Position numbers and translations under genes: made by a program. The notes beneath the pieces were generated by a model. That model was not told the DNA's origin, did not search any database, and saw nothing but the letters and a program-made list of their open reading frames with translations. DNA of 64,000 nt from Haloplanus sp. HW8-1 (GTDB taxonomy: Archaea > Halobacteriota > Halobacteria > Halobacteriales > Haloferacaceae): the NCBI RefSeq assembly GCF_023703795.1, contig NZ_CP098518.1, forward strand, positions 2,666,001 to 2,730,000, written 5' to 3'. Shown one piece after another: positions 1-64,000 of the stretch; within the stretch, counting starts at the first letter, position 1, and each line of letters begins with the position of its first letter.

Positions 1-875
1 GCCCGGAGCGGGCGGCCCGGTACGCCTCGCTCGCGGCGACGCTCGGTCGTCTCCGGGACGACGACCCGTTCGTGCAGGTCGTCAACGTCACTCACATCCC
101 GGATCAAACCCCGTGGGAAACCGTCGAGGACACCGCGCGCCGGCGGACGGCCCGCATCGAGGAGCACCTCGCCGACGCCGACGTCGACGCCGACTACACC
201 GTCGAGGGCCACGTCTGTCAGGACGTCGCCTTCGACATCGTCCAGACCGCCCGCGACGACGACGCCGACCTGATCATCATGGGCTACCCCGAGGAGCACA
301 CGCGCATCGCGGAGCAAGTGGAGTACACCGCTCCCTGTGGCGTCCTCTTTGCCAGCGGCGTCTCCGACCCCGACACGAGCGTCGTCAACGTCGGTGCCGG
401 CGGCGGCCCTCACCACCTCGGCCTCCTGCCCCTGGTCGAGCGGATGGGCCAGGAGGGCTCCGAACTCCACGTCATCAACGTCGACCCCGAGGGTGGCAAC
501 GGCCGCCGGGAGAACACCGAGGCGACCATCGCCGGTCTCTCCGGGGCACCTTCGGTGCAGGTCCAGAACGTCCGCGCCGCGACCGTCGCGGAGGGCCTGG
601 TCCGGACGGCCACGGAGAACGGCGGCATCCTCGTCATCGGCGCTACCCGCACCCGTCGGCTCCGGCGCTGGGTGTTCGGCAGCACCCCGGATGGCGTCAT
701 CGACCTCGCGGACGGCACGGACCTTCCAGTCCTCGTTTACGCCAGCCCGCGGGGCGTCCACGGTCCCATCGAGGACTACATCTACCCAATCTATCGCGCC
801 CTCACGGGACGGCGGCGCGGCCCCGCGAACGGCTCCGATGGGTCGGCGTCACGGGCCGACGGTCGGTCTCGCTGA
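1..875 (+). CDS. C-terminal part of an amino-acid permease with tandem universal-stress (UspA) domains (5' end outside window)
   Basis: The frame is open from base 3 with no start codon inside the window, so this is the last ~290 residues of a longer protein. Two Usp-type halves can be read: the first contains VVNVTHIPDQTP and DADLIIMGYPEE, the second SELHVINVDPEGG and GGILVIGATRTRRLRRWVFG followed by the usual LPVLVYASP strand. In haloarchaea this tandem Usp tail typically follows a 12-TM APC-family permease and faces the cytoplasm, where it probably senses nucleotides or stress. The permease part is not visible here, so the transporter assignment rests on family knowledge. A soluble double-Usp protein is the alternative. 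Confidence 0.7.
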   Translation, partial: PERAARYASLAATLGRLRDDDPFVQVVNVTHIPDQTPWETVEDTARRRTARIEEHLADADVDADYTVEGHVCQDVAFDIVQTARDDDADLIIMGYPEEHTRIAEQVEYTAPCGVLFASGVSDPDTSVVNVGAGGGPHHLGLLPLVERMGQEGSELHVINVDPEGGNGRRENTEATIAGLSGAPSVQVQNVRAATVAEGLVRTATENGGILVIGATRTRRLRRWVFGSTPDGVIDLADGTDLPVLVYASPRGVHGPIEDYIYPIYRALTGRRRGPANGSDGSASRADGRSR

Positions 876-930
876 CCGATCCCTCCCCTTTCAGTAGCGA
901 TTTGTGCCCCGACGCCCTCGTAGGCATCCA

Positions 931-1611
931 ATGAGCGTACAGGCAGAGTTCGACGCGTGGGCGGAAGCGGGCAAGGACAGGGGGATGGAGGAGCGCCACT
1001 GGCACACGGCGAAGGAGGCCCTCGCCCGGATGCCCGTCGAGGCCGGCGAGACGGTCCTGGATCTGGGAACCGGCTCGGGGTACGCCCTCCGGGCGCTGCG
1101 CGAGACGCGGGACGTGGGGCGAAGCGTCGGGGTGGACGCGTCGACCGAGATGGTGCGGAACGCCCGCGAGTACACCGACGACGCGGCGCTCGAATTCCTG
1201 GCGGGGGACTTCCAGCACCTCCCCCTCGGGGACGGGAGCGTCGACCACGTGTGGTCGATGGAGGCGTTCTACTACGCACGGGATCCGGAGGCCGTCCTCC
1301 GGGAGATCCGGCGGGTGCTCCGCCCCGGCGGTACCGTCTACTGTGCCGTGAACTTCTTCGAGGAGAGCGAACACACCCACGTCTGGCAGGAGAAGGTGGG
1401 CGTCGAGATGCAACTCTGGGACCGCGAGCGGTACCGCGAGGCGTTCCGGTCGGCCGGACTCCACGTGGTCGCCCAAGACACCATTCCGGATCGCGAGATC
1501 GACATCCCGCCGGCGTCGGCGTTCCCGACGGAGGGCTGGGAGCGCCGCGAGGCGATGGTCGATCGCTACCGGACGTGGGGGACGCTCCTCACCGTCGGCG
1601 TCGCGCCGTAG
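931..1611 (+). CDS. Class I SAM-dependent methyltransferase
   Basis: 226 residues. Motif I reads VLDLGTGSG (SAM glycine loop), followed by the acidic strand end GVDAS, motif II/III LEFLAGDFQHLPL and the post-motif helix LREIRRVLRPGGTVYCAV. This is the layout of the UbiE/COQ5-like small-molecule methyltransferases. The ATG at 931 is chosen over an upstream GTG at 904 because it directly precedes the conserved N-terminal helix. A TATA-like run at about 890-900 (CTTTCAGTAG) would suit a leaderless transcript. The substrate cannot be told from the sequence. It stands alone, convergent with the MFS gene downstream. Confidence 0.85.
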   Translation: MSVQAEFDAWAEAGKDRGMEERHWHTAKEALARMPVEAGETVLDLGTGSGYALRALRETRDVGRSVGVDASTEMVRNAREYTDDAALEFLAGDFQHLPLGDGSVDHVWSMEAFYYARDPEAVLREIRRVLRPGGTVYCAVNFFEESEHTHVWQEKVGVEMQLWDRERYREAFRSAGLHVVAQDTIPDREIDIPPASAFPTEGWERREAMVDRYRTWGTLLTVGVAP

Positions 1612-1626
1612 CCTCCGCCGCCGTCC

Positions 1627-2829
1627 TCACGCGTCAGTGAGCAGTCCCACGAGCACAAGCACGCCGAGCATCAGCCCCGCCAGGACGAGATATCCCTCGT
1701 CGAAGTAGCCACGATCGGCGACGGCCCCGAAGAGGACGGGGCCGGCCGCCCCGGTCGTCGCGGTGGCGGTGCGGACGACGCCGAGTCCGGTGCCCCGCGT
1801 CTCCCCGGCGAAGGCGTCCGAGAGGAACGACTGGGTGATCGCACCGGATCCGAGCATGGTGCTGATACACGCGGTGACCGCGACGAGGGCCGGAAGACCA
1901 TGGACGAAAGGGAGCGAAACGAACCCGACGACGGGCGCGACGAGCACCATCACGAGCGAGCCACGGACCCCGATTCGATCGTAGGCCGCCCCCGCGAGCG
2001 GCTTGACGACGATTCCGATCCCGAAAAACAGGCTGAACAGGACCGACGCCGTCGAGGAGGCGAGTCCCTTCTCCTCGACGAGGTACGTCGGATAGAGTCC
2101 CGTGAACGCCTGCCAGACGAGGATGTACAGAAAGAGTACGAAGACGATGACGCGGGTGTTCGGCCCGCGAAGGTCTCCCAGGACGTCGCGGACAGTCTCG
2201 ACGCTGAATCCACCCTCGATTCGGTTGTCCTCGGTTCCACGAGGCACCTGCACCCACAACGCGACCGTCGCGAGGACGAGACACGGGAGCAACATCCCGA
2301 GGCCGGCCTGCCAGGCGACGGCGGCGGCGACGGCGCCGGCGAGGGGCGGCAACACGGTCTGTCCGAGATCACCCGTCGCCATCGTCACGCCGAGTGCGCT
2401 CCCGATACGGTCCGGATAGATGTCCGCGAGGATCGTGATCCGAGCGATCGGATACAGCGACTGGCCCAGGCCGAGCAGTGCGGTCGCCGCGAACAGCCAC
2501 AACGCCGTCGGCGCCGCGACGACCGCCCCGATCGAGAGCGCAACCAGTACGATCCCGACGATCATGATCGTGCGCTCGCTGTAGCGATCGGCCAGGATCC
2601 CCCCCGGCAACTGACCGATCGCCGAGCCGAGCCACAGGATCGTCACGAGCAGTCCCGCGACGGTGAGGCTCAGATCGAACGAGGCCCGGAAGTACGGCAG
2701 GAGGATGGGGTAGATCATCCGCACCCCGAGCAACAGCCCCCACGACCCGGCGATGACGGCGAGCGAGCGGCCGCGGCTCCCCCCGAACAGTGCCTTCGCT
2801 TCCCTGGCGACCGAGGCGGCGAGGCTCAT
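1627..2829 (-). CDS. MFS (major facilitator superfamily) transporter
   Basis: 400 residues, about twelve hydrophobic segments. The N-terminal half starts SLAVIAGSWGLLLGVRMIYP and contains the MFS loop signature LPGGILADRYSERTI (G-x-x-x-D-R) between TM2 and TM3. The equivalent loop in the second half is GAAYDRIGVRGS. The start is placed at the ATG at 2829; a longer frame to 2976 adds an arginine-rich stretch that looks like non-coding DNA. Substrate unknown; efflux of a small molecule is the commonest role for haloarchaeal members of this length. Confidence 0.85.
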   Translation of the reverse strand: MSLAASVAREAKALFGGSRGRSLAVIAGSWGLLLGVRMIYPILLPYFRASFDLSLTVAGLLVTILWLGSAIGQLPGGILADRYSERTIMIVGIVLVALSIGAVVAAPTALWLFAATALLGLGQSLYPIARITILADIYPDRIGSALGVTMATGDLGQTVLPPLAGAVAAAVAWQAGLGMLLPCLVLATVALWVQVPRGTEDNRIEGGFSVETVRDVLGDLRGPNTRVIVFVLFLYILVWQAFTGLYPTYLVEEKGLASSTASVLFSLFFGIGIVVKPLAGAAYDRIGVRGSLVMVLVAPVVGFVSLPFVHGLPALVAVTACISTMLGSGAITQSFLSDAFAGETRGTGLGVVRTATATTGAAGPVLFGAVADRGYFDEGYLVLAGLMLGVLVLVGLLTDA

Positions 2830-3010
2830 CGCGACGCAGTGTCGACGTCTCCCGACCGGATCGATTCGTGTGCGTGGCGGCTCATCGGCGCATGCTCGCG
2901 CTACGACGACGGTCGTATTCGTCTTTCCGATCCTCGCTCCCGGGCCCCCGCACTTTGCGTTCCGCGTCCGAGGCACGGCCTTTTAGCGGCGCCGCCCGAA
3001 CCGACGGCAC

Positions 3011-4270
3011 GTGTCAGCCAGACCGACCGGCTTCCGTGCCATCGCCCGCGCCGTCGTCCGCGAGGTTCGTCTGCGCGACGTCACCACGCTCGCAGCGAGC
3101 ATCGCCTACTACGCCTTCGTCTCCGTACTCCCGCTGTTCGTCCTCGCGGCCGTCGTCGCGACGGCGCTCGGCGGGCCAGCGCTCCGGCGGGCCGTCGTCG
3201 ACCTCGCCGGGCGATATCTCCTGCCCGTGGGCCAGGAACTCGTCGCCGACGCGCTGGCGAACACGGCCGGCCAGAGCGGCGTCACCATCGTCGGCCTCGG
3301 CCTCCTTGTCTGGAGTTCGCTGAAGTTGTTTCGCGGTATCGACACCGCCGTCGCCCGTATCTACGACACCACCCCCCGGGGATTCCTGCGGAGCGTCCGC
3401 GCCGGCGTGACCGTCCTCGTCGCCGTCGGGATCGGTGCCTTCGGCGGAGTCGCCCTCGTCGGGATCGTCGCCGTCCTCGACCTTCCCGGGATTTCGGCGC
3501 TCGCGCCCGTCGTCTTCTTCCTCGTCCTCGTCGCCGCCCTCTTTCCGGTGTACTACCTGACGCCCGCCGTCGACGTGTCGATCCGGGAGGCGCTCCCCGG
3601 CACGCTGGTCGGTGCCTGCTGCTGGACGCTTCTCGGGACCGCTTTCGCCTTCTACACCGCCATCACGGCGGCGAGCAGCCAGTTCGCGCTCTACGGCGTC
3701 CTCGGCGCCGTGCTCCTCCTCGTGACGTGGTTCTATCTCGCGGGGCTGGCGCTGCTGGTCGGCGTGACGCTCAACGCCGTCCTCGCCGATCGGACGACTG
3801 CCCGGAACCGGCAGGTACAACATCCACGGGACCGAGACCACGTGACGACGGCAATGACCGGAGACGACACGCGAGGCGGCGACACGGATCCCTCCCCGGC
3901 ACCGGACATCGAGGAACTCGCCGACCGGGTCGAGGCGGTCCGTGCCGACCTCGACGCCTTCGAGTCCGACGTGGAAGATCGGACGGTCGATCGGCCGGAA
4001 CTGGAGGCGGACCTGAAGGCGTACGTCCGCCGCCGGATGCGTCGCGGTCACGCCCGCGGCTGGGGGCCGTATCTCGTGCTCCTCTATGGAACGATCATGA
4101 CCCTGGGTGCCTTCTACTTCCTCTCGGATCTGCTCGCCATCGTCGCGATGATCGTCATCTTCCTCTCGACGCTCGGGCTCTACGCCCTCTTCGTACTCGT
4201 TGGCGCCGGACTCTCCCTGCTCGGCACACCGGGACGGGCGCTCGACGCGGTCCGGCGGTTCCGGCGCTGA
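3011..4270 (+). CDS. YihY/BrkB (virulence factor BrkB) family inner-membrane protein
   Basis: 419 residues with six N-terminal membrane segments (about 30-270) typical of YihY/UPF0761 (RDVTTLAASIAYYAFVSVLP, then VWSSLKLFRGIDTAV). An acidic linker follows (about 280-350, with EELADRVEAVRADLDAFESD, probably helical), then two more membrane segments. Early descriptions as RNase BN were later withdrawn, so the function is unknown. The GTG at 3011 is the likely start: a TATA-like box (CTTTTAG, 2980-2986) lies 25-30 nt before it, as expected for a leaderless haloarchaeal mRNA. The C-terminal extension is characteristic of halophile versions. Confidence 0.85.
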   Translation: MSARPTGFRAIARAVVREVRLRDVTTLAASIAYYAFVSVLPLFVLAAVVATALGGPALRRAVVDLAGRYLLPVGQELVADALANTAGQSGVTIVGLGLLVWSSLKLFRGIDTAVARIYDTTPRGFLRSVRAGVTVLVAVGIGAFGGVALVGIVAVLDLPGISALAPVVFFLVLVAALFPVYYLTPAVDVSIREALPGTLVGACCWTLLGTAFAFYTAITAASSQFALYGVLGAVLLLVTWFYLAGLALLVGVTLNAVLADRTTARNRQVQHPRDRDHVTTAMTGDDTRGGDTDPSPAPDIEELADRVEAVRADLDAFESDVEDRTVDRPELEADLKAYVRRRMRRGHARGWGPYLVLLYGTIMTLGAFYFLSDLLAIVAMIVIFLSTLGLYALFVLVGAGLSLLGTPGRALDAVRRFRR

Positions 4271-4512
4271 TCGTGAGTCCCGTGTAGATCGCGGTTGCAC
4301 ACTGATCGTTCCACGGAGGTGATCACAGGAGCAGCGGCGTCTCCCTCCCGGCCTTTCGTCTCATCGCTCTCGGTCGCAGAACGGCGAATACGATTTCGAG
4401 GATCCCAGTCCGAAAACACCGCCATCTGGGATCCGCAAGTGGTAAGTCTCCGACCGAAACGGTGGGACTACCATTCTCTCAAAGAGCCTGGTGCTCGCGT
4501 CCACTGGGACGG

Positions 4513-5085
4513 TCAGTCCGGTTTCCATCCGATCGAGATCACTGCATTACCCGAGAGGATCGTACGTCCGATCGTCCCGTAATAGCCTTGATCTTCCCAG
4601 ACGTAGTCGTCACGGAAGTCCCCCGCACTGATGGAGTCCGCGACGACCCCGCCGTCGCGGCTGTTCACCTGGAGGTGCCCCGAAGAGTCGTCTCGGGTAA
4701 CGAGACGCCATCGTGAGTCTGGTCCGATACTAGATTTTTCACGGAACCGATCGGTCGCCGCCTCGACGGAATCGTAGACGGAGTACCTCGAAGCCACGTG
4801 TAGTGGTCCTCTGTGGGTGCAGGCGGCCGGTTCGTACCACTCCTCGACATCGGGCAAGAAGGGATCGTGCGTTGACGGCCCCTCGGCGTAATAGGTCTTG
4901 TACGTATCGTTGGCAGGGTCCTCGTCCTCGTGTTCGATGCCGTTCTGAGGCTCGATTTCGAGTTCGCTGGCGACCTCGGTGAGCGCGAACGCCGCCACTC
5001 GCGACCGGAGGTCGTGTTGACCGAAACGGATCGCCTTTCGCCACGTTCGACCGACTGCCAGTCGTCTCCGGGCGCTGGCCGACAC
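4513..5085 (-). CDS. Hypothetical acidic protein
   Basis: 190 residues from a GTG, not recognised. The N-terminal 40 residues are basic (ASARRRLAVGRTWRKAIRF). The rest is acidic and hydrophilic with many aromatic residues near the end (DDYVWEDQGYYGTIG). No transmembrane segment, zinc motif or nucleotide-binding loop is visible. It lies between the convergent YihY gene and pcn, 60 nt downstream of the pcn stop and on the same strand, so read-through from pcn is possible. The balanced acidic composition favours a real haloarchaeal gene, but the start is uncertain because no in-frame ATG is available. Confidence 0.5.
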   Translation of the reverse strand: MSASARRRLAVGRTWRKAIRFGQHDLRSRVAAFALTEVASELEIEPQNGIEHEDEDPANDTYKTYYAEGPSTHDPFLPDVEEWYEPAACTHRGPLHVASRYSVYDSVEAATDRFREKSSIGPDSRWRLVTRDDSSGHLQVNSRDGGVVADSISAGDFRDDYVWEDQGYYGTIGRTILSGNAVISIGWKPD

Positions 5086-5145
5086 CGGCGGTTGCCGACC
5101 GGTCGTGCGGGGAGAAGTGTCGCGGCCGTGAGCGGCGGTCGACGG

Positions 5146-5889
5146 TCAGTCGCTCTGGATGCGCGGTGCGAGCATGAAGGTCACCCGACCGAGCCCTTCG
5201 CTGAACTCGTAGTGGAGCTTCACCGGGAACTCCTCGCCGAGTTCGACCGTCACCTCGGCGTCGCCGGGGATGGCCTTGTTCATATCCTTGAGATAGTCGA
5301 GCGAGAACAGCGAGTCCGCCGGCCCGGCCTCCAGGTCGATGAGGTCGTCGGCCCCCATCTCGAAGTCGACGTCGTCGGTGTCGCCCTCGGCTTCGATGTG
5401 GAACGTCGCCGCCGCCTCGTCGACGCGGAGATTGATGTGATCGGACACCATGTCCGCGGCCGTGATGCCGCGGTCGAGCTGGTTGCCCTCGACGACGATC
5501 CGTGCCGGGAGATCGAGATCGGGAATGTCGGGCTCCTGCCGAATCGAATCGGGATCGATCAGCGCGAGCGTATACGAGAGGCCGTCGATGCGGATGTGGA
5601 GTTTGCGGGTCTCCTCGTCGAGTTGGAGGTGGACCAGGTCGCCGGCGTTCCCCATGCCAGCGATGTCCTCCAGACGTGCGAGGTTGACGCCGATGACGCC
5701 GCCGTCGGCCTCGTAGGATTCGAACGCCGCCGCATCGAGGGAGAGGTCGACCATGCCGACGTTCGCGGGGTCGACCGCCCGAATCGACAGGCCGTCCTCG
5801 TTGAGTCGCACCTTACACTCGTCGACCAGCACGCTCACGGAGTCGAGGGCATCCCGGAGCGTCGACGCGCTCACGATGGCCTTGAACAT
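5146..5889 (-). CDS. pcn: DNA polymerase sliding clamp PCNA
   Basis: 247 residues, the normal archaeal length. It begins [19 protein letters not shown] and carries the two-domain clamp fold: domain 1 with [19 protein letters not shown], the interdomain connecting loop around [15 protein letters not shown], and domain 2 ending [20 protein letters not shown]. It forms a ring on DNA, giving processivity to DNA polymerases and docking FEN1, ligase and RFC through PIP boxes. A strong TATA-like stretch (5911-5923, reading GTATTTTTAACGG on this strand) lies about 25 nt upstream of the ATG, fitting a leaderless transcript. Confidence 0.97.
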
Positions 5890-5910
5890 GTACCCAGTGG
5901 TACGCCCCGA

Positions 5911-5923
5911 CCGTTAAAAATAC
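5911..5923 (-). promoter_or_regulatory. TATA box of pcn
   Basis: Reads GTATTTTTAACGG on the minus strand, centred about 27 nt upstream of the pcn ATG. Spacing and A/T run match a haloarchaeal TATA element for a leaderless mRNA. Confidence 0.55.
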
Positions 5924-6050
5924 CCGCTGTTCGTTGCGGGCGAGCGCGCGTCGCGAACGGGATCGCCGCCCGCGGGCCGACCCCGTTTGCCGTCCTGCGG
6001 GGCGGCCGGCTCACCGATGTTTGTGACGATGCGCTACGCGGCGAAGGAAA

Positions 6051-6064
6051 CTTGGTGAACCAAG
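6051..6064. promoter_or_regulatory. Perfect 14-bp palindrome between pcn and the Bat-like regulator
   Basis: CTTGGTGAACCAAG is a perfect inverted repeat (6-bp arms CTTGGT/ACCAAG, 2-base centre) lying 45 nt before the regulator start at 6109 and in the shared upstream region of the divergent pcn gene. It could be an operator for the downstream helix-turn-helix protein; that is inference from position and symmetry only. Confidence 0.4.
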
Positions 6065-6108
6065 CATACGGTCTATGACCCCCCGTCGTTATCGCACTAA
6101 CGCCATCT

Positions 6109-6762
6109 ATGGGTATCATCGTAGAACTACGACTACCGACTCACCAGTTCGCGTTCGGTCGGTACCTGCCGACCCGATCCGGGGGTACTACGGAGATCGA
6201 ACGGATGAACGCGGTGGGGGACGGATCCACCCCGATCTTCTCGTTCGCGGATTACGACGGAGGCCGACCCGACGACGGTGATCCGTTCGACGACGTGGAC
6301 GGATGCCGACTGGAGTTCGTGGACGCCTTCGGCGACTGCGAACTCTGTATCGTCTCGTGGGATCCCGAGGCGGACCCTTTCTTTCGGATCCTCGACGAAC
6401 ACGACGGTACGATTCGGCGCGGGACGGGGTCCGACGAGACGTGGACGTTCGAGGCGGAGTTCCCGAGCCACGACGACCTCTCGACCTTTCGGTCGGCCTG
6501 TGACGACATCGACGCCTCCGTCGAGATCCAACGCGTCTACAACCCGACGAGTACGGGCACGGGCGCCTGGTTCGGGCTGACGCCTCGACAGCGAAGGACG
6601 CTCGAACTCGCGGTCGAACGGGGCTACTACGACATCCCTCGCCGATGTACGACTATCGAACTCGCCGACGACCTCGACATCTCCGATCAGGCCGTCACGG
6701 AACGACTGCGCCGCGGCATCGTGACGTTCGTCACCAACGCGCTGTTGTTCGAGGACGAATGA
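6109..6762 (+). CDS. Bacterio-opsin activator (Bat)-type helix-turn-helix transcriptional regulator
   Basis: 217 residues. The C-terminus carries the Bat HTH_10 signature GLTPRQRRTLELAVERGYYD followed by a DNA-recognition helix ELADDLDISDQAVTERLRRG. The N-terminal ~150 residues (beginning MGIIVELRLPTHQFAFGR) form the acidic sensor-like BAT domain, whose ligand is unknown. The stop TGA overlaps the ATG of a 29-codon ORF (ATGA), implying translational coupling to the next two genes. A 14-bp palindrome sits 45 nt upstream and may be its own operator. Confidence 0.88.
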   Translation: MGIIVELRLPTHQFAFGRYLPTRSGGTTEIERMNAVGDGSTPIFSFADYDGGRPDDGDPFDDVDGCRLEFVDAFGDCELCIVSWDPEADPFFRILDEHDGTIRRGTGSDETWTFEAEFPSHDDLSTFRSACDDIDASVEIQRVYNPTSTGTGAWFGLTPRQRRTLELAVERGYYDIPRRCTTIELADDLDISDQAVTERLRRGIVTFVTNALLFEDE

Positions 6763-6848
6763 CGGCAAGCGTGACCGTCATCACAGCCGACAGTTTCTTC
6801 AGCGCGCTAGTCGAAGCGAGGTCCGTGTTCCTGGGGGGGAGCCGATGA
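6759..6848 (+). CDS. 29-residue small protein, ATGA-coupled at both ends
   Basis: The ORF begins at the ATG inside the stop of the upstream regulator (6759-6762 ATGA), and its own TGA overlaps the ATG of the DUF7344 gene (6845-6848 ATGA). The product starts MTASVTVITADSFFSAL and ends FLGGSR. It has no recognisable domain; the middle is mildly hydrophobic. The double overlap is what one expects of a translated link in an operon and is the main support, because 29 codons are too few to judge by composition. Confidence 0.5.
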   Translation: MTASVTVITADSFFSALVEARSVFLGGSR

Positions 6849-7213
6849 CCACATCGAACGCAGACGCACACGACACCGTGGCGGCCGACGAATCGGAGGA
6901 CGACCGAAACTGCGGTGCCGAGACGGAGCGGCTGGATGCCGTCTTCGGCGCCCTCGCCGACGCACGGCGCCGGCGTGTGATCCGCATCCTCGCCGCGAGG
7001 ATAGAGGGAGACGCGACGACCGTTTCGACCCTCGCCGAATCGCTCGCGGCGTGCGAACCCGGCCGACCAGCCACGGACCGACTCGCCGTCTCGCTCAGAC
7101 ACGTCCACCTGCCACAACTCGACGACGCCGGCATCGTCGACTACGACCCCGACCGCTCGCAGGTCCGGTACGAGGACGTGTCGCTCGTCGAGCGACTGCT
7201 GGCACAGCTCTGA
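6845..7213 (+). CDS. DUF7344-type winged-helix protein
   Basis: 122 residues. After an acidic leader (about 1-33) comes a single winged-helix domain beginning LDAVFGALADARRRRVIRIL, with a wing region LPQLDDAGIVDYDPDRSQVRY. This matches the haloarchaeal DUF7344/ArsR-like family of small DNA-binding proteins. It is the last gene of the Bat-like regulator operon, joined by an ATGA overlap. Its 3' side abuts the left edge of the genomic island at about 7293. Target genes unknown. Confidence 0.8.
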   Translation: MTTSNADAHDTVAADESEDDRNCGAETERLDAVFGALADARRRRVIRILAARIEGDATTVSTLAESLAACEPGRPATDRLAVSLRHVHLPQLDDAGIVDYDPDRSQVRYEDVSLVERLLAQL

Positions 7214-7292
7214 CCGTCCGGACCTCCGCGGGCGCGGATCGGGGACGGCGGCCGAGCGCGTCCACTCCGAAGGGCCTGTGTCGCCGGTCCCA

Positions 7293-7432
7293 TTCGATGT
7301 GCCTTTCCGCTTCCATGGCGTTTCTCCCCGTATGAACGCTGATTCGCCTGCAGTCCCGGTACGAACCGAGCCACAGCCGTTGGTGAGTGTCCGATGACGG
7401 GGCGAGACGAGTACTACAACTACTCGGCCCGA
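7293..7432 (+). pseudogene. Remnant of the rlmE upstream region and N-terminus (left border of the island)
   Basis: This stretch aligns without gaps to 42956-43095 at a constant offset of 35,663 (about 97 of 140 positions identical by hand count). It includes the upstream block CGTATGAACGC and the rlmE start: here MTGRDEYYNYS, versus MTDRDKYYNRS in the intact gene. The reading frame from 7394 hits a TAG after 19 residues. A 21-codon upstream ORF (7332-7397) overlapping the ATG is preserved in both copies. It is a decayed, same-orientation duplicate of the rlmE 5' end; DNA to the left is GC-rich core, DNA to the right is island. Confidence 0.75.
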
Positions 7433-7462
7433 TCTGTTGTGACTACTAATTAGCCCCCGAGC

Positions 7463-7861
7463 CATTCGTCTTTAGCTAAGAAGAAAAGGGCGTGACAGCA
7501 GCGACTTATTGAGGCGTCGCTTGAACAGGGTGTGATAGAACAGTTCAGACGCCTGTTTATCTCTGATTCACTCAATACAAGAGCGGAACTAACCAATTAG
7601 TGTAAAGCTCCGACACCAAGAATGGCACCACACTCCGGGCACTCGTAGGCCTGCCCATTTCCTGACACAATTTCATCATTCACATTCAACGACGTTGCAA
7701 TCTCGTTTCCGCAATCCGGACAGTGCGTCATGCTACTTCTCTCTCAGTGTCGTACACTTAATTAGGGAACGATGTAGGTTATAAACCTACAATTTGAGTA
7801 GAAAAGCTGTCTCGATAAGCCGCTACCGTCTTCCAATTCCTCACTTAGCTAAAGACGTATG
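7463..7861. mobile_element. MITE-like transposable element, 399 bp, carrying a zinc-ribbon gene
   Basis: Left end CATTCGTCTTTAGCTAAG (7463-7480) and right end, read on the other strand, CATACGTCTTTAGCTAAG (7861-7844) form an 18-bp terminal inverted repeat with one mismatch. Immediately outside both ends is the same 10-mer GCCCCCGAGC (7453-7462 and 7862-7871), a target-site duplication. No transposase is encoded, so mobilisation would need one supplied in trans. The interior holds one convincing ORF, the 44-residue zinc-ribbon protein at 7597-7731. The transposase family is not recognised. Confidence 0.75.
7597..7731 (-). CDS. 44-residue zinc-ribbon protein
   Basis: Starts ATG at 7731, reads MTHCPDCGNEIATS at the N-terminus and has a second knuckle YECPECGAILG near the C-terminus. 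Two C-P-x-C knuckles about 24 residues apart are the complete metal site of a rubredoxin-like zinc ribbon, with almost nothing else. Such haloarchaeal micro-proteins are common but of unknown role (nucleic-acid or protein binding is usual). It lies wholly inside a MITE-like element, so it may be a passenger. TTAATTAAG around 7758-7765 would serve as TATA box. Confidence 0.7.
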   Translation of the reverse strand: MTHCPDCGNEIATSLNVNDEIVSGNGQAYECPECGAILGVGALH

Positions 7862-7903
7862 GCCCCCGAGCACTCGGAGGCAGTATCGGACGCCCCGAGT
7901 ACG

Positions 7904-8004
7904 TCACAGCTCTTTCGTCTGCCCGCGTGCCTCGTCGCGGCGTGCTTCTTCAAGATCGGCGAGCAACGCCTCGCGAAGCTCGTCTGAATCCGCCGCTCGC
8001 AACC
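7904..8004 (-). pseudogene. C-terminal remnant of an AbrB/VapB-type antitoxin
   Basis: The minus strand reads LRAADSDELREALLADLEEA then RRDEARGQTKEL and a stop. This matches, in frame, the C-terminal half of the intact antitoxin at 14769-15017 (LRAAASEELREASLEDLEEA). The N-terminal swapped-hairpin DNA-binding half is absent. It is therefore a decayed paralogue whose missing 3' partner region abuts the right end of the MITE-like element. Confidence 0.6.
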
Positions 8005-8032
8005 CCAGCTAATCTCTATTCCTGCTCGCTGG

Positions 8033-8128
8033 TTAGAATGAGCCACCAATTCCAAGATACACAAAAATACCAACGACGGTTGCAATCACGTCGAGTACAA
8101 ACAGGACGGCATAGTCTTTCGGTTCCAT
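8033..8128 (-). CDS. 31-residue single-pass membrane micro-protein
   Basis: ATG at 8128 gives MEPKDYAVLFVLDVIATVVG continuing IFVYLGIGGSF. There is a charged N-terminus and one uninterrupted hydrophobic helix of about 20 residues. No family is recognised. Codons are balanced and a TATA-like CTTAGTG occurs about 27 nt upstream, but length alone makes it tentative. Confidence 0.4.
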   Translation of the reverse strand: MEPKDYAVLFVLDVIATVVGIFVYLGIGGSF

Positions 8129-8330
8129 ACTAGGTTCGGAATCTGGCAATCACTAAGAAGTTCTGGAGCTGATAGTTGCTCGCCTCGCATTATACGCGAG
8201 TATGTCAAAGACACTTGATTCACCACTTCAACGGTATTTGAACAATCGGGGAGGGAAATGTAGATGGTCGAACTCAGTCACGATACTCACGTCCCAACCG
8301 TTATTCGTTGTCTCAATCACGCTGTACATA

Positions 8331-11300
8331 ATGAGCAACGGCTCTCCAAACTCCATTCAGGTTCTTCACGTCGACGACGAACCTGATTTCGCTGATCTGA
8401 CCGCTACTTTCCTCGAACGTGAGGACGACCGGTTTGCCGTCGAAACAGCCACCAGTGCGAGCGATGGAAAAGACGAACTCGAACAGAACGAATTCGACTG
8501 TGTGGTATCGGATTATGAGATGCCCGGACAGAACGGGATTGAGTTCCTCCAGTCCGTCCGGGAGCACCATCCCGAACTGCCGTTCATCCTCTTCACTGGC
8601 AAGGGTTCAGAGGAGGTTGCCAGCGATGCCATCTCCGCTGGCGTGACCGACTACCTCCAGAAGGAAGGCGGCACCGACCAGTACACGGTACTTGCGAACC
8701 GCATCACGAACGCTGTCGAACACCACCGAGCACAGGAGCGAGTCGAGCGAAGCGAGCAACGGTTGCGCGAGATTGTCGATGCCCTTCCTCATCTTCTCTA
8801 CGTGGTTGACGAGGAAGGGAACTATCTGCTGGCGAATGAAGCACTCGCGACGTTCCACGACACGACTGTTGAAGATATTGAAGGGTCGAATATCGCTGAG
8901 ATTCTTGAAGCATCGGCTGCTGACCAATTTCGACAGCATCTGGACGAAGTACTCGAAGATGAGACGACACAGCGAGTTCCCGAAGTTGAGATTACCGATC
9001 CAAACGGTGAGACACACATCTTCGAACCGCGATTACAGCCGTACGAGTTCGGCGATGTCGATGATCAGGCCGTCCTCGGTATCGCAGCGGATGTGACCGA
9101 GCGCAAGACACACGAACGGACACTTGAACGGACGCGCGAGCGGATGCAACTCGCGCTCGAACACACGAACTCGGTGATCTTCGAGATCGACTGCAACACA
9201 GACGAAGTCGTTCGACACGGGGCCTACAACGAGTTTTTCGAGCTGTCGGCAGACGAGGTACCGACGTGGGAAGACCATCTCGCGCAGGCGGTACACCCTG
9301 ACGACCGCGACCAATTCCAGCAATTCTACCAACAACTGGTCGACGGTGAGAGGGATGGCGGCCAATTAGAGTACCGAACAACACCCGAGATGGGCGATGT
9401 ACGTTGGATACGGGATACCATCTCTGTCCAGAATGAATCCAGTGGTGAGTCACGCCAAGTGATCGGTATCGCTCGCGAGATTACCGAGTACAAGGAGCGA
9501 GAGCAAGAACTCGAGCAAAAGGAACGTCGCTATCAAGCGATCTTCGACGATCCGAACATCCTCGTCGGTCTGATCGACACGGACGGGACGGTTCTCGAAA
9601 TCAACGAGACCGCGATGGACTACGTTGACGCCACACGGGAGGACGTGACGGACAAACCGTTCTGGGAGACGCCGTGGTTCAATTATTCAGAGAGGCTTCA
9701 AGAAGACGTGAAAGGTTGGATCAAGCGGGCGGCAGACGGCGAATACGTGGAGTTTGAGACTGATCTTCTCCAACCCGGTGGTGAGCAATATACCGTCAAG
9801 GGTGTCTTCAGGCCTGTCCGAGACGAAGAGGGCGACGTCGTCTCACTCATCATCTCCGATCGCGAGATTACAGAGCAAAAGGAGTACGAGCGGGAACTCG
9901 AGCAGACGAATGCGCTCCTGTCGACGTTGTTCGATACACTCCCGGTTGGCGTGCTCGCCGAAGACGAACAACGCAACGTCGTCGCCGTCAACGAACAGAT
10001 GTTCGAGCTGTTCGACCTGCCGGGTTCCCCCGACGAGATTCGCGGCACGGACTGCGCCCAACTCGCGGCAGATATCAGTGACACGTTCGCTGACTCTGAG
10101 GCATTCGTCGACCGGATTGACGACCTGATCGCTGGGCAAGAACCGGTGTATAACGAAGAGCTGGAGCTTGCTGACGGGCAGACGTATGCACGGAGCTACC
10201 ATCCAATCGAACTCTCAGAGGGTGACGGGCATCTGTGGGTCTACCGTGATATCACCGCGAGAAAGACGCGCGAGACACGCCTTGCAACCCTCAACAAAAC
10301 GACGCCGGAGCTGATGGCCGCTGAGACGCGAACGGATGTCGCCGAGATTGGCGTTGAGGCTGCCGCCGACGTGCTGGGGTTAGAGGCGAGTGCGATTCAT
10401 CTGTACGATGAGCAGGACGGGCTCGTTCCTGTCGCGCAGACCGACGCTGGACGCGATCTCATCGGTGAGCCACCGACGTTCACGGGCGAGGACAGCATTG
10501 CGTGGCGCGTCTACCAACAGGGTGAGGGACGTGCAATCGAGGATGTCCACGATAATCCGGAGATCTACAATCCGGACACCCCGGTTCGGAGTGAACTCAT
10601 CCTTCCACTCGGTGAGGCGGGGATTTTGATCGCCAGCTCACCGACAGCGGCAACCTTCGACGATGAGGATCGCGTCCTCGCGGAGATCTTGGCCAGCAAC
10701 ATTACAGCGGCACTCGAACAGGTCGAGCGGACTGAAGAAATACGCGCTCGCGAGGCAGAACTGACACGTCAGAACGAACGCTTGGAGGAGTTCGCCAGCG
10801 TCGTTTCCCACGATCTGCGAAATCCACTGCGGGTGGCCGAGGGACGACTGGAACTCTTGAAAGAGGACTGTGAAACCGAACAGGTAGCGCCTATCGAACG
10901 AGCACTCGACCGGATGGATGCGCTGATCGAGGATATCCTGACGTTAGCTCGCGAGGGCGACAGAGTGAGCGAGATGGAAGATGTCGATCTCGGGGATGTC
11001 TGCGATGCATGCTGGCAACACGTCGAAACGGCCGAGGCGACTCTCGAGATCACGACCGACACAACGATTCGAGCCGATCGAAGCCGTCTCCAGCAGCTAA
11101 TAGAGAATCTCATTCGCAATGCCGTCGAACACGGAGATGACGACGTCACGGTGACGGTTGGAGACCTCGAAGACGGGTTCTACGTTGCGGATGACGGCCC
11201 GGGGATTCCACCCGACGAGCGCGAGTCGGTGTTCGATGCAGGATACTCGACGGCAGATGACGGGACGGGCTTCGGTCTGAGCATCGTCAAGCAGATCGCT

Positions 11301-11384
11301 GACGCCCACGGGTGGGATATTACGATCACGGAAAGCGAGGGCGGTGGAGCACGTTTCGAGATCACTGGAACCGAACACGCTTGA
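8331..11384 (+). CDS. Hybrid sensor histidine kinase: REC - multiple PAS - GAF - HisKA - HATPase
   Basis: 1,017 residues from ATG 8331 (a longer frame from 8202 adds an unlikely leader). The N-terminal receiver domain (about 8-130) has the acidic pair VDDEPDF and phospho-acceptor Asp61 in VSDYEMPG. At least four PAS modules follow (about 143-640; IVDALPHLLYVVDEEGNYLL, LALEHTNSVIFEID, YQAIFDDPNILVGLIDTDG, LFDTLPVGVLAEDE). A GAF domain (about 645-785) is followed by the HisKA box with His827 in FASVVSHDLRNPLR, then the ATPase N, G1 and G2 boxes LIENLIRNAVEH, VADDGPGIP and GTGFGLSIV. This is the usual haloarchaeal architecture in which an N-terminal receiver feeds an output kinase. No partner regulator is adjacent. 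No membrane segment, so it senses cytoplasmic signals. Confidence 0.92.
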   Translation: MSNGSPNSIQVLHVDDEPDFADLTATFLEREDDRFAVETATSASDGKDELEQNEFDCVVSDYEMPGQNGIEFLQSVREHHPELPFILFTGKGSEEVASDAISAGVTDYLQKEGGTDQYTVLANRITNAVEHHRAQERVERSEQRLREIVDALPHLLYVVDEEGNYLLANEALATFHDTTVEDIEGSNIAEILEASAADQFRQHLDEVLEDETTQRVPEVEITDPNGETHIFEPRLQPYEFGDVDDQAVLGIAADVTERKTHERTLERTRERMQLALEHTNSVIFEIDCNTDEVVRHGAYNEFFELSADEVPTWEDHLAQAVHPDDRDQFQQFYQQLVDGERDGGQLEYRTTPEMGDVRWIRDTISVQNESSGESRQVIGIAREITEYKEREQELEQKERRYQAIFDDPNILVGLIDTDGTVLEINETAMDYVDATREDVTDKPFWETPWFNYSERLQEDVKGWIKRAADGEYVEFETDLLQPGGEQYTVKGVFRPVRDEEGDVVSLIISDREITEQKEYERELEQTNALLSTLFDTLPVGVLAEDEQRNVVAVNEQMFELFDLPGSPDEIRGTDCAQLAADISDTFADSEAFVDRIDDLIAGQEPVYNEELELADGQTYARSYHPIELSEGDGHLWVYRDITARKTRETRLATLNKTTPELMAAETRTDVAEIGVEAAADVLGLEASAIHLYDEQDGLVPVAQTDAGRDLIGEPPTFTGEDSIAWRVYQQGEGRAIEDVHDNPEIYNPDTPVRSELILPLGEAGILIASSPTAATFDDEDRVLAEILASNITAALEQVERTEEIRAREAELTRQNERLEEFASVVSHDLRNPLRVAEGRLELLKEDCETEQVAPIERALDRMDALIEDILTLAREGDRVSEMEDVDLGDVCDACWQHVETAEATLEITTDTTIRADRSRLQQLIENLIRNAVEHGDDDVTVTVGDLEDGFYVADDGPGIPPDERESVFDAGYSTADDGTGFGLSIVKQIADAHGWDITITESEGGGARFEITGTEHA

Positions 11385-11475
11385 TTGCGGACAATCATTA
11401 CGCCGAGACAGCTACGTCGTTCTCGTAGAAGTTCCGGGTAAGCGGAGAGACAACGTGTTCGTGGGGGATGATCAA

Positions 11476-12390
11476 CTACCCGTTGTACTCACCAAGCTGG
11501 TCTCGAACCGCCGGTTCGAGATTGCGCTCGTCTTCGATTGCCGCGAGGAGTGTCCGGAAGAGCCGATTGTACGCAGCCGGGCGTTCGATCATCGCGACGT
11601 GACCGGTGCGCTCCATCCGGCAGAACACGCTCTCGGGGAGCCGACGCGCAGTCCCGCGTGCCGCATCGACCGAGACGATCCCGTCGGCAGGGCCGTGGAT
11701 GACGAGCGTGGGCACGTCGACCCGCTCTGTATCTGAGCGTCCGTCGTAGCCCCAGAACGCCTCGGTCACAGTCGTCCACGCCGAGCGGCGGCGAGGCAAG
11801 GGATTCGATTGCAGGAAATCCTCAACGACGGCCTCGGTTGTCTCCTCGTGAAAGCCGACGTTGTAGGCCAGTTGACGGATGAGCGCGTCGTTCGCAGGCA
11901 GATGATACAGCCGCAGCGCGAGGAACAGCCGTAACAGCGGTTTCTCCCACGCCGGCGTGAGGTCGTGATCGCCCCCTGCGTGGAGCACGAGGCCAACCGT
12001 CGAATGGCGTTTGGCGTATTCGAGCGCGATAGCGGTGCCGTAACTGTGGCCGTGGACGATCGGCCGGTCGACGTCGAGCGCATCGAGTAGATTCCGGAGG
12101 TCGGTGACGTGCCCGATGAGCGACTGCTTGGGACGCGTCGTGGAGTTGCCGTTTCCGGCCAGCGCATACGTCACCAGTTCCTGCTCGCCCTCGAACGCGT
12201 CCAGTTGCGGATACGGGTTCCACAGCGAGCCGAGACCACCGTGGACGAACACGATTGCTGGATCCGACCCATCCACGTGTATCGTCTCTAATGCGACCGA
12301 TTCGGAGACCTGCATCCGGCGTGGCTTCGGCATCGAGCTGTGGACGTCATCGAACCGGACGTACCCGGGAGGAAATGGTGACGTGGACAT
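11476..12390 (-). CDS. Alpha/beta-fold hydrolase
   Basis: 304 residues. Oxyanion region VFVHGGLGSLWNPY, nucleophile elbow G-H-S-Y-G in IVHGHSYGTAIALEYAK, an Asp strand LVIHGPADGIVSVDAA and the terminal His in RTGHVAMIERP complete a Ser-Asp-His triad. A cap domain (about 150-220) separates the two halves. It lies 6 nt downstream of the amidohydrolase gene on the same strand, so they are probably one transcript acting on one small-molecule pathway. Substrate (ester, lactone or epoxide) cannot be told. Confidence 0.85.
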   Translation of the reverse strand: MSTSPFPPGYVRFDDVHSSMPKPRRMQVSESVALETIHVDGSDPAIVFVHGGLGSLWNPYPQLDAFEGEQELVTYALAGNGNSTTRPKQSLIGHVTDLRNLLDALDVDRPIVHGHSYGTAIALEYAKRHSTVGLVLHAGGDHDLTPAWEKPLLRLFLALRLYHLPANDALIRQLAYNVGFHEETTEAVVEDFLQSNPLPRRRSAWTTVTEAFWGYDGRSDTERVDVPTLVIHGPADGIVSVDAARGTARRLPESVFCRMERTGHVAMIERPAAYNRLFRTLLAAIEDERNLEPAVRDQLGEYNG

Positions 12391-12396
12391 GGTCGA

Positions 12397-13863
12397 TCAG
12401 AAGGGGAGCTTGTCACGCGCTGATTGGAGGGCGAGCCGAGAGAGCAGGCGGGCGGGCCCACGCTTGGGGAGGTCTCGAATCGTCTCGACCGACCCCGGCG
12501 GTTCACCGCCTCCAATGTCCAGTTCCCATCCTGTCTCGTCGGCAAACCGTTCGACTGCCACCTCCACGCGCTCCTGTACCGCGTCAGCGTCCATCGTCAT
12601 CGGTGTCCCACCTTGCATCACGATTTCTCCGTCGACGATAACCGTCTCCACGTCCGCCGGCGCGGCGTTGTTCACGACGTGGGCAGGCACGTTGGTCAGC
12701 GGCGTGAACTTCGGCTTGTGCACGTCGAGGAGGATGATGTCCGCCCGCTTGCCCGGTTCGATGCTCCCGATCTCGTCGCCAACACCCAGCGCATGAGCCC
12801 CCTCGATCGTCAGCATCCGCACCAGCTCCATCGAGGAGAACTGGCCGCTCGTTCGCTTGACGTTGGCCGCAAGACGTGCCTGCCGAGCTTCGCCGAACAT
12901 GCTGTAGGAGTCGTGCCAGTAGTGGTCGTCGATGCCCAGCCCGACGTCGACACCTACATCCCGCAGTTCGGGAACGGGCGTCCACTGCATCTCGGCGTCC
13001 GGGTTCCAGTAGCAGAACACCGACGGGCAGTGTGCCACGGACGCGTCCGCCTCGGCAGTCCGCTCGATATCCGCCTCATCGGCGACGCGGAAGTGCGCTG
13101 CAACCAGCCGATCGTCGAGTAATCCGGCGTCATCGAGTAGATCGAGCGAATCCTCGCCGCCGTTCGCTCGCGCCATCGTGTTGCTCTCTTCGAGTTCCAG
13201 CAAGTGAGTGTGGACGAGCAGGTCGGGATACTCGGCCGCGAGAGCAGCCGTGCGCTCCCACAGGTCGCGCGTACACGACCAGTCGTCGTGCGGGCAGATC
13301 GTCGCCCGGATTCGCCCGCCGTAGGTGTCGTGGTACTCGTCGATGAACGACCGGGCGCGGTCGAACTGCTCGTCGACGGGAACGTCCCAGAACAGATCCG
13401 TGATGGTCGAGCCGAAGAAGCCCCGGAGTCCCGCTTCTCCGAACGTCTCCGCGCCTGCACTCGGACGAACGTCCATCGAGTTGATCGTCGTGACGCCCCC
13501 GAGAAGGAAATTCAAGGCGGCAAGCTCGTACCCAGCCTCGACCAGATAGTCGAAGTCGCCCTCGCCGAGGCGGCCGTAGATAGCCGTCATACTGCCCATC
13601 ATCTCCAGCAGGTCGAGGTCGCTGAACGCCCCGATCAGCGGCGTCAGTTCGAGGTGGGTGTGGGCGTTGACCAGTCCCGGCATCACCAGTTTTCCGTCTC
13701 CGTCGATCGTGTGCGTTGCTTCAATTTCCCCATCGCCGTCCTTGGACTTCCGCACCTCCGTGATGCGACCGTCGTCGACAAGCACCGTCCCACGCTCGTA
13801 CAGACGGTTCCGCTCGTCGACCGTGAGAACAAGCGCATCAGAGATAGCGATGTCAGCAGCCAT
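12397..13863 (-). CDS. Amidohydrolase-family (TRZ/ATZ-like) metallo-hydrolase
   Basis: 488 residues from ATG 13863. The metal-dependent TIM-barrel signatures are present in order: VMPGLVNAHTHLEL (first metal His pair), LVHTHLLELEES, LVAAHFRVADEADI (barrel His), VAHCPSVFCYW and GLGIDDHYWHDSY (metal Asp). The end, GSIEPGKRADIILLD, is the typical closing beta-sandwich. This places it with chlorohydrolase/5-methylthioadenosine deaminase-like enzymes that remove amino or halo groups from ring compounds; the actual substrate is unknown. Co-transcribed with the alpha/beta hydrolase 6 nt downstream. Confidence 0.87.
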   Translation of the reverse strand: MAADIAISDALVLTVDERNRLYERGTVLVDDGRITEVRKSKDGDGEIEATHTIDGDGKLVMPGLVNAHTHLELTPLIGAFSDLDLLEMMGSMTAIYGRLGEGDFDYLVEAGYELAALNFLLGGVTTINSMDVRPSAGAETFGEAGLRGFFGSTITDLFWDVPVDEQFDRARSFIDEYHDTYGGRIRATICPHDDWSCTRDLWERTAALAAEYPDLLVHTHLLELEESNTMARANGGEDSLDLLDDAGLLDDRLVAAHFRVADEADIERTAEADASVAHCPSVFCYWNPDAEMQWTPVPELRDVGVDVGLGIDDHYWHDSYSMFGEARQARLAANVKRTSGQFSSMELVRMLTIEGAHALGVGDEIGSIEPGKRADIILLDVHKPKFTPLTNVPAHVVNNAAPADVETVIVDGEIVMQGGTPMTMDADAVQERVEVAVERFADETGWELDIGGGEPPGSVETIRDLPKRGPARLLSRLALQSARDKLPF

Positions 13864-13976
13864 ATGTCCTCCCTGAAGCGGCAGCCGCGTCAAAGTTGTC
13901 GGTACCACCTCCGCGAGACAGTAGTAGAGGACAGGGCCGAACAAAAAACGAGAACTGTTCGGCAGTGGACTCGGTG

Positions 13977-14576
13977 TTAGAAGCCCCAGCGGAGGCCGGA
14001 CATCGTGGCGACGATGGCAACCATGAGGACGAGTTCGACCAGACTCAGCATCCCGTACTTCTTGTTCAGGGAGGCGAGGCGCTCGTGGTCAGTATCGTCG
14101 GCGGCGATCTCGTCGAACATGCCTGCTGTGAACTTGTGGAGTGGGCCGAACCCGAGAACGAGCAGCGCAATCGCGAGAACGAGTGCCGCCCACAGCGATG
14201 GGGTCGGAGATGCCCACAGACCCATCATACTGGCGAGACCGATCCCCGAGCCGACTACACCGACCGAGACCGGTTCCATCAGCAGGTTCATTTTCGGGAC
14301 GAAGCCTTCAGCGAACTCGACGTTAGCTTCCTCGGAGAGATTCCCCATCACGGGCCCGAGCACGACCGCCCCAAGTACTGCAGTTCCGAACCAGAATGCA
14401 CCGAGGAAGAGGTGGACAGTAAACATGATTCGGACATCGCCCGAGAGGTAGCCCAAAACGGGAAGTACCAAGGGAACGGCGACGGCGCCGACCGCAAACG
14501 GTCGGGAGGCCGCATCAGTCATCAAGCGATACCGCTCGCGCGTGTTCGTCGGTCTGTGCGCATCAGCTAGTGACAT
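13977..14576 (-). CDS. Polytopic membrane protein (CopD/DUF2269-like)
   Basis: 199 residues with five hydrophobic segments: AVAVPLVLPVLGYLSG, MFTVHLFLGAFWFGTAVLGA, VGVVGSGIGLASMMGLW, LVLAIALLVLGFGPLHKF and LSLVELVLMVAIVATMSGL. The HxxxxxFWxG spacing in segment 2 resembles CopD-like haem/copper membrane proteins. No soluble domain. The gene is 114 nt upstream of the amidohydrolase on the same strand, but the gap suggests a separate unit. The function is unknown. Confidence 0.75.
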   Translation of the reverse strand: MSLADAHRPTNTRERYRLMTDAASRPFAVGAVAVPLVLPVLGYLSGDVRIMFTVHLFLGAFWFGTAVLGAVVLGPVMGNLSEEANVEFAEGFVPKMNLLMEPVSVGVVGSGIGLASMMGLWASPTPSLWAALVLAIALLVLGFGPLHKFTAGMFDEIAADDTDHERLASLNKKYGMLSLVELVLMVAIVATMSGLRWGF

Positions 14577-14639
14577 ACAATATTGCTCTTACTGGCGAGT
14601 AAACAGAGGTAGCACACAAAAAAAGTGGGTAAATCGGCA

Positions 14640-14770
14640 TACAGAGGGATGACAGATGAGGCGTCCCTCCGACGGGCAAGGAAATCAAAATCAGGACGAT
14701 GGAGATACACCACATCAAGGACGGTCAGCCGGTCATCGTCTTCCAGTAGCGCCAGCCAGAAGTTGATATC
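14640..14770 (-). pseudogene. Truncated vapC (PIN-domain toxin) remnant
   Basis: Directly overlapping the stop of the antitoxin gene, the minus strand reads YADINFWLALLEDDDRLT. This is the first strand and catalytic Asp of a PIN domain (family consensus ADTNFWLALL). It is followed after about a dozen residues by a C-terminal-like piece PDFDFLARR ... VIPLYA. The central PIN residues are missing: about 45 residues remain where about 130 are expected, and there is no start codon. An internally deleted, inactive toxin is the simplest reading. Confidence 0.5.
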
Positions 14771-15017
14771 AGCGTATCTGCTCGACAGCCTGTTCGCGTG
14801 CCTCTTCTTGAGCTGCCTCTTCGAGATCCTCGAGAGATGCCTCGCGAAGCTCCTCGGAAGCCGCCGCTCGCAACGGCTCTAGTGGATCGTCGGGAATCGG
14901 CACCAGCTTGATACCGCTGTCCAGCTCGACGAGGCGGAACTTCTTACCGTAGCGGTCGCGTACCTCTTTCGGAATCGTCACGCGCCCACGCTCGTCCGTT
15001 CGCACTTCTCCACTCAT
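14769..15017 (-). CDS. AbrB/SpoVT-family antitoxin (VapB-like)
   Basis: 82 residues from ATG 15017. The swapped-hairpin AbrB domain is MSGEVRTDERGRVTIPKEVR followed by KFRLVELDSGIKLVPIPDD. The C-terminal half is a charged helix (about 48-82) that would bind and neutralise the toxin. A TATA box (15038-15046, AATATTTAC) lies 25 nt upstream. The expected vapC downstream is only a fragment, so this is an orphan antitoxin. A second, decayed copy of its C-terminus lies at 7904-8004. Confidence 0.85.
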   Translation of the reverse strand: MSGEVRTDERGRVTIPKEVRDRYGKKFRLVELDSGIKLVPIPDDPLEPLRAAASEELREASLEDLEEAAQEEAREQAVEQIR

Positions 15018-15151
15018 ATCCGAAACGATGGTGTGGGAATATTTACTCCTTGTTCCCACTTCTATTCTTGAGATGGGTGATGAGCCACAGATGGAACACA
15101 GCACCGCTAGATTCATCAGCTATCATCTCGTTCGAGATAACTAGACAGACG

Positions 15152-15832
15152 ATGGCGATGACCGATTTTATGGATCCCACCGCTGCGAAGATCGTCTTGG
15201 CGGCACAGCATGGGGATTCTATCAACCGAATCTCGAATAAGATCGGGACGTCGTATTCGTGGATCTACGACTGGATCGGTCGCTTGGACGACGCAGAGAT
15301 CATCTCAAATACAGATAACGGAGTTCGAGTTCGTGACTACGAGATGCGACGGCGCTACGAGGAGATGATGGGAACGTTGTACAGCCGCGACGATGTTTCA
15401 CAGGAGGACGCGTACGTGATCCCCCACTTCGCCGGGATGGAGTTCGCCTACACGGAGATCGATGCCGCCTACGTCTGGACGAACGGCGGATTCCAGATCG
15501 CTCGAAGTCACGACGATTATCCCGTGTTTATCGAGGTTCACGAGCGCGATGTCGATCGGTGGATCGAGTTCTTCGAGCGGTTCGGGGTCGACACGACCGT
15601 GGGTGAGCGCCCGGATGCGGCCGATGTTGACGGGAGCGTCCACTACGTCTTATTCCCGCAGGCAGAGAGTATCGACGTCGAGTGGGTCGACGGCAATCCC
15701 GTGATTCCGTTGGACGCCACGGTCAGCCAGATGGTGGAAACCCGACCGGCGTACGAACCGGCGTTGGAGATGCTCGCCGACGAGCACGACGTGGACATCG
15801 ACGCGAGTCATCGCGATGAGATAGCCAACTGA
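15152..15832 (+). CDS. Helix-turn-helix regulator with a C-terminal unknown domain
   Basis: 226 residues from ATG 15152 (a second ATG at 15158 is equally possible). The N-terminal winged helix reads AAKIVLAAQHGDSINRISNK followed by IGTSYSWIYDWIGRLDDAEI. The remaining ~150 residues form an acidic alpha/beta domain (IPHFAGMEFAYTEIDAAYVW, VDGNPVIPLDATVSQMV) not recognised. It is divergent from the orphan antitoxin, sharing a 134-bp intergenic region. Confidence 0.75.
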   Translation: MAMTDFMDPTAAKIVLAAQHGDSINRISNKIGTSYSWIYDWIGRLDDAEIISNTDNGVRVRDYEMRRRYEEMMGTLYSRDDVSQEDAYVIPHFAGMEFAYTEIDAAYVWTNGGFQIARSHDDYPVFIEVHERDVDRWIEFFERFGVDTTVGERPDAADVDGSVHYVLFPQAESIDVEWVDGNPVIPLDATVSQMVETRPAYEPALEMLADEHDVDIDASHRDEIAN

Positions 15833-15879
15833 CCGCCTAAAGCGGGAACACATTTCTGCCAGACATCTGTAGGTGAACT

Positions 15880-16875
15880 ATGGCTCACGAGTGCGACGAT
15901 TGCGGTGAGTCGTTCGATACGCTCACGCGTCTTCGACTCCACGACTGTGGCGATGTCCAATCGGAGACATCCTCTACTTCGTCCGATTCAAATCGCTCTG
16001 ACTCCGGCTACTCATCGCCAACCGAAGAGCGAAACGCGTCCGTTGCCGAACTCGATACCCTGCTCGATCGGTTTTCGGGCGGTGACAAAGACGCCCTTCA
16101 TTACGCAGTCGTCGAGTTCGAGTCGGCGCTCTCGGCTGCACTCGAGGAAGACAACAGTGGCGACACGTATCGGGACGTGTTCTGGCCGTACCACGAGCGC
16201 GTCAGTGATGCCCTCGATAAGGCGGCGCGATCAGCGGACTGGACATTCCTCGAGCATGTGATTGATGCTCACGATCCCACTGAAGAGGACGAAATTCCGC
16301 TCGTGACACCCACGGTTGCGAACGCCGTGGGACGGAATCTGATCCGCACGCGGTTGACCGACGGTGTGTCGGCGATTCCAGTTGCGGGGCTCGAATACCT
16401 CGATGACATCGCAGTCAATGCCCCCGATACAGCCGATACCGCGCGGGAGGAAGTCCACGCGTACGGATGGGGAATCGGCCATCCCGATTACTCGGTCGCC
16501 GACCGTCTCCGTGCCCGCGCCTCAGAGGACATCTTCTCCGTCAATCCGACGCTCGAACATGCGTTCTACGCCGACCAGCACGCGGCGGTCGATCTGCTCG
16601 AAGAGTTGGTGAGAGACGAGTCGATCGACGGGACACTCCCCCGGGTCACCCGTGACGATATGCCGTATCGTCGCTACCTGCTGGACTGCGTCTACGGGCT
16701 GCAGACGGACGACCACTGGCCGGGGATGCCGCGGTACTACGACTGGCACGAGGAATTCGACTACACGTTCGAGCTGGACGAGACGGTCGAACAGCGCATC
16801 CGTGAACTTGTCGAAGAGACTGGATTCGACGCCGACCTGCCGGACGACTGGACGTTCCGTGACCTCGGCGTCTGA
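15880..16875 (+). CDS. Hypothetical protein with N-terminal C2HC zinc finger
   Basis: 331 residues. The N-terminus, ECDDCGESFDTLTRLRLHDC, is a C-x2-C-x12-H-x-C finger of C2H2 type. A Ser/Thr-rich linker follows (about 28-52), then a long, mostly helical acidic domain with aromatic patches (VFWPYHERVSDALDKAARSA; MPYRRYLLDCVYGLQTDDHW). No enzymatic motif seen. The gene is 47 nt after the HTH regulator and 48 nt before the next gene in the same direction, suggesting a loose cluster. The function is unknown. Confidence 0.75.
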   Translation: MAHECDDCGESFDTLTRLRLHDCGDVQSETSSTSSDSNRSDSGYSSPTEERNASVAELDTLLDRFSGGDKDALHYAVVEFESALSAALEEDNSGDTYRDVFWPYHERVSDALDKAARSADWTFLEHVIDAHDPTEEDEIPLVTPTVANAVGRNLIRTRLTDGVSAIPVAGLEYLDDIAVNAPDTADTAREEVHAYGWGIGHPDYSVADRLRARASEDIFSVNPTLEHAFYADQHAAVDLLEELVRDESIDGTLPRVTRDDMPYRRYLLDCVYGLQTDDHWPGMPRYYDWHEEFDYTFELDETVEQRIRELVEETGFDADLPDDWTFRDLGV

Positions 16876-16923
16876 GCGAACCACCCTCACGCTTTACCTG
16901 TCTTCCGACGATACTCCCCAGTA

Positions 16924-17925
16924 ATGCCGTTCAGCGTCACGTGGCACACGCTCCTCGACGAATGCGAGGATCTCGCCGAGGATGCGACCCTGCTCACACC
17001 ACTCTCTCAAAGTCGCTTCCGGATCACCGACGTGCAGGAACACCGCATCGTCGTCGAGTTTCTCGACCGCGACGTGGACGAGACCCGGCCGCTCCAGCGC
17101 GACCAGTTCGAGACGCTCCACGAGCGCATCAGTAACGCCGTCGATGGATTCGACCTTTCGCGGCTTCCGCCCGATGCCGATCCATATCCCGCCGTGTTGA
17201 GTCTGCATCCCCGATTCGAAGTCGACGAGAGCGCGGACGTGATCCGCGAAACCGACGAACCGACCGGAAGCCAGATCATCACGGGAACAGACGACGAGGA
17301 CTCGGACGAAGGTGCCATCGAGCGCACGGAACCCGACGTGGATGTCTACAGCGATGCGCTCCTTCTTATCGACGCGCTGGAGCGGAACGACCTCTCCTCG
17401 CTGGAGGTGTTGGACACGCCCGTCCTCATCAATCTCTATACCCTGCTCTCGGACATCCAGCGCGATGCCAACGATCTGCGGCAGACCGTGACAGACGTGC
17501 TGTTAGATCGACTCCATCACGACCAGCCCGTTCACGGCCAGTTCGGCTCCGTCCAACGAACGACGCGCCGCAACCGAGACCTCCGAGACGACGAAGAGGT
17601 GCTGGCCGCGCTGGAGGACGCGGGAATCGACCGCGAGCGCGTGTTGAGCGTCGACCGCGACAAGGTCGACGACGCTCTCGACGTGACGGAACTTTCCGAA
17701 TCGGACGTGTACGACATCGAGGAGACGGAGTACGTCCGGAAGGCCGAGGTTGACGAGGAACAGAGAGAAACCCGACTGCAGGGGCTGAAAGACCGACTTG
17801 CCACGAGCGACGACCCCGAGGCCGAGGAACTTCGAGAGGAGATCGAGGAGTTGGAGAGCCGAATCGAGGAGTTGACCGAATTCAAAACTGGACGGGAGTA
17901 TCACACCCAGTCAAGTGCGGAGTGA
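16924..17925 (+). CDS. Hypothetical protein with C-terminal coiled coil
   Basis: 333 residues, not recognised. A small N-terminal alpha/beta domain (about 1-95, FRITDVQEHRIVVEFLDRDV) is followed by an acidic spacer and a helical middle. The C-terminus (about 265-325) has heptad-like charge patterns (EAEELREEIEELESRIEELT) predicting a coiled coil. The acidic composition and ATG with a TATA-like CTTTACC about 30 nt upstream support it as real. Confidence 0.7.
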   Translation: MPFSVTWHTLLDECEDLAEDATLLTPLSQSRFRITDVQEHRIVVEFLDRDVDETRPLQRDQFETLHERISNAVDGFDLSRLPPDADPYPAVLSLHPRFEVDESADVIRETDEPTGSQIITGTDDEDSDEGAIERTEPDVDVYSDALLLIDALERNDLSSLEVLDTPVLINLYTLLSDIQRDANDLRQTVTDVLLDRLHHDQPVHGQFGSVQRTTRRNRDLRDDEEVLAALEDAGIDRERVLSVDRDKVDDALDVTELSESDVYDIEETEYVRKAEVDEEQRETRLQGLKDRLATSDDPEAEELREEIEELESRIEELTEFKTGREYHTQSSAE

Positions 17926-18011
17926 GTCTCTCGATACCGATCGTTCTGTTATCGGACTCGTATCCGACATCGTGAGGCTTTTTCAGAGATCCATTCGTGG
18001 GCCGAGACGCG

Positions 18012-18316
18012 ATGATCGTCCTGTATGCTTCATTCCGATTGACCCAGACAAGCGTGAGGAAGCACTCGACCTGATCGAGGATCTCGTCGAACAGTCTCAA
18101 GCCGAAGAAGGCATGATCGACTACCGGGCGACGACCGATGTCAACGACCCGAACGTGGTGCGGTTCTTCGAGCAGTACGAGGATGAGAATGCCTTCGAGG
18201 CACACACCCAGACCGACCACTTCCAAGAGTTCGAGGCCGCACTTCCCGACCTGCTCGCCGGCGAACCCGAGATTCTGCGGTTCGACGTCGAGTCAGCGAG
18301 CGAACTCGATCTGTGA
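18012..18316 (+). pseudogene. Antibiotic-biosynthesis monooxygenase (ABM) domain gene with an apparent 1-nt frameshift near its start
   Basis: From ATG 18012 the frame reads MIVLYASF, a typical ABM first strand, then drifts. One base lower at 18036-18040 the other frame continues IDPDKREEALDLIEDLVEQS and runs to 18316 as a full ABM ferredoxin-like domain (FFEQYEDENAFEAHTQTDHF). Only two bases (CG) separate TTC and ATT where one codon is expected. A TATA-like GCTTTTTCAG (about 17976-17985) sits 27-35 nt before ATG 18012. The alternative is an uninterrupted 133-residue ORF from 17915 with an odd 36-residue leader. Small oxidase/haem-type chemistry would be expected if repaired. Confidence 0.6.
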
Positions 18317-18339
18317 GACGGTGACCGATCGAGTCGGTC

Positions 18340-20037
18340 TCAGTGTTCGAGCGCCTCCATTTCGTCGAGGAAGGCGGGCCGGTTCGAGTGTTTCTCTTTC
18401 AGGTGCGCGACGAACACCTCGAATTCGTCGTCAAAGCCCAATTCCCGCATCTCTTCGAGGTACGCCACGACCGTCTGATAGTGATCGCGGCCCGTCGTGT
18501 CCGCGAGGAACGGTTCGAGACGTTCCTCGTAGACCTCGTAGTAGGTCTCCGAATCGTAGTCCGCGACGTCATCGCGGTATTCGCTCAGAATCGCGAGGCC
18601 GTTATCACCGACTGCACGTTGCAATGCATCGTCCGGTTCCTCGCGAGCCGCCTCGATGACCGTCTCGAACGCGTCTGCCGTGCGCTCCTCGCGCAGATAG
18701 AGGTCGATCAAGCGATGCACGTTCGAGTCATCGAATCGCGCTTCGAAGTTCGCGACCATCTCCTCCCACTCGTCATCCGAGCAACGTGACCGCAGCTGCT
18801 CGTAGTACTCCCAGTCCCCCGACTGGAGGAACTGCTCCCGGAGGAGTTCCTTGTGTCGCTCCGGGTCGCGGTCGGCGTACGCGTCGATCAGAAAGCGTCG
18901 AAGCTCTCCGACATTCGAGAACGCGTCCAGTCCCTCCTCCGCGACCTCGATTGCCCGGTCACCCTCGCCTTCGGCTGCGAGTAGACGGGCATACCGCACA
19001 CAGAACTCCCGGATGTCGAGGTACTGTTCCTCGTACACCTCCTGAAGTGCCTCGGTATCGCCGAGTGCGTCCAGCACGTCCGCGTGCATTTGGATGCGTC
19101 TTTCGGCCTCGTAGCGGCGCGTATCGAACGATCCGATCCCGTCGTCGGGCTCGCTCGGCTCGGGAATATCGGTCGGGAGATCGTCTTCGAGGAGGTCGCG
19201 CCAGTATTGTAGATCCGCGTCGTCGGTGCAAAGATCACAGAGTGCGTCCTCATACTGGCCCGAGAACGTTCCGACAGCCGAATCGTCGCTTTCCCACCGT
19301 TCGAAGAGGTAGTCAATATACTCTCGTTTCTCTTCGTGGTCGAGGTCGGCCTCACGGATACACTCGACGAACGCGTCGAGTTCCGTCTCGAAGTCTTCGC
19401 CGTAGTAGTCCTGTACCATGTCCATATTCTCGATCCGAACCTCGGTCATCGCCCGGTAGATGGTGGCCGCCTCCAGCGGATTGCCCTGCTCACGGTGGGT
19501 CTCCGCGAGGTCGTGAAACTCCGAGAAGTCGGGGCCCTCGTACTGGTATGTGTAGGGGCCGCGGTACTGCTGGCTCATCTCCTTCTTGTAATCGTAGAGG
19601 CTCTGCGTGTCCTGCTCCTCGAAGCGTGTCAGCAGTCGCCGGCGCAGATCGGCATCGCGCTCGGACTCGTCAAGCAGGAATTCCCGAAGTTCCTCGGGAT
19701 GCGCGTCCGAGAGGACGCGTTCGACGGCTTCGCGTTCGTCTTCGAGTTCGACGTCGCCTTCGGCGAGTTCCAGCAGTACCGCGATGATGTGCTTGCAGTA
19801 CCCGCCCCAGTCGTACGGACACGTGCAGGTGGCGTCGACGGTTTCGGGCTCGACAGCGCCATCCACGAACTGGATCTCGACCTCGTAGGGTTCGGGTTGG
19901 GAGCCCTGCACGGCGGCGCTTACGGTCTCGTCGAAGCGGTCGATGCGCTCTATGCGCTCCTCGTCGCGGTAGTTGCGGGCGCGATCAAACACCTCGCTCG
20001 TGCCGAGATCGCGGATCTGTTCGGTGGAGAGATTCAT
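18340..20037 (-). CDS. SWIM zinc-finger domain protein
   Basis: 565 residues from ATG 20037 (a GTG at 20067 would add 10). The SWIM motif C-x-C-x(n)-C-x-H is TCTCPYDWGGYCKHIIAVLL at about residues 73-92. The remainder is a long run of helical repeats rich in E/R (TPR-like; LHVQ-free), for example EQGNPLEAATIYRAMTEVRI and EGDRAIEVAEEGLDAFSNVG, ending LAHLKEK-type helices. SWIM proteins bind DNA or proteins; in archaea no role is established. Its start is 34 nt after the GST-like gene stop on the same strand, so co-transcription is likely. Confidence 0.85.
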   Translation of the reverse strand: MNLSTEQIRDLGTSEVFDRARNYRDEERIERIDRFDETVSAAVQGSQPEPYEVEIQFVDGAVEPETVDATCTCPYDWGGYCKHIIAVLLELAEGDVELEDEREAVERVLSDAHPEELREFLLDESERDADLRRRLLTRFEEQDTQSLYDYKKEMSQQYRGPYTYQYEGPDFSEFHDLAETHREQGNPLEAATIYRAMTEVRIENMDMVQDYYGEDFETELDAFVECIREADLDHEEKREYIDYLFERWESDDSAVGTFSGQYEDALCDLCTDDADLQYWRDLLEDDLPTDIPEPSEPDDGIGSFDTRRYEAERRIQMHADVLDALGDTEALQEVYEEQYLDIREFCVRYARLLAAEGEGDRAIEVAEEGLDAFSNVGELRRFLIDAYADRDPERHKELLREQFLQSGDWEYYEQLRSRCSDDEWEEMVANFEARFDDSNVHRLIDLYLREERTADAFETVIEAAREEPDDALQRAVGDNGLAILSEYRDDVADYDSETYYEVYEERLEPFLADTTGRDHYQTVVAYLEEMRELGFDDEFEVFVAHLKEKHSNRPAFLDEMEALEH

Positions 20038-20070
20038 CTTCGATGATGGCGCTGGTACCGTTTCCACGTC

Positions 20071-21069
20071 CTATGTCTGTACTGCTGGCTCTTCACTCGA
20101 CAGCTGGTCGCGGTCGTGTGGTGCGTCGAAGTCGATATCCGGGCCGATGGGCGTGATTTCGCCCTGATAGTACCCCTGACCCTTGATGTGCTCCATTCGC
20201 ACCGTCTCTGCGAATCCGGGCGTCTGGTAGAGGTCGCGCAGGTACGGCCAGAGATTCTCGTACTGGTGGAGGTACTGCCGGTCGCAGTTGAAGGCTGTGT
20301 GGTAGCAGTGGTCGAAGCGGATGAGCGTCGGGAACAGCCGCACGTCTGCGAGAGTCAGCCGGTCGCCCGCAAGGTACCGCTGGTCGGCCAGCACCTCGTC
20401 CCAGTGGTCGAGCGCGTCGAAGACATCGGTGACGGCCTCGTCGTAGGCTTCCTGCGACTCCGCGAAGCCGGCGCGGTAGACACCGTTGTTGATGGGGTCG
20501 TAGATCGCGTCAATGATGCGGTCGATCTCTTCGCGGTAGCCCTCGGGATACAGGTCAATCCCGTCGTTACCGACATCGTCGAACGCGGTGGCGAACATCC
20601 GCATGATCTCGATCGACTCGTTGTTGACGATGGTGTCATCCTGCGTGTCCCACAGCACGGGCACGGTCACGCGTCCCGTGTACTCGGGGTCGGCCGCGAC
20701 GTACACCTCACGGAGGTAGTCGGCGCCGTTGACGGTGTCGGGCGTACAGCCGTCCTTTTCTGGCGTGAACTCCCAACCCTCGTCCTTGCGGACGGGGTCG
20801 ACGATATCCATCGAGATTGCGTCGGTGAGTCCAGCCAACTGGCGCGTGAGCGCGGCCCCGTGTGCCCACGGACAGTTCCGCGCGACGTAGAGGTGGTAGC
20901 GGCCGGCCTCGGGTTCCGGCCCGTCCGTGACGACATCTTCTGCGTTTCGGTGCGTACTGCGAATCCAGTCGCGGAACGAGGTTTCGGCCCGGTCGAACGC
21001 GCCGTCCTCGTCGGTGTACGGTTCGAGGTCTGTCTTCCACTCGCCGTCGACGAGCATATTCCGGCCCAT
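20071..21069 (-). CDS. Glutathionyl-hydroquinone reductase / Xi-class GST (YqjG/ECM4 family)
   Basis: 332 residues, the usual length for the family. The thioredoxin-like domain has the active site VARNCPWAHGAALTRQ with catalytic Cys in NCPWAH, then VPVLWDTQDDTIVNNESIEI (cis-Pro and thiol-binding strand). The helical domain has YLAGDRLTLADVRLFPTLIR. These enzymes reduce thiol-conjugated hydroquinones. Haloarchaea use gamma-glutamylcysteine rather than glutathione, so that is the probable cosubstrate. Upstream of and probably co-transcribed with the SWIM protein. Confidence 0.9.
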   Translation of the reverse strand: MGRNMLVDGEWKTDLEPYTDEDGAFDRAETSFRDWIRSTHRNAEDVVTDGPEPEAGRYHLYVARNCPWAHGAALTRQLAGLTDAISMDIVDPVRKDEGWEFTPEKDGCTPDTVNGADYLREVYVAADPEYTGRVTVPVLWDTQDDTIVNNESIEIMRMFATAFDDVGNDGIDLYPEGYREEIDRIIDAIYDPINNGVYRAGFAESQEAYDEAVTDVFDALDHWDEVLADQRYLAGDRLTLADVRLFPTLIRFDHCYHTAFNCDRQYLHQYENLWPYLRDLYQTPGFAETVRMEHIKGQGYYQGEITPIGPDIDFDAPHDRDQLSSEEPAVQT

Positions 21070-21222
21070 ACGCGTCGATTCGTGCTCGAGACCTACAATT
21101 GTGCGGACGTGATGAGTTCCGTCACGGCGACGCGTGAGACAACACGGTATTCGGGACTCTGGTGCCCGGATATCACATAGCAGTTCACACAGGCGTTGAC
21201 TTCAGGGTTATTCGAACCAAGC

Positions 21223-21468
21223 TCAGGCGTGGTCGTCGATCCACTCACACCACGCTTCGAAGTCGTCTGCACCACACTGGTCTGCAATTGACCGCAGTGT
21301 TCCAATTCGTACTTCCTTGTGTTGAGGGACGTCGACATTCCGAACTTCACCGGTCTCGGGATGTTCGTATCGGAGTCGGACGTGACTTCCCTCGCGGGAG
21401 ACGGGAACGTATCCAAAACTTCGGAGGACTTTCGCTATCTCTCGTCCGGAAAACGTTTTCCGAACCAT
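21223..21468 (-). CDS. hicA: HicA-family toxin (mRNA interferase)
   Basis: 81 residues, double-stranded-RNA-binding-like fold with the signature GREIAKVLRSFGYVPVSREG followed by SHVRLRY, where His is the catalytic residue of GSH. Ends WCEWIDDHA. Starts one base before the stop codon of hicB, the standard tight coupling with the antitoxin gene first. It would cleave translated mRNA when freed from HicB. Confidence 0.88.
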   Translation of the reverse strand: MVRKTFSGREIAKVLRSFGYVPVSREGSHVRLRYEHPETGEVRNVDVPQHKEVRIGTLRSIADQCGADDFEAWCEWIDDHA

Positions 21469-21738
21469 TCACTGCAAAAATTCTGGCAGTTCGTCGTGCT
21501 CGTCGAGGTCGTCAGGATCGATGTTCATCTCTGTCCGGAGGAAGTCGTCCGGATCGTCGATAGACTCCCCACCCCCGTCTTCGAGTCGGAGGACTTCGGC
21601 CAGTTGTGCGAGGGCGTCGGCACGAGTGTCTCCACCCCTCGCGAGACCGGTCTCGATATCATGAGCGGTCACGCTCCCGTCATCTTCACGGATGAATTCC
21701 ACCCCATCCCGCTTCTTGTCGCGTGACGTGCTCGCCAT
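21469..21738 (-). CDS. hicB: HicB-family antitoxin
   Basis: 89 residues. The partial RNase-H-like fold is recognised by EFIREDDGSVTAHDIETGLA and GGDTRADALAQLAEVLRLE. The tail is acidic (DPDDLDEHDELPEFLQ), and no separate DNA-binding domain is seen. A TATA-like GCTTATCAG lies about 28 nt upstream. Forms a type II toxin-antitoxin pair with hicA. Confidence 0.85.
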   Translation of the reverse strand: MASTSRDKKRDGVEFIREDDGSVTAHDIETGLARGGDTRADALAQLAEVLRLEDGGGESIDDPDDFLRTEMNIDPDDLDEHDELPEFLQ

Positions 21739-21906
21739 ATCTGTTTAGTGGCGAATCACGCTGATAAGCTTTCGGTGATTGCCGCCACTCAGTGCCTCCT
21801 CTGTACTAACCAAGGAAGCAGAGAACTGGTGTTTTGAACCGTTGAATAACACCCTTATCTCCGGTACTGATAACCCCCTCAGACGCAAAGTCTCACTCCA
21901 CCCGAA

Positions 21907-23334
21907 ATGCGTATCGAGTTCGACGATGGGACGCTCTTGCTCCGGGACGCCCCCGATGGTGTGCCTCACGCGGAGTGGGACGACCGCGTTGACGAATATC
22001 GTGCTCAGGCTCGGCATTATCGGTCGATCTGCGACTGGGCCGGTGAGTGGGACGATGGGACGGCCGAGAATGGGCAATTAGAACTCCACCAGAGTGCGGG
22101 ACAAGACGTCGATCTCACGGACGACGCGCGGGTTTATCCCGACATCGCGCTCACGCCAGCCGTCCAGATCGAATCCCGGGACTATCAACAAGCGGCTCTC
22201 GACGCGTGGCGCGACCACGGCCGTCGAGGTAGCGTCGTGCTCCCGACCGGAAGCGGGAAGACGTTTCTCGGCATTCAAGCCATCGCCGACGCTGGCGTTG
22301 CGACGCTGGTCGTCGTCCCGACGATCGATCTGATGAACCAGTGGCACGCCACCCTTACCAACGCCTTCGGCGACCAACTCTCACAAGACATCGGTGTCCT
22401 CGGTGGCGGCTCCCACGAGGTGACGCCTATCACGGTCACCACCTACGACAGCGCCTATCGCTACATCGACGAGTACGGCGATCGGTTCGGCCTGCTCGTC
22501 GTGGACGAGGTGCATCACCTGCCAGCCCCCACCTACCAGCAGATTCCCGAAATGACGATCGCACCGTACCGGCTGGGGCTGACCGCCACCTACGAGCGGG
22601 CCGACGACAAGCACGAGGTGCTCGAAGACCTGATCGGCCCGGTCGTCTACGAGGAGCAGGTGGACAATCTCGCCGGCGAGTACCTCAGCGAGTACGAGAC
22701 CATTCACCTCTCGGTCGACCTCACGTCCGAGGAGCGCGAGCGATACGACGAGGAGTACCAGATCTACCGCGACTACGTCGACAGCCACGACTTCGACCTC
22801 TGGAAGGAAACGGGCTATCAGGAGTTTCTCCAGCGAACCTCCTACGACCCGCAGGGACGACGGGCGCTGATCGCCAAGCAGCGTGCCGAGAAGATCGCCC
22901 GCACGGCCGAGAAGAAACTGGACACGCTGGACAACCTCATCAAGCGCCATCACGACGACCGCGTCATCATCTTCACCGCCAACAACGAGTTCGCCTACGA
23001 CATCTCCAAGGAGTTCATCGTCCCCTGCATCACCCACCAGACCAAGACCGACGAGCGCACCGAGATACTCGAGCGGTTCAAGACCGGCGAGTACTCGATG
23101 CTGGCGACGTCGCAGGTGCTGGACGAGGGTATTGACGTGCCGGCCGCAAACGTGGGCATCATCCTCTCGGGAAGTGCCTCCAAGCGGCAGTACGCCCAGC
23201 GGCTCGGGCGGATTCTTCGCCCGACAGAGGATCGCGAACCCGCCCGCCTGTACGAGATCATCGCCGCCGACACCAAGGAGAACTACGTCTCCCAACAGCG
23301 ACGACAGGGGGTGACCGGCAGTGCTGACAGCTGA
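21907..23334 (+). CDS. XPB/Rad25-type DNA helicase
   Basis: 475 residues. An N-terminal damage-recognition-like domain (about 1-85) is followed by the Q-like motif ESRDYQQAALDAW, Walker A VVLPTGSGKTFLGIQA, the DEVH box LLVVDEVHHLPAPTYQ, motif III LGLTATYERADD, a thumb-like helical insert, and motifs V/VI SQVLDEGIDVPAAN and QRLGRILRPTEDRE. The set and order are those of archaeal XPB. The 3' end overlaps the Bax1 gene by 14 nt. Together they form a helicase-nuclease pair thought to act in DNA repair. Confidence 0.92.
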   Translation: MRIEFDDGTLLLRDAPDGVPHAEWDDRVDEYRAQARHYRSICDWAGEWDDGTAENGQLELHQSAGQDVDLTDDARVYPDIALTPAVQIESRDYQQAALDAWRDHGRRGSVVLPTGSGKTFLGIQAIADAGVATLVVVPTIDLMNQWHATLTNAFGDQLSQDIGVLGGGSHEVTPITVTTYDSAYRYIDEYGDRFGLLVVDEVHHLPAPTYQQIPEMTIAPYRLGLTATYERADDKHEVLEDLIGPVVYEEQVDNLAGEYLSEYETIHLSVDLTSEERERYDEEYQIYRDYVDSHDFDLWKETGYQEFLQRTSYDPQGRRALIAKQRAEKIARTAEKKLDTLDNLIKRHHDDRVIIFTANNEFAYDISKEFIVPCITHQTKTDERTEILERFKTGEYSMLATSQVLDEGIDVPAANVGIILSGSASKRQYAQRLGRILRPTEDREPARLYEIIAADTKENYVSQQRRQGVTGSADS

Positions 23335-24667
23335 TCTCGCCCGCTCGCGCACCACCGACGACGAGGTGCAACCCCTGTTCATCGATCCCCACGAGAAGCG
23401 ATACCGGCAGACAGCCCGCGAGCTGATCGACCTGTTCGATGCACATCTGGGCGAGCCGAAGGGCGACCTCGAGGACGAAATCGACGAGTTGACCGTCGCC
23501 GACACAGACTACAAGATCATCCAAGGCTTGGCGAAGCTATTGCGAGACGAGTCCGAGTTCGAGACCGTGACGCCTGTCGAACCGCGAGAGATTCGCCAGC
23601 GACTCTTCGAGAAAGCCAACGAGCGGTATCCGATCGTCCGCCAGCCCACGCTCGGCGAGGACACGCAGAAGCTGGAGGTGTACACCGCCGTGGCCGACGA
23701 GTTGGGCATTTCGCTAGAAGAGTGCTACACGGGGATGTACGCGGACTTGGAGCGCAACAAGCGCCTCGTTCGGTTCGGGAATCGCATCCACGAGGATCAC
23801 GCCGCCGACGAGAGCGGCGCGTCAACCACCCAGCTCACGGGCCAGTCCGACGACCGCTACCGAGAGGACGACATCACGGTCGAGTGGTTGCTTGCCCGCT
23901 ACAATCTCGCGCTCGCGCAGGCCGTGCTGTACGACGCCACGGAGATGCGCATCCGCGTGTGGGATCACTTCGGAACGGTCTTCAGCTACGTGAAGCTGTT
24001 CGGGCTGATGCATCGCATCTATCCCATCGACGCAGAGGGCGAGCGCGTAGCGGGAACGGATCGGGCCGACGGCTACGAGGCGGTGTTGGATGGCCCAGCG
24101 TCGCTGTTCTCCCAGACCCGCAAGTACGGCATTCGACTGGCGAACTTCCTGCCGGCACTCCCGCTGTGCGACCGATGGGAGATGGAGGCGGCAATTGCAG
24201 ACGATGACGCAGTGAGTCGGACGCGGACACTCGCACTCGATCACACGGATTCACTGTCATCGCACTACAGCTCCGGCGACGAGTTCGACAGCGATGTCGA
24301 GCGGACGCTCGCCGACAAGTGGGAGCGGGCGAACACCGAGTGGGAGCTGGTTCGCGAGGATGACGTGCTGGATCTCGGTGAGGAGGTGATGCTGCCGGAC
24401 TTCGCGGTCGAACATCCCGACGGTCGCCGGGCTCTACTCGAAATCGTGGGCTTTTGGACGCCCGAGTATCTCGACGAGAAGCTATCGAAGATCCGCGACG
24501 CAGACATCGACAATCTGGTGGTGGCCGTCTCGGAGCGATTGGATTGCGCCGAGGAGGACTTCGGCGACACCGCCGACCGCGTGCTGTGGTTCAAATCCGG
24601 GATTCACGTCTACGATGTCGTGGAGTTGGCTGAGGAACACGCTGTCGAAATCTCGGCGGCTCAGTGA
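23321..24667 (+). CDS. Bax1 nuclease (DUF790), partner of XPB
   Basis: 448 residues from a GTG overlapping the end of the XPB gene. It begins with the family feature MLTADLARSRTTDDEVQPLF. The nuclease core near the C-terminus reads VMLPDFAVEHPDGRRALLEI then VGFWTPEYLDEKLSKI, a PD-(D/E)xK-like site (Asp in LPDF, Glu in LLEIV). Archaeal Bax1 binds XPB and cuts bubble or fork DNA, giving an NER-like activity. Overlap and order match the canonical XPB-Bax1 operon. A TATA-like box is not expected because of the overlap. Confidence 0.9.
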   Translation: MLTADLARSRTTDDEVQPLFIDPHEKRYRQTARELIDLFDAHLGEPKGDLEDEIDELTVADTDYKIIQGLAKLLRDESEFETVTPVEPREIRQRLFEKANERYPIVRQPTLGEDTQKLEVYTAVADELGISLEECYTGMYADLERNKRLVRFGNRIHEDHAADESGASTTQLTGQSDDRYREDDITVEWLLARYNLALAQAVLYDATEMRIRVWDHFGTVFSYVKLFGLMHRIYPIDAEGERVAGTDRADGYEAVLDGPASLFSQTRKYGIRLANFLPALPLCDRWEMEAAIADDDAVSRTRTLALDHTDSLSSHYSSGDEFDSDVERTLADKWERANTEWELVREDDVLDLGEEVMLPDFAVEHPDGRRALLEIVGFWTPEYLDEKLSKIRDADIDNLVVAVSERLDCAEEDFGDTADRVLWFKSGIHVYDVVELAEEHAVEISAAQ

Positions 24668-24787
24668 TCTCGGCCACATCTATCACTTTCACCGTGCTTC
24701 CCTGAGTGATTTAAATATGGAGTCTCAATATCCACATGGAACTTGGAACTTTGTCACACGCTCCAAGTTTCCCTTTCCCAATTCCCC

Positions 24788-24937
24788 ATGTCGAACACAG
24801 CGTCGGAACTTGGCACGTGTCCGTTCTGCGGGTCGGCCATCCCAGCGGAAGCTGTGCTCATCGAGTACGAGACTGAGGACAAGACACAGGTCTTCGCGGA
24901 ATGCTACGAGTGTGAGGAACCGGTTCGGCCACAGTAA
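24788..24937 (+). CDS. 49-residue zinc-ribbon protein
   Basis: ATG 24788: MSNTASELGTCPFCGSAIPA, then AECYECEEPVRPQ. The CPFC and CYEC pairs are about 28 residues apart and form a full zinc-ribbon site. A haloarchaeal micro-protein family of unknown role. Upstream, the imperfect inverted repeat GGAACTTGGA/TCCAAGTTTCC (about 24737-24773) could be an operator. It marks the transition from the GC-rich left part of the island to the AT-richer right part. Confidence 0.7.
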   Translation: MSNTASELGTCPFCGSAIPAEAVLIEYETEDKTQVFAECYECEEPVRPQ

Positions 24938-25178
24938 TACGAACAGCGGGCTCTGTTGAAACCCTCCACAACTGATAGGAGCGGCGTGCTGAATAGAAAA
25001 GGTCAGTGCAGAGCGACGTTGCTGTTTCTTTCAAAAATCGCTGGCAAATCTACTGTCGGTATGCGTGCGTACGTACCAGCTGGGGCTGCTATTGATATCT
25101 TGAGTGGAAAGTCGTACTAACTGAATACAAAAGTTCAGAAGCCGTACCGAGTGCGTTAATCGAGCTAATCTCTACGCT
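24938..25178. other. Intergenic AT-rich stretch between convergent genes
   Basis: About 240 bases with no convincing ORF. It contains GGCTCTGTTGAAACCCTCC at 24949-24967, which resembles the sort of sequence found at transposon ends, but no matching partner repeat is present nearby. Confidence 0.3.
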
Positions 25179-26849
25179 TCAGGATTTAGGCGTATACATT
25201 TCCAGCTCTCCATCCAACATCTGGATAAACTCTACGTCGGTCAAGAACTCTACACTCTGTTTCTCGATGTAAGATGGAACGACATTTGACACCACAAACA
25301 TCCTCACGTCGAGGTCAGTCCATTCCTCCACAAATTGCTGTTCCACTCGATCTTCACAGTCCCGGTCAAGGTGAGATAAGAATGGGTCTCCCGGCTTTTC
25401 ATTCAGCCACGTCTCCACCTTCTCAGGGAAGGGTTCCCCCGACTCGGCATCGTAATGCTCGGTATCTTCTTTGTAGACCTTAGAATCAAACTTCTGGTTG
25501 AGACGGATTACTCCGCTCGCTGTACGCATATGCGTTTCTGGAAGGAGGAATTTACACTCGATAAACCAGAGTTCTTCATCCGATTGGTTAACCACGATGA
25601 GGTCAATCTCACGCTGGTCTGATTTTGTGAACCACGAGCTGTAATAGCACTCGTAGCCATCGTTCTTCAGAAACTCATATAGATTATACTCAAATTGTTT
25701 TCCGCGACTTTTACATTCATCATCAAGCAGGTCTTGACCACTCTTTGAATCCCCATTCTCCAGCAGAGGGAATAATTGGAACCGGATGAGCTGGTTGTAG
25801 TATCTTGGATAGAGGATAACGGGTTCGTCCTTCGTAACGGGAGGTCTTCCAGCATCCTGTGTAATGACGTGTTCACGAATAATTTTGAAAAGGAAGGGGT
25901 GAGCATCTACATTATTCTCGCTCACAAGGAGGCTTTCTCCGACCGCCTCCCAGTCATCGCCAAAGACGTTCACTCCACATTGGTTGACTCCTTCTTCAGC
26001 GGCAACCGGGAGAGTCCCTGTCTCATCGATGTGCTCTATCCCTTCCTCGGTGAACTGAGAATCAATACAGTCTAGAAATCCTTTTAGATCGAATGCATCT
26101 ACGCTGTTAGGTAGCGATTTGTGGTAGATTTCATTGAGCGTCTTGTCCGTGGAGAGCATGAAGGCCATCGTCACGATAATTTCGAAAAACGTGCTTGTGA
26201 ACTCCTGTAACGAATCTATATCATCAACATCTGTCTTCTCGAAATTCCGAGCTTCTTCATGTGCCCGGTAGAAGAACTCGATACCCTCCTTACTTCCACC
26301 GGCAAGACTGTCCAAGCATCGGAGGAAGCAGTATCTATATTCCGACTCAAAGAATATGTGTTCACCAACGAATGGTTTGGGGTTGTGAGGCTCTACTGGC
26401 GGTTTGACAGCATAAACAAACCCGTCCTCAACCTGATCTAATTTCCTATAAACCTTATCGATGAGGTCGTAGATGAGTCCTATTTTTTCGGGTAGGCCGT
26501 CTTCCTGATACTCGAACTGCTTGTCCCCGAAATCGTCGCGTTCATAGACCAATTTTAGAAGATAACTCGTATAGGCGAACTTCCGCACAGGCAGTTCAGA
26601 GTCAAATCGCTCATAGAACGAGTGAGAGATTCGGTTTAGCTCGTCAATCAGGAGGAGTATCAAGTGGTTCTTATCATACTCAGCCAACATTTTCATCGCC
26701 CGATCTTCGCTAACAATCTGACGGGTCTGGTCTATTTGTTCCTTAACGCTCTCAGGGTCAACTACACCTAAATCCAGACAGTTCGGACAATAGAGGCTAT
26801 TGAATTTGTGACCAACCAGCAGGGGAGTATCGCACGTCGAACAAGGCAT
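25179..26849 (-). CDS. Restriction-endonuclease-like (PD-(D/E)xK) protein with N-terminal zinc ribbon
   Basis: 556 residues from ATG 26849; a TATA-like ACATTATGA (about 26872-26880) lies 25-30 nt upstream, favouring this over GTG 26870. The N-terminus is a zinc ribbon (MPCSTCDTPLLVG and LYCPNCLDLG). The long middle is helical and unrecognised. The nuclease core lies at about 375-450: GKQFEYNLYEFLKNDGYECY, then DQREIDLIVVNQSDEELWFI and ECKF, giving E...D...E-x-K. This is a Mrr-like or Card1-like arrangement. Base composition is much more AT-rich than the core genes, a sign of transfer. Candidate antiviral effector; no methylase is nearby. Confidence 0.7.
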   Translation of the reverse strand: MPCSTCDTPLLVGHKFNSLYCPNCLDLGVVDPESVKEQIDQTRQIVSEDRAMKMLAEYDKNHLILLLIDELNRISHSFYERFDSELPVRKFAYTSYLLKLVYERDDFGDKQFEYQEDGLPEKIGLIYDLIDKVYRKLDQVEDGFVYAVKPPVEPHNPKPFVGEHIFFESEYRYCFLRCLDSLAGGSKEGIEFFYRAHEEARNFEKTDVDDIDSLQEFTSTFFEIIVTMAFMLSTDKTLNEIYHKSLPNSVDAFDLKGFLDCIDSQFTEEGIEHIDETGTLPVAAEEGVNQCGVNVFGDDWEAVGESLLVSENNVDAHPFLFKIIREHVITQDAGRPPVTKDEPVILYPRYYNQLIRFQLFPLLENGDSKSGQDLLDDECKSRGKQFEYNLYEFLKNDGYECYYSSWFTKSDQREIDLIVVNQSDEELWFIECKFLLPETHMRTASGVIRLNQKFDSKVYKEDTEHYDAESGEPFPEKVETWLNEKPGDPFLSHLDRDCEDRVEQQFVEEWTDLDVRMFVVSNVVPSYIEKQSVEFLTDVEFIQMLDGELEMYTPKS

Positions 26850-26879
26850 TGGGACAAACTTGTGCCTCACTCCTCATAA

Positions 26880-27099
26880 TGTCTCGTTTGCCACACTTGA
26901 CGAGACCCCGCGCCACATGAAGCGCCTGCTCCGTGTCGTCGGTGAGGCCATCGGGTGGAACGTACCCGTCGACGAACTCTGTGAGCGTGCCGTGTTTTGT
27001 AGCGATGCGATCGTCCGACCAGCCCTCGGCCGTTTCGTCCAGCGCGTCGCCACACGCCCGCCCGAGCAACACGCCTTCGCCACCCTCGTGAGTGACCAT
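26880..27099 (-). pseudogene. N-terminal fragment of an ADP-ribosylglycohydrolase
   Basis: The minus strand from ATG 27099 reads EGVLLGRACGDALDETAEGW then DDRIATKHGTLTEFV ... GLTDDTEQALHVARGLVKCG. This is the N-terminal ~70 residues of the DraG/ADPRH family, including the metal motif TDDTEQ. The family needs about 250-300 residues, and the frame switches to unrelated sequence right where the nuclease gene's promoter begins. The fragment was therefore probably cut by recombination that brought in the nuclease gene. Confidence 0.6.
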
Positions 27100-27211
27100 A
27101 CGGGATCTTGTGCCGGCGCCACCTTCGTTTTGCCGACGAGACCGCGCGATCTGCTGGACTACGGGGAACTGCTTCAGAACAGCCAGATCATTTGGAACTT
27201 CTGGTGAACGG

Positions 27212-27223
27212 GCCGGCATTTAT
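27212..27223 (+). promoter_or_regulatory. Promoter motif GCCGGCATTTAT before the IS-split gene
   Basis: GCCGGCATTTAT ends 25 nt before the ATG at 27249. The same 12-mer, with one C/T variation, occurs at the same distance before the genes at 36619 (+) and 40524 (-). ATTTAT is the TATA core; GCCGGC is an unusual palindromic upstream half that may be a regulator site. Confidence 0.55.
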
Positions 27224-27400
27224 CCGAAGCCAGTGACGTCGGCGCCATATGCGAGGGCCCCAGTTTGACTCCAGCGAGGATGGCAAAGACGCGCTGGCCA
27301 CAGTTCATGGAATCAATACTGCGTTGATCGACAAACTGTTCGATAAAATCGACGAGGTCGCTCCAAAGCTCCTCGAAGAGTACGATGTTGAAGACAAGGT

Positions 27401-28521
27401 GCCTCGTTGAATCGAAAGACTGCGTCGGGGTAGGGTTAATCAATCACAGTTTTACGGTGTCACAGACGGGTTTCGAACTCAGAATATGCAGTAGCCGCTT
27501 CTCCCGGCATTGCTGAAGAGTCAGAACTATGGTATTTAGCGTTCTTGTTTCGATGACGACGGCGACGCCTCTCCCGGATACGCCCGGAGAAGGGGGAGCA
27601 GGCGGCGAGCCCTAACTCGCCGCCTGCGTTAGATTATGCACGATACACTTCCGTGTCAGCTCCCGGAACTGGCCATGCCAGCTCCGGGAGCGGAGCTTCT
27701 CGCCGTCGTCTTCCTTCAACTGCGAGAAGCCCGTTTCACTCATCCAGCGCTGGTTGTAGTCATTAGCGTCCATTCGGGCGTTGTGAGCCTTCTGCAACGG
27801 TGTCTGTTCCCTGTGCTTGATCAACGGGCGCGTTGACTCGGAGCGACACTCTTCACGGAGTTCTCCCCACGAGTAGTTCGCGTCAGCAGACAACACACGC
27901 AGGTCTTCCGCGTTCCGGCGGAAGACCTGCATCCCAATATGCCCGTCCCACGCCTTCTGCGTCGTGAAATGAACGTCCTTGATCGCTAAGGAGTTCACAT
28001 CGATCAAGATCGTCGTCTTCATCGACTGGAACGAGAAATCAGCGCGGTCGCGGTAGTGGTAGCTGGTTTGATCGCGCTGGAAGCCACTTGCATCAATTGC
28101 GGCTTCACCACTCCAGCCCGCCTGCTCCGCCGACGCGCGGAGCAGGCGGCGGAGTTCACGCATTCGGTACTCATCTTCCCACCGACAGAGCGAACTGTAG
28201 TGCGGAGCCTCGTCAAGATTGAACACGGCGAGAATACCAGGCATCTCGTTAAGGTAGTCTTCAGTTTTGCGGAGGCTCTTCTCCAGTTCGACACGGTACA
28301 GAATTAACGCGATCTGGACCCACTCAGCGTACCCGTCCGCGCCATCCGGCGCGGCGGGTACGTCCGGATCGCTAACGTGCTGTTTGGCAAGGTTTCGACA
28401 CATCCAGGCAAGCCGTCTGAGCGATGCCATATCGCCAGACGGCGTCCATTTCCCGGTTAATCTGGCGGAATATCACCGTGAGAACGTCTGAGGATACCCT
28501 TAGTCGGCGGCAAAACAAGGC
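27401..28521. mobile_element. IS5-type insertion sequence, 1,121 bp
   Basis: The ends are GCCTCGTTGAATCGAAAG (left) and, on the other strand, GCCTTGTTTTGCCGCCGAC (right), imperfect inverted repeats starting GCCTYGTT. The flanking 10-mer AAGACAAGGT is identical at 27391-27400 and 28522-28531 (target-site duplication). It encodes one transposase on the minus strand (27612-28430). Its insertion breaks the small gene starting at 27249. The exact repeats and intact transposase mean it is recent. Confidence 0.85.
27612..28430 (-). CDS. IS5-family DDE transposase
   Basis: 272 residues. DDE residues are read in AIDASGFQRDQTSYHYRDR (first Asp), LRVLSADANYSWGELREECR (second Asp) and RWMSETGFSQLKEDDGEKLR (Glu within the Y/E-x-x-F region of IS4/IS5-type enzymes). 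The conserved tail CIVHNLTQAAS is present. Frame complete from ATG to stop, so probably active. It sits inside a 1,121-bp element with 10-bp target duplications. Confidence 0.9.
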   Translation of the reverse strand: MASLRRLAWMCRNLAKQHVSDPDVPAAPDGADGYAEWVQIALILYRVELEKSLRKTEDYLNEMPGILAVFNLDEAPHYSSLCRWEDEYRMRELRRLLRASAEQAGWSGEAAIDASGFQRDQTSYHYRDRADFSFQSMKTTILIDVNSLAIKDVHFTTQKAWDGHIGMQVFRRNAEDLRVLSADANYSWGELREECRSESTRPLIKHREQTPLQKAHNARMDANDYNQRWMSETGFSQLKEDDGEKLRSRSWHGQFRELTRKCIVHNLTQAAS

Positions 28522-28830
28522 AAGACAAGGTCGACATCGATGTTGTGAGGGAGTACCTGAAGATCGCGGTCTGCGAGGACATCGCGTGGATGACGGATCA
28601 GGGAGTGTGGGATGGAGACGAGGACGTGGAGCGGATCGTCACCGAGATGGACGAGTACGCAGAGGCGAACACGAAAATGATGGTGGGTCGGGTCGCCTCC
28701 AGTCACCGAGATATGATGCGACTCAGCGGTGCTATTATGCAGGAGACATTCAGCAGCGAGTAGGTCACAGTCACTCGAGCATATTTCCCGACTTGTCGGT
28801 CGACTGGGTGACAGCGCATTCCCGGCCAGA

Positions 28831-29184
28831 CTACCAGATCTGGCCCCGATCGTCCAGCTTCTCGGTCAGCTCCTCGACCTCCTCGAAGTAGACGTGATAC
28901 CGGTTCCGCCTGACTCCCTCGCCAGAGACCTCAACTTCACCCTCCGAGAGGCGTTCTCGGACAACGCTTTGCGCTTGCTCGATGTCGGTGTCGGCGGCAG
29001 CGGCGATCCACTCCATCCCCCGCCACCGTGGGTACTCGTTCGTGAGAACGTGATCGACCCGCTCTTCCGGGGTCATATCGGCGGGATAGTCGGGCTCCAG
29101 CTCGTCGGGATCGGCAGGTGGCTCGAATGCCTCCTTGGCATCGTCGAGTGCATCTCGGATGGAGTCGGGGAGGTCATCGGTCAT
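28831..29184 (-). CDS. Small acidic winged-helix-like protein
   Basis: 117 residues from ATG 29184. Acidic N-terminus (about 1-45), then a helix-turn-helix-like run RWRGMEWIAAAADTDIEQAQ and a wing-like SGEGVRRNRYHVYFEEVEEL. Similar small HTH proteins pair with the DUF7342-type regulator encoded divergently at 29557. Transcribed after the 61-residue ORF (44-nt gap). Confidence 0.6.
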   Translation of the reverse strand: MTDDLPDSIRDALDDAKEAFEPPADPDELEPDYPADMTPEERVDHVLTNEYPRWRGMEWIAAAADTDIEQAQSVVRERLSEGEVEVSGEGVRRNRYHVYFEEVEELTEKLDDRGQIW

Positions 29185-29228
29185 GACTCCGGATCCTCCG
29201 TGTGGTAACTTAGTTGCCGGCGTCGGAT

Positions 29229-29414
29229 TCACTCCAACTCGAAATCCGCTTCAAATGACTGCTTAAATTCATCCTCGTCCATTGTCTGCTCGCGCTGTGC
29301 GATAGCGACCGAGATCGATCGTTCTATTCCATCTATATGCGAATGCATTTCACGGACTTCGTCGGCCTCGATCTCGCCCTCACGCAACTTATCCAGAGCC
29401 TCAATCACGTCCAT
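29229..29414 (-). CDS. 61-residue acidic helical protein
   Basis: MDVIEALDKLREGEIEADEV at the start, then helical to the end QSFEADFELE; no known motif. It is 44 nt upstream of the small HTH-like gene on the same strand and divergent from the regulator at 29557, a layout common for antitoxin-like or regulatory pairs. Supported by position and composition only. Confidence 0.5.
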   Translation of the reverse strand: MDVIEALDKLREGEIEADEVREMHSHIDGIERSISVAIAQREQTMDEDEFKQSFEADFELE

Positions 29415-29556
29415 ATTCGGATATTACATCCCAAAGGAGAAAAGAGCCGGCTACAGCGAAAGCGTGAACCACTGGCGTTCTGTATGGATACCGCGGCTGA
29501 CAGGGGACAAGTATGCTGCTCCCAAAACAAATTAATCCGTGTCCACGAGACGACGT

Positions 29557-30114
29557 ATGGCTGACGACCGTCCCACCAACGTGAACAAGCGTGTTACCAA
29601 GGAGTGGACGACGGACACCAGCCCCGGCGAGCGCGTTCGCACCGTGATGAAACGGACGTACGACTCCCAGTCGGTCGCCACCATCGCCGAACGGGCGCTA
29701 ATCTCGGAGACGACTGCACGCAAGCATCTGGATATCCTCGCCGAAGAGGGCTTCGTCAAGACAGCCTCCCCGCCGGATGAGAACGGGACGTGGTACAAAC
29801 GTGCTCCCCGCTCGGTTGTCCTCGAACGCGCGGGGCAGATCCTCGATTCGGTCGATGTTGAGACGCTTTCGGCTCGCGTCACGGAGCTTCGCGAGACTGT
29901 CCGGGAATTTGAGGAGCAGACCGGCGCAGAATCCCCACGCGCCGCGGCCATCGATGACACAGAACTGGATGCGGCGGCGATAGCGGAGTGGCAGACGACG
30001 CATCGGAACCTGAAGCTTGCGCGGGCTGCACTCGCGCTCGCGGATGCAACCGAGGCCGTCGAGGCCTACACCGACTCAGGCGACCACGGTGGGCCATCAG
30101 CTCTCAATGGTTGA
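29557..30114 (+). CDS. Winged-helix transcriptional regulator (DUF7342-like)
   Basis: 185 residues from ATG 29557; AATTAATCC (about 29527-29535) lies 22-30 nt upstream. The N-terminal wHTH reads SPGERVRTVMKRTYDSQSVA then TIAERALISETTARKHLDIL and AEEGFVKTASPP (wing). A coiled middle (about 85-120) and a C-terminal helix pair TTHRNLKLARAALALADATE match haloarchaeal DUF7342/TrmB-like regulators. Divergent from the two small acidic genes at 29229-29414 and 28831-29184. Confidence 0.75.
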   Translation: MADDRPTNVNKRVTKEWTTDTSPGERVRTVMKRTYDSQSVATIAERALISETTARKHLDILAEEGFVKTASPPDENGTWYKRAPRSVVLERAGQILDSVDVETLSARVTELRETVREFEEQTGAESPRAAAIDDTELDAAAIAEWQTTHRNLKLARAALALADATEAVEAYTDSGDHGGPSALNG

Positions 30115-30202
30115 TACTGTCTGCGCACCCGGGGAGATCCCGTAGTCAAGGAGGTCGTGAGGTCTCGTCGGAGCAACTGGTAGCAGTTTATACGGTCTAG
30201 CT

Positions 30203-31639
30203 CTAGCCGGAAGGGAGGCGACCCTCGCCGTGCAGGTATTTGAGGCCGGTCTCCGTGAGTTCTAGTTCGTCGTCAGAGACTGCGAGGGCTTGTTGATCTT
30301 GCAAGGCGTCGCAGCGGTCTGCCACGTAGTCTTCTTGGTAGTCAAGGTGATCGGCAACGGACGAGATGGTCTGTGCGTCTCCCTCGGAGATTGCCTGTAG
30401 GATGTAGTAGTCGCCGAGGTTCTCGGCCGACCGGATGTTCTCGACGGTGTGCAGGGTCTGGAAGAGGAGCCAGATGAGTTTTGCCGAGAGGATTTCGTCG
30501 TCGGCGTAGTCAGTGCGTTCCCCGTGCAGGATGTCAGTGCGATTGGGCCAGAAGTGGCTCTGGTAATAATCCCGGAACGCGTCGTCGATCTCGGAGATGT
30601 GTTTTGGACTTCCCTCCCCCTTGCCGACGACCTTGACGCCGTACACATCTTCGTCGTGCCGCCAGATCCCAATATCGAGTGCAGCGTCGATGATTACGCC
30701 TTCGAGTTGGCTTAGGATTACGGGGATGCTGAGAGCGTACCGACCTTCGGCGTGGGCGTCAAGGGCTTGGTTGATGATCTCCTGTCGTTCTTCGTACTCG
30801 TCGAACGAGCGGAAGTACTCCTTGAAGCCCTCGATGTCCTCCTCTTCGCTGAGTTGGGCGGCGAGGAGTTCGGCTGCAGCTTCGTTTCCCTCCTCGCGAT
30901 ACTCGCGGTAGAGCTGCATAAAGGCGGCGTGCTTGACGTTGGAAAGCCACTTGAACTCGAAGTCGGATTCCTCGATTTCCCGGTACTGCTCGGCGAGTTC
31001 GGAGATCGGTTCTAACGCGTCACGGAGGAGAGAGTCGAAGTAGCTGCTGAGGTCGAACGATGCGGCGAGTTGGGTGGCCACGCGCTGGTGGTACGACGTT
31101 GTGATGGTCTCCAGTGCCTCGGTGAGGGCTGTGAACTGTGGGGTTGGAAACTCAATGTCGAGGTCGATAGAGGGTGATGGAGGTTCGTCCGGCAAGTCGT
31201 CAGTGAACGTCACGCTGTCAATATCCATCTCGTCCGCGTGTACGCCGACGTACTCTCGGAGGTACTCCTCGGCCTCCTCGACGGAGTCGATTCTCGTCTC
31301 AGGTTGGAGTTCCTCAACGGATTCCTCCGTGCTGTAGTAGCTACCGCCGATATTGAGGCCGTACCCTGTGACGCTCCCAGATGGGTCGGTGAATATCTTG
31401 ATGTAGATGGCGACGAGCCATTCTGCCCGCTCTTCATCGACATCCAGTCCGTCGGTGACGCGGTTAACAGCGTCCTGCCAGTTGTCCGCCGAGCGGACGT
31501 AATCTCCCGCTTCGCGGATTTGTTCGCAATCGTCGAGTGTGGCCTTTTCCACCTTCTCCCGCCAGTTCTCTTCTATTTGTTCTACCAGTTCTTCAGCTGA
31601 TGCGACCTCCTCCTCGTCCGGGTCGCTGTCCTCTGTCAT
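30203..31639 (-). CDS. Large acidic protein with HEPN-like R-x4-H motif and C-terminal winged helix
   Basis: 478 residues. The middle-to-C-terminal region has a helical core with YALSIPVILSQLEGVIIDAA then DYYQSHFWPNRTDILHGERT, the N-R-x4-H-G signature seen in HEPN ribonuclease-like domains of abortive-infection and toxin proteins. The last ~70 residues (EGDAQTISSVADHLDYQEDY) form a winged helix. The first 200 residues are acidic and unrecognised. It lies among restriction-type nuclease genes in the island, so an RNA-targeting defence effector is plausible, but the nuclease role is inferred from one motif. Confidence 0.6.
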   Translation of the reverse strand: MTEDSDPDEEEVASAEELVEQIEENWREKVEKATLDDCEQIREAGDYVRSADNWQDAVNRVTDGLDVDEERAEWLVAIYIKIFTDPSGSVTGYGLNIGGSYYSTEESVEELQPETRIDSVEEAEEYLREYVGVHADEMDIDSVTFTDDLPDEPPSPSIDLDIEFPTPQFTALTEALETITTSYHQRVATQLAASFDLSSYFDSLLRDALEPISELAEQYREIEESDFEFKWLSNVKHAAFMQLYREYREEGNEAAAELLAAQLSEEEDIEGFKEYFRSFDEYEERQEIINQALDAHAEGRYALSIPVILSQLEGVIIDAALDIGIWRHDEDVYGVKVVGKGEGSPKHISEIDDAFRDYYQSHFWPNRTDILHGERTDYADDEILSAKLIWLLFQTLHTVENIRSAENLGDYYILQAISEGDAQTISSVADHLDYQEDYVADRCDALQDQQALAVSDDELELTETGLKYLHGEGRLPSG

Positions 31640-31799
31640 TGATAACTCGGTTGTCAGGCGTCCTGCTTAGGCCTCATCATCCCGATCTATCCGCCCGTGA
31701 ATGATTCGTCAATTTAGCCACAGCATTCCAGCAGTCATTCCCACGACAACTCACATACCCTTCCAACACAACTGAGGCAGACATCTCCTCTCGACGCAC

Positions 31800-32888
31800 T
31801 TATCGCAGTTCCTCGTCCAAGACAGGCGTCAACTGTTCGTGGAATTCCGCCAGCCTATCCACGGCCCACTCTTTGAGTTCCTCGTCCTCTAGGGCGTCAT
31901 CCAGTCGGCCCACCTCACGTTTGACATAGAGCCGCGTGTACCCGCTGCTCCCGTACTCCTCGGAGTGGATCTCCTCAGGGATGTCCAGCGGTCGGTCTTC
32001 TATCGCCGCCAGCATCGTCTCCAGCATCTCCTCATTCCGCGCAGAATCATCGAATTGGAAGTTCATCACGACGTGGAACTCCTTGTCGCCGGGATCGCCT
32101 TTGAAGTGCCACACGAACTCGACGTCCGAGTGTCCAGCCGGGATCGTGAGCCAGCTATCGCTGCTGGCACTCCTGCTCGTGACGTCGGGAAGTTCCTCCT
32201 TGAAGCGTTCGAGTACCTCGCCGAAGAACCGCCGGTACTTCTTCTGCTTCGGCGACGCCTCCCGTTCCTTGATCTCCTGCGTCTCGTCGGCGCCGATGAT
32301 TGTTGGGACGAACATCTCGGCGTCGTCCCGCTCGTAGTAGTCGAACTCGACGCAGTTGATCTTCAAGTCGTGGGGGTCCCGCAGCCAGCGCGTCATCCGA
32401 CGGACGTCGTCGGTGATCGTGTACGCGACCAACATCAGCTGGGGCGACTCCAGTCCCTCGGCGAACTCCCGCTCGAAGTCGTCGATGTCGAACTCCGTAT
32501 CCTCCTCGTGGTCAAAGGCCTCGTAGAGTTCCTCCAGCGACTCGTAGGTGGTGAGGTCGAAGAACTCATCCTGATCCAACCGGGCCAGTGATGACGCGTA
32601 GTCGAAGAGTTGCGTCACGGCCGAGCGCGGCGAGCGGTCGCGCTTGAACTCGATCGTCGTGAGCGTTCCCCGCTTGTCGCACACGAGCAAATCGGGCTCT
32701 TTTCCGGTCGGCAGCTGGAGTTTACTTCCGAGAACGACGTTCTCACGGGTCGTCAGCGTTCCCATCACCAACCGCGGGTCGCTGTGGATCACCTCGTGGA
32801 GGTCGTCCTCTAGATGCTCCTCGCTGTACTCTACCTCCTCAAGATATTCAATTTCGCCGTCCTCGCGACGAAAGCCGATAAGTGACAT
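31800..32888 (-). CDS. NucS/DUF91-like PD-(D/E)xK protein with DUF4268-type C-terminus
   Basis: 362 residues from ATG 32888. The nuclease-like core at about 55-100 reads GSKLQLPTGKEPDLLVCDKR then LTTIEFKRDRSPRSAVTQLF (D...E-x-K). The C-terminal third (about 240-360) with VEFVWHFKGDPGDKEFHVVM resembles DUF4268, often attached to restriction-type domains. The upstream region (32889-33204) has three 15-bp AT-rich repeats. Either a DNA nuclease in defence or a single-strand DNA processing protein. Confidence 0.7.
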   Translation of the reverse strand: MSLIGFRREDGEIEYLEEVEYSEEHLEDDLHEVIHSDPRLVMGTLTTRENVVLGSKLQLPTGKEPDLLVCDKRGTLTTIEFKRDRSPRSAVTQLFDYASSLARLDQDEFFDLTTYESLEELYEAFDHEEDTEFDIDDFEREFAEGLESPQLMLVAYTITDDVRRMTRWLRDPHDLKINCVEFDYYERDDAEMFVPTIIGADETQEIKEREASPKQKKYRRFFGEVLERFKEELPDVTSRSASSDSWLTIPAGHSDVEFVWHFKGDPGDKEFHVVMNFQFDDSARNEEMLETMLAAIEDRPLDIPEEIHSEEYGSSGYTRLYVKREVGRLDDALEDEELKEWAVDRLAEFHEQLTPVLDEELR

Positions 32889-33204
32889 TACCGACAACTG
32901 TGAGCGGCCGCTCAAAGACTCTTCCCTGACAATTAGACGAGTTGGAACGGGAGATACAGAGTGAAGTTTGATCGGTAAGGAGAAATCATCGAGAGAGGGT
33001 CGAATGTCCCTATGCGCACGCAATCCGTTGTCACGACAATACTGGCATCGATTAAGGTAATTCGAAATAAGGTATTTTGAAATACCGTATTTTGAACTAC
33101 CTTATCTTACCGAGGCACTCCCCAAAGGGGTCAGCTCACAGAGCGATTCGACGGCAAACGACGCACTTGAAGGGGCTCGATTTGAGATGGGGATTCTCCC
33201 GCAG
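32889..33204. other. Intergenic region with AT-rich repeat array
   Basis: 316 bases between two nuclease-like genes on the same strand. Apart from three 15-bp repeats at 33054-33098 nothing coding is seen. The repeats lie about 170-210 nt upstream of the start at 32888, too far for its core promoter. Confidence 0.5.
33054..33098. repeat. Three tandem 15-bp AT-rich repeats
   Basis: AAGGTAATTCGAAAT (33054), AAGGTATTTTGAAAT (33069) and ACCGTATTTTGAACT (33084) follow each other exactly every 15 bp; a degenerate fourth unit ACCTTATCTT follows. Outer ends ATAAGGTA and TACCTTAT are also inverted repeats. It could be an operator array or a small recombination site. Confidence 0.55.
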
Positions 33205-34578
33205 TCAGATGATGCCTGCACTGACGAGACCGAATATGAGCGCAAGAAGTAGCGACACCAGTACACCGGCGACCAACGGAGGATTTTCGCGTGCCTTCTC
33301 GTGAAGCGACATTTCCTCGTACTCGGCACGGAATGTCTCCAGATTCTCCTCGTCGTAGAAGTACTTCGTCTTGAACGCGAATCGCTCGGTGACGGCACAG
33401 CCTGTGCAAACGGGCGCCTGTTCCAGCCGCTCCGTCTTGGTGTGGTCGGGACAGCTGATGCTCCCGCAGTTGGTACAGAACGTGTAGTCGGTATCCTGTC
33501 CAGCGGTCTCGCAGTGGACACACCGATGGATGCCATCCTCAACTGTCACGCGTGACGGCCCGGCGGCGTAGTACTCGTAGGGGTACTCGTACTGCTGGAG
33601 ACGTGTTGTCTGGCGGATCTCCGGGAGATAGATCGGGGTGATCGACTGCACTGAGATGTCCGACTGATTCGGCTCGCACGTCTTGGTGTAGGTGACGTTG
33701 TTGTCTCCGGTGTAGGAGACCGTCGTGGTGTGACGCTCCCGCAGTCGGTCGACAGCCCAGTCCTTGTACTCTGTCTCAGTCTGGCCGAACCGGTGAACGT
33801 CGAAGGCATCGAACACATCGGCGAATTCCTCTTCGTCCAACTCGGTCGTCTGGCGTCTGTTCTCCTCAATGAGCCTACGAACCGCCCCTTCCATTATGTC
33901 GGGCCGTCCCCGCCGAGCGTGGACGACGAACCGATCGGTCTCGTCGATGCGGTGGATGACGCCGACCGACGTTTCGAACACGGCGTCAACGTCCGCCGTG
34001 ATCAGGACGACCGGCTGGAACTCGGCCCGTGCTTGGGGCGTCGGTATCCCACCCGCGTCGATGTTGTCGATGTCTCGGAAGGCCTCGCGCACGGGAGCAT
34101 CGACACCGCTAGTGGGATCGAACGGGCGCAGAGTCTCGTCACAGATGATCTCGATGCGGCCGTTGTAGAGATCAAGGCCGATCTCGTCGGCGATCTCTCG
34201 CAGGTCGGTGCCGTCGATGAGTTCGATGGGATGGGGATCGCCGGCCTCGCGGAGGTCGTCAGCGTACTCTTTTGCCGGCGAGGTGAGCCGGCCTGTCGTC
34301 ACGACCATGCCGCGCTTGGGGCCGTCGAAGTCGAACGTCGATACCGCCGAGTGGAGTTTCTGCACCACGGGTCGGCCAACCGAACCGGTGTGCTTGCACT
34401 CGACGACGATTGCGCGACGCGTTCCGTCGACGGCCTCTTCCATAAGGATATCCCGTCCCTTGTCGGCTGTACGCTCGGCCTGTCGAACGTTCTCGTAGCC
34501 GAGATTGCGGAAAACATCCTCCATCAGATCCTCGAACTCGAAGCCGGAGAGGTCGTCTAATAGTTCCGCGTCGCTCAT
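33205..34578 (-). CDS. Membrane-anchored Mrr-type restriction endonuclease
   Basis: 457 residues from ATG 34578 (another ATG at 34581); TATA-like ATATACCTAA lies about 27 nt upstream. The Mrr core at the N-terminus reads FEDLMEDVFRNLGYENVRQA then DKGRDILMEE and AIVVECKHTGSVGRPVVQKL, giving the E/D...E-C-K site. A central region of unknown fold follows, then a double zinc ribbon (HRCVHCETAGQDTDYTFCTN, CPDHTKTERLEQAPVCTGC) and a single C-terminal helix NPPLVAGVLVSLLLALIFGL, predicted to anchor it in the membrane. Mrr enzymes cut modified foreign DNA. A membrane-tethered version could act on DNA as it enters. Confidence 0.8.
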   Translation of the reverse strand: MSDAELLDDLSGFEFEDLMEDVFRNLGYENVRQAERTADKGRDILMEEAVDGTRRAIVVECKHTGSVGRPVVQKLHSAVSTFDFDGPKRGMVVTTGRLTSPAKEYADDLREAGDPHPIELIDGTDLREIADEIGLDLYNGRIEIICDETLRPFDPTSGVDAPVREAFRDIDNIDAGGIPTPQARAEFQPVVLITADVDAVFETSVGVIHRIDETDRFVVHARRGRPDIMEGAVRRLIEENRRQTTELDEEEFADVFDAFDVHRFGQTETEYKDWAVDRLRERHTTTVSYTGDNNVTYTKTCEPNQSDISVQSITPIYLPEIRQTTRLQQYEYPYEYYAAGPSRVTVEDGIHRCVHCETAGQDTDYTFCTNCGSISCPDHTKTERLEQAPVCTGCAVTERFAFKTKYFYDEENLETFRAEYEEMSLHEKARENPPLVAGVLVSLLLALIFGLVSAGII

Positions 34579-34678
34579 CATTTGCAATCGTAGTACGTAT
34601 TAGGTATATGGATTTGCTTATGTCAAGGAGTCACATAGAGCGTTCCCACACCCAAGCAGGATTCTTCAATACAACCGC

Positions 34679-35563
34679 CTATTGAACTGCGTCTGATATC
34701 TTTGATTGTGCTTTCTCGAAGTTTGTGTCAATATCAATACCAGAGACGATACTCACGTCAACAGACAGAGTATTTAGATCACGAGTGAATTGATTGTTTG
34801 TCACCGGATGGCTGCTAATTATAACAACGTCGGTATCATAGGCAAGCCCGTACCAGAGAATCTGTGAGTAGTCATCCTCGTCAAGTGGTTTATGCTTGCA
34901 TTCAATAATGTACTCGGCGCTTTCTTGGTAATCCTGCCACTTCTTGTATAGTTCATCTGGTGACTCTTTCTCGGCCTCTGTCTGTACCAAACTGCTACAA
35001 TCAGCGTAGTTGCTCGGAACTTCATCTACGCCAAGTTCTTTTGCTACCTTCTCAAAGAGGCCGTTAGCGCACATCGTCATCAACCTGCTCTGGTCTACTG
35101 GTTGAGGAGTACTGTTTGCTGTCCATGGTAGTTTATCAGTCCCTTCTACGGTCAGAAGAGCATCTGGACGGGTATGATGTGTACGTCCCTCTTGACTCGG
35201 ATTCTGCAAGTATTTGTAGTCTCTGCTACACTGGTTCCATAGTTCTTTCTCGGGATACGGAGGCAGATGAGGTTCCACGAATAGAGACGGAACCCACGAA
35301 AGTTGAGATCCTCTACCACGAGAGGGGGTAAACGAGATCTTCTCCTCAGAGGTCAGGTCTGAAGCATCTATCCAGATGGGCAGTAGATGGAGAAAGACTG
35401 TGTATTCATGTAGCTTTTTTCGAATGTCTTTGTTCAGGTCTCTCTCGTCTTGGAGGTACTCAAATAAGCTTTCGTAACGATGGCTAACACCGATATTTTC
35501 TAGTTGGAGGTCTTCTGCTACTCTCTTTTCGAGCCTTTTGACTCTCTCTTTGTGGCTTATCAT
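34679..35563 (-). CDS. PD-(D/E)xK-like protein of the island
   Basis: 294 residues, AT-rich. The core is in the C-terminal half: THHTRPDALLTVEGTDKL (Asp), then SAEYIIECKHKPLDEDDYSQ (E-x-K) and ILWYGLAYDTDVVIISSHP, i.e. the beta-sheet of a restriction-type fold. The N-terminal ~110 residues are helical and basic. It is a stand-alone gene just upstream of the Mrr gene on the same strand. No partner methylase. The function is probably DNA cleavage in defence. Confidence 0.6.
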   Translation of the reverse strand: MISHKERVKRLEKRVAEDLQLENIGVSHRYESLFEYLQDERDLNKDIRKKLHEYTVFLHLLPIWIDASDLTSEEKISFTPSRGRGSQLSWVPSLFVEPHLPPYPEKELWNQCSRDYKYLQNPSQEGRTHHTRPDALLTVEGTDKLPWTANSTPQPVDQSRLMTMCANGLFEKVAKELGVDEVPSNYADCSSLVQTEAEKESPDELYKKWQDYQESAEYIIECKHKPLDEDDYSQILWYGLAYDTDVVIISSHPVTNNQFTRDLNTLSVDVSIVSGIDIDTNFEKAQSKISDAVQ

Positions 35564-35859
35564 TATAGACGATTGTTATCTAAGAGAAAAAATCCTATTG
35601 ATGTTAACAGGCGTAGAGCTGGCTGTTATAACGGTTATTGCCATCGAAGGTGTGATAATGATAGTTTTTGTCACTTCATCCATATCTCCTGAATAGGTGG
35701 AGACAAAGGGCCGCCACTCCTGCCCAAGTAGTACTCAATCCGCAAGAGTTCTATAACACTCTCGATGGCCAAATATACTAATTGTACTGCAAATACCGAT
35801 GCGCAATCACTGACTCTGATGATAGCAATCAAATACTGTGCTGGGGAATCTTAGTCAAT
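35564..35859. other. AT-rich intergenic stretch between divergent genes
   Basis: About 296 bases. An ORF frame from 35782 enters the downstream gene but lacks a good start before 35860. No repeats or RNA structure stand out by eye. Confidence 0.4.
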
Positions 35860-36267
35860 ATGCTCCCTGATGATCTTCCTGTCGACCCCGATCAGTTGCT
35901 GACGTGGCACACGGAGTGTTGGCAGTGTGGCGAGGACACTCCTGTCGTTTGGCCGCGGCACGATCATCTTGATACACCAATCGGCGATGTCCTTGCGAAT
36001 TACGACACGCCTGTTGAACGTGTCTACAGCAACACCCTCGAAAAAGAGGTGTGGGGAAACGTCTGCCAGCACTGTGATTCCTATCAGGGCAACCACTACA
36101 TTCGCAGAGAAGCGACTGAGATCGACCCGCCCATAGTCGAGTGTCCAAACTGTGGCGAGGAACACGAGTGGCGACCTGACGAGGGACTCGGCGGTGCCTT
36201 TGGACAGGGCTGGGTCTCCTGTCCGGAATACGGTGATGTACCAGTTGGCGACCCGCGCGAGGACTAA
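35860..36267 (+). CDS. Zinc-binding protein with three C-x2-C knuckles
   Basis: 135 residues from ATG 35860. Knuckles: ECWQCGEDTPVVW, NVCQHCDSYQGNHY and VECPNCGEEHEWRP. The first two are about 60 residues apart, as in competence-CoiA or HNH-associated zinc proteins, but no catalytic motif is visible. A tandem 69-bp repeat array starts 9 nt after its stop. Unknown role. Confidence 0.65.
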   Translation: MLPDDLPVDPDQLLTWHTECWQCGEDTPVVWPRHDHLDTPIGDVLANYDTPVERVYSNTLEKEVWGNVCQHCDSYQGNHYIRREATEIDPPIVECPNCGEEHEWRPDEGLGGAFGQGWVSCPEYGDVPVGDPRED

Positions 36268-36275
36268 CAAAATCG

Positions 36276-36438
36276 ACCCACACGCGCCACGTCTTGAATG
36301 TAAGCTCGAGAGTACAGATCATCGACACCGCAGTTGAATTGAGCACCCACACACGCCACGTCTTGAATGAAAACTCAAGAATACAGTTCACCAGTCCCGG
36401 AGTCCAGTTGGGTACCCACACACACCACGTCTTGAATG
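36276..36438. repeat. 69-bp tandem repeat, 2.4 copies
   Basis: The block ACCCACACRCGCCACGTCTT followed by GAATG begins at 36276, 36345 and 36414, exactly 69 bp apart. The 44 bases between blocks are also related (28 of 44 identical between copies 1 and 2), so the whole 69-bp unit is repeated and the array is not a CRISPR. 69 is a multiple of three, and the minus strand is open across it (repeat peptide FKTWRV), but no start codon precedes it. Each unit has a small CTTGA/TCAAG inverted repeat. Confidence 0.7.
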
Positions 36439-36581
36439 AAATCTACTCTAACCCCTCTATTTCTCGTGGAACTCTAAAATCTCGGTCGTGACGTACTGAT
36501 TAGAGCCGTGAAGTTAGTATGGTTCCTACAGGGATAGACTAGAACGCCATCACAGTCGAAGAGACAGCAGAGCAGCTGCAG

Positions 36582-36593
36582 GCCGGCATTCAT
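36582..36593 (+). promoter_or_regulatory. Promoter motif GCCGGCATTCAT before the small gene at 36619
   Basis: Ends 25 nt before ATG 36619, identical in position and nearly identical in sequence to the motifs at 27212-27223 and 40549-40560. Confidence 0.5.
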
Positions 36594-36618
36594 TAGGGTC
36601 GAGTCATCGGATCCGGAT

Positions 36619-36845
36619 ATGGCCGATGACCTTGGCACAACAATGGAGATCCTGAGGAGGAACTACGAAGAGATGGACAGCAGGAGTCAGATGAGCAGCT
36701 ACGACACAATATGCAGAACTTTCTGGCAAGCGTGAACTCGCTCGTCGCCCATTCCTATCGAATCGCTGGAGAACACGAGAAGACGGAGGAGTGGGAAGTT
36801 GAGCAGAAAATGCGGGAGTTACAGGAGCTATTGGACGGGGTCTGA
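36619..36845 (+). pseudogene. Small helical protein gene with an internal frameshift
   Basis: From ATG 36619 the frame reads MADDLGTTMEILRRNYEEM. Near 36672 a one-base shift is needed to enter the frame GQQESDEQLRHNMQNFLASV then NSLVAHSYRIAGEHEKTEEW and MRELQELLDGV, stopping at 36845. The unshifted frame stops after 38 codons. The two parts together make a coherent ~75-residue helical protein, so either the gene is broken or the 44-residue ORF from ATG 36711 is what remains. It has the shared island promoter. The 3' end overlaps the opposite gene by 18 bp. Confidence 0.45.
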
Positions 36846-37226
36846 GCCACTGTTACTGCTCTCCTCACGGATCCGCTGCCACTCCTGTTCTCGGTACTCA
36901 CGCAGTATCTCGAATTCTCTCTCGTATTCGTCGTGGAACTCGAGAGCCTGCTCGACAGCTTCCCGCATTTCTTTCTCCACCTCTGGGGAACAGAGATTGG
37001 GCGCGAACATATCCACATAGGCGTCGACATCGCCGTCATACACTTCCCGAACGAAATCGACGGCGTGCGTCACCCAAATCCGATGGACATACCCACCATA
37101 GACGAGGTTCGGTTTCACGCCACAACACCCGATCCGGTTCTTGATGCGGTTGAACCGTTCTGGCGGCTCAAGGATTGGATCCGGGAAGTCATCCAATTCA
37201 TAGTGTGAAGGAAGCTCGTCACTCAT
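36828..37226 (-). CDS. Hypothetical acidic protein (second of a two-gene unit)
   Basis: 132 residues from ATG 37226, overlapping the end of the upstream gene by 8 nt. Hydrophilic N-terminus (DELPSHYELDDFPDPILEPP), then GCCGVKPNLVYGGYVHRIWV and a helical C-terminus AVEQALEFHDEYEREFEILR. Not recognised. Overlap with the preceding gene implies they are translated together, as in many toxin-antitoxin and immunity pairs. Confidence 0.6.
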   Translation of the reverse strand: MSDELPSHYELDDFPDPILEPPERFNRIKNRIGCCGVKPNLVYGGYVHRIWVTHAVDFVREVYDGDVDAYVDMFAPNLCSPEVEKEMREAVEQALEFHDEYEREFEILREYREQEWQRIREESSNSGSDPVQ

Positions 37227-37524
37227 ACTCCACCCAGTCCGATGTCGCAACAAACCGTTCGATCAGTTCATCTTCGTCGTACTCGTCCCGAGCTGCCCGT
37301 CGTATCGCTTCCTCTATCTCGCGGTCATCACGAATCCACTCAGCTGCCTCAAGTGCCTCCTCCTCGTCGACCGGCGCTTCTACAGCCACGGAGAGCAGAC
37401 CAAACCAAACCATCGGATCATCTGATTCTGGAAGTTCCGAGAAATCGCTCTCCACCCTCTCAAAGTCGGGAAACCCCACGATGGGCGTAGCAGCAGCCGC
37501 TACGAAGAACTCGCGGTGTTCCAT
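37219..37524 (-). CDS. Hypothetical acidic protein (first of a two-gene unit)
   Basis: 101 residues from ATG 37524. Starts MEHREFFVAAAATPIVGFPD, includes PMVWFGLLSVAVEAPVDEEE and ends RFVATSDWVEYE. Mostly helical and acidic; no known domain. Its 3' end overlaps the start of the downstream gene by 8 nt. The upstream region is AT-rich and may hold the promoter. Confidence 0.6.
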   Translation of the reverse strand: MEHREFFVAAAATPIVGFPDFERVESDFSELPESDDPMVWFGLLSVAVEAPVDEEEALEAAEWIRDDREIEEAIRRAARDEYDEDELIERFVATSDWVEYE

Positions 37525-38019
37525 ACTCGGGACAATGCACTGTATGATAGAATATGTTGCCTTTCCGATAACAGAAAGTATCGAGTGAGGACTCCTCTCT
37601 CGCGGAGCGTGATTCGCAATTACATTCAAGACGAGGGGTGTGTGCCAGAGTCCCCGATGATTAGCCGGGAATCCCTGTAAATCACAACTGCTTTGTTGCA
37701 TTGATACTCTTGTACAGCCTACCTTATATATTTAACAGATATATTTACTGAAGTCCGCTATTGGAATGTATGATATTTTATGTAATTGTAAGCGTTCATC
37801 ATCAAGCCGAATTTTAGTATCAGATTAAATATATTATTCTCCACGCTGTGTCTCCGCCTTGTCCTCGCAATCATCAACAAAGAACGTGGGGAAAATCCGA
37901 GAAGCACAATCATCACGGTATGAGAAGAGTTCCACGCACTCTCAACCAAGGCCGTTCACCACGAGCGGCGGCGACTCAATTCAACGTTATCTCAACACCA
38001 TTGACGTTATTCAACACTC
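37525..38019. other. AT-rich non-coding stretch
   Basis: About 495 bases, the most AT-rich in the window at 37710-37840 (ATATATTTAACAGATATATT). ORFs here are short and lack haloarchaeal composition. It separates the two-gene unit from the integrases and may contain a promoter or integration-related DNA; nothing definite is seen. Confidence 0.4.
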
Positions 38020-38727
38020 TTAGTTGCCATCTTTATCCTCTGCGCTTGACTCTGAGTTGGTGTTGTTGTCTGAATTATTATCGGAGAACTTCATCGAATA
38101 TGCCACGGAGATGTCGTTGGTGGATGGCAGCATATTCCCACGACGTAGTCCCATTCTCCCTCGAATAGCTTCTCGGGAGAATCCCTTGCTCGCAAGGATC
38201 ATCCCATACGTCTCGCGGAGATCGCGTGGCGTCACTTTTCGGTCGATACCTGCCTCATCTGCGACAGACTTCACTCGGCGTCCAACCGCATCACGAAGAA
38301 TCGGAATCTCCTCGTGCTTAGAAAACCAATCTCTCAACAACTCACACACGGGCTCTTCTTCAATCGGAATCTTCCTAACGGAATACTGTGAACTCGGTCT
38401 CCACCGCCCCTGTCGGTTGTTTCGGCACTCGTAACAGGGTCTCTCGCGCGTGCTCTGATCTTTCTCGCCGTCGCTAGTGCCGATACCTCCAGTGCATTTC
38501 TCTTCTTGGGGTACACTCAAGACCGTCACTCCCAACTTCGGTTTTTCTTTAAGCCAGTTGGCCCGGAGATGACAGAACTCACCGTTCCGGAGACCAGTAT
38601 ATGGAATCGTCCGAGTTGTGAGTTTCGTGAGAGGGTCGTTCGTTGCCTGAGCGGCGCTATCAAACGCCTCAAACTGTTCTCTGTTCAGCGGGCGAAACTC
38701 CCGTCCGGGCGGATTCTGCTCACCCAT
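38020..38727 (-). CDS. Tyrosine-recombinase-like protein (degenerate integrase)
   Basis: 235 residues, catalytic domain only. Box I arginine in IPYTGLRNGEFCHLRANWL, a beta-hairpin Lys in SQYSVRKIPIEEEP, box II VTPRDLRETYGMILASKGFS (Arg kept, but the usual His of H-x-L-R is Arg) and a possible nucleophile Tyr in ISVAYSMKF. No N-terminal core-binding domain. A C-x2-C pair (RPCYECRNN) suggests a metal site. It could be a truncated or regulatory recombinase. TATA-like GTTATTTTAC lies 25-30 nt upstream. Faces the same way as the larger integrase. Confidence 0.65.
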   Translation of the reverse strand: MGEQNPPGREFRPLNREQFEAFDSAAQATNDPLTKLTTRTIPYTGLRNGEFCHLRANWLKEKPKLGVTVLSVPQEEKCTGGIGTSDGEKDQSTRERPCYECRNNRQGRWRPSSQYSVRKIPIEEEPVCELLRDWFSKHEEIPILRDAVGRRVKSVADEAGIDRKVTPRDLRETYGMILASKGFSREAIRGRMGLRRGNMLPSTNDISVAYSMKFSDNNSDNNTNSESSAEDKDGN

Positions 38728-38979
38728 AGATAGGCGCCATAGGCGGGAGTAAAATAACTCCTGTGTGAAAGGTCTGTGAAATCATACCCTATATGATATT
38801 GAAATTTCTGTTTCTGGGCCTTCTAATCCCATATTTTTGGGTTAGTAATTGATTTGCTTACTTTATAAAATAAGAATGTTTATAGTACATATCGGTACCA
38901 AAGTTAACATCCGCGACGAGTGGACGTGCTGTGTTCAGCGTCGATAACCCCGTGAACCACCCTTTGTCGAGACTAGCTA

Positions 38980-40524
38980 TCATACGTTGAGTTCACCTGA
39001 CTCGATACGCCGAATATTCGTGGCATGAGGATGTTCCTCAACATGCTGTTGATCAATTCCGCTGATGTTGTCGTAGACCCACTGCCTGTCATCGGGGTCT
39101 TCGATAGACCGATGGTACGTCTCTTTCTGCTCTTCGGCAAGTTCTCCGTCAACCTTGCTTCGGACTGCACCCCCGATCATCCCGCTCAGGAACACGCGTT
39201 TCACGTGGTCGAAGAGGTCGGGAACCAATTCGGCAGCGTCGGCTGGCGGTAGCTCTTCGCGATATTTCTCCCGCACTGGATCGTCCTCATCGGTAATGCC
39301 GCGATAGATGCGCCACCAGCGTGGGGGCTCGTTGCGCTGCCGAAGCGAGCATTTCGGACAGTACTCCGCATCCATGTCCACGATGGTGCCGCAGCGAGGA
39401 CACTCTCGGTGTTCGACGCTGTCGCCATCGTCTGTCGGCGCGAAGCCGTGCTTTCTCAAGATGCGTTCGGCCTCATCGATCTCCGTGACGTGTTCGTATC
39501 TCCCGTGCATCGGAGTGCCCTCCTCCCAGTCGAGTATCTGCTCGATGTCTTCCTTGCTGTATTTGTCGGAGGCCCGCATCTCGCTCGCGCGACCGTGTTT
39601 GAAGGTGTGCGGGCTGATGTGCTGGGCATCGATCTCCTCGGTACGGCGGGCGATCCGCTTGAGTTGCTGGTGAACGCTGTGTGGGTGCAGGTGCTCGGAA
39701 GGATCGTCTTGCGGGCGGATCCCGTGGAAGAGAGGGGCCTCGGGATCGTCGGACAGCTCGTGTTCCGATAGCCAGTTGTCCAAGTACCCGCGTGCGAACG
39801 TGATGGGCTTCGCCGAGTGTTCGGCGCCCTTCAGACCGGTGACGTAGGCGCCGGGAACTTGGACGACGCCGTATCCCTCGCCCTTCGGCTTCCAGTGCTT
39901 GATCTTCAGGGAGGCGAGGGCGGTGACGCGACAGCCCGACTCCCAGAGGACGGTGTACATCGCCTTGTCGCGGATGCTTTCGCCGTCGATGAGCGCAAGC
40001 AGATCCTCGCGGCTGGGAACTGTCTCGATATCCACGGCGGCGTTTTCCAGTCCGACCTGCGGATAGTCGATTTCCGTGGCAGTCTCGACTCGGTCGTGCG
40101 CGAGAAAGTGGTTCCGTACGGTCAGGCAGTAATCTCGCTCGTTACTTCTTGCCCAGTCGCGTTCGATGGACATCTCGGTGATCAGTTCGGTCACTTGCTC
40201 AGGCGTGAGATCGAGGAGACGGTCGGGATAATCGTCGCGTCCCTCCCGACCCGTCCACGTCGTACCCTCGTACTCCACCTCGTCCAGCCCCTGCAGTTGT
40301 CCTGCAAGAATGCGGAGATCCCGAGCGTTGTTGCGGATGGTCGCCTTGCTCCACGACGGCTTGGTGCGCTGGTTTGGCTTCGGGCTCGCGATGTTCCCTC
40401 GCCGCCCCTTCCGGACAGTCTTCAAGATGTCCGAGCGATTTGGTTCTCGAACGGTGCGCCGAACGCGTTCTACCTGTCGATCGGTGTATTCCTCCACGCG
40501 ACCGGGGTCACTCCCACTGGGCAT
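38980..40524 (-). CDS. Site-specific tyrosine recombinase (integrase) with C-terminal zinc ribbon
   Basis: 514 residues from ATG 40524. N-terminal SAM-like core-binding domain (about 60-150, SKATIRNNARDLRILAGQLQ). The catalytic domain has Arg in VLWESGCRVTALASLKIKHW, then HISPHTFKHGRASEM (H-x-x-K variant of H-x-x-R) and the Tyr nucleophile in GTPMHGRYEHVTEIDEAE. A zinc ribbon (RECPRCGTIVDMDAEYCPKC) and a helical tail follow, the usual haloarchaeal layout. It has the shared promoter GCCGGCATTTAT 24 nt upstream. Probably the enzyme that inserted all or part of the island. Confidence 0.88.
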   Translation of the reverse strand: MPSGSDPGRVEEYTDRQVERVRRTVREPNRSDILKTVRKGRRGNIASPKPNQRTKPSWSKATIRNNARDLRILAGQLQGLDEVEYEGTTWTGREGRDDYPDRLLDLTPEQVTELITEMSIERDWARSNERDYCLTVRNHFLAHDRVETATEIDYPQVGLENAAVDIETVPSREDLLALIDGESIRDKAMYTVLWESGCRVTALASLKIKHWKPKGEGYGVVQVPGAYVTGLKGAEHSAKPITFARGYLDNWLSEHELSDDPEAPLFHGIRPQDDPSEHLHPHSVHQQLKRIARRTEEIDAQHISPHTFKHGRASEMRASDKYSKEDIEQILDWEEGTPMHGRYEHVTEIDEAERILRKHGFAPTDDGDSVEHRECPRCGTIVDMDAEYCPKCSLRQRNEPPRWWRIYRGITDEDDPVREKYREELPPADAAELVPDLFDHVKRVFLSGMIGGAVRSKVDGELAEEQKETYHRSIEDPDDRQWVYDNISGIDQQHVEEHPHATNIRRIESGELNV

Positions 40525-40548
40525 ATCTGCCCCAGCGCCCACACGACA

Positions 40549-40560
40549 ATAAATGCCGGC
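40549..40560 (-). promoter_or_regulatory. Promoter motif GCCGGCATTTAT of the large integrase
   Basis: On the minus strand this 12-mer ends 24 nt before the integrase ATG (40524). Identical to the motif at 27212-27223 and one base different from 36582-36593. Confidence 0.55.
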
Positions 40561-40683
40561 ATAGTCTCTCTAAAGCCCGCTAAGACTTTCTTCTATCAGA
40601 AAGCGAACGGCGATAGAACCACATATCATACGACCGGTTCGCGCGGATGCCCGCCATAGAACTGACGAGTGCTTGATGCCCTG

Positions 40684-41100
40684 CTAGTCTTGCTCGTGGT
40701 TCTTGGCTAGCATTGCGTTGAACAGGACGGCCATATCTCGGTTGCGCGTTTCTGTTCCGCCAACCAGCGTGGCCGCACTCTGATCCATATCCGCAACCAG
40801 TCTCTCTACGCCCTCCTGCGGGTCTTTCCATACGTCGTTCTCAATGAACTGCACGCTGGATTCGCACGCCGAGATCATCAGCCACCTTGCGACTACCTCG
40901 GTATCCACTTTGTCTCTCACCCCGTATTCGGAAACAACCGAGACGGCCGCATTCTGTGCGGCCTCGAAGAGTTCGTTGATCGTTGCGGGCGACACCCCAA
41001 GATCATCGAGTTCCTGACGCGCCTCCGCTACGCTCTCGTACGGAGGTGAGTTTCTGTCCTTGTGCCATCGTTGCTCGCGATAGTCACGTTCGTTGCACAC
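40684..41100 (-). CDS. Helical island protein, intact paralogue of the IS-split gene
   Basis: 138 residues from GTG 41100. Core homologous to the protein rebuilt across the IS at 27401-28521: TINELFEAAQNAAVSVVSEY, DKVDTEVVARWLMISACESS and GVERLVADMDQSAATLVGG. No known domain; all helix and acidic. Located 160 nt upstream of the integrase on the same strand. Two paralogues inside one island, both near recombination genes, suggest an element-specific function. Confidence 0.7.
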   Translation of the reverse strand: MCNERDYREQRWHKDRNSPPYESVAEARQELDDLGVSPATINELFEAAQNAAVSVVSEYGVRDKVDTEVVARWLMISACESSVQFIENDVWKDPQEGVERLVADMDQSAATLVGGTETRNRDMAVLFNAMLAKNHEQD

Positions 41101-41227
41101 ACCAGCTCGTATGGAGGGTGAAAAACTTGAAATTCCGCTTTCCAGAGTCTGAAAGTCCGTAAAAGTCTTGAACTGTCTTGCTTGACTCTGACGGCAGTTC
41201 TATCACAGCCACGACTCTTGTGAATAT

Positions 41228-41839
41228 ATGGAGGACGCCCTGTCGCTTGACGTGTTTACCGGGGCCGTCGCTGAGGCAGTACCGGCGGTCGACCGCAAAA
41301 CAACCGGGCAGTACGGGGATGGGCTTGGATCGGAAGACGAGGAACGTCAGGTGAAGTTGCTGCTCAACCATCTCCGCGAGACGGACGACCGCTACGAAGA
41401 GGTCAATCGCGAGGTACCGTATCCCGATAGCACCGAGAAATGCGATCTTGTACTGTCGAACGGGATGCCCGTGGAGGCGAAGTTGCTCCGCTACTGGCGG
41501 GCGAACGGTGATCCGGAGCCCGCTATGTACGGCCACGTGTTCAGCCCGTTCCACCAGAACACGCTGCTAACGGATGCACGCCGACTTTATGCGTCGGAGT
41601 TCAGCGGACGGAGTGGGTTGCTCGGCCTGTTCTACACACGTGCCGACGACGACCCAGAGACGGTAGAGGCGCTACCGGAGCGGTACACGGCGGGAGAGAT
41701 CGCCGAGAAGATCGTCCGGGACATCGAGCACTGGTACGAGATTGATGCGAGCGTGTGTCGCATCGCCGAATTCGACGGCCTCCAACACGATGTCCATAGA
41801 CAGGGGGCAGCCATTTCGTGGTCAATTGAGAATGATTAA
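41228..41839 (+). CDS. Restriction-endonuclease-like (PD-(D/E)xK) protein
   Basis: 203 residues. Core: VNREVPYPDSTEKCDLVLSN then MPVEAKLLRYWRANGD, i.e. D...E-x-K with a short spacing typical of type II enzymes. C-terminal helices ERYTAGEIAEKIVRDIEHWY. No methylase neighbour. A solitary nuclease or the nuclease half of an uncharacterised defence gene. Divergent from the helical protein at 40684. Confidence 0.65.
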   Translation: MEDALSLDVFTGAVAEAVPAVDRKTTGQYGDGLGSEDEERQVKLLLNHLRETDDRYEEVNREVPYPDSTEKCDLVLSNGMPVEAKLLRYWRANGDPEPAMYGHVFSPFHQNTLLTDARRLYASEFSGRSGLLGLFYTRADDDPETVEALPERYTAGEIAEKIVRDIEHWYEIDASVCRIAEFDGLQHDVHRQGAAISWSIEND

Positions 41840-41900
41840 CATAAATGCGTGTGTATGCCCTCTATCTAATTTACGACTATCGCAATCACGTTTCTGTAAC

Positions 41901-42791
41901 TCACCTGCTTGTCTTTTCTTGATAATCTTCCAGATCATCTCCTTTTGTGTCTTCTACGTGTGTCCAGATCGTCTCAATTAGCTCATTCGCGGCCTCAGAA
42001 TATCTCTGTGTCCATAATGGGACATCTATTAGGTCATCGTCAATATGTCCATAGTGGTGCTCAACGCCGTTTTCATATCCGTCTTCTAATGAGTCAATAG
42101 TCGAGACTTCTTCCAGATCAATAGTAAGGGCAAAGCGTTGTTCGTCTGCTTCAGAGCTATAGTAGTCCATAAACCCAATCTCCGGTATGAGATGATGCTG
42201 GGCATATATTCTAAGACCATTAATCACTCTACGTCGTTCATTGTACGTCTCCATCGCTTCAGCAACCGGGCCACCTGTTGGTAAATCTGGTTTGATCGTC
42301 TCTAGTATTTGGTCAAATGTGTATGAAGACGACAGATAATTATGGATCTCAAGATATGGATCGGAATCTAGACTCTCTTCAGCAAGATTGTCGATTGACT
42401 CCAGCTCTTGTTGTACATCCATCACTCGTTCTTCATTACTAAATAGAATACTAGCGGCTTTATTCAAGTCTGTCAATGCCTGAACGAGATCTCGTGCGGG
42501 ATGTGCTGTTTCATACAGTGCTTCTCTAGTTGAACTGTGTGAAATATCAAATTCTAGTCCATTATCGGGTGCTTCAGGATCTGTTCTGGAGGCATATGCT
42601 TCAACCCCATCTTCGTCAACATCCACCTCTACCACATATTCTGCTTCGCATTTGTGACAATCATAATCCGAAATGAAATCAGTATCATCACCCAACTCAA
42701 ATTTCAAACGCTGTATTTCAAACGGAGTTCCACAGACGTAACAATCAAAGTCAGTTATTGACGCGTACGCCAATCTAGAGTCTTCCATCAT
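41901..42791 (-). CDS. Zinc-ribbon protein with HEPN-like R-x4-H motif
   Basis: 296 residues, AT-rich. N-terminal zinc ribbon DFDCYVCGTPFEIQRL and DYDCHKCEAEYVVEV. The helical remainder contains YNERRRVINGLRIYAQHHLI, where R-I-Y-A-Q-H is an R-x4-H motif in a LR-x-Y-x-Q-H context seen in several HEPN-like families. It is the last gene before the right border of the island. Role unknown; RNase-type toxin or defence effector is a possibility. Confidence 0.55.
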   Translation of the reverse strand: MMEDSRLAYASITDFDCYVCGTPFEIQRLKFELGDDTDFISDYDCHKCEAEYVVEVDVDEDGVEAYASRTDPEAPDNGLEFDISHSSTREALYETAHPARDLVQALTDLNKAASILFSNEERVMDVQQELESIDNLAEESLDSDPYLEIHNYLSSSYTFDQILETIKPDLPTGGPVAEAMETYNERRRVINGLRIYAQHHLIPEIGFMDYYSSEADEQRFALTIDLEEVSTIDSLEDGYENGVEHHYGHIDDDLIDVPLWTQRYSEAANELIETIWTHVEDTKGDDLEDYQEKTSR

Positions 42792-42955
42792 ACAGAGTAA
42801 CTATCATTAACTCCTAAAAATATCGTCGGTGGGACGTGTCCCGATTACAGCCACAGTCAAAGTCACTATTTCACTATAAACACTCAACTGGCTACTACGA
42901 GGGGATACATACCGGTCATCAGGCTACACATTAGGAGTCGTCCTCAGGGTATCAA

Positions 42956-43095
42956 TCCGATGTCCCTTTCCGCTTTGACGGCGTCCCTTCTCGTATGAAC
43001 GCGAATTCGCCGGCAGTTCCTGCGCGGAACATGTCAAGGAATTTGGTGAGGTACGTATGACAGACCGGGATAAGTACTACAACCGCTCGAAACAG
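42956..43095 (+). repeat. Right border repeat: rlmE upstream region and N-terminal codons
   Basis: Ungapped match to 7293-7432. The left edge coincides with the change from AT-rich island DNA to GC-rich core. Longest identical blocks: CCTTTCCGCTT (42965), CGTATGAACGC (42992) and GTACTACAAC (43074). Together the two copies look like diverged attachment-site halves. Confidence 0.7.
42995..43060 (+). CDS. 21-residue upstream ORF coupled to rlmE
   Basis: ATG 42995 gives MNANSPAVPARNMSRNLVRYV and its TGA overlaps the rlmE ATG (ATGA, 43057-43060). The decayed left copy keeps the same ORF, 22 codons long and also ending in ATGA (MNADSPAVPVRTEPQPLVSVR). It could be a leader peptide controlling rlmE translation. 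Evidence is position and conservation between two copies only. Confidence 0.35.
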   Translation: MNANSPAVPARNMSRNLVRYV

Positions 43096-43824
43096 GAGGG
43101 CTACCGCGCCCGGTCGGCCTACAAGCTCAAACAGCTCGACGAGGCGGCCGACCTGTTCGCTCCCGGCGACGTCGTCGTCGACCTCGGGGCGGCGCCCGGC
43201 GGGTGGCTCCAGGTCGCCGCCGAGGCCGTCGGGACGGCCGGCACCGTCGTCGGCGTCGACCGCCAGCGCATTCGGCCGCTCGATCACGACGCCGTCGAGA
43301 CTCTCCGTGGTGACATGACGGAGGCTGAGACGGCCGACCGCCTCCGTGATCACGTCGGCGAGGCGGGGGCCGACGCCGTCGTCTCCGACATGGCACCGAA
43401 CATGACCGGCGAGTACTCCGTCGATCACGCCCGGTCGATCCACCTCGCCAGGCAGGCCCTCGGGGTCGCCCGTGACCTACTCGCTCCCGGCGGCGACCTC
43501 GTCGTGAAGGCGTTCGACGGCCCGGATCTCGCCGACCTCCGGACGGAGATGGAGGAGTCCTTCGAGTACGTGCGGTCGATCCGCCCGGACGCCTCGCGGG
43601 ACTCGTCCTCGGAGGTCTATCTCGTCGGCAGGGGCTATCTCACCGCCCCGATCGCCGCCGGCGACGAACTCACCGTCGAGGTCGTCGACCGCGGCGACGA
43701 GGGCGACGGCATCGCCCGCGTCGAGGGCTTCACCGTGTTCGTCCCCGACGCCGAGGTGGGCGACCGCGTCGAGGTGCGAATCGACGACGTCAAGCCACGT
43801 TTCGCCTTCGCCGAACGGCGCTGA
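43057..43824 (+). CDS. rlmE: 23S rRNA 2'-O-methyltransferase RlmE (FtsJ) with TRAM domain
   Basis: 255 residues. N-terminal RDKYYNRSKQEGYRARSAYK (catalytic Lys), SAM loop VVVDLGAAPGGWLQVAAEA, catalytic Asp in VVSDMAPNMTG, Lys in GGDLVVKAFDG and Glu in SSEVYLVGRGY give the K-D-K-E tetrad of FtsJ. A C-terminal TRAM domain (about 195-250, ELTVEVVDRGDEGDGIARVE) is the standard haloarchaeal addition for RNA binding. It 2'-O-methylates the ribosomal A-loop. A dead copy of its first codons lies 35.7 kb upstream at 7394. Confidence 0.93.
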   Translation: MTDRDKYYNRSKQEGYRARSAYKLKQLDEAADLFAPGDVVVDLGAAPGGWLQVAAEAVGTAGTVVGVDRQRIRPLDHDAVETLRGDMTEAETADRLRDHVGEAGADAVVSDMAPNMTGEYSVDHARSIHLARQALGVARDLLAPGGDLVVKAFDGPDLADLRTEMEESFEYVRSIRPDASRDSSSEVYLVGRGYLTAPIAAGDELTVEVVDRGDEGDGIARVEGFTVFVPDAEVGDRVEVRIDDVKPRFAFAERR

Positions 43825-43826
43825 AA

Positions 43827-44558
43827 TCACTCCCGGTCGGTCGTCGCCGCTGCTTTCGCGGCCGCGTCGGCACGTGATCGCACGACTCCGACGACTGCGT
43901 AGACGAACGGCGTGTCGACGAGCGCGATCAGGAGTTTGAGGAGGTACTGGCCGAGCATCAACCCGACGACCACGGACCACGGCGTCGCGGTCCCGACGCC
44001 GGCGTACGTTGGGAGGAGGTAGAACGCGACGCCGACGAAGATGACGGTGTCGATGGCCTGACTCGTCGCCGTCGAGACGATGTTCCGGAGCCAGAGGAAG
44101 TCCCCATCGGTCGCCTCGCGGAGGCGATGAAAGACGATCACGTCCCAGTTCTGACTGACGAGGTAGGCGAGCAGGCTCCCGACGACGACGTTCGTGCTCG
44201 CACCGAGTACCGCACGGAACTGGGCGGGGTCCACGGGCGAGTCCGGGGACGCCGGTGCGAGGATCGTCGACCACACCAGCGCCAGCAACACGAAGTTCAT
44301 CACGAAGGCGACGTTCACCATCACCTGCGCCCCACGCCGGCCGTACAGTTCGGCGTAGCAGTCAGACGCGAAGAACGTGAGCGCGTACGCCAGCGCGGCC
44401 CCGGGAAGGCTGATCTCCGGGCCGATCCGCGGGAGCGCCACCGGGAGCGGGATCGCAAGCACCTTCGCGGCGGTTACCTGTGCGGTGACCAGCGCCGTGA
44501 CGAACAGCGCCAGAAGCGCCACGCGACCGACCGGCCACGCGTTACGACGACCGCTCAT
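43827..44558 (-). CDS. yhhQ: Queuosine-precursor transporter (YhhQ/VUT family)
   Basis: 243 residues, six membrane segments. Family features: VTAQVTAAKVLAIPLPVALP in TM1, AYALTFFASDCYAELYGRRG (the conserved D-x-x-x-E-x-Y-G-R), and SATSQAIDTVIFV-like TM4 (STATSQAIDTVIFVGVAFYL). In bacteria it imports 7-deazaguanine precursors of queuosine; in archaea the likely use is archaeosine synthesis. Its ATG overlaps the stop of the RHH gene (ATGA), so the two are co-translated. Confidence 0.88.
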   Translation of the reverse strand: MSGRRNAWPVGRVALLALFVTALVTAQVTAAKVLAIPLPVALPRIGPEISLPGAALAYALTFFASDCYAELYGRRGAQVMVNVAFVMNFVLLALVWSTILAPASPDSPVDPAQFRAVLGASTNVVVGSLLAYLVSQNWDVIVFHRLREATDGDFLWLRNIVSTATSQAIDTVIFVGVAFYLLPTYAGVGTATPWSVVVGLMLGQYLLKLLIALVDTPFVYAVVGVVRSRADAAAKAAATTDRE

Positions 44559-44731
44559 TCGTCGGACTCCAGTCGCCCGTGTCGGGCGTCGATCTCGTCG
44601 AGCAAGTCGAGATGTTTCCGGATCGACGCCCTGATCGCGTCGCTCCGGTTGACGAACTTCCCGTCCTCGCCGACGTGTTCGTCCAGGTCGGCCAGGAGTT
44701 CGTCGGGGACCTCGACGCTTATCTTCGTCAC
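44555..44731 (-). CDS. Ribbon-helix-helix (CopG/Arc) DNA-binding protein
   Basis: 58 residues from GTG 44731: MTKISVEVPDELLADLDEHV then EDGKFVNRSDAIRASIRKHL, the standard beta-strand and two helices of an RHH dimer. First gene of a two-gene unit with yhhQ (ATGA overlap), so it may regulate this transporter. The start is taken at the GTG because the beta strand must begin there. Confidence 0.8.
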   Translation of the reverse strand: MTKISVEVPDELLADLDEHVGEDGKFVNRSDAIRASIRKHLDLLDEIDARHGRLESDE

Positions 44732-44900
44732 GTCGATCCCTCCAGTTCGTCCCGTTCCACCCGTCCGGCGGCGTGCCGCCAGCGGTATGTCGGCAGTCCT
44801 CTGACGATCATCCTTGGAGCATACACCGACCAGCCGCCGTTTAAGTTCGACGGATTCGGGGGGCACACCTATACCGACGGGGGGCGGACGGTCGGACGAC

Positions 44901-46172
44901 ATGTCCACCGCGTCCATCGAGGCCGTCGACGCACGCGAGATCCTCGACAACCGACTGGAGCCGACCCTCCGGGTCACCGTCGAGACGCCGGCCGGCACCG
45001 GCCAAGCAGACGTCCCACGGGGCCGATCCCGTGGCGACCACGAGGCCCTCGACCTCCGCGACGGCGACGACCGGTATCGCGGCCGCGGGGTCCGGTGTGC
45101 GGTCGCGAACGTCGAGGAACGGATCGCTCCCGCTCTCGTCGGACGCGACGCGACCGCACAGCGGAGCGTCGACGCCTGCCTCACTGACCTGAACGATCCC
45201 GACGATCCGCTCGGCGGCAACGCCATCACCGGCGTCTCGCTCGCCGTCCTGCGAGCGGGAGCGGCGGCGACCGACCAGCCGCTCTACCGGTATCTCGGCG
45301 GCGCCGACGCCCACGTCATCCCCCTGCCCTTCTTCGACCTGATCGAGGGCGGCGAACTCGCCGGCGGCGGCCTTCCCTTTCAGGAACATCAGGTCGTCCC
45401 GGTCGGCGCCGACTCCGTCGCGGAGGCCGTCCGGATGGCCGCCGAAGTGTACTACGAACTCGGCGACATCGTCCGTGCGGAGTACGGCGAGGCGTCCCTC
45501 AACGTCGGCGCTGAGGGCGGATACGTCCCCACCGGCGTCGACGACCCGCGGACGGCCTTCGACCTCGAACTCCGGGCCGTCGAGGCGTGTGGCTACGACG
45601 GCGAGTTCGCCCTCGCCGCTGACGTGGCCGCCTCACAGTTCTACGACGCCGAGACGGGGACCTACGCCCTCCTGGGCGAGCGTCTGTCGCCCGGGGAACT
45701 CCTCGGGTTCTACGAGAACCTCGCCGACGCCTACCCGCTCGTCTCCCTGGAAGATCCCTTCGACCAGGACGACTTCGCGACCACCGCCGACCTGACCGAC
45801 CGCCTCGACGTACAGGTCGTCGGCGACGACCTCTTCGCAACCACGCCCGCCCGTCTCAGGCGGGGCATCGACCACGGCGCCGGGAACGCCCTCCTGTGGA
45901 AAGTGAACCAGGTCGGCACCGTCACCGACGCCGTCGAGGCGGCTCGGCTGGCGACTCGGAACGGCTACGCGGTCCAGGTGTCCGAACGGTCCGGCCAGAC
46001 GCCCGATACGTGGCTCGCCGATCTCGCCGTCGGCCTCGACGCCGGCCAGATCAAGACCGGCGTGACCCGTGGCGAACGCACCGAACAGTACAACCGTCTC
46101 CTCGAAATCGAGGCCGAACTCGGCGACGCCGCGACCTTCGGCCCGCCCGCCGACGGGGTGTTCGACCCGTGA
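44901..46172 (+). CDS. Enolase-like protein (divergent)
   Basis: 423 residues. Metal ligands are kept in ALAADVAASQFYDA (Asp), VSLEDPFDQDDFATT (Glu) and VQVVGDDLFATTPARL (Asp), and the base Lys in LLWKVNQVGTVTDAV. Two enolase signatures differ: the S-G-A-S-T-G loop reads RGRSRGDHEAL, and the S-H-R-S-G-E motif reads SERSGQT, losing the histidine. A TATA box (ACCTATACC, 44867-44875) is 26-34 nt upstream. The stop overlaps the GTG of glycerate 2-kinase, which makes 2-phosphoglycerate, the enolase substrate. Either a fast-diverging enolase or a neofunctionalised paralogue. Confidence 0.75.
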   Translation: MSTASIEAVDAREILDNRLEPTLRVTVETPAGTGQADVPRGRSRGDHEALDLRDGDDRYRGRGVRCAVANVEERIAPALVGRDATAQRSVDACLTDLNDPDDPLGGNAITGVSLAVLRAGAAATDQPLYRYLGGADAHVIPLPFFDLIEGGELAGGGLPFQEHQVVPVGADSVAEAVRMAAEVYYELGDIVRAEYGEASLNVGAEGGYVPTGVDDPRTAFDLELRAVEACGYDGEFALAADVAASQFYDAETGTYALLGERLSPGELLGFYENLADAYPLVSLEDPFDQDDFATTADLTDRLDVQVVGDDLFATTPARLRRGIDHGAGNALLWKVNQVGTVTDAVEAARLATRNGYAVQVSERSGQTPDTWLADLAVGLDAGQIKTGVTRGERTEQYNRLLEIEAELGDAATFGPPADGVFDP

Positions 46173-47515
46173 CGACCGTCCGCAACCGATCGGCGCTCAC
46201 CGACCACGGCAACGCCGAGGCTCGCGACCACCTGATCGACGTCGCCGAGGCGGCCATCGAGGCCGTCCATCCCCGGCGGACCGTCCCCGCCACCGTGACA
46301 CGCGACGGCGACCGTCTCCGGATCGGGGACCGGACCGTCGACCTCGGTGCCGTGAACGACGTCTACCTCCTCGGTGCGGGGAAGGGTGCGGCCGCCGTCG
46401 CCGCCGAACTGCTCGCGGTCCTCGGGACCAGAGTTACGGACGGCGTCGTCGCGGAGAAAGCGGGTGCCGGGACGGACCTCGACGGGGTAACCGTCGTCGA
46501 CGCCGGCCATCCGATCCCCGACGCGGAGAGCCTGCGGGCCGGCCGACGGGCACTGGAACTCGCGGACGCCGCCGGCCCCGAGGATCTGGTGATCGTCGCC
46601 GTCACAGGTGGTGCCTCGGCGACGCTCGCGGCACCTGCCGGCGACTGCTCGCTCGACGACCTCGCGGACGCGACCGACCGTCTCCTGCGGGCCGGACTCC
46701 CGATCGACCGGGTGAACGCGGTCAGGAAACACTGCTCGGCGCTCAAGGGCGGACGACTGGCCGAACGGATCGTGCCGGCGACGCTCGCGACACTCGTCGT
46801 CGTCGACGAACCCGCCGGAGACCCCTGGGGACCGACCGTCGGCGACGACACGACGTTCGCCGACGCACTCGCCGTCCTCGACCGGCATGGCCTGACCGAC
46901 GCGGTTCCGTCGGCCGTCGTCCGCCGTCTCCGACACGGCCGCGAGGGGCGGGTTCGGGAGACGCCCGCGGCGGTCGCCCCCGACGATCCGGTCGTCGTCC
47001 TCGCGGGACCGACCGACACGGTCGAGGCCGCACGGGATCGGGCGGCCGAACTCGGCTACGAGCCGTTGATCCTCTCTTCGACGGTCGAAGGAGAGAGCCG
47101 CGAGGTGGCGACCTGTCTGGCGGCCGTCGCCCGCGAAGCGACGACACACGAGCGACCGGTCGCCCCGCCCTGCGTGCTGATCTCCGGGGGCGAGACGACC
47201 GTTCGCGTCGGCACCGACGCGGGCGATGGCGGGCCAAACCAAGAGTTCGCACTCCGTTCGGCCGTCGCCCTCGCCGACGATCCGACGGTCACGACGCTCG
47301 CACTGGGGACCGACGGTACCGACGGGCCGACCGACGTCGCCGGTGGCCTCGTCGATCACACGACCGTCCCGCGCCTCGGCGCGGCGGGACTGGACGCGGC
47401 CGCCCACCTCCGCCGGCACGACGCGGCGACGGCGCTCCGGGCGGTCGACGACGCGGTGGTGACGGGACCGACGGGGACGAACGTGATGGACCTCCGTGTG
47501 ACCCTCGTCGAGTGA
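46169..47515 (+). CDS. Glycerate 2-kinase (GckA/MOFRL family)
   Basis: 448 residues from the GTG at 46169, overlapping the enolase-like stop. N-terminal DUF4147 domain with DVYLLGAGKGAAAVAAELLA and VTVVDAGHPIPDAESLRAGR, nucleotide loop LVIVAVTGGASATLAAPAGD and VNAVRKHCSALKGGRLAERI. The C-terminal MOFRL domain has VLISGGETTVRVG and TLALGTDGTDGPTDVAGGLV. It phosphorylates D-glycerate to 2-phosphoglycerate, as in the branched Entner-Doudoroff route, feeding enolase. Confidence 0.9.
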   Translation: MTTVRNRSALTDHGNAEARDHLIDVAEAAIEAVHPRRTVPATVTRDGDRLRIGDRTVDLGAVNDVYLLGAGKGAAAVAAELLAVLGTRVTDGVVAEKAGAGTDLDGVTVVDAGHPIPDAESLRAGRRALELADAAGPEDLVIVAVTGGASATLAAPAGDCSLDDLADATDRLLRAGLPIDRVNAVRKHCSALKGGRLAERIVPATLATLVVVDEPAGDPWGPTVGDDTTFADALAVLDRHGLTDAVPSAVVRRLRHGREGRVRETPAAVAPDDPVVVLAGPTDTVEAARDRAAELGYEPLILSSTVEGESREVATCLAAVAREATTHERPVAPPCVLISGGETTVRVGTDAGDGGPNQEFALRSAVALADDPTVTTLALGTDGTDGPTDVAGGLVDHTTVPRLGAAGLDAAAHLRRHDAATALRAVDDAVVTGPTGTNVMDLRVTLVE

Positions 47516-47550
47516 GGACTGCGCTACGACCTCGTCTCGTGGCCAGCGGG

Positions 47551-49725
47551 TCAGGCTTTCGCCGTCTCCCCACCGGGCCGGTCGCGGCGTCCGCCGAGCG
47601 TCACCACGAACAGCACGGCGAGGCCGACGCCGTACGCCGCCATCAGCGGAACGGTGACCATGAACATCGTCATCACGTCCGCCGGCGTGGCGACGGCGGC
47701 GAACGCTAGGATCCCGACCGTCACCTCGCGCCAGCGGTCGCGCATCGATCGGTAGGAGACGCCGGCGGCGTTGAGCAGGAGCATCAGGACGGGCACGTCG
47801 GCCAAGAGGCCGATGCCGGCCGTGGTGAAGAAGATGAGCCAGAAGAAGTTGGTGATGCGGTAGGCGATCACCATGTCCGCCCGGACCCCGTCGGCGACGA
47901 GATAGGAGATGACCGTCGGCGCGACGGTCGTATAGCCGAGGACGAAGCCACCGAAGAGGCCGACCACGAGGGCGGCGGCCCACCCGAAGATGACGTTGCG
48001 GTTACCGCGGACGAACCCCCGTTTTCTGAGCGCCGGCCACGCGTAGTACGCGACCATGGGGAGCGTGACGAGGACGGCGACGAGCGTCGAGAACTTCACC
48101 TCGAAGATCAGCGCCTCCATCGGGTGGAGCGCGACGACGGTGATGTCGTCGGTCGCCGTCACCTGAGCCGGCATCTGCGAGAGGAACTGGTCGAACACGC
48201 GACCGATGCCGCCGGTGTAGAGCCAGCCGAACGTCGACGCGAGGACGAGGCCGAACACGGCCGCGATGCGGAAGGCTCGGGAGGTGAGGCTATCGAGGAC
48301 GAAGGCGACGTCGGTGTAGTAGCCGCCGATGTCGTCCTCGTCCGTCTCGCCGTCGGTGAACTCGTCGAGGAAGGTACCGCCGGCGCGACTCGCCCGGTCG
48401 CCCAGTTCCTCGCTCGTCGACTGCGGGTCGGAGGCGTCCGCCTCCTCCCGTATCGCCTCTATCTCGTCGAACCGCTCGAAGATGGCGCGGGCCTTCTCCT
48501 TGTCCCCGTCGTCTACTGCCTCGCCGGCCAACTCCGTCGCCTCCGCTTCGCTCAACTCGCTGAAAGCCTCCGGTGGGGCAGCCCGGATCCCGTCGGCGTC
48601 GAGTTCCGCGAGATCGATCTCGGTCGGATCGCCGACCGCGGTCGGTTCGACCGCCGCGTCGAGTTCGGCGTAGACGTAGTACATGAACCCGATCGCCCCG
48701 GCGACGAGGGCGCCGACTGCCGTCCACAGCGCGAGGCCGACGGCGCGGGAGACGGGCAGGGTCGATCCGGGGGCGACGAGCCGTCGGCTGCTACCCATCC
48801 ACGCCAGCAGGTCGTTGGCGCGGGCGAGGCCGCCGTACGTGAAGAAGCCGTACACCACCAGGCCGCCGACGACGCCGATGCCGAGGATGACGTTCCAGTG
48901 GCGGCCGGCGGCCGTCCACACGTCGAGGCGCTGGCTTCCCCGTTTGGCCGTCACCACGACCTTCGCGAGATAGAGGCTGAAGCCATAGAGGACGAGCATC
49001 GGCACCGCCCACATGATCTGGGTGAACGGGTCCGGCGGCGTAAAGAGCGCACCGGCGGCGACCATGCCGACGACGGCGTATCGCCAGCGGTCACGGAACG
49101 TCTCGTAGGGGACGATTTCGGCGTACGAGAGCGCGCTCATCGCCAGAGGCAGTTGGGCCGCGAGGCCGAAAGAGAGCGTGAGCAGGAAGATGAACTGCGC
49201 CCAGAGGACGATGGAGTAGGTCGGGGTGAAGCCGGCCGCGATGGCGTTGTTGGCGAGAAAGGAGAACATCACGGGGAAGAAGACGGCGTAGCCGTAGACG
49301 AGGCCGGCGACGAAGAGGACGGCCGACAGCAGTCCACCGGCGACGAGTTTCCACCGCGAAACCGGTGACGACGGCCACAGGCCACGCTCCCGCAGAGCGT
49401 CGCGGGAGAAGTAGACGAAGATGGGTAATCCGAGGATGATCCCGACGACGAGTCCGATCTTCGCCTGGAGGAGGATCACGTCGAACGGCGTCTGGGCGAT
49501 GATCTTGAGTTCCGTCGCGGTCGCCTGGGACATCTTCGCTTCGGTGACGTTCCGAAGGAACTCCCAGATGTAGAGCCGAAGGGCGTAAAACGAGCCGATG
49601 AACCCGACGAGGAAGACGAGGAACACCTTCTGGAGATCCTTCTGGGCGGAGCGGAGCATCGCACCGGCGGTCTCCCGCCCCGCGTCCAGCGTCTGTCTGG
49701 TGTCCTCGTCGAGGGCGCTCGACAT
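47551..49725 (-). CDS. tatCt: Twin-arginine translocase subunit TatCt (fused double TatC)
   Basis: 724 residues with two TatC-like membrane domains (about 30-290 and 470-715) joined by an acidic linker. Domain 1: VFLVFLVGFIGSFYALRLYI ... LQAKIGLVVGIILGLPIFVY. Domain 2: MEALIFEVKFSTLVAVLVTL PM, then YYAWPALRKRGFVRGNRNV. This fourteen-TM fusion is specific to haloarchaea, which export most secreted proteins through Tat. Divergent from tatCo with a 158-bp shared upstream region. TATA-like AAAAGATTGATG lies about 25-30 nt upstream. Confidence 0.92.
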   Translation of the reverse strand: MSSALDEDTRQTLDAGRETAGAMLRSAQKDLQKVFLVFLVGFIGSFYALRLYIWEFLRNVTEAKMSQATATELKIIAQTPFDVILLQAKIGLVVGIILGLPIFVYFSRDALRERGLWPSSPVSRWKLVAGGLLSAVLFVAGLVYGYAVFFPVMFSFLANNAIAAGFTPTYSIVLWAQFIFLLTLSFGLAAQLPLAMSALSYAEIVPYETFRDRWRYAVVGMVAAGALFTPPDPFTQIMWAVPMLVLYGFSLYLAKVVVTAKRGSQRLDVWTAAGRHWNVILGIGVVGGLVVYGFFTYGGLARANDLLAWMGSSRRLVAPGSTLPVSRAVGLALWTAVGALVAGAIGFMYYVYAELDAAVEPTAVGDPTEIDLAELDADGIRAAPPEAFSELSEAEATELAGEAVDDGDKEKARAIFERFDEIEAIREEADASDPQSTSEELGDRASRAGGTFLDEFTDGETDEDDIGGYYTDVAFVLDSLTSRAFRIAAVFGLVLASTFGWLYTGGIGRVFDQFLSQMPAQVTATDDITVVALHPMEALIFEVKFSTLVAVLVTLPMVAYYAWPALRKRGFVRGNRNVIFGWAAALVVGLFGGFVLGYTTVAPTVISYLVADGVRADMVIAYRITNFFWLIFFTTAGIGLLADVPVLMLLLNAAGVSYRSMRDRWREVTVGILAFAAVATPADVMTMFMVTVPLMAAYGVGLAVLFVVTLGGRRDRPGGETAKA

Positions 49726-49852
49726 AGTTCACCGAACCCGTCTCGTCGTCATCAATCTTTTCTCTCCCGGCCGGTACGGCGTGGCCGACGGCGCAGTGTC
49801 GGCGACTCGAGTCGATCGGGACGACGGACGCTGCTCGACCGATGGAAAAAGG

Positions 49853-49860
49853 CCTATAAC
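49853..49860 (+). promoter_or_regulatory. TATA box of tatCo
   Basis: CCTATAAC, 24-31 nt before the ATG at 49884, in the divergent tatCt/tatCo control region. Confidence 0.55.
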
Positions 49861-49883
49861 AGCCGGGAGGATAGTTCGGGTGA

Positions 49884-51302
49884 ATGGCTGAGGAATCGGA
49901 GTCGGATCCGCCGTCCGGTGGAGCGGCTGACGGCGATTCGGCGGAGCCGACGGACCCGGACGCCACCGAGTCCGACGGCCGCGATTCCGACGACTCGACG
50001 CCCGACCCCGACGACTCGACGCTCGATCCCGAGACGGACACCGTCTACTCCCCCGAGGACGCCCCCGAGGCTGGCGGCTCCATCGACGACTTCCTCGACG
50101 ACGAGTCGGTCGCCGCCGACGAGACGGCGCCGGAGGGTGCGACGGGGTCGACCGATCCCTACGACATCGACGAACGCCGGAGCGTCTCCGACGCTATCGG
50201 TGCTCCCGCCGACGACGAGGACCTCGCGGAGGATCCGGAACTCGAACTCGCGTCCGAAGTGACCGGCGACACGACGAGCAACGAGGAGCCTCCGGCTGAC
50301 GCGGAATCCGGGGGGGACGACAGCCCGTCCGACCGGTCGACCGCCGCCGCCGCACACGCGGACGACGGGATCCCCGACGACGCGCCGGTCAACCGGGGCG
50401 AGACGGCGTCGACCGCTGACGGCCCGGCCGCCGAGGCGGACACCGGGGCCGGCACCTGGGACGAATCGGGGTTGGTGACCCCGGACGCGCCGGGCGACGA
50501 TCATCCCCCGCAACCGGCGCCCGGCCCAGCGGGTGAGGGTGGCGATCCGGACGACGGCATCCTCGGCGAGGGGCCGGCCTCGGACGAGGAGATGCCGCTC
50601 GCGGCCCACATCGAGGAGATGATCCGCCGGCTGGCGGTCGTGCTCGTCGTCGGCGGCGTTGTCGGCCTCGCGGTCTTCCCGATTGCCGATCAGGTCATCA
50701 ACTACCTCTGGAACGCCCACATCCCGGGGGCGGCGACGGATCCGGACCTGCGCCCGCGCCTCTACGGCCCGCTCGAACTCCTGGTCACCGAACTCAAGGT
50801 GGCCGCCCTCGCGGGGTTCGTCGTGGGCCTCCCCATCGCCGTCTACGAGACGTATCTGTTCATGCGTCCCGGGCTCTTTCCCCGCGAACGCCGCTATTAC
50901 CTCGCCGCCGTCCCGACCAGCCTCGTCCTGGCGCTGATCGGCGTCGGCTTCGCCCACTTCGTCGTCCTCCCGGCCATCTTCGCGTACTTCACCGTCTACA
51001 CCGAGGAGTCGGTCGAACTCATCGCGTTCGGCCTCAAGGAGACGTTCGGGCTCATCCTCGTGCTCATGGGCTACATGGCCATCGTCTTCCAGATCCCGCT
51101 GTTCATCATGCTCGCGATCATGATGAACCTCACCACCCGGGAGTGGATGGAGGGGCGCCGCCTGCTGTTCTGGGGTGGCTTCCTCGGGCTCTCCTTTCTC
51201 GTCAGTCCGGATCCGACCGGCATGGCGCCGATCATCGTCGCCGCGACGATGATCTCGCTGTTCGAAGGGACGCTGGCCTTGCTCCGCTGGACGGGGAACT
51301 GA
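49884..51302 (+). CDS. tatCo: Twin-arginine translocase subunit TatCo with acidic N-terminal extension
   Basis: 472 residues. The first ~230 residues are very acidic and low-complexity (D/E/S/T/P). The six-TM TatC domain follows: MPLAAHIEEMIRRLAVVLVV, TELKVAALAGFVVGLPIAVY, ETYLFMRPGLFPRERRYYLA and FQIPLFIMLAIMMNLTTREW. The E-M-x-x-R-L-like start of TatC and the P-x-L-x-x-x-E loop are the signal-peptide-binding region. Divergent from tatCt. The long acidic head is typical of halophile TatCo. Confidence 0.9.
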   Translation: MAEESESDPPSGGAADGDSAEPTDPDATESDGRDSDDSTPDPDDSTLDPETDTVYSPEDAPEAGGSIDDFLDDESVAADETAPEGATGSTDPYDIDERRSVSDAIGAPADDEDLAEDPELELASEVTGDTTSNEEPPADAESGGDDSPSDRSTAAAAHADDGIPDDAPVNRGETASTADGPAAEADTGAGTWDESGLVTPDAPGDDHPPQPAPGPAGEGGDPDDGILGEGPASDEEMPLAAHIEEMIRRLAVVLVVGGVVGLAVFPIADQVINYLWNAHIPGAATDPDLRPRLYGPLELLVTELKVAALAGFVVGLPIAVYETYLFMRPGLFPRERRYYLAAVPTSLVLALIGVGFAHFVVLPAIFAYFTVYTEESVELIAFGLKETFGLILVLMGYMAIVFQIPLFIMLAIMMNLTTREWMEGRRLLFWGGFLGLSFLVSPDPTGMAPIIVAATMISLFEGTLALLRWTGN

Positions 51303-51398
51303 CTCCTCCCGTGTGAACCGTACTCGAACGAACCGTTCGGATGGCGTCCATCCACGTCCCAAGGAACGCTCTTGTAGTGGACGGGCGTAGCAGACCTC

Positions 51399-52028
51399 AT
51401 GACGACGGTTCTGCTCGCGCGACACGGCGAGACGGCGTGGAATCGCGACGGCCGACTTCAGGGCTGGGCACCGACGCCGCTGACCGACCGTGGCCACGAA
51501 CAGTCGCGGGCGCTCGCGGCCGCCGTCGCGGCCGACTACGACGTGGACCGGGTGCTCGCGTCCGACCTCCGGCGGGCCAGACAGACCGTCTCCTACCTAG
51601 CCGACAGCGTCGGCCGCGAGCCGACCTACGAGTCGGCGTGGCGCGAACGCGACTTCGGCCGGTATCAGGGCCTCCCCCGCGAGGCGGTGTTCGAGGACCA
51701 CGACAGACTGTCGCTCGTCCGCGCGGGCCACGAGGCGGTCGACGCCCGGCCGGAGAGCGGCGAGAGCCTCCGCGACGTGCGCGAACGCGTCCTCGCCGGC
51801 TGGGAGCGGGTCCTCGCCGAGAGCGGCGCCGACGAGACGGTGGCCATCGTCGCCCACGGCGGCCCACTTCGCCTCCTCCTCGGTGCCGTCGAGGACCGCG
51901 ACGTCGTCTCCGCCGTGGTCGAGGGCGAACAGCACAACTGCGGGCTGAACGAACTGCGCGTCGACCGCGGCCGGGCCCGTCTCGTCGCCGAGAACCGGAC
52001 GGAGTTCCTCGACGGCGTCTCGGCGTAG
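51399..52028 (+). CDS. Histidine phosphatase (phosphoglycerate-mutase-like) family protein
   Basis: 209 residues. Active-site MTTVLLARHGETAWNRDGRL (phospho-His in RHGE), VLASDLRRARQTVSYLADSV (second Arg), WRERDFGRYQGLPRE (Glu) and ETVAIVAHGGPLRLLLGAV (second His). All catalytic residues are present. Substrate uncertain; cofactor-dependent mutase or sugar-phosphate phosphatase. A TATA-like CTCTTGTAG lies about 27 nt upstream of the ATG. Confidence 0.88.
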   Translation: MTTVLLARHGETAWNRDGRLQGWAPTPLTDRGHEQSRALAAAVAADYDVDRVLASDLRRARQTVSYLADSVGREPTYESAWRERDFGRYQGLPREAVFEDHDRLSLVRAGHEAVDARPESGESLRDVRERVLAGWERVLAESGADETVAIVAHGGPLRLLLGAVEDRDVVSAVVEGEQHNCGLNELRVDRGRARLVAENRTEFLDGVSA

Positions 52029-52137
52029 CTCCACACCCTTCGCCGAGCGAAGCACGTCGGGCGGTGATCGAGCGTGGCGGGATCCGTGAGCGTCCGCGAC
52101 GCCGTCCACGGGATCGGGGCGGCGTGCGACCGTGTGG

Positions 52138-53022
52138 TCAGTCCTCGCCGACCGGATACTCCTGTTCGAACACGTCCGCGACGACCGGGTCGTCCGCGTC
52201 CGCCGTTTCGTCTTCCGGGCTCACGCTCCCGGTCCGGTAGCCGTGCAGGTCGAGCGTAACGTGATCGAAGCCGACGTCCGTGAGATGCTCGCGGGCGGCC
52301 CGGACGAACTCTCGGTCGAGCGCGGCGTCGAGTTCGTCGGGGGCGACCTCGATGCGCGCGAGGCCGTCGTGATCGCGGACGCGGAACTGGGAGAACCCCC
52401 ACGTTCGGAGCAGCGTCTCGGCCTTCTCGACTCTGGTGAGTCGCTCCTCGGTCACCTCAAGTCCGGTCGGGATGCGCGAGGAGAGACACGCCATCGAGGG
52501 TTTGTCCGCGACGGAGAGGTCGTATCGCTCGGCGGCCGCCCGAACCTCGTCTTTGGTCAGATCGTGTGCCAGCAGCGGCGAGAACACGTCGAGTTCCTCG
52601 ACGGCGCGGAGGCCGGGACGGTGTCCCTCGCCGGGGTCCGAGGCGTTCGTCCCGTCACAGACGGTGCCGACACCCAGGTTCCGGGCCACCTCGTACATCT
52701 TCCCCAAGCGCATCGTCCGGCAGTGGTAACACCGGTCGTCGCCGTTCGCGACGAAGTCGGGGTCGTCGAGTTCGGAGAACGTCACCGTCTCGTGGCGGAT
52801 CCCGATCTCCTCGGCGACGCGGATCGCGTCGTCGAGTTCGTCCGCGGGGAGCGTCTCGCTTCTGGCCGTACAGGCCACGGCGTCGTCCCCGAGGACGTCG
52901 TGAGCGAGCGCGGCGACGACCGCCGAGTCGACGCCGCCGGAGAACGCGACGACGACCCCGTCGCGCTCGGCGAGGGCCGTGCGGGCGGCATCGAGCTTCG
53001 CGTCGAGACTGGTCATCGTCAC
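52138..53022 (-). CDS. larE: LarE-type ATP-dependent sacrificial sulfur transferase
   Basis: 294 residues. PP-loop VVVAFSGGVDSAVVAALAHD binds ATP. Three cysteines lie at the expected places: GDDRCYHCRTMRLGKMYEVA (two) and KPSMACLSSRIPTGLEVTEE (one). That is the three-cysteine form believed to hold an iron-sulfur cluster, rather than the form that donates sulfur from one cysteine. LarE builds the nickel-pincer cofactor of lactate racemase-like enzymes, but no larB or larC is adjacent. Confidence 0.88.
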   Translation of the reverse strand: MTMTSLDAKLDAARTALAERDGVVVAFSGGVDSAVVAALAHDVLGDDAVACTARSETLPADELDDAIRVAEEIGIRHETVTFSELDDPDFVANGDDRCYHCRTMRLGKMYEVARNLGVGTVCDGTNASDPGEGHRPGLRAVEELDVFSPLLAHDLTKDEVRAAAERYDLSVADKPSMACLSSRIPTGLEVTEERLTRVEKAETLLRTWGFSQFRVRDHDGLARIEVAPDELDAALDREFVRAAREHLTDVGFDHVTLDLHGYRTGSVSPEDETADADDPVVADVFEQEYPVGED

Positions 53023-53078
53023 CTCGTTCCGTGCCGACGGGCAAAAGCCCGTTGTCTACAGGCAGAGCAGGCCGAGTG

Positions 53079-53099
53079 CCTCGGGGATTGACCCCGAGG
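53079..53099. repeat. Left-end hairpin of the IS200/IS605 element
   Basis: CCTCGGGG, loop ATTGA, CCCCGAGG is a perfect 8-bp stem. The 12-mer TTGACCCCGAGG inside it recurs at 55075-55086 at the right end, so the hairpin spans the left element boundary. Confidence 0.55.
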
Positions 53100-53118
53100 G
53101 TGAAGGCCGTACGCTCCG

Positions 53119-53517
53119 CTAAACGTGTTCCGTTCGCTCGATATCCTGCTCAATCGTGTCGGTCGAAACATCGCCTGCCGTCCCCACGTAGTACGATTCC
53201 TCCCAAAACCCACCACTCCACAGGTACTCCTCCAAGAACAGTTTGTACTGTTCCCACATCTCCCGTGCCGTGATGCTTTTGACTGTCCGTACAATCTCAC
53301 TTGGCGCGTGCTTCGGATGGGCAGACAGGAACAGGTGTACGTGGTCAGGTGACATGTGGAGCGACAGTATCTCGTAGTCGTAATCGTCACACACGTCGCG
53401 GAAACTCGCTTCCAACGAATCCTCTATTGGTTCAAGAATCGCGTGGCGATACTTCGGACACCACACGAAATGGTAGTTGACGTTGTACACCGGGTGATTC
53501 GACCGCTTCTCACCCAT
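53119..53517 (-). CDS. tnpA: IS200-type Y1 transposase TnpA, probably inactive (Tyr to Asp)
   Basis: 132 residues of the HUH single-strand transposase fold; metal-binding His59/His61 in SLHMSPDHVHLFLSAHP. In this family the nucleophile Tyr sits in the helix after VGTxGxVS, as in T-I-x-x-Y-I. Here the sequence is VGTAGDVSTDTIEQDIERTE, with Asp125 (codon GAT at 53143-53145) in place of Tyr. One T-to-G change would convert TAT to GAT. Without the tyrosine the strand-transfer reaction cannot occur, so the element would depend on other copies. Confidence 0.85.
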   Translation of the reverse strand: MGEKRSNHPVYNVNYHFVWCPKYRHAILEPIEDSLEASFRDVCDDYDYEILSLHMSPDHVHLFLSAHPKHAPSEIVRTVKSITAREMWEQYKLFLEEYLWSGGFWEESYYVGTAGDVSTDTIEQDIERTEHV

Positions 53518-53545
53518 ATAGAACCCACTCCACCAACACAGTTAA

Positions 53546-53564
53546 GTATATCCAAAGGATATAC
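53546..53564. promoter_or_regulatory. Inverted repeat in the tnpA/tnpB divergent promoter
   Basis: GTATATCC AAA GGATATAC is a perfect 8-bp inverted repeat overlapping the TATA-like GTTAAGTATA, 7-25 nt before the DUF2080 start. It could be an operator that the small AbrB-like DUF2080 protein recognises. Confidence 0.45.
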
Positions 53565-53570
53565 GAAGGT

Positions 53571-53726
53571 ATGGCGAATCGTTTTGAAATCGACGGCGAG
53601 GAAGTTCTCGACGGTGAGGTCAAACCGTTCGGGAATAGCGCCCACGTCACCGTTCCCAAGCGCTGGCGTGGGGCCGACGTGAAAGTCGTCCGAACCTCAG
53701 AACCTACCGAACAAGACGAAGAATGA
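53571..53726 (+). CDS. DUF2080 transposon-associated small protein
   Basis: 51 residues: MANRFEIDGEEVLDGEVKPF then GNSAHVTVPKRWRGADVKVV. The P-F-G-N-S-A-H-V-x-V-P stretch is the AbrB-like swapped hairpin found beside haloarchaeal tnpB genes. Its TGA overlaps the tnpB ATG (ATGA), giving coupled translation. A likely autoregulator of the element. Confidence 0.85.
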   Translation: MANRFEIDGEEVLDGEVKPFGNSAHVTVPKRWRGADVKVVRTSEPTEQDEE

Positions 53727-55000
53727 CCGACTCACAGGCTCTCGTCAAGACGCTAGACTTCCAACTCGATATTCAGAGTGACAACGAGAGTCTGTTGTAC
53801 GACGCCACACTCGAAGCCCGTCGGGTGTACAACGAAACCGTCAGGCTCGCCAAAGAAGGCGTGGACTGGGACGCAATTCCCGGCCGCGTGGCCGACGACG
53901 CCGACCTCGTGAAAAACACGACCCAACGAGTCGTTGCGAAAGCACTCGGCGCGATGAAGAACTACTTCGAGTACGACGACTTCGGACTCCCGAGTCACAC
54001 CAAGGACGGCGCGTACCTGATTCGTGCGAACCACGAGGAAGGGTACAATCTGTCGATCAACAACGACGGCGACGTGGCGTTCCGCATCAGCGCGAAACCC
54101 TACAAGCACGTCAAAGGCGTCCTCAAAGGGGGTGACGCCCACCTCGACATTCTCAAGACCGCGCTTACGAGCGACGAGTGGAAGATTGGGACGGCAGAAG
54201 CCCTGTTCCACAACGAGAACCCCGAGTTGCACGTCAACGTCACCAACACCGAACAGACCGTTCGAGACAAGCAGGACTCACGGACGGTCATCGGCGTGGA
54301 CGTGAACGAGGATAACGTATCACTCACCGCGCTCTCCGAGGATGGCGTCGAGAACACGCTGGTCATCGACTTCCCCGAAATCAAGTTCGAGCGCCACCGC
54401 TACTTCACGATGCGGAAGCGCGTCCAGAACGCGGGGAAGGACAGCATACACGACACGCTCGAAGGGCGTGAGGAACGGTTCGTCCGTGACCGACTCCACA
54501 AGGTGAGTCGTCACATCGTGGAATGGAGTCGTCAGTTTGAGAGGCCGTGCATCGTCTTTGAAGACCTCAAAGAGATGCGCGACAGTATCGACTACGGCAC
54601 GCGGATGAATCGACGCTTGCACCACCTCCCGTTCCGCGCCCTCCAGTTCTATACGTCGTACAAGGCGGCGTTCGAGGGTATCCCCACTGCGTGGATTGAC
54701 CCTGCGTACACGAGCCAACGGTGTCCGATGTGTGGGCATACGGAGCATGCGAATCGAAACAAGAAGCGGTTCAAGTGCAAGTCCTGCGAGCATCAAGACC
54801 ACAGCGACCGAGGTGCAAGCGTCAACATTGCCGTCAAAGGCATCAAGAAGCATCAGGATTGGAATGTGCCAGCTCTCAACAGCCTTCCCGTTGTTCGGAA
54901 GGTGCGACGGCAGGCATCGGGGGCCGTGGACGCCCCGACCGTGACCCACCCGACCGTTCGAGGCCACCCAGCCGATGGTCGGATGGGAGTGTCCGACTAA
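53723..55000 (+). CDS. tnpB: RNA-guided nuclease TnpB (IS605 OrfB/IS1341 type)
   Basis: 425 residues. RuvC-like catalytic residues: Asp193 in TVIGVDVNEDNVSL, Glu280 in CIVFEDLKEMRDSI and Asp362 in HSDRGASVNIAVKG. The zinc finger between them is CPMCGHTEHANRNKKRFKCK followed by SC (Cys334, 337, 352, 355). The family cleaves DNA at target-adjacent-motif sites using an omega RNA made from the right end; a strongly folded right end follows at 55013-55085. All catalytic residues are present, so it may be active though TnpA is not. Confidence 0.92.
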   Translation: MTDSQALVKTLDFQLDIQSDNESLLYDATLEARRVYNETVRLAKEGVDWDAIPGRVADDADLVKNTTQRVVAKALGAMKNYFEYDDFGLPSHTKDGAYLIRANHEEGYNLSINNDGDVAFRISAKPYKHVKGVLKGGDAHLDILKTALTSDEWKIGTAEALFHNENPELHVNVTNTEQTVRDKQDSRTVIGVDVNEDNVSLTALSEDGVENTLVIDFPEIKFERHRYFTMRKRVQNAGKDSIHDTLEGREERFVRDRLHKVSRHIVEWSRQFERPCIVFEDLKEMRDSIDYGTRMNRRLHHLPFRALQFYTSYKAAFEGIPTAWIDPAYTSQRCPMCGHTEHANRNKKRFKCKSCEHQDHSDRGASVNIAVKGIKKHQDWNVPALNSLPVVRKVRRQASGAVDAPTVTHPTVRGHPADGRMGVSD

Positions 55001-55012
55001 TCCACGGGAAGT

Positions 55013-55085
55013 CTCGGGGTCGTACGGAAGACGAAGTCTTCCGTGATGACGAGACGCTCTGCGTCTCGAACCACTTGACCCCGAG
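55013..55085 (+). ncRNA. Folded right end, candidate omega RNA scaffold 3' part
   Basis: Outer stem CTCGGGGTC (55013-55021)/GACCCCGAG (55077-55085), 9 bp perfect. Inside it are hairpin 1 (ACGGAAGAC/GTCTTCCGT, 55024-55044, loop GAA) and hairpin 2 (CGAGACGC/GCGTCTCG, 55050-55068, loop TCT). A three-way junction directly after tnpB and ending at the element end is the expected position of the omega RNA scaffold, with the guide running into flanking DNA. Boundaries of the transcript are not visible. Confidence 0.5.
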
Positions 55086-55144
55086 GCGGTTCACGGAGAA
55101 AGATTCATTCCCCCATCCCGTCAATCGAACGGCAGACCGGGAGC

Positions 55145-55399
55145 ATGCCAGCAAAAACGGGAGCATCCCACGCGCTGTCGGCGTTCGTCAGCCTGATCGT
55201 CGGTACCGTCCTCTCGAAGTACGTCTGGACGTACACGCCGCCACTCGCGGAGGCGGGCGCCGTCGCCGGTCGCCACCTTTCGGGCCTGATCGGGACGCCG
55301 ATCGCCCCCGAAACGACCGGCGGTCTCGTCGTCGTCCTCCTCCTGTCGTTCGTCTGGGGTGTCATCTATCACCTCGCCCGGCACGACGCCGAGAACTGA
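55145..55399 (+). CDS. Small membrane protein
   Basis: 84 residues with two hydrophobic segments: ASHALSAFVSLIVGTVLSKY and GGLVVVLLLSFVWGVIYHLA. Short polar linker, basic/acidic tail (RHDAEN). No known domain. Located between the IS element and the MutS-like gene, 50 nt before the latter. Confidence 0.65.
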   Translation: MPAKTGASHALSAFVSLIVGTVLSKYVWTYTPPLAEAGAVAGRHLSGLIGTPIAPETTGGLVVVLLLSFVWGVIYHLARHDAEN

Positions 55400-55448
55400 T
55401 CGCCCCGACCCGCAACGTTTTGCCGGATGGGGCGATACCCCTTCCCGC

Positions 55449-57434
55449 ATGGAGCTTACGGCCATCCCGGGCGTCGGGGAGAAGACGGCCGCCGCGCTCG
55501 CCGACCTCGACGACCCCGAACGGGCGCTCCGGGAGGGCGACGTGGCCGCACTCGCCGAGGCGCCGGGGGTCTCCCCCGGCCGTGCCGCGGCCATCGCCCG
55601 CGCGGCCGTCCGGCACGAACACGGCGCCGACGGCGACTTTCTGGCGACCGATCGCGCCCGCGACGTCTACGAGGATATCCTCGACTTGCTGGAGGAGCGC
55701 ACGGTCACCGACTACGCCGCCCGCCGGATGGCGACGTTCGTGCCCACGGGTGCGGCCTCCCGGATCGAGGAGGTTCGGGCGCTCGTCGATCGGGCGACGA
55801 GTCGCGAGACCGACCCCGCGACCATCGATGCGCTGACCGACGTGTCGCCGCTCGTCGACCCGCCACCGACGCGGGTGCGCGACCGCTGTCTCGCCACCGC
55901 GGACGCGGAGCGGTACGCCGAGGCCGACGAGGCGATCCCCGAACTCTCCGTCGAGGTGGTCGACGACGCCCGCGACCTCGCGGAACTCGCACGGTCGTAC
56001 GCGACGGTGATCGTCCTCGACGAGGCCTTCGCCGGCGTCGACGTGACCGGTGACGTTCGCGTCCGGCCCGACGCCCTCGATCACCCCAGCGAGGTGGTGC
56101 CCGAGCGTCTCCTCTCCTTTTTTGCGGCGAACCGCGATACTCTCCTCGCGGCGGCGCGGGTCCACGAGACGGCGGGAATGGACCCGCCCTGCGACCCCGA
56201 CACACTCCGCGATGCGCTCTCACGACTGGACGACGACGGCACGCCAGTCGGCGACGACGAACTCGATCGACTCGCGACGGCCGTCGACGACCTCGACGCC
56301 GCCGTCGGCACCGCCGAGTCCGTCGCCAACGACCACCTCCGGACGGCCATCCGCGACCGCGACGTCACCATCGAGGGGACGGACTTCCTCTCGCTGGTCG
56401 AACAGGGAGCCCGCGTCGACGCCCTGCTCTCCCGGGAACTCGCCGACGAATTCGACCGCGCGGTCGAGAAGGCCCGGACCCACCTCGTCGACGGCCTCGA
56501 CCTGTCCGACGTGGCTGACCTCGCCGAGCGGGTCTTCGGCGGTGAACCCACCTTCCCGCTGGAACACGACGAGGAGGCGGTCTCGCGGCTCCGGACCGAA
56601 CTGACCGCGGCCCGTGACCGCCGTGCGGCACGGCTCAAGGCCGACCTGGCCGACGACCTCGGCGCCCTCCGTGAGGCCGCCGAGACGCTCGTCCGCGCGG
56701 CGCTGGAGCGCGACGTGGAACTCGCCGTCGCCCGCTTCGCCGACGACTTCGACTGCACCCTCCCGACCGTCTCCGACGACGTGACCGGTGTCGCCGTCGA
56801 GGGGGGCCGGTCGCCGCTGCTCGACGTGGCCTTCGAGGACGTCGAGTCCGTCGACTACGCCGTCTCCGGCGTGACGCTACTCTCGGGGGTCAACTCCGGC
56901 GGGAAGACCTCGACGCTCGACCTGCTCGCGCTCGTGACGATCCTCGCACACATGGGCCTGCCGGTGCCTGCCGAGTCGGCACGCGTCGAGCGCGTCTCCG
57001 AACTCCACTACTACGCCAAGAGCCAGGGGACGCTGGACGCCGGCGCGTTCGAGGCGACGCTCCGGGACTTCGCCGACCTCGCGACCGGGACGGACTCGCG
57101 GCTCGTCCTCGTGGACGAACTGGAGAGCATCACGGAACCCGGAGCCAGCGCGAAGATCATCGCCGGTATCCTCGAGTCACTCGACGGCGGTGGCGTGACG
57201 GCCGTCTTCGTCTCGCATCTCGCGGGCGAGATCCGCGACGCCGCCGCGGTCGACGTGGCCGTCGACGGCATCGAGGCGGTCGGCCTCGTCGACGGTGAAC
57301 TTCGGGTGAATCGCTCGCCCGTGACCGACCACCTCGCGCGGTCGACGCCCGAACTCATCGTCGAGAAGCTAGCGACCGACTCGACCGAGGACGACGACGT
57401 CGCGTTCTACGCGCGGCTGCTGGAGAAGTTCTGA
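55449..57434 (+). CDS. MutS-like ATPase with N-terminal helix-hairpin-helix
   Basis: 661 residues from ATG 55449. The N-terminus is a HhH motif MELTAIPGVGEKTAAALADL then APGVSPGRAAAIARAAV. A long helical core and the MutS ATPase domain follow: Walker A VTLLSGVNSGGKTSTLDLLA, signature GAFEATLRDFADLATGTDSR, Walker B LVLVDELESITEPGASAKII and the switch His AVFVSHLAGEIRD. It lacks the mismatch-binding domain I (F-x-E) of MutS1, so a non-mismatch role in recombination or branched DNA is more likely, as for archaeal MutS5-like proteins. Confidence 0.85.
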   Translation: MELTAIPGVGEKTAAALADLDDPERALREGDVAALAEAPGVSPGRAAAIARAAVRHEHGADGDFLATDRARDVYEDILDLLEERTVTDYAARRMATFVPTGAASRIEEVRALVDRATSRETDPATIDALTDVSPLVDPPPTRVRDRCLATADAERYAEADEAIPELSVEVVDDARDLAELARSYATVIVLDEAFAGVDVTGDVRVRPDALDHPSEVVPERLLSFFAANRDTLLAAARVHETAGMDPPCDPDTLRDALSRLDDDGTPVGDDELDRLATAVDDLDAAVGTAESVANDHLRTAIRDRDVTIEGTDFLSLVEQGARVDALLSRELADEFDRAVEKARTHLVDGLDLSDVADLAERVFGGEPTFPLEHDEEAVSRLRTELTAARDRRAARLKADLADDLGALREAAETLVRAALERDVELAVARFADDFDCTLPTVSDDVTGVAVEGGRSPLLDVAFEDVESVDYAVSGVTLLSGVNSGGKTSTLDLLALVTILAHMGLPVPAESARVERVSELHYYAKSQGTLDAGAFEATLRDFADLATGTDSRLVLVDELESITEPGASAKIIAGILESLDGGGVTAVFVSHLAGEIRDAAAVDVAVDGIEAVGLVDGELRVNRSPVTDHLARSTPELIVEKLATDSTEDDDVAFYARLLEKF

Positions 57435-57526
57435 ACTGCGCGGCAGACGCACGTCAGACGGCCGCAGGACGTCGTCTAACGGTCTCGCGACAACTGTTAA
57501 GTGGCCCGGCGAGCGAGGTGAAAGTG

Positions 57527-58651
57527 ATGACAGACGACCCCGACGAGGGGATGCTGTCGTGGGACGAGTCGGTCTTCCGGGACGAACACGTCTTCGAGAT
57601 CGACTACGTACCCGAGACGTTCGACCACCGGGAGACGCAACTGGAGAACCTGAAATACGCGTTGCGGCCCGCGGTGCGTGGCTCCCGCCCGCTCAACACG
57701 ATGGTTCGCGGGCCGCCCGGTACCGGCAAGACCACCGCCGTCCTGAAGCTATTCGGCGAGTTGTCGGGTCAGCCGGGCGTGCGAACCGTCCGGGTGAACT
57801 GCCAACTCGACTCGACGCGCTACGCCGTCTTCTCGCGGGTGTTCGAACACGTCTTCGACTACGAACCGCCGTCCTCGGGTATCTCGTTCAAGAAACTGTT
57901 CGGACAGATCACCGATCATCTCGTCGACGACGACGAGGTGCTGGTGGTCGCGCTGGACGACGTGAACTACCTGTTCTACGAGAACGAGGCCTCCGATACC
58001 CTCTACTCCCTGCTGCGTGCCCACGAGGGATCGGCCGGCGCACGCATCGGCGTCATCGTCGTCTCCTCGGATCTGGGCCTGGACATCATGGAGGAACTCG
58101 ACGGTCGCGTCCAGAGCGTCTTCCGGCCCGAAGAAGTGTATTTCCCCGTCTACGACGCCGACGAGATCGTCGACATCCTCGGCGAACGGGTCGACCGCGG
58201 GTTCCACGACGGCGTGATCGGCACACGGGAACTCGATCGGGTCGCCGAACTCACGGCCGAGAGCGGCGACCTCCGAGTCGGGATCGACCTGTTGCGCCGG
58301 GCGGGACTGAACGCCGAGATGCGTGCGAGCAGGACGATCAGCGTCGACGACGTGGCGGAGGCCTACGACAAGTCGAAATACGTCCACCTCTCGCGGTGTC
58401 TCCGCGAACTCACGGAGTCGGAGCGGGCGCTGGTCGAGACCATCGCCGAACACGACGGCCAGCAGGCCGGCACGGTGTACGAGGCCTTCCACGAGGCGAC
58501 GGACCTGGGCTACACCCGCTACTCGGAGATCATCAACAAACTCGACCAGTTGGGTGTCATCGAGGCGGACTACGCCGAGGTCGACGGCCGGGGGCGATCC
58601 CGGTCGCTCACCCTCTCCTACGACACCGAAGCGGTGCTCGACCGCCTCTGA
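57527..58651 (+). CDS. Orc1/Cdc6 family replication initiator
   Basis: 374 residues from ATG 57527, preceded by CTGTTAAGTG at 24-33 nt. AAA+ module: Walker A NTMVRGPPGTGKTTAVLKLF, Walker B VLVVALDDVNYLFYENEAS, sensor 1 IGVIVVSSDLGLDI and sensor 2 ESGDLRVGIDLLRRAGLNAE. A C-terminal winged helix follows (SERALVETIAEHDGQQAGTV, then GYTRYSEIINKLDQLGVIEA). Only 92 bp of upstream sequence before the MutS-like gene, with no origin-recognition-box repeats visible, so this is likely one of the accessory Orc paralogues rather than an origin-linked one. Confidence 0.9.
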   Translation: MTDDPDEGMLSWDESVFRDEHVFEIDYVPETFDHRETQLENLKYALRPAVRGSRPLNTMVRGPPGTGKTTAVLKLFGELSGQPGVRTVRVNCQLDSTRYAVFSRVFEHVFDYEPPSSGISFKKLFGQITDHLVDDDEVLVVALDDVNYLFYENEASDTLYSLLRAHEGSAGARIGVIVVSSDLGLDIMEELDGRVQSVFRPEEVYFPVYDADEIVDILGERVDRGFHDGVIGTRELDRVAELTAESGDLRVGIDLLRRAGLNAEMRASRTISVDDVAEAYDKSKYVHLSRCLRELTESERALVETIAEHDGQQAGTVYEAFHEATDLGYTRYSEIINKLDQLGVIEADYAEVDGRGRSRSLTLSYDTEAVLDRL

Positions 58652-58698
58652 GCGCGCCGGAACACCTTTATTCGCCGACTCCTGCGTGCGAGGCGAGG

Positions 58699-60069
58699 AT
58701 GGAACGTGACACGTTCACACGCCGCAAGTGTCTGGCCGCTATCGCGGGGGGCCTGACCGCCGGTTGTGGCGGCCGGGCGGCCGAGGAGTCGTCGACGCCC
58801 ACGTCGCCGACTGCGACGGCCACGGCCCGGCCGATACAGACGGGAGCGGCCGACCCGACAGCAGAGGCGGCGGCGACGCTCGGGGCGGCGTTCGATCGGG
58901 GGGTGGGACGTTGTGCGCTAGAGGCCAGCCCCACGCCCGACGGCACATGGCCGATGATCAACCGCGATCCCGCCGGGACGAACGCCTCGCCCGCGTCCAA
59001 CGGCCCCACCGAGTTCCCACTCAACGAGCGCTGGACCATGTCGGCGCTCGAAGCGCAGGTCACGTTCCCCGTCGCCGACGACGGCTTCGTCTATCTGGTC
59101 GCCGCCGACCCCGATTCCGACCCGAGCGTGCCGATGTCGGCCGTCCTGTGTCACGACCCGCGCCGCAACGGCGAGATCCAGTGGCGTCGTCGGGTCGACG
59201 CCATGCCCGTCGGCCCACCGGTCGCCGACGGGGAGACGGTGTACGTCGCCTTCGGTTCCCCCGAAGACGCGCGCGTCCAGGCCATCGACCGGACCGACGG
59301 CTCGCTCCGGAACGTCTACGACCTCCCCGGGCGGTTCGTCGGCGAGTTGGCGACCGCCGGGACGAGCCTAGTGATGCCGACCGAGGACGCCTACCGCGTC
59401 GTCGACGCCCGCACGGGTGCACACTGCTGGTCGTTCGCCCCGAACGACCTCCGCGGGAGCGAGCCACGGAACCGAAAGATCCGCGACGCCGCCGTCGGCG
59501 ACGGCGCCGCGTTCGTCGGGACGGGCTATCCCGACAGCCAGCCGACGACCGGGGTCGGCCACCTGTACGCGGTCGATCCCTCGGTTCCTGGCATGCGGTG
59601 GCACGTGCCGATGGACGGGCCAGTCGGGCGGATCGCGGTGACGGACGACGCCGTGATCGTCACGACCGACGACTCCGTGGCCGGGTTCGATCTCCGGAGC
59701 GGCGAGAAGCGGTGGACCGACAGCGTCGAGCGGTCCGTCCGTCCGGCCACGCTCGCGGTTGCCGACGGCGTCGCCGTCTACGGGACGCGGCGGACACTCC
59801 ACGGTCTCGACGTGGCGACGGGCACCGAGCGCTGGGCAGTCCCCTTCGGCGTCCGGGGCGACGTGATCTTCGTCGGCGACGTGCTCTACGCCGTCGGACG
59901 ACGCGACCCGACGAGCCGACGCATCCTGCTCGTCGCCGTCGACGTGGCGTCGGGGACGCCGCGCTGGCAACAGGAGCTTTACGACCCCATCGTCGACGTC
60001 ATGGCCGCCAACGGCTACCTCTACGCCGTCACGACCGACGGCCGCCTGTTCGCGTTCAGCAGCGTCTAG
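58699..60069 (+). CDS. Secreted PQQ-like beta-propeller lipoprotein
   Basis: 456 residues. N-terminal MERDTFTRRKCLAAIAGGLT then AGCGG: a Tat signal (R-R-K) and a lipobox Cys. A Thr/Pro/Ser-rich linker (about 30-60) leads to PQQ-like blades with repeated Trp and Gly-rich turns, e.g. YLVAADPDSD, GTGYPDSQPTTGVGHLYAVD, VATGTERWAVPFGVRGDVIF and GYLYAVTTDGRLFAFS. Acts outside the membrane, possibly as a scaffold. TATA CCTTTATT lies 26-34 nt upstream. Convergent, its stop overlapping the SDR stop. Confidence 0.85.
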   Translation: MERDTFTRRKCLAAIAGGLTAGCGGRAAEESSTPTSPTATATARPIQTGAADPTAEAAATLGAAFDRGVGRCALEASPTPDGTWPMINRDPAGTNASPASNGPTEFPLNERWTMSALEAQVTFPVADDGFVYLVAADPDSDPSVPMSAVLCHDPRRNGEIQWRRRVDAMPVGPPVADGETVYVAFGSPEDARVQAIDRTDGSLRNVYDLPGRFVGELATAGTSLVMPTEDAYRVVDARTGAHCWSFAPNDLRGSEPRNRKIRDAAVGDGAAFVGTGYPDSQPTTGVGHLYAVDPSVPGMRWHVPMDGPVGRIAVTDDAVIVTTDDSVAGFDLRSGEKRWTDSVERSVRPATLAVADGVAVYGTRRTLHGLDVATGTERWAVPFGVRGDVIFVGDVLYAVGRRDPTSRRILLVAVDVASGTPRWQQELYDPIVDVMAANGYLYAVTTDGRLFAFSSV

Positions 60070-60779
60070 ACGAACTCGATGGCGCCGCTCGGCCCGTTCG
60101 TGAGGTGGACCTCGAACGGCATCGTAGCCCGATCGCTCTCGACGAGGTCCCAGTACGTCGCCGCGATGGCGGCTGGATCGAGCGACGTCGGCGGATCGCT
60201 CGCCGACGTGTTCGGCGGCCGGATCGTCCCGTCGAGGACGACGTGGGCGACGTGCACCCCGTCGGGACCGAGTTCGCGGGCAAGCGACTGGGCGAGTCCC
60301 CGGACGCCGAACTTGGCCGCCGAGAACCCGACGGCGCCCCCCTTGCCCCGGACGGCCGTGGTCGCGCCGGTGAAGATCATCGTCCCGCCCGCGTCCGTCA
60401 CGTCGGTGGCGGCCGCCCGGGCACAGCAGAAGGCCCCGCGCGGCCCGGCCGCCAGCGCCTCGTCGAACTCGTCGAGCGAGATGTCGGTCAGGCCCTTCCA
60501 GGCCGCTCCGCTGGCGTTGTAGACGAGGACGTCCGGCGCCCCGAACCGCTCGCGGACGGTTTCGAACGCCGCGTCGACCGCCGAGGCGTCGGTGAGATCG
60601 ATCGGGATCGCCAGTCCCGCACCCTCGCCGTCCCCCTCGTCGAGGTCCGCGGCCAACTCCCGGAGAAACGAGTCGGTACGGGCGAGGAGGGCGACGCGAC
60701 ACCCTTCACTCGCGAAGCGTCGCGCGACGGCAGCACCGAGTCCCGGGCCGACGCCCGCGACCACTGCGGTGTGTGTCAT
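60066..60779 (-). CDS. Short-chain dehydrogenase-like (SDR) protein with altered active site
   Basis: 237 residues. Rossmann nucleotide loop TAVVAGVGPGLGAAVARRFA, VLVYNASGAAWKG (N-A-S-G motif) and C-terminal LGPDGVHVAHVVLDGTIRPP. In the active-site helix Y-x-x-x-K the sequence is VGFSAAKFGVRGLAQSLARE, so the tyrosine is phenylalanine, while the upstream serine position reads TGATTAVRG. Such variants form a known SDR branch whose chemistry is unclear. Convergent with the lipoprotein gene. Confidence 0.8.
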   Translation of the reverse strand: MTHTAVVAGVGPGLGAAVARRFASEGCRVALLARTDSFLRELAADLDEGDGEGAGLAIPIDLTDASAVDAAFETVRERFGAPDVLVYNASGAAWKGLTDISLDEFDEALAAGPRGAFCCARAAATDVTDAGGTMIFTGATTAVRGKGGAVGFSAAKFGVRGLAQSLARELGPDGVHVAHVVLDGTIRPPNTSASDPPTSLDPAAIAATYWDLVESDRATMPFEVHLTNGPSGAIEFV

Positions 60780-60823
60780 ACCTCGCCGAGGGACGGCGCA
60801 GACAAAACGGTTCGGCCGGGCGG

Positions 60824-61321
60824 TCACCCCGCCCTCGCCTCGACCGGACCCTCGACGCCCGCCAGCCGTCGGCCCGCGGCCAGGATCAGCAGATCGAGGG
60901 CAGCGGCGCCCGCTCCGATCACCGCCCCGGAAAGCGCCGCGACGGGCGTCCCGACCAGCGCGAACGCTGCCACGAGAAGGAGTTCGCGGACCGCCACTCC
61001 GATGACCACCAGCAGGACGACGAGGAAGGCGACGCCGGTGACGGCGCCCCACGTCGCGCCGGGAACGGCCGTCCCGCGGAGCGTCCGGCAGTCGGCGGCG
61101 GCCAGCCACCGGCGGTTCGTCCGCCACGTCACCAGCCAGAGCGCCGCGTACAGCGAGAGACCGGTCACGGTGTGGATCCCCTGCAGGAGCGAGTCGAGGG
61201 CGCCGATGGCATGGAGCACCAGGACGGGACCGGCGGTTAGCGTCGCGGCGTGAAACGCGGATAGCGACCAGGCGAGTAGGGGGTCGACCGACTCGCCTTC
61301 CGTGGCCACCGACTCAGCCAT
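60824..61321 (-). CDS. Polytopic membrane protein
   Basis: 165 residues from ATG 61321 with four to five hydrophobic segments: LLAWSLSAFHAATLTAGPVL, LYAALWLVTWRTNRRWLA, GVAFLVVLLVVIGVAVRELL and AALSGAVIGAGAAALDLLIL. Its start overlaps the end of the CopD-like gene by 8 nt, so they form one unit. No function recognised. Confidence 0.7.
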   Translation of the reverse strand: MAESVATEGESVDPLLAWSLSAFHAATLTAGPVLVLHAIGALDSLLQGIHTVTGLSLYAALWLVTWRTNRRWLAAADCRTLRGTAVPGATWGAVTGVAFLVVLLVVIGVAVRELLLVAAFALVGTPVAALSGAVIGAGAAALDLLILAAGRRLAGVEGPVEARAG

Positions 61322-61733
61322 GCGCCAGCACCTCCGCGAGACCGACGACGGCGACGAGGGCGGCGGCCGTGAGCGCGTAGCCACGGACGAGGGGCGCGGT
61401 GACGGGGCCGTCCCGCGTACCGGCGGCCCACACCGCCGCCGTGCGGACCGCCGATCCGACGAGGACGGCGAGGACGAGGACGAGTTTCACGCCGAGGATC
61501 GCTCCCCACGACCCCTGGGGGATGGCGGGTGCGAGCGCACCGAGGTTGCCGATTCCGGTCATCACGAGGACGGAGAGCGCACCCCAGAACGCGGCCTCGG
61601 TAACCCGTGCGACGGCGAGGGTGGTCGACGCGTCGGCCGTCCGGCTCACCCACCACGCGAGGGCGGTGCCGCCGAGGGCGACGGCCATCGCCAGGAGGTG
61701 GAGCCAGCGGACCAGGAGGTGATGGAGGGCCAT
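61314..61733 (-). CDS. CopD-like membrane protein
   Basis: 139 residues from ATG 61733. MALHHLLVRWLHLLAMAVAL, then GGTALAWWVSRTADAS, AFWGALSVLVMTGIGNLGAL, ILGVKLVLVLAVLVGSAVRT and LTAAALVAVVGLAEVL: four membrane segments with the R-W-L-H-x-L pattern of CopD-family proteins. A divergent promoter region (61754-61795) is shared with the lipoprotein gene at 61819. Possibly copper or haem related. Confidence 0.75.
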   Translation of the reverse strand: MALHHLLVRWLHLLAMAVALGGTALAWWVSRTADASTTLAVARVTEAAFWGALSVLVMTGIGNLGALAPAIPQGSWGAILGVKLVLVLAVLVGSAVRTAAVWAAGTRDGPVTAPLVRGYALTAAALVAVVGLAEVLAHG

Positions 61734-61753
61734 ACCCCCCACCGACGGCCGTC

Positions 61754-61795
61754 GGGTACGTATACGTTCGGCCGGGACGGGGGACGAGTATAAGT
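61754..61795. promoter_or_regulatory. Divergent promoter region
   Basis: Minus-strand TATA ACGTATACGTACCC (61754-61767) is 21-34 nt from the CopD-like start. Plus-strand TATA AGTATAAGT (61787-61795) is 24-32 nt before the lipoprotein start at 61819. Both fit leaderless transcripts. Confidence 0.6.
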
Positions 61796-61818
61796 CACAC
61801 GGAGCCCAACGCCGGGCG

Positions 61819-62814
61819 ATGCACCGGCGTGCGTATCTCCGTGGCTCGCTCGCGGCGCTCTCGGCCGCGACGAGCGCCCTCGCCGGGTGCTCGGAGTCGG
61901 CGACGACGTCGGAGGGGACGGCCACCACGACACCGACGGCACCCCCCGCCACGACCCGATCCGTGACCCACTCGGCGACCCCCGCCGCGACCCCCGCCGC
62001 GACTCCCGCGCCGACCGACCGGTCACTCGCCCCCTACCGCTCGTGGCTGGTCGCGCCCACGCCCGTCACGCCGCACGTCTACGAGTTCACTCACCTCTCG
62101 CTGTCGGCGGTGCGAGCCGACGCCAGCGAGGGGTTCGCGGCGTCGTTGGATGAGTACTGGCGCCAGCGGACGACGACGTACTTCGGGTTCGAAGTGCCGG
62201 TGGCAGCCATCGACGTTGTGCTCACGGTGAACCACTCGCGGGTCGCCAACGAGTCCTACCGGGTCGTCGGGGGCTCGTTCGACCCCGCGGCGCTCCGTCC
62301 CGCCCTCGCCGACGCCGGCTTCACGGCCGCCGGCTCCGTCGCCGACCTGCAGCGCTTCATCCGGACCGCCGAGGGACAGGTCCGCGTCGTCGGGCTCCAT
62401 CCCGACGTGTTCGTGAGCATCGGCGCCGACGCGTCGGCGACGGATCCACTGGCGACGGCCATCGAGCAACGCGCGGGCGGCGACGTGCGCACCGACGAGG
62501 ACGCGGGACTCGCGGCCCTCGTCGAACACTTCGGCACGGCCGACTACGTGACTGGACGCGAACTCGAACCCGCGGACGAGGACTACCCCCTGAGCGAGGC
62601 CGTCGCCACGGGACGGCGACTCGACGTGGAGGAGTCGACCTCGCGGGCCGAGCGCACGTACGTCCTGCCGCCGGACGCGACCATCGACCGCACGGCCGTC
62701 GAGGAGGAGATCCGGACGCGTCACGTCGGCCAGCCCATCGAGGCGTTCCGCCGCGAGGGGCGGTTCGTCACCGTCGCCGGCGAGGTGGAGAACTCGCTGG
62801 TCCGGCTGTTGTGA
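61819..62814 (+). CDS. Tat-exported lipoprotein of unknown function
   Basis: 331 residues. Signal: MHRRAYLRGSLAALSAATSA then LAGCSES, with R-R and lipobox L-A-G-C. A Thr/Pro/Ala linker with ATPAATPAATPAPT repeats (about 30-70) tethers a globular domain (about 75-331) containing SWLVAPTPVTPHVYEFTHLS and a C-terminal IEAFRREGRFVTVAGEVENS. Not recognised. Surface-exposed. Confidence 0.75.
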   Translation: MHRRAYLRGSLAALSAATSALAGCSESATTSEGTATTTPTAPPATTRSVTHSATPAATPAATPAPTDRSLAPYRSWLVAPTPVTPHVYEFTHLSLSAVRADASEGFAASLDEYWRQRTTTYFGFEVPVAAIDVVLTVNHSRVANESYRVVGGSFDPAALRPALADAGFTAAGSVADLQRFIRTAEGQVRVVGLHPDVFVSIGADASATDPLATAIEQRAGGDVRTDEDAGLAALVEHFGTADYVTGRELEPADEDYPLSEAVATGRRLDVEESTSRAERTYVLPPDATIDRTAVEEEIRTRHVGQPIEAFRREGRFVTVAGEVENSLVRLL

Positions 62815-62853
62815 GGCCAGAAGGCCCTTATCGCCCGGGCCGCAACGCGAGGT

Positions 62854-63198
62854 ATGCCTTCCAGACGGACGGTCGTGAGCGGGTTGAGCGTCGCTCTGGC
62901 GACCGGACTGGCCGGGTGTGGCGCCCTCGCCTCGCCCGACCCGACCGTCGTCGAGACGGAGATAGACGGCGGCATCGACGCCCTGTTCGGCGAGACCGAC
63001 GTGTTCGTCGTCGTCCGGAACGACGGCGCCGCCGGCGACGTCGAGGTGACTCTCGAACTCCTCGACGGCGAGGGGACCGTCCTCCTCGACGAGAGCAAGA
63101 CCGAGTCCTTCGAGGCCGACGAGCGAAAGCGCGTCACCTTCTCCGTCGACGTACCCGAGGGGACCGAAGAGGCGTCGGCGACGGCGCGGGCGGCGTAA
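62854..63198 (+). CDS. Small secreted lipoprotein (Ig-like fold)
   Basis: 114 residues. RRTVVSGLSVALATGLAGCG is a signal with lipobox G-L-A-G-C. The rest is a beta-rich domain (VFVVVRNDGAAGDVEVTLEL, ERKRVTFSVDVPEGTEEASA) resembling FxLD/CARDB-like extracellular modules. A TATA CCCTTATC (62825-62832) lies 22-29 nt upstream. Function unknown. Confidence 0.7.
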   Translation: MPSRRTVVSGLSVALATGLAGCGALASPDPTVVETEIDGGIDALFGETDVFVVVRNDGAAGDVEVTLELLDGEGTVLLDESKTESFEADERKRVTFSVDVPEGTEEASATARAA

Positions 63199-63349
63199 TC
63201 GGCGAATCAGCCATCCGTCGATTCAGATGCCGCTGGAGACACTATTCAGGTAGACACATCGAATACTTTGATCGATTCGTCCAGATATTTGAGAAATCTA
63301 TGCACTATCCAGCCATGGCTTTTTGTATCGAGCGCCGTATCGTGTGATC

Positions 63350-63541
63350 ATGGATGGTATTGACTATCGCAGGAACGTCGAGGCGGCGATCCGGGATGGG
63401 CTGGCGTCGGATGCAGCCCGTACCTACCTCGTCCGTATGGGGTTCGACGTCGGTACCTACGAGCCACTGACTGGGGCGTTCGACGACGGCGCGCTCACGC
63501 CCGAGGACGCCCGCCAAGGGAGGCCGATCCATGCGGACTGA
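63350..63541 (+). CDS. Small hypothetical protein
   Basis: 63 residues from ATG 63350: MDGIDYRRNVEAAIRDGLAS then DAARTYLVRMGFDVGTYEPL and a C-terminal ALTPEDARQGRPIHAD. Helical then loop. A TATA-like CTTTTTGTA (63319-63327) is about 27 nt upstream. Not recognised. Confidence 0.55.
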   Translation: MDGIDYRRNVEAAIRDGLASDAARTYLVRMGFDVGTYEPLTGAFDDGALTPEDARQGRPIHAD

Positions 63542-63638
63542 TCGCTCCGGGCGGGCGGCGGACGACGGCCGTCGTGGGCACCGGCAAACAGTGACGAAGT
63601 CACACACGTTTTGTACGCGGATCCCGTCCGAGAAACCG

Positions 63639-64000
63639 ATGAAGCGGCCACGGATCGCCCTGTTGAACGCGGCTCACGAAGCGACCGAGACCGGGCGGAA
63701 CTTCCACCGGGAACTCGACGCGGACCTCGATGAGTTCCACTGTCCCGCCGGCGATTTTCCCGCCGGCTTCCACTACGACGGCTTCGTCGTCACCGGCTCC
63801 CGGGCGTCGGTCTACTGGGACCGGGAGTGGATCGGCCGGCTCAAAACCTGGACCAGCGGCGCAATCGAGGCCGGTATGCCCGGTCTCGGCGTCTGTTATG
63901 GCCACCAACTCCTCGCGGACGTCATGGGTGGCCGGGTCGTCGGCATGGACGAGTACGAGATCGGCTACCGCACCGTCGAACAGGTGGCTCGGAACCGACT
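63639..64000 (+). CDS. Type 1 glutamine amidotransferase (GMP-synthase-like), 3' end outside window
   Basis: 120 residues visible: MKRPRIALLNAAHEATETGR, FDGF-type region HYDGFVVTGSRASVYWDREW, and the nucleophile elbow MPGLGVCYGHQLLADVMGG with Cys in GVCYGHQ. The second motif (His-Glu) lies beyond the window. In haloarchaea such stand-alone domains act as GMP synthase subunits or gamma-glutamyl amidases. TATA-like GTTTTGTA (63608-63615) is 24-31 nt upstream. Confidence 0.8.
   Translation, partial: MKRPRIALLNAAHEATETGRNFHRELDADLDEFHCPAGDFPAGFHYDGFVVTGSRASVYWDREWIGRLKTWTSGAIEAGMPGLGVCYGHQLLADVMGGRVVGMDEYEIGYRTVEQVARNR

Follow-up and report, generated by a model that had tools for sequence, protein, structure and literature searches.

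Within the 64,000-nucleotide stretch of the Haloplanus sp. HW8-1 genome analysed here (the window), positions 7463-7861 are occupied by a 399-bp element that has no transposase gene and a single 44-codon gene inside. The element is very probably a non-autonomous cassette of the ISH2 type, in which two inverted copies of the transposase-proximal (L) end of the insertion sequence ISH8 enclose a zinc-ribbon passenger, and which would be mobilised in trans by the ISH8 transposase. Its features, in window coordinates, are the following:

7453..7462, no strand: left 10-bp target-site duplication, GCCCCCGAGC; full ISH8 copies also have perfect 10-bp duplications
7463..7480, plus strand: left terminal inverted repeat, CATTCGTCTTTAGCTAAG, identical to both ISH8C ends and found exactly in 92 of 392 genomes
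7463..7518, plus strand: left end, about 56 bp of homology to the ISH8 transposase-proximal (L) end (query 1-56, at most 86% identity; L score)
7597..7731, minus strand: zinc-ribbon micro-protein gene, 44 codons and a stop, with two CPxC knuckles (ORF and family profile)
7773..7791, minus strand: 19-bp palindrome, TGTAGGTTTATAACCTACA, with 8-bp arms and a TATA-like core, a putative promoter/operator
7801..7861, minus strand: right end, about 61 bp of homology to the ISH8 L end (query 339-399; L score)
7844..7861, minus strand: right terminal inverted repeat, CATACGTCTTTAGCTAAG, from the inverted-repeat search
7862..7871, no strand: right 10-bp target-site duplication, GCCCCCGAGC, a perfect repeat of the left copy

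The 18-bp terminal inverted repeats differ by one mismatch, and the 20-nt arms at 7461-7480 and 7844-7863, which include 2 nt of the duplication, are 95% complementary; the element ends were the only inverted-repeat pairs reported in the 700-bp neighbourhood. The GC content of the element is 0.459, as against 0.618 for the window. The cargo gene is an intact minus-strand ORF (7731..7597), the sole credible ORF of the element, with the product MTHCPDCGNEIATSLNVNDEIVSGNGQAYECPECGAILGVGALH. On these points the initial annotation was accurate, having described a transposase-less 399-bp element with 18-bp inverted repeats, a 10-bp target duplication and a complete 44-residue double-CPxC gene, whereas its views on the parent of the element, on the lack of ORFs in archaeal MITEs, and on the element as a vehicle for the gene require revision, as described below.

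An exact search of the 392 order genomes detected the 18-mer end in 92; the reversed control pattern was absent from all of them, placing the ends beyond chance. When the 399-bp DNA was searched against 170 genomes of the family and against plasmids, matches were essentially to the two ends only, and the same target sites were often matched by both ends, on opposite strands. On pNRC100 the match falls at the beginning of ISH8C, which bears the annotation of an IS4-like ISH8C-family transposase element, and both ISH8C termini have the sequence of the left repeat. The full-length ISH8 copies that were fetched are 1402-1403 bp in length, with perfect 10-bp duplications at 9 distinct loci, in agreement with the published description of the ISH8 subgroup as having CAT ends, 10-bp direct repeats and a length of 1400-1800 bp (PMC2266710). 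ISH8 and ISH8C agree with the element in their outermost 18 bp, in the L-end sequence over about 60 bp and in the 10-bp duplication, but differ from it in their length, in encoding a 424-residue transposase, and in having distinct L and R ends. Judging by its ends, the element has a recognisable parent in the ISH8 subgroup of the IS4-family insertion sequences, although the initial annotation had considered the parent transposase unrecognised.

Other ISH8-ended elements were also observed. One of 223 bp (G216:C1:1479023-1479245; L119 124-346) is flanked by a perfect 10-bp duplication, CAAACATACC, and contains no evident gene. Two ISH8 copies (L117 308-1978 and L118 304-2777) are enlarged to 1671 and 2474 bp, also with perfect 10-bp duplications, and have a transposase frame split by an insert. 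ISH8 end pairs with spacings of 1.7 and 2.5 kb, seen in other genomes, were for this reason rejected as passenger cassettes.

The cargo belongs to a haloarchaeal family of proteins of about 45 residues (profile A1), characterised by two CPxC-type knuckles and an EC..CGA.LG motif. In a single-sequence search, 26 of the 170 family genomes gave a match, the element's own genome included, the others at 34-52% identity; the closest relative, in genome G260, is 62-64% identical over about 40 residues (E 2.1e-10), such that identities to relatives range overall from 34 to 64%. In a ten-protein alignment, M1, H3 and all four cysteines are invariant and the EC..CGA.LG motif is mostly so. The cargo fits the family over its full length, retaining the four cysteines, a GAILG motif and every family-invariant position; its profile match has an E value of 1.5e-22, the profile alignment including the cargo itself. 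At E <= 1e-4 the profile detects members in 81 of the 392 order genomes. No ISH8-type ends were found near the relatives' genes in the fetched flanks (about 1.5-3 kb, for the best-scoring loci), that of the element itself excepted. Since these homologous loci are without ISH8-type ends, the family is an ordinary chromosomal one of haloarchaea that is not confined to ISH8-ended elements, and the member in the element was picked up by, or diverged on, an ISH8-ended cassette. With a family that is widespread without such ends, the element is not the general vehicle of the gene, and the gene is not found only inside elements of this kind.

With respect to known protein families, only sub-threshold zinc-ribbon matches to the cargo were obtained in Pfam and NCBIfam; for instance, it scores 20.6 bits against the HVO_2753 family (NF041909), for which the curated cut-off is 80. 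The cargo resembles the haloarchaeal C(P)xCG proteins HVO_2753 and HVO_0758 in having fewer than 70 residues and two CPxCG-type motifs, but falls below the cut-off of every named HVO model listed, and differs in its location on an ISH8-ended element. In Haloferax, deletion of C(P)xCG micro-protein genes often alters biofilm formation, swarming or growth, and 9 of the 14 such proteins tested bind zinc (PMC6562870, PMC11241148), making a function and zinc binding plausible for the cargo by analogy. A viral origin of the zinc ribbon was rejected, the one weak match lying inside a 704-codon frame.

The palindrome lies 41 bp upstream of the cargo AUG, with its TATA-like core at promoter distance. 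At up to 2 mismatches, 7773-7791 is its only site in the genome, a single occurrence that suits a private operator of the cargo gene. An operator shared with host genes was rejected, there being no other genomic site, and a search for RNA families within the element found none.

The closest known element is ISH2, a MITE moved in trans by the ISH8 transposase (PMC10264941). The copy in pNRC100 (L116 91-611) is 521 bp in length, with CATTCGTCTTTAGTTAAG ends, a perfect 10-bp duplication, CTGGGGAAGC, and a 67-codon ORF located between palindromic GTGCAC blocks. The ORF product resembles a ribbon-helix-helix protein by eye, and a Pfam search gave no match at E <= 0.01. Among the MITEs of Haloquadratum, only the ISH2-type HqIRS32 has an ORF that is likely to encode a protein (PMC3119063), and the ISH2 ORF is expressed, according to a statement in the same paper that cites Klein et al. 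2007. Thus ISH2, which depends on the same transposase system, is a clear exception to the premise that archaeal MITEs usually lack a functional ORF (PMC10264941, PMC3119063).

Both ISH2 of Halobacterium salinarum and the HqIRS32-type element of Haloquadratum walsbyi are like the 399-bp element in having ISH8-like ends and no transposase, and ISH2 likewise combines a perfect 10-bp duplication with a single micro-protein ORF in its interior and a palindrome upstream. ISH2 differs from it in size, in being multicopy, and in encoding an unrelated 67-residue product. Beyond the outer 18 bp, the left end of ISH2 is weakly L-like and the right end is not, an arrangement that is not clearly L-L. The 399-bp element can be grouped with the ISH8-mobilised, ISH2-type MITEs by its ISH8-related ends, 10-bp duplication and lack of a transposase gene, but it falls outside the ISH2 sequence family: the ORFs are unrelated by reading, the interior has no relatives at the DNA level, and the full-length matches of the plasmid search did not include ISH2.

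The element also conforms to a mobile insertion cassette, with insertion sequence ends surrounding an intact passenger and no transposase. In this it is, by description, like MIC231 of the Bacillus cereus group (IS4 family), whose cassettes are mobilised in trans; MIC231 is bacterial and has other cargo. According to references given in PMC2266710, MIC231 are passenger-bearing, transposase-less cassettes of the sister IS231 subgroup.

The 3.84-Mb genome contains one copy of the element. In the same genome no match to the ISH8 transposase was found, in a search where seven of seven other genomes were positive, and the 18-bp end recurs at one site with 1 mismatch and two sites with 3 mismatches. 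The 1-mismatch site (C1:1358455; G000, L063 1501) is an isolated remnant of an ISH8 L end, about 60 bp long, on the host chromosome, and is evidence of the former presence of ISH8 there. Because the genome is without an ISH8 transposase and holds only one ISH8 end relic, the element is probably stranded, and moving now would need an incoming ISH8.

A second occurrence of the whole 399 bp was not found in the genome itself or in the family genomes. Against the 170 family genomes and plasmids only the ends were matched, phages gave no match, and no paired ends at element-like spacing were present in viral contigs or GTDB representatives. The 282-bp interior had no relative in the 392 order genomes, where only patches of 20-56 bp were matched, at E 8e-4 or worse. 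Multiple copies are usual for MITEs, though not strictly defining, and the 399-bp element is single. Since a second copy and an interior relative are absent from the 392 genomes, it is the one perfect duplication that supports mobility of the element as a unit.

It is conceivable, though somewhat improbable, that the element is an ordinary ISH8-derived MITE and its zinc-ribbon ORF an accident: a non-functional, neutral and decaying passenger, whose absence would leave the movement of the element unchanged. A single copy in a host without transposase and the divergence of the cargo from all relatives (at most 64% identity) would fit such a passenger, and the 223-bp element with its perfect duplication shows that even shorter ISH8-ended forms are possible. 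However, the ORF is intact at full length with all family-invariant positions kept, a TATA-like palindrome is present at promoter distance, and the ISH2 ORF provides a precedent for expression, as stated in PMC3119063.

A different question is how the ends came to surround the cargo. Many MITEs derived from insertion sequences retain one L and one R end, and the element might by this precedent have arisen by deletion from one ISH8 copy, with both ends kept and the interior swapped for the zinc-ribbon gene; the outer 18 bp, being the same for L and R, would be compatible with such an origin. The bases internal to the terminal 18 bp were scored against 16 oriented ISH8 copies, with 500 shuffles. 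Against the L ends, the left end of the element had a mean score of 19.0 (shuffle maximum 7.5) and the right end 16.6 (shuffle maximum 6.2), whereas against the R ends the scores were 2.7 (shuffle maximum 9.3) and 5.4 (shuffle maximum 8.2), respectively. With scores far above shuffles for L and not for R, both ends come from the transposase-proximal end of ISH8, over about 60 bp, and the right subterminal sequence makes a deletion derivative very improbable. Counted from the right end of the element, the cargo AUG is at base 131, and in ISH8C the transposase AUG is at base 116, so that the cargo takes the place of the lost transposase gene and is oriented as that gene was. Equally little credence can be given to chance capture, in which two separate ISH8 L-end relics flank a resident zinc-ribbon gene that never transposed as a unit: an isolated L-end relic does exist elsewhere in the genome and relatives of the zinc ribbon abound in haloarchaea, but a perfect 10-bp duplication right at both outer ends needs one insertion event, and the GC content is lower inside the element.

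The insertion site offers a further observation. The left flank is similar to the beginning of a gene that, by reading, encodes an rlmE-like methyltransferase and has further occurrences in the window and the genus. Positions 7292-7452 and 42955-43089 of the window are alike, covering the promoter and opening codons of an rlmE/FtsJ-like gene, of which an intact copy starts near 43057. Left of the element, the rlmE-like frame begins with an AUG at 7394 and stops after 19 codons (MTGRDEYYNYSARSVVTTN). Matches to this flank were found in five genomes of the genus (G070, G071, G072, G075 and G077), with the same truncated form in G070 and G071. From these sequences, the gene start looks like a repeated, conserved remnant. 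An empty site was looked for in the genus and not found, as no relative's match continues past the insertion point.

For the preferred interpretation of a trans-mobilised cassette, the following mechanism can be envisaged. A DDE transposase of the ISH8 subgroup (IS4 family), acting in trans, would bind the two ends, excise the cassette and reinsert it with a 10-bp duplication. The passenger would be read from its own promoter, with the TATA-like core located inside the 19-bp palindrome, a plausible operator. The cassette may have originated, for example, from two inverted ISH8 copies collapsing around a zinc-ribbon gene.

We read the element as an ISH2-like cassette, analogous to MIC231 of Bacillus; the kind is already known, and the variant is new. 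More tentatively, and in our view rather unlikely, ISH8 ends may act as a general micro-gene shuttle of haloarchaea, with cassettes that carry small, self-regulated genes with palindromic promoters to the benefit of the element or the host, a proposal that rests on two examples. If true, such shuttle cassettes, carrying the 67-residue ORF of ISH2 and the zinc ribbon, would be the archaeal counterpart of the Bacillus MIC231. The L-L layout hints that cassettes may originate from inverted copies of one insertion sequence end, and not by simple internal deletion. The zinc ribbon would be a second, unrelated passenger for ISH8-mobilised transposase-less elements, suggesting that ISH2 does not stand alone and that very small genes can be carried from genome to genome by ISH8.
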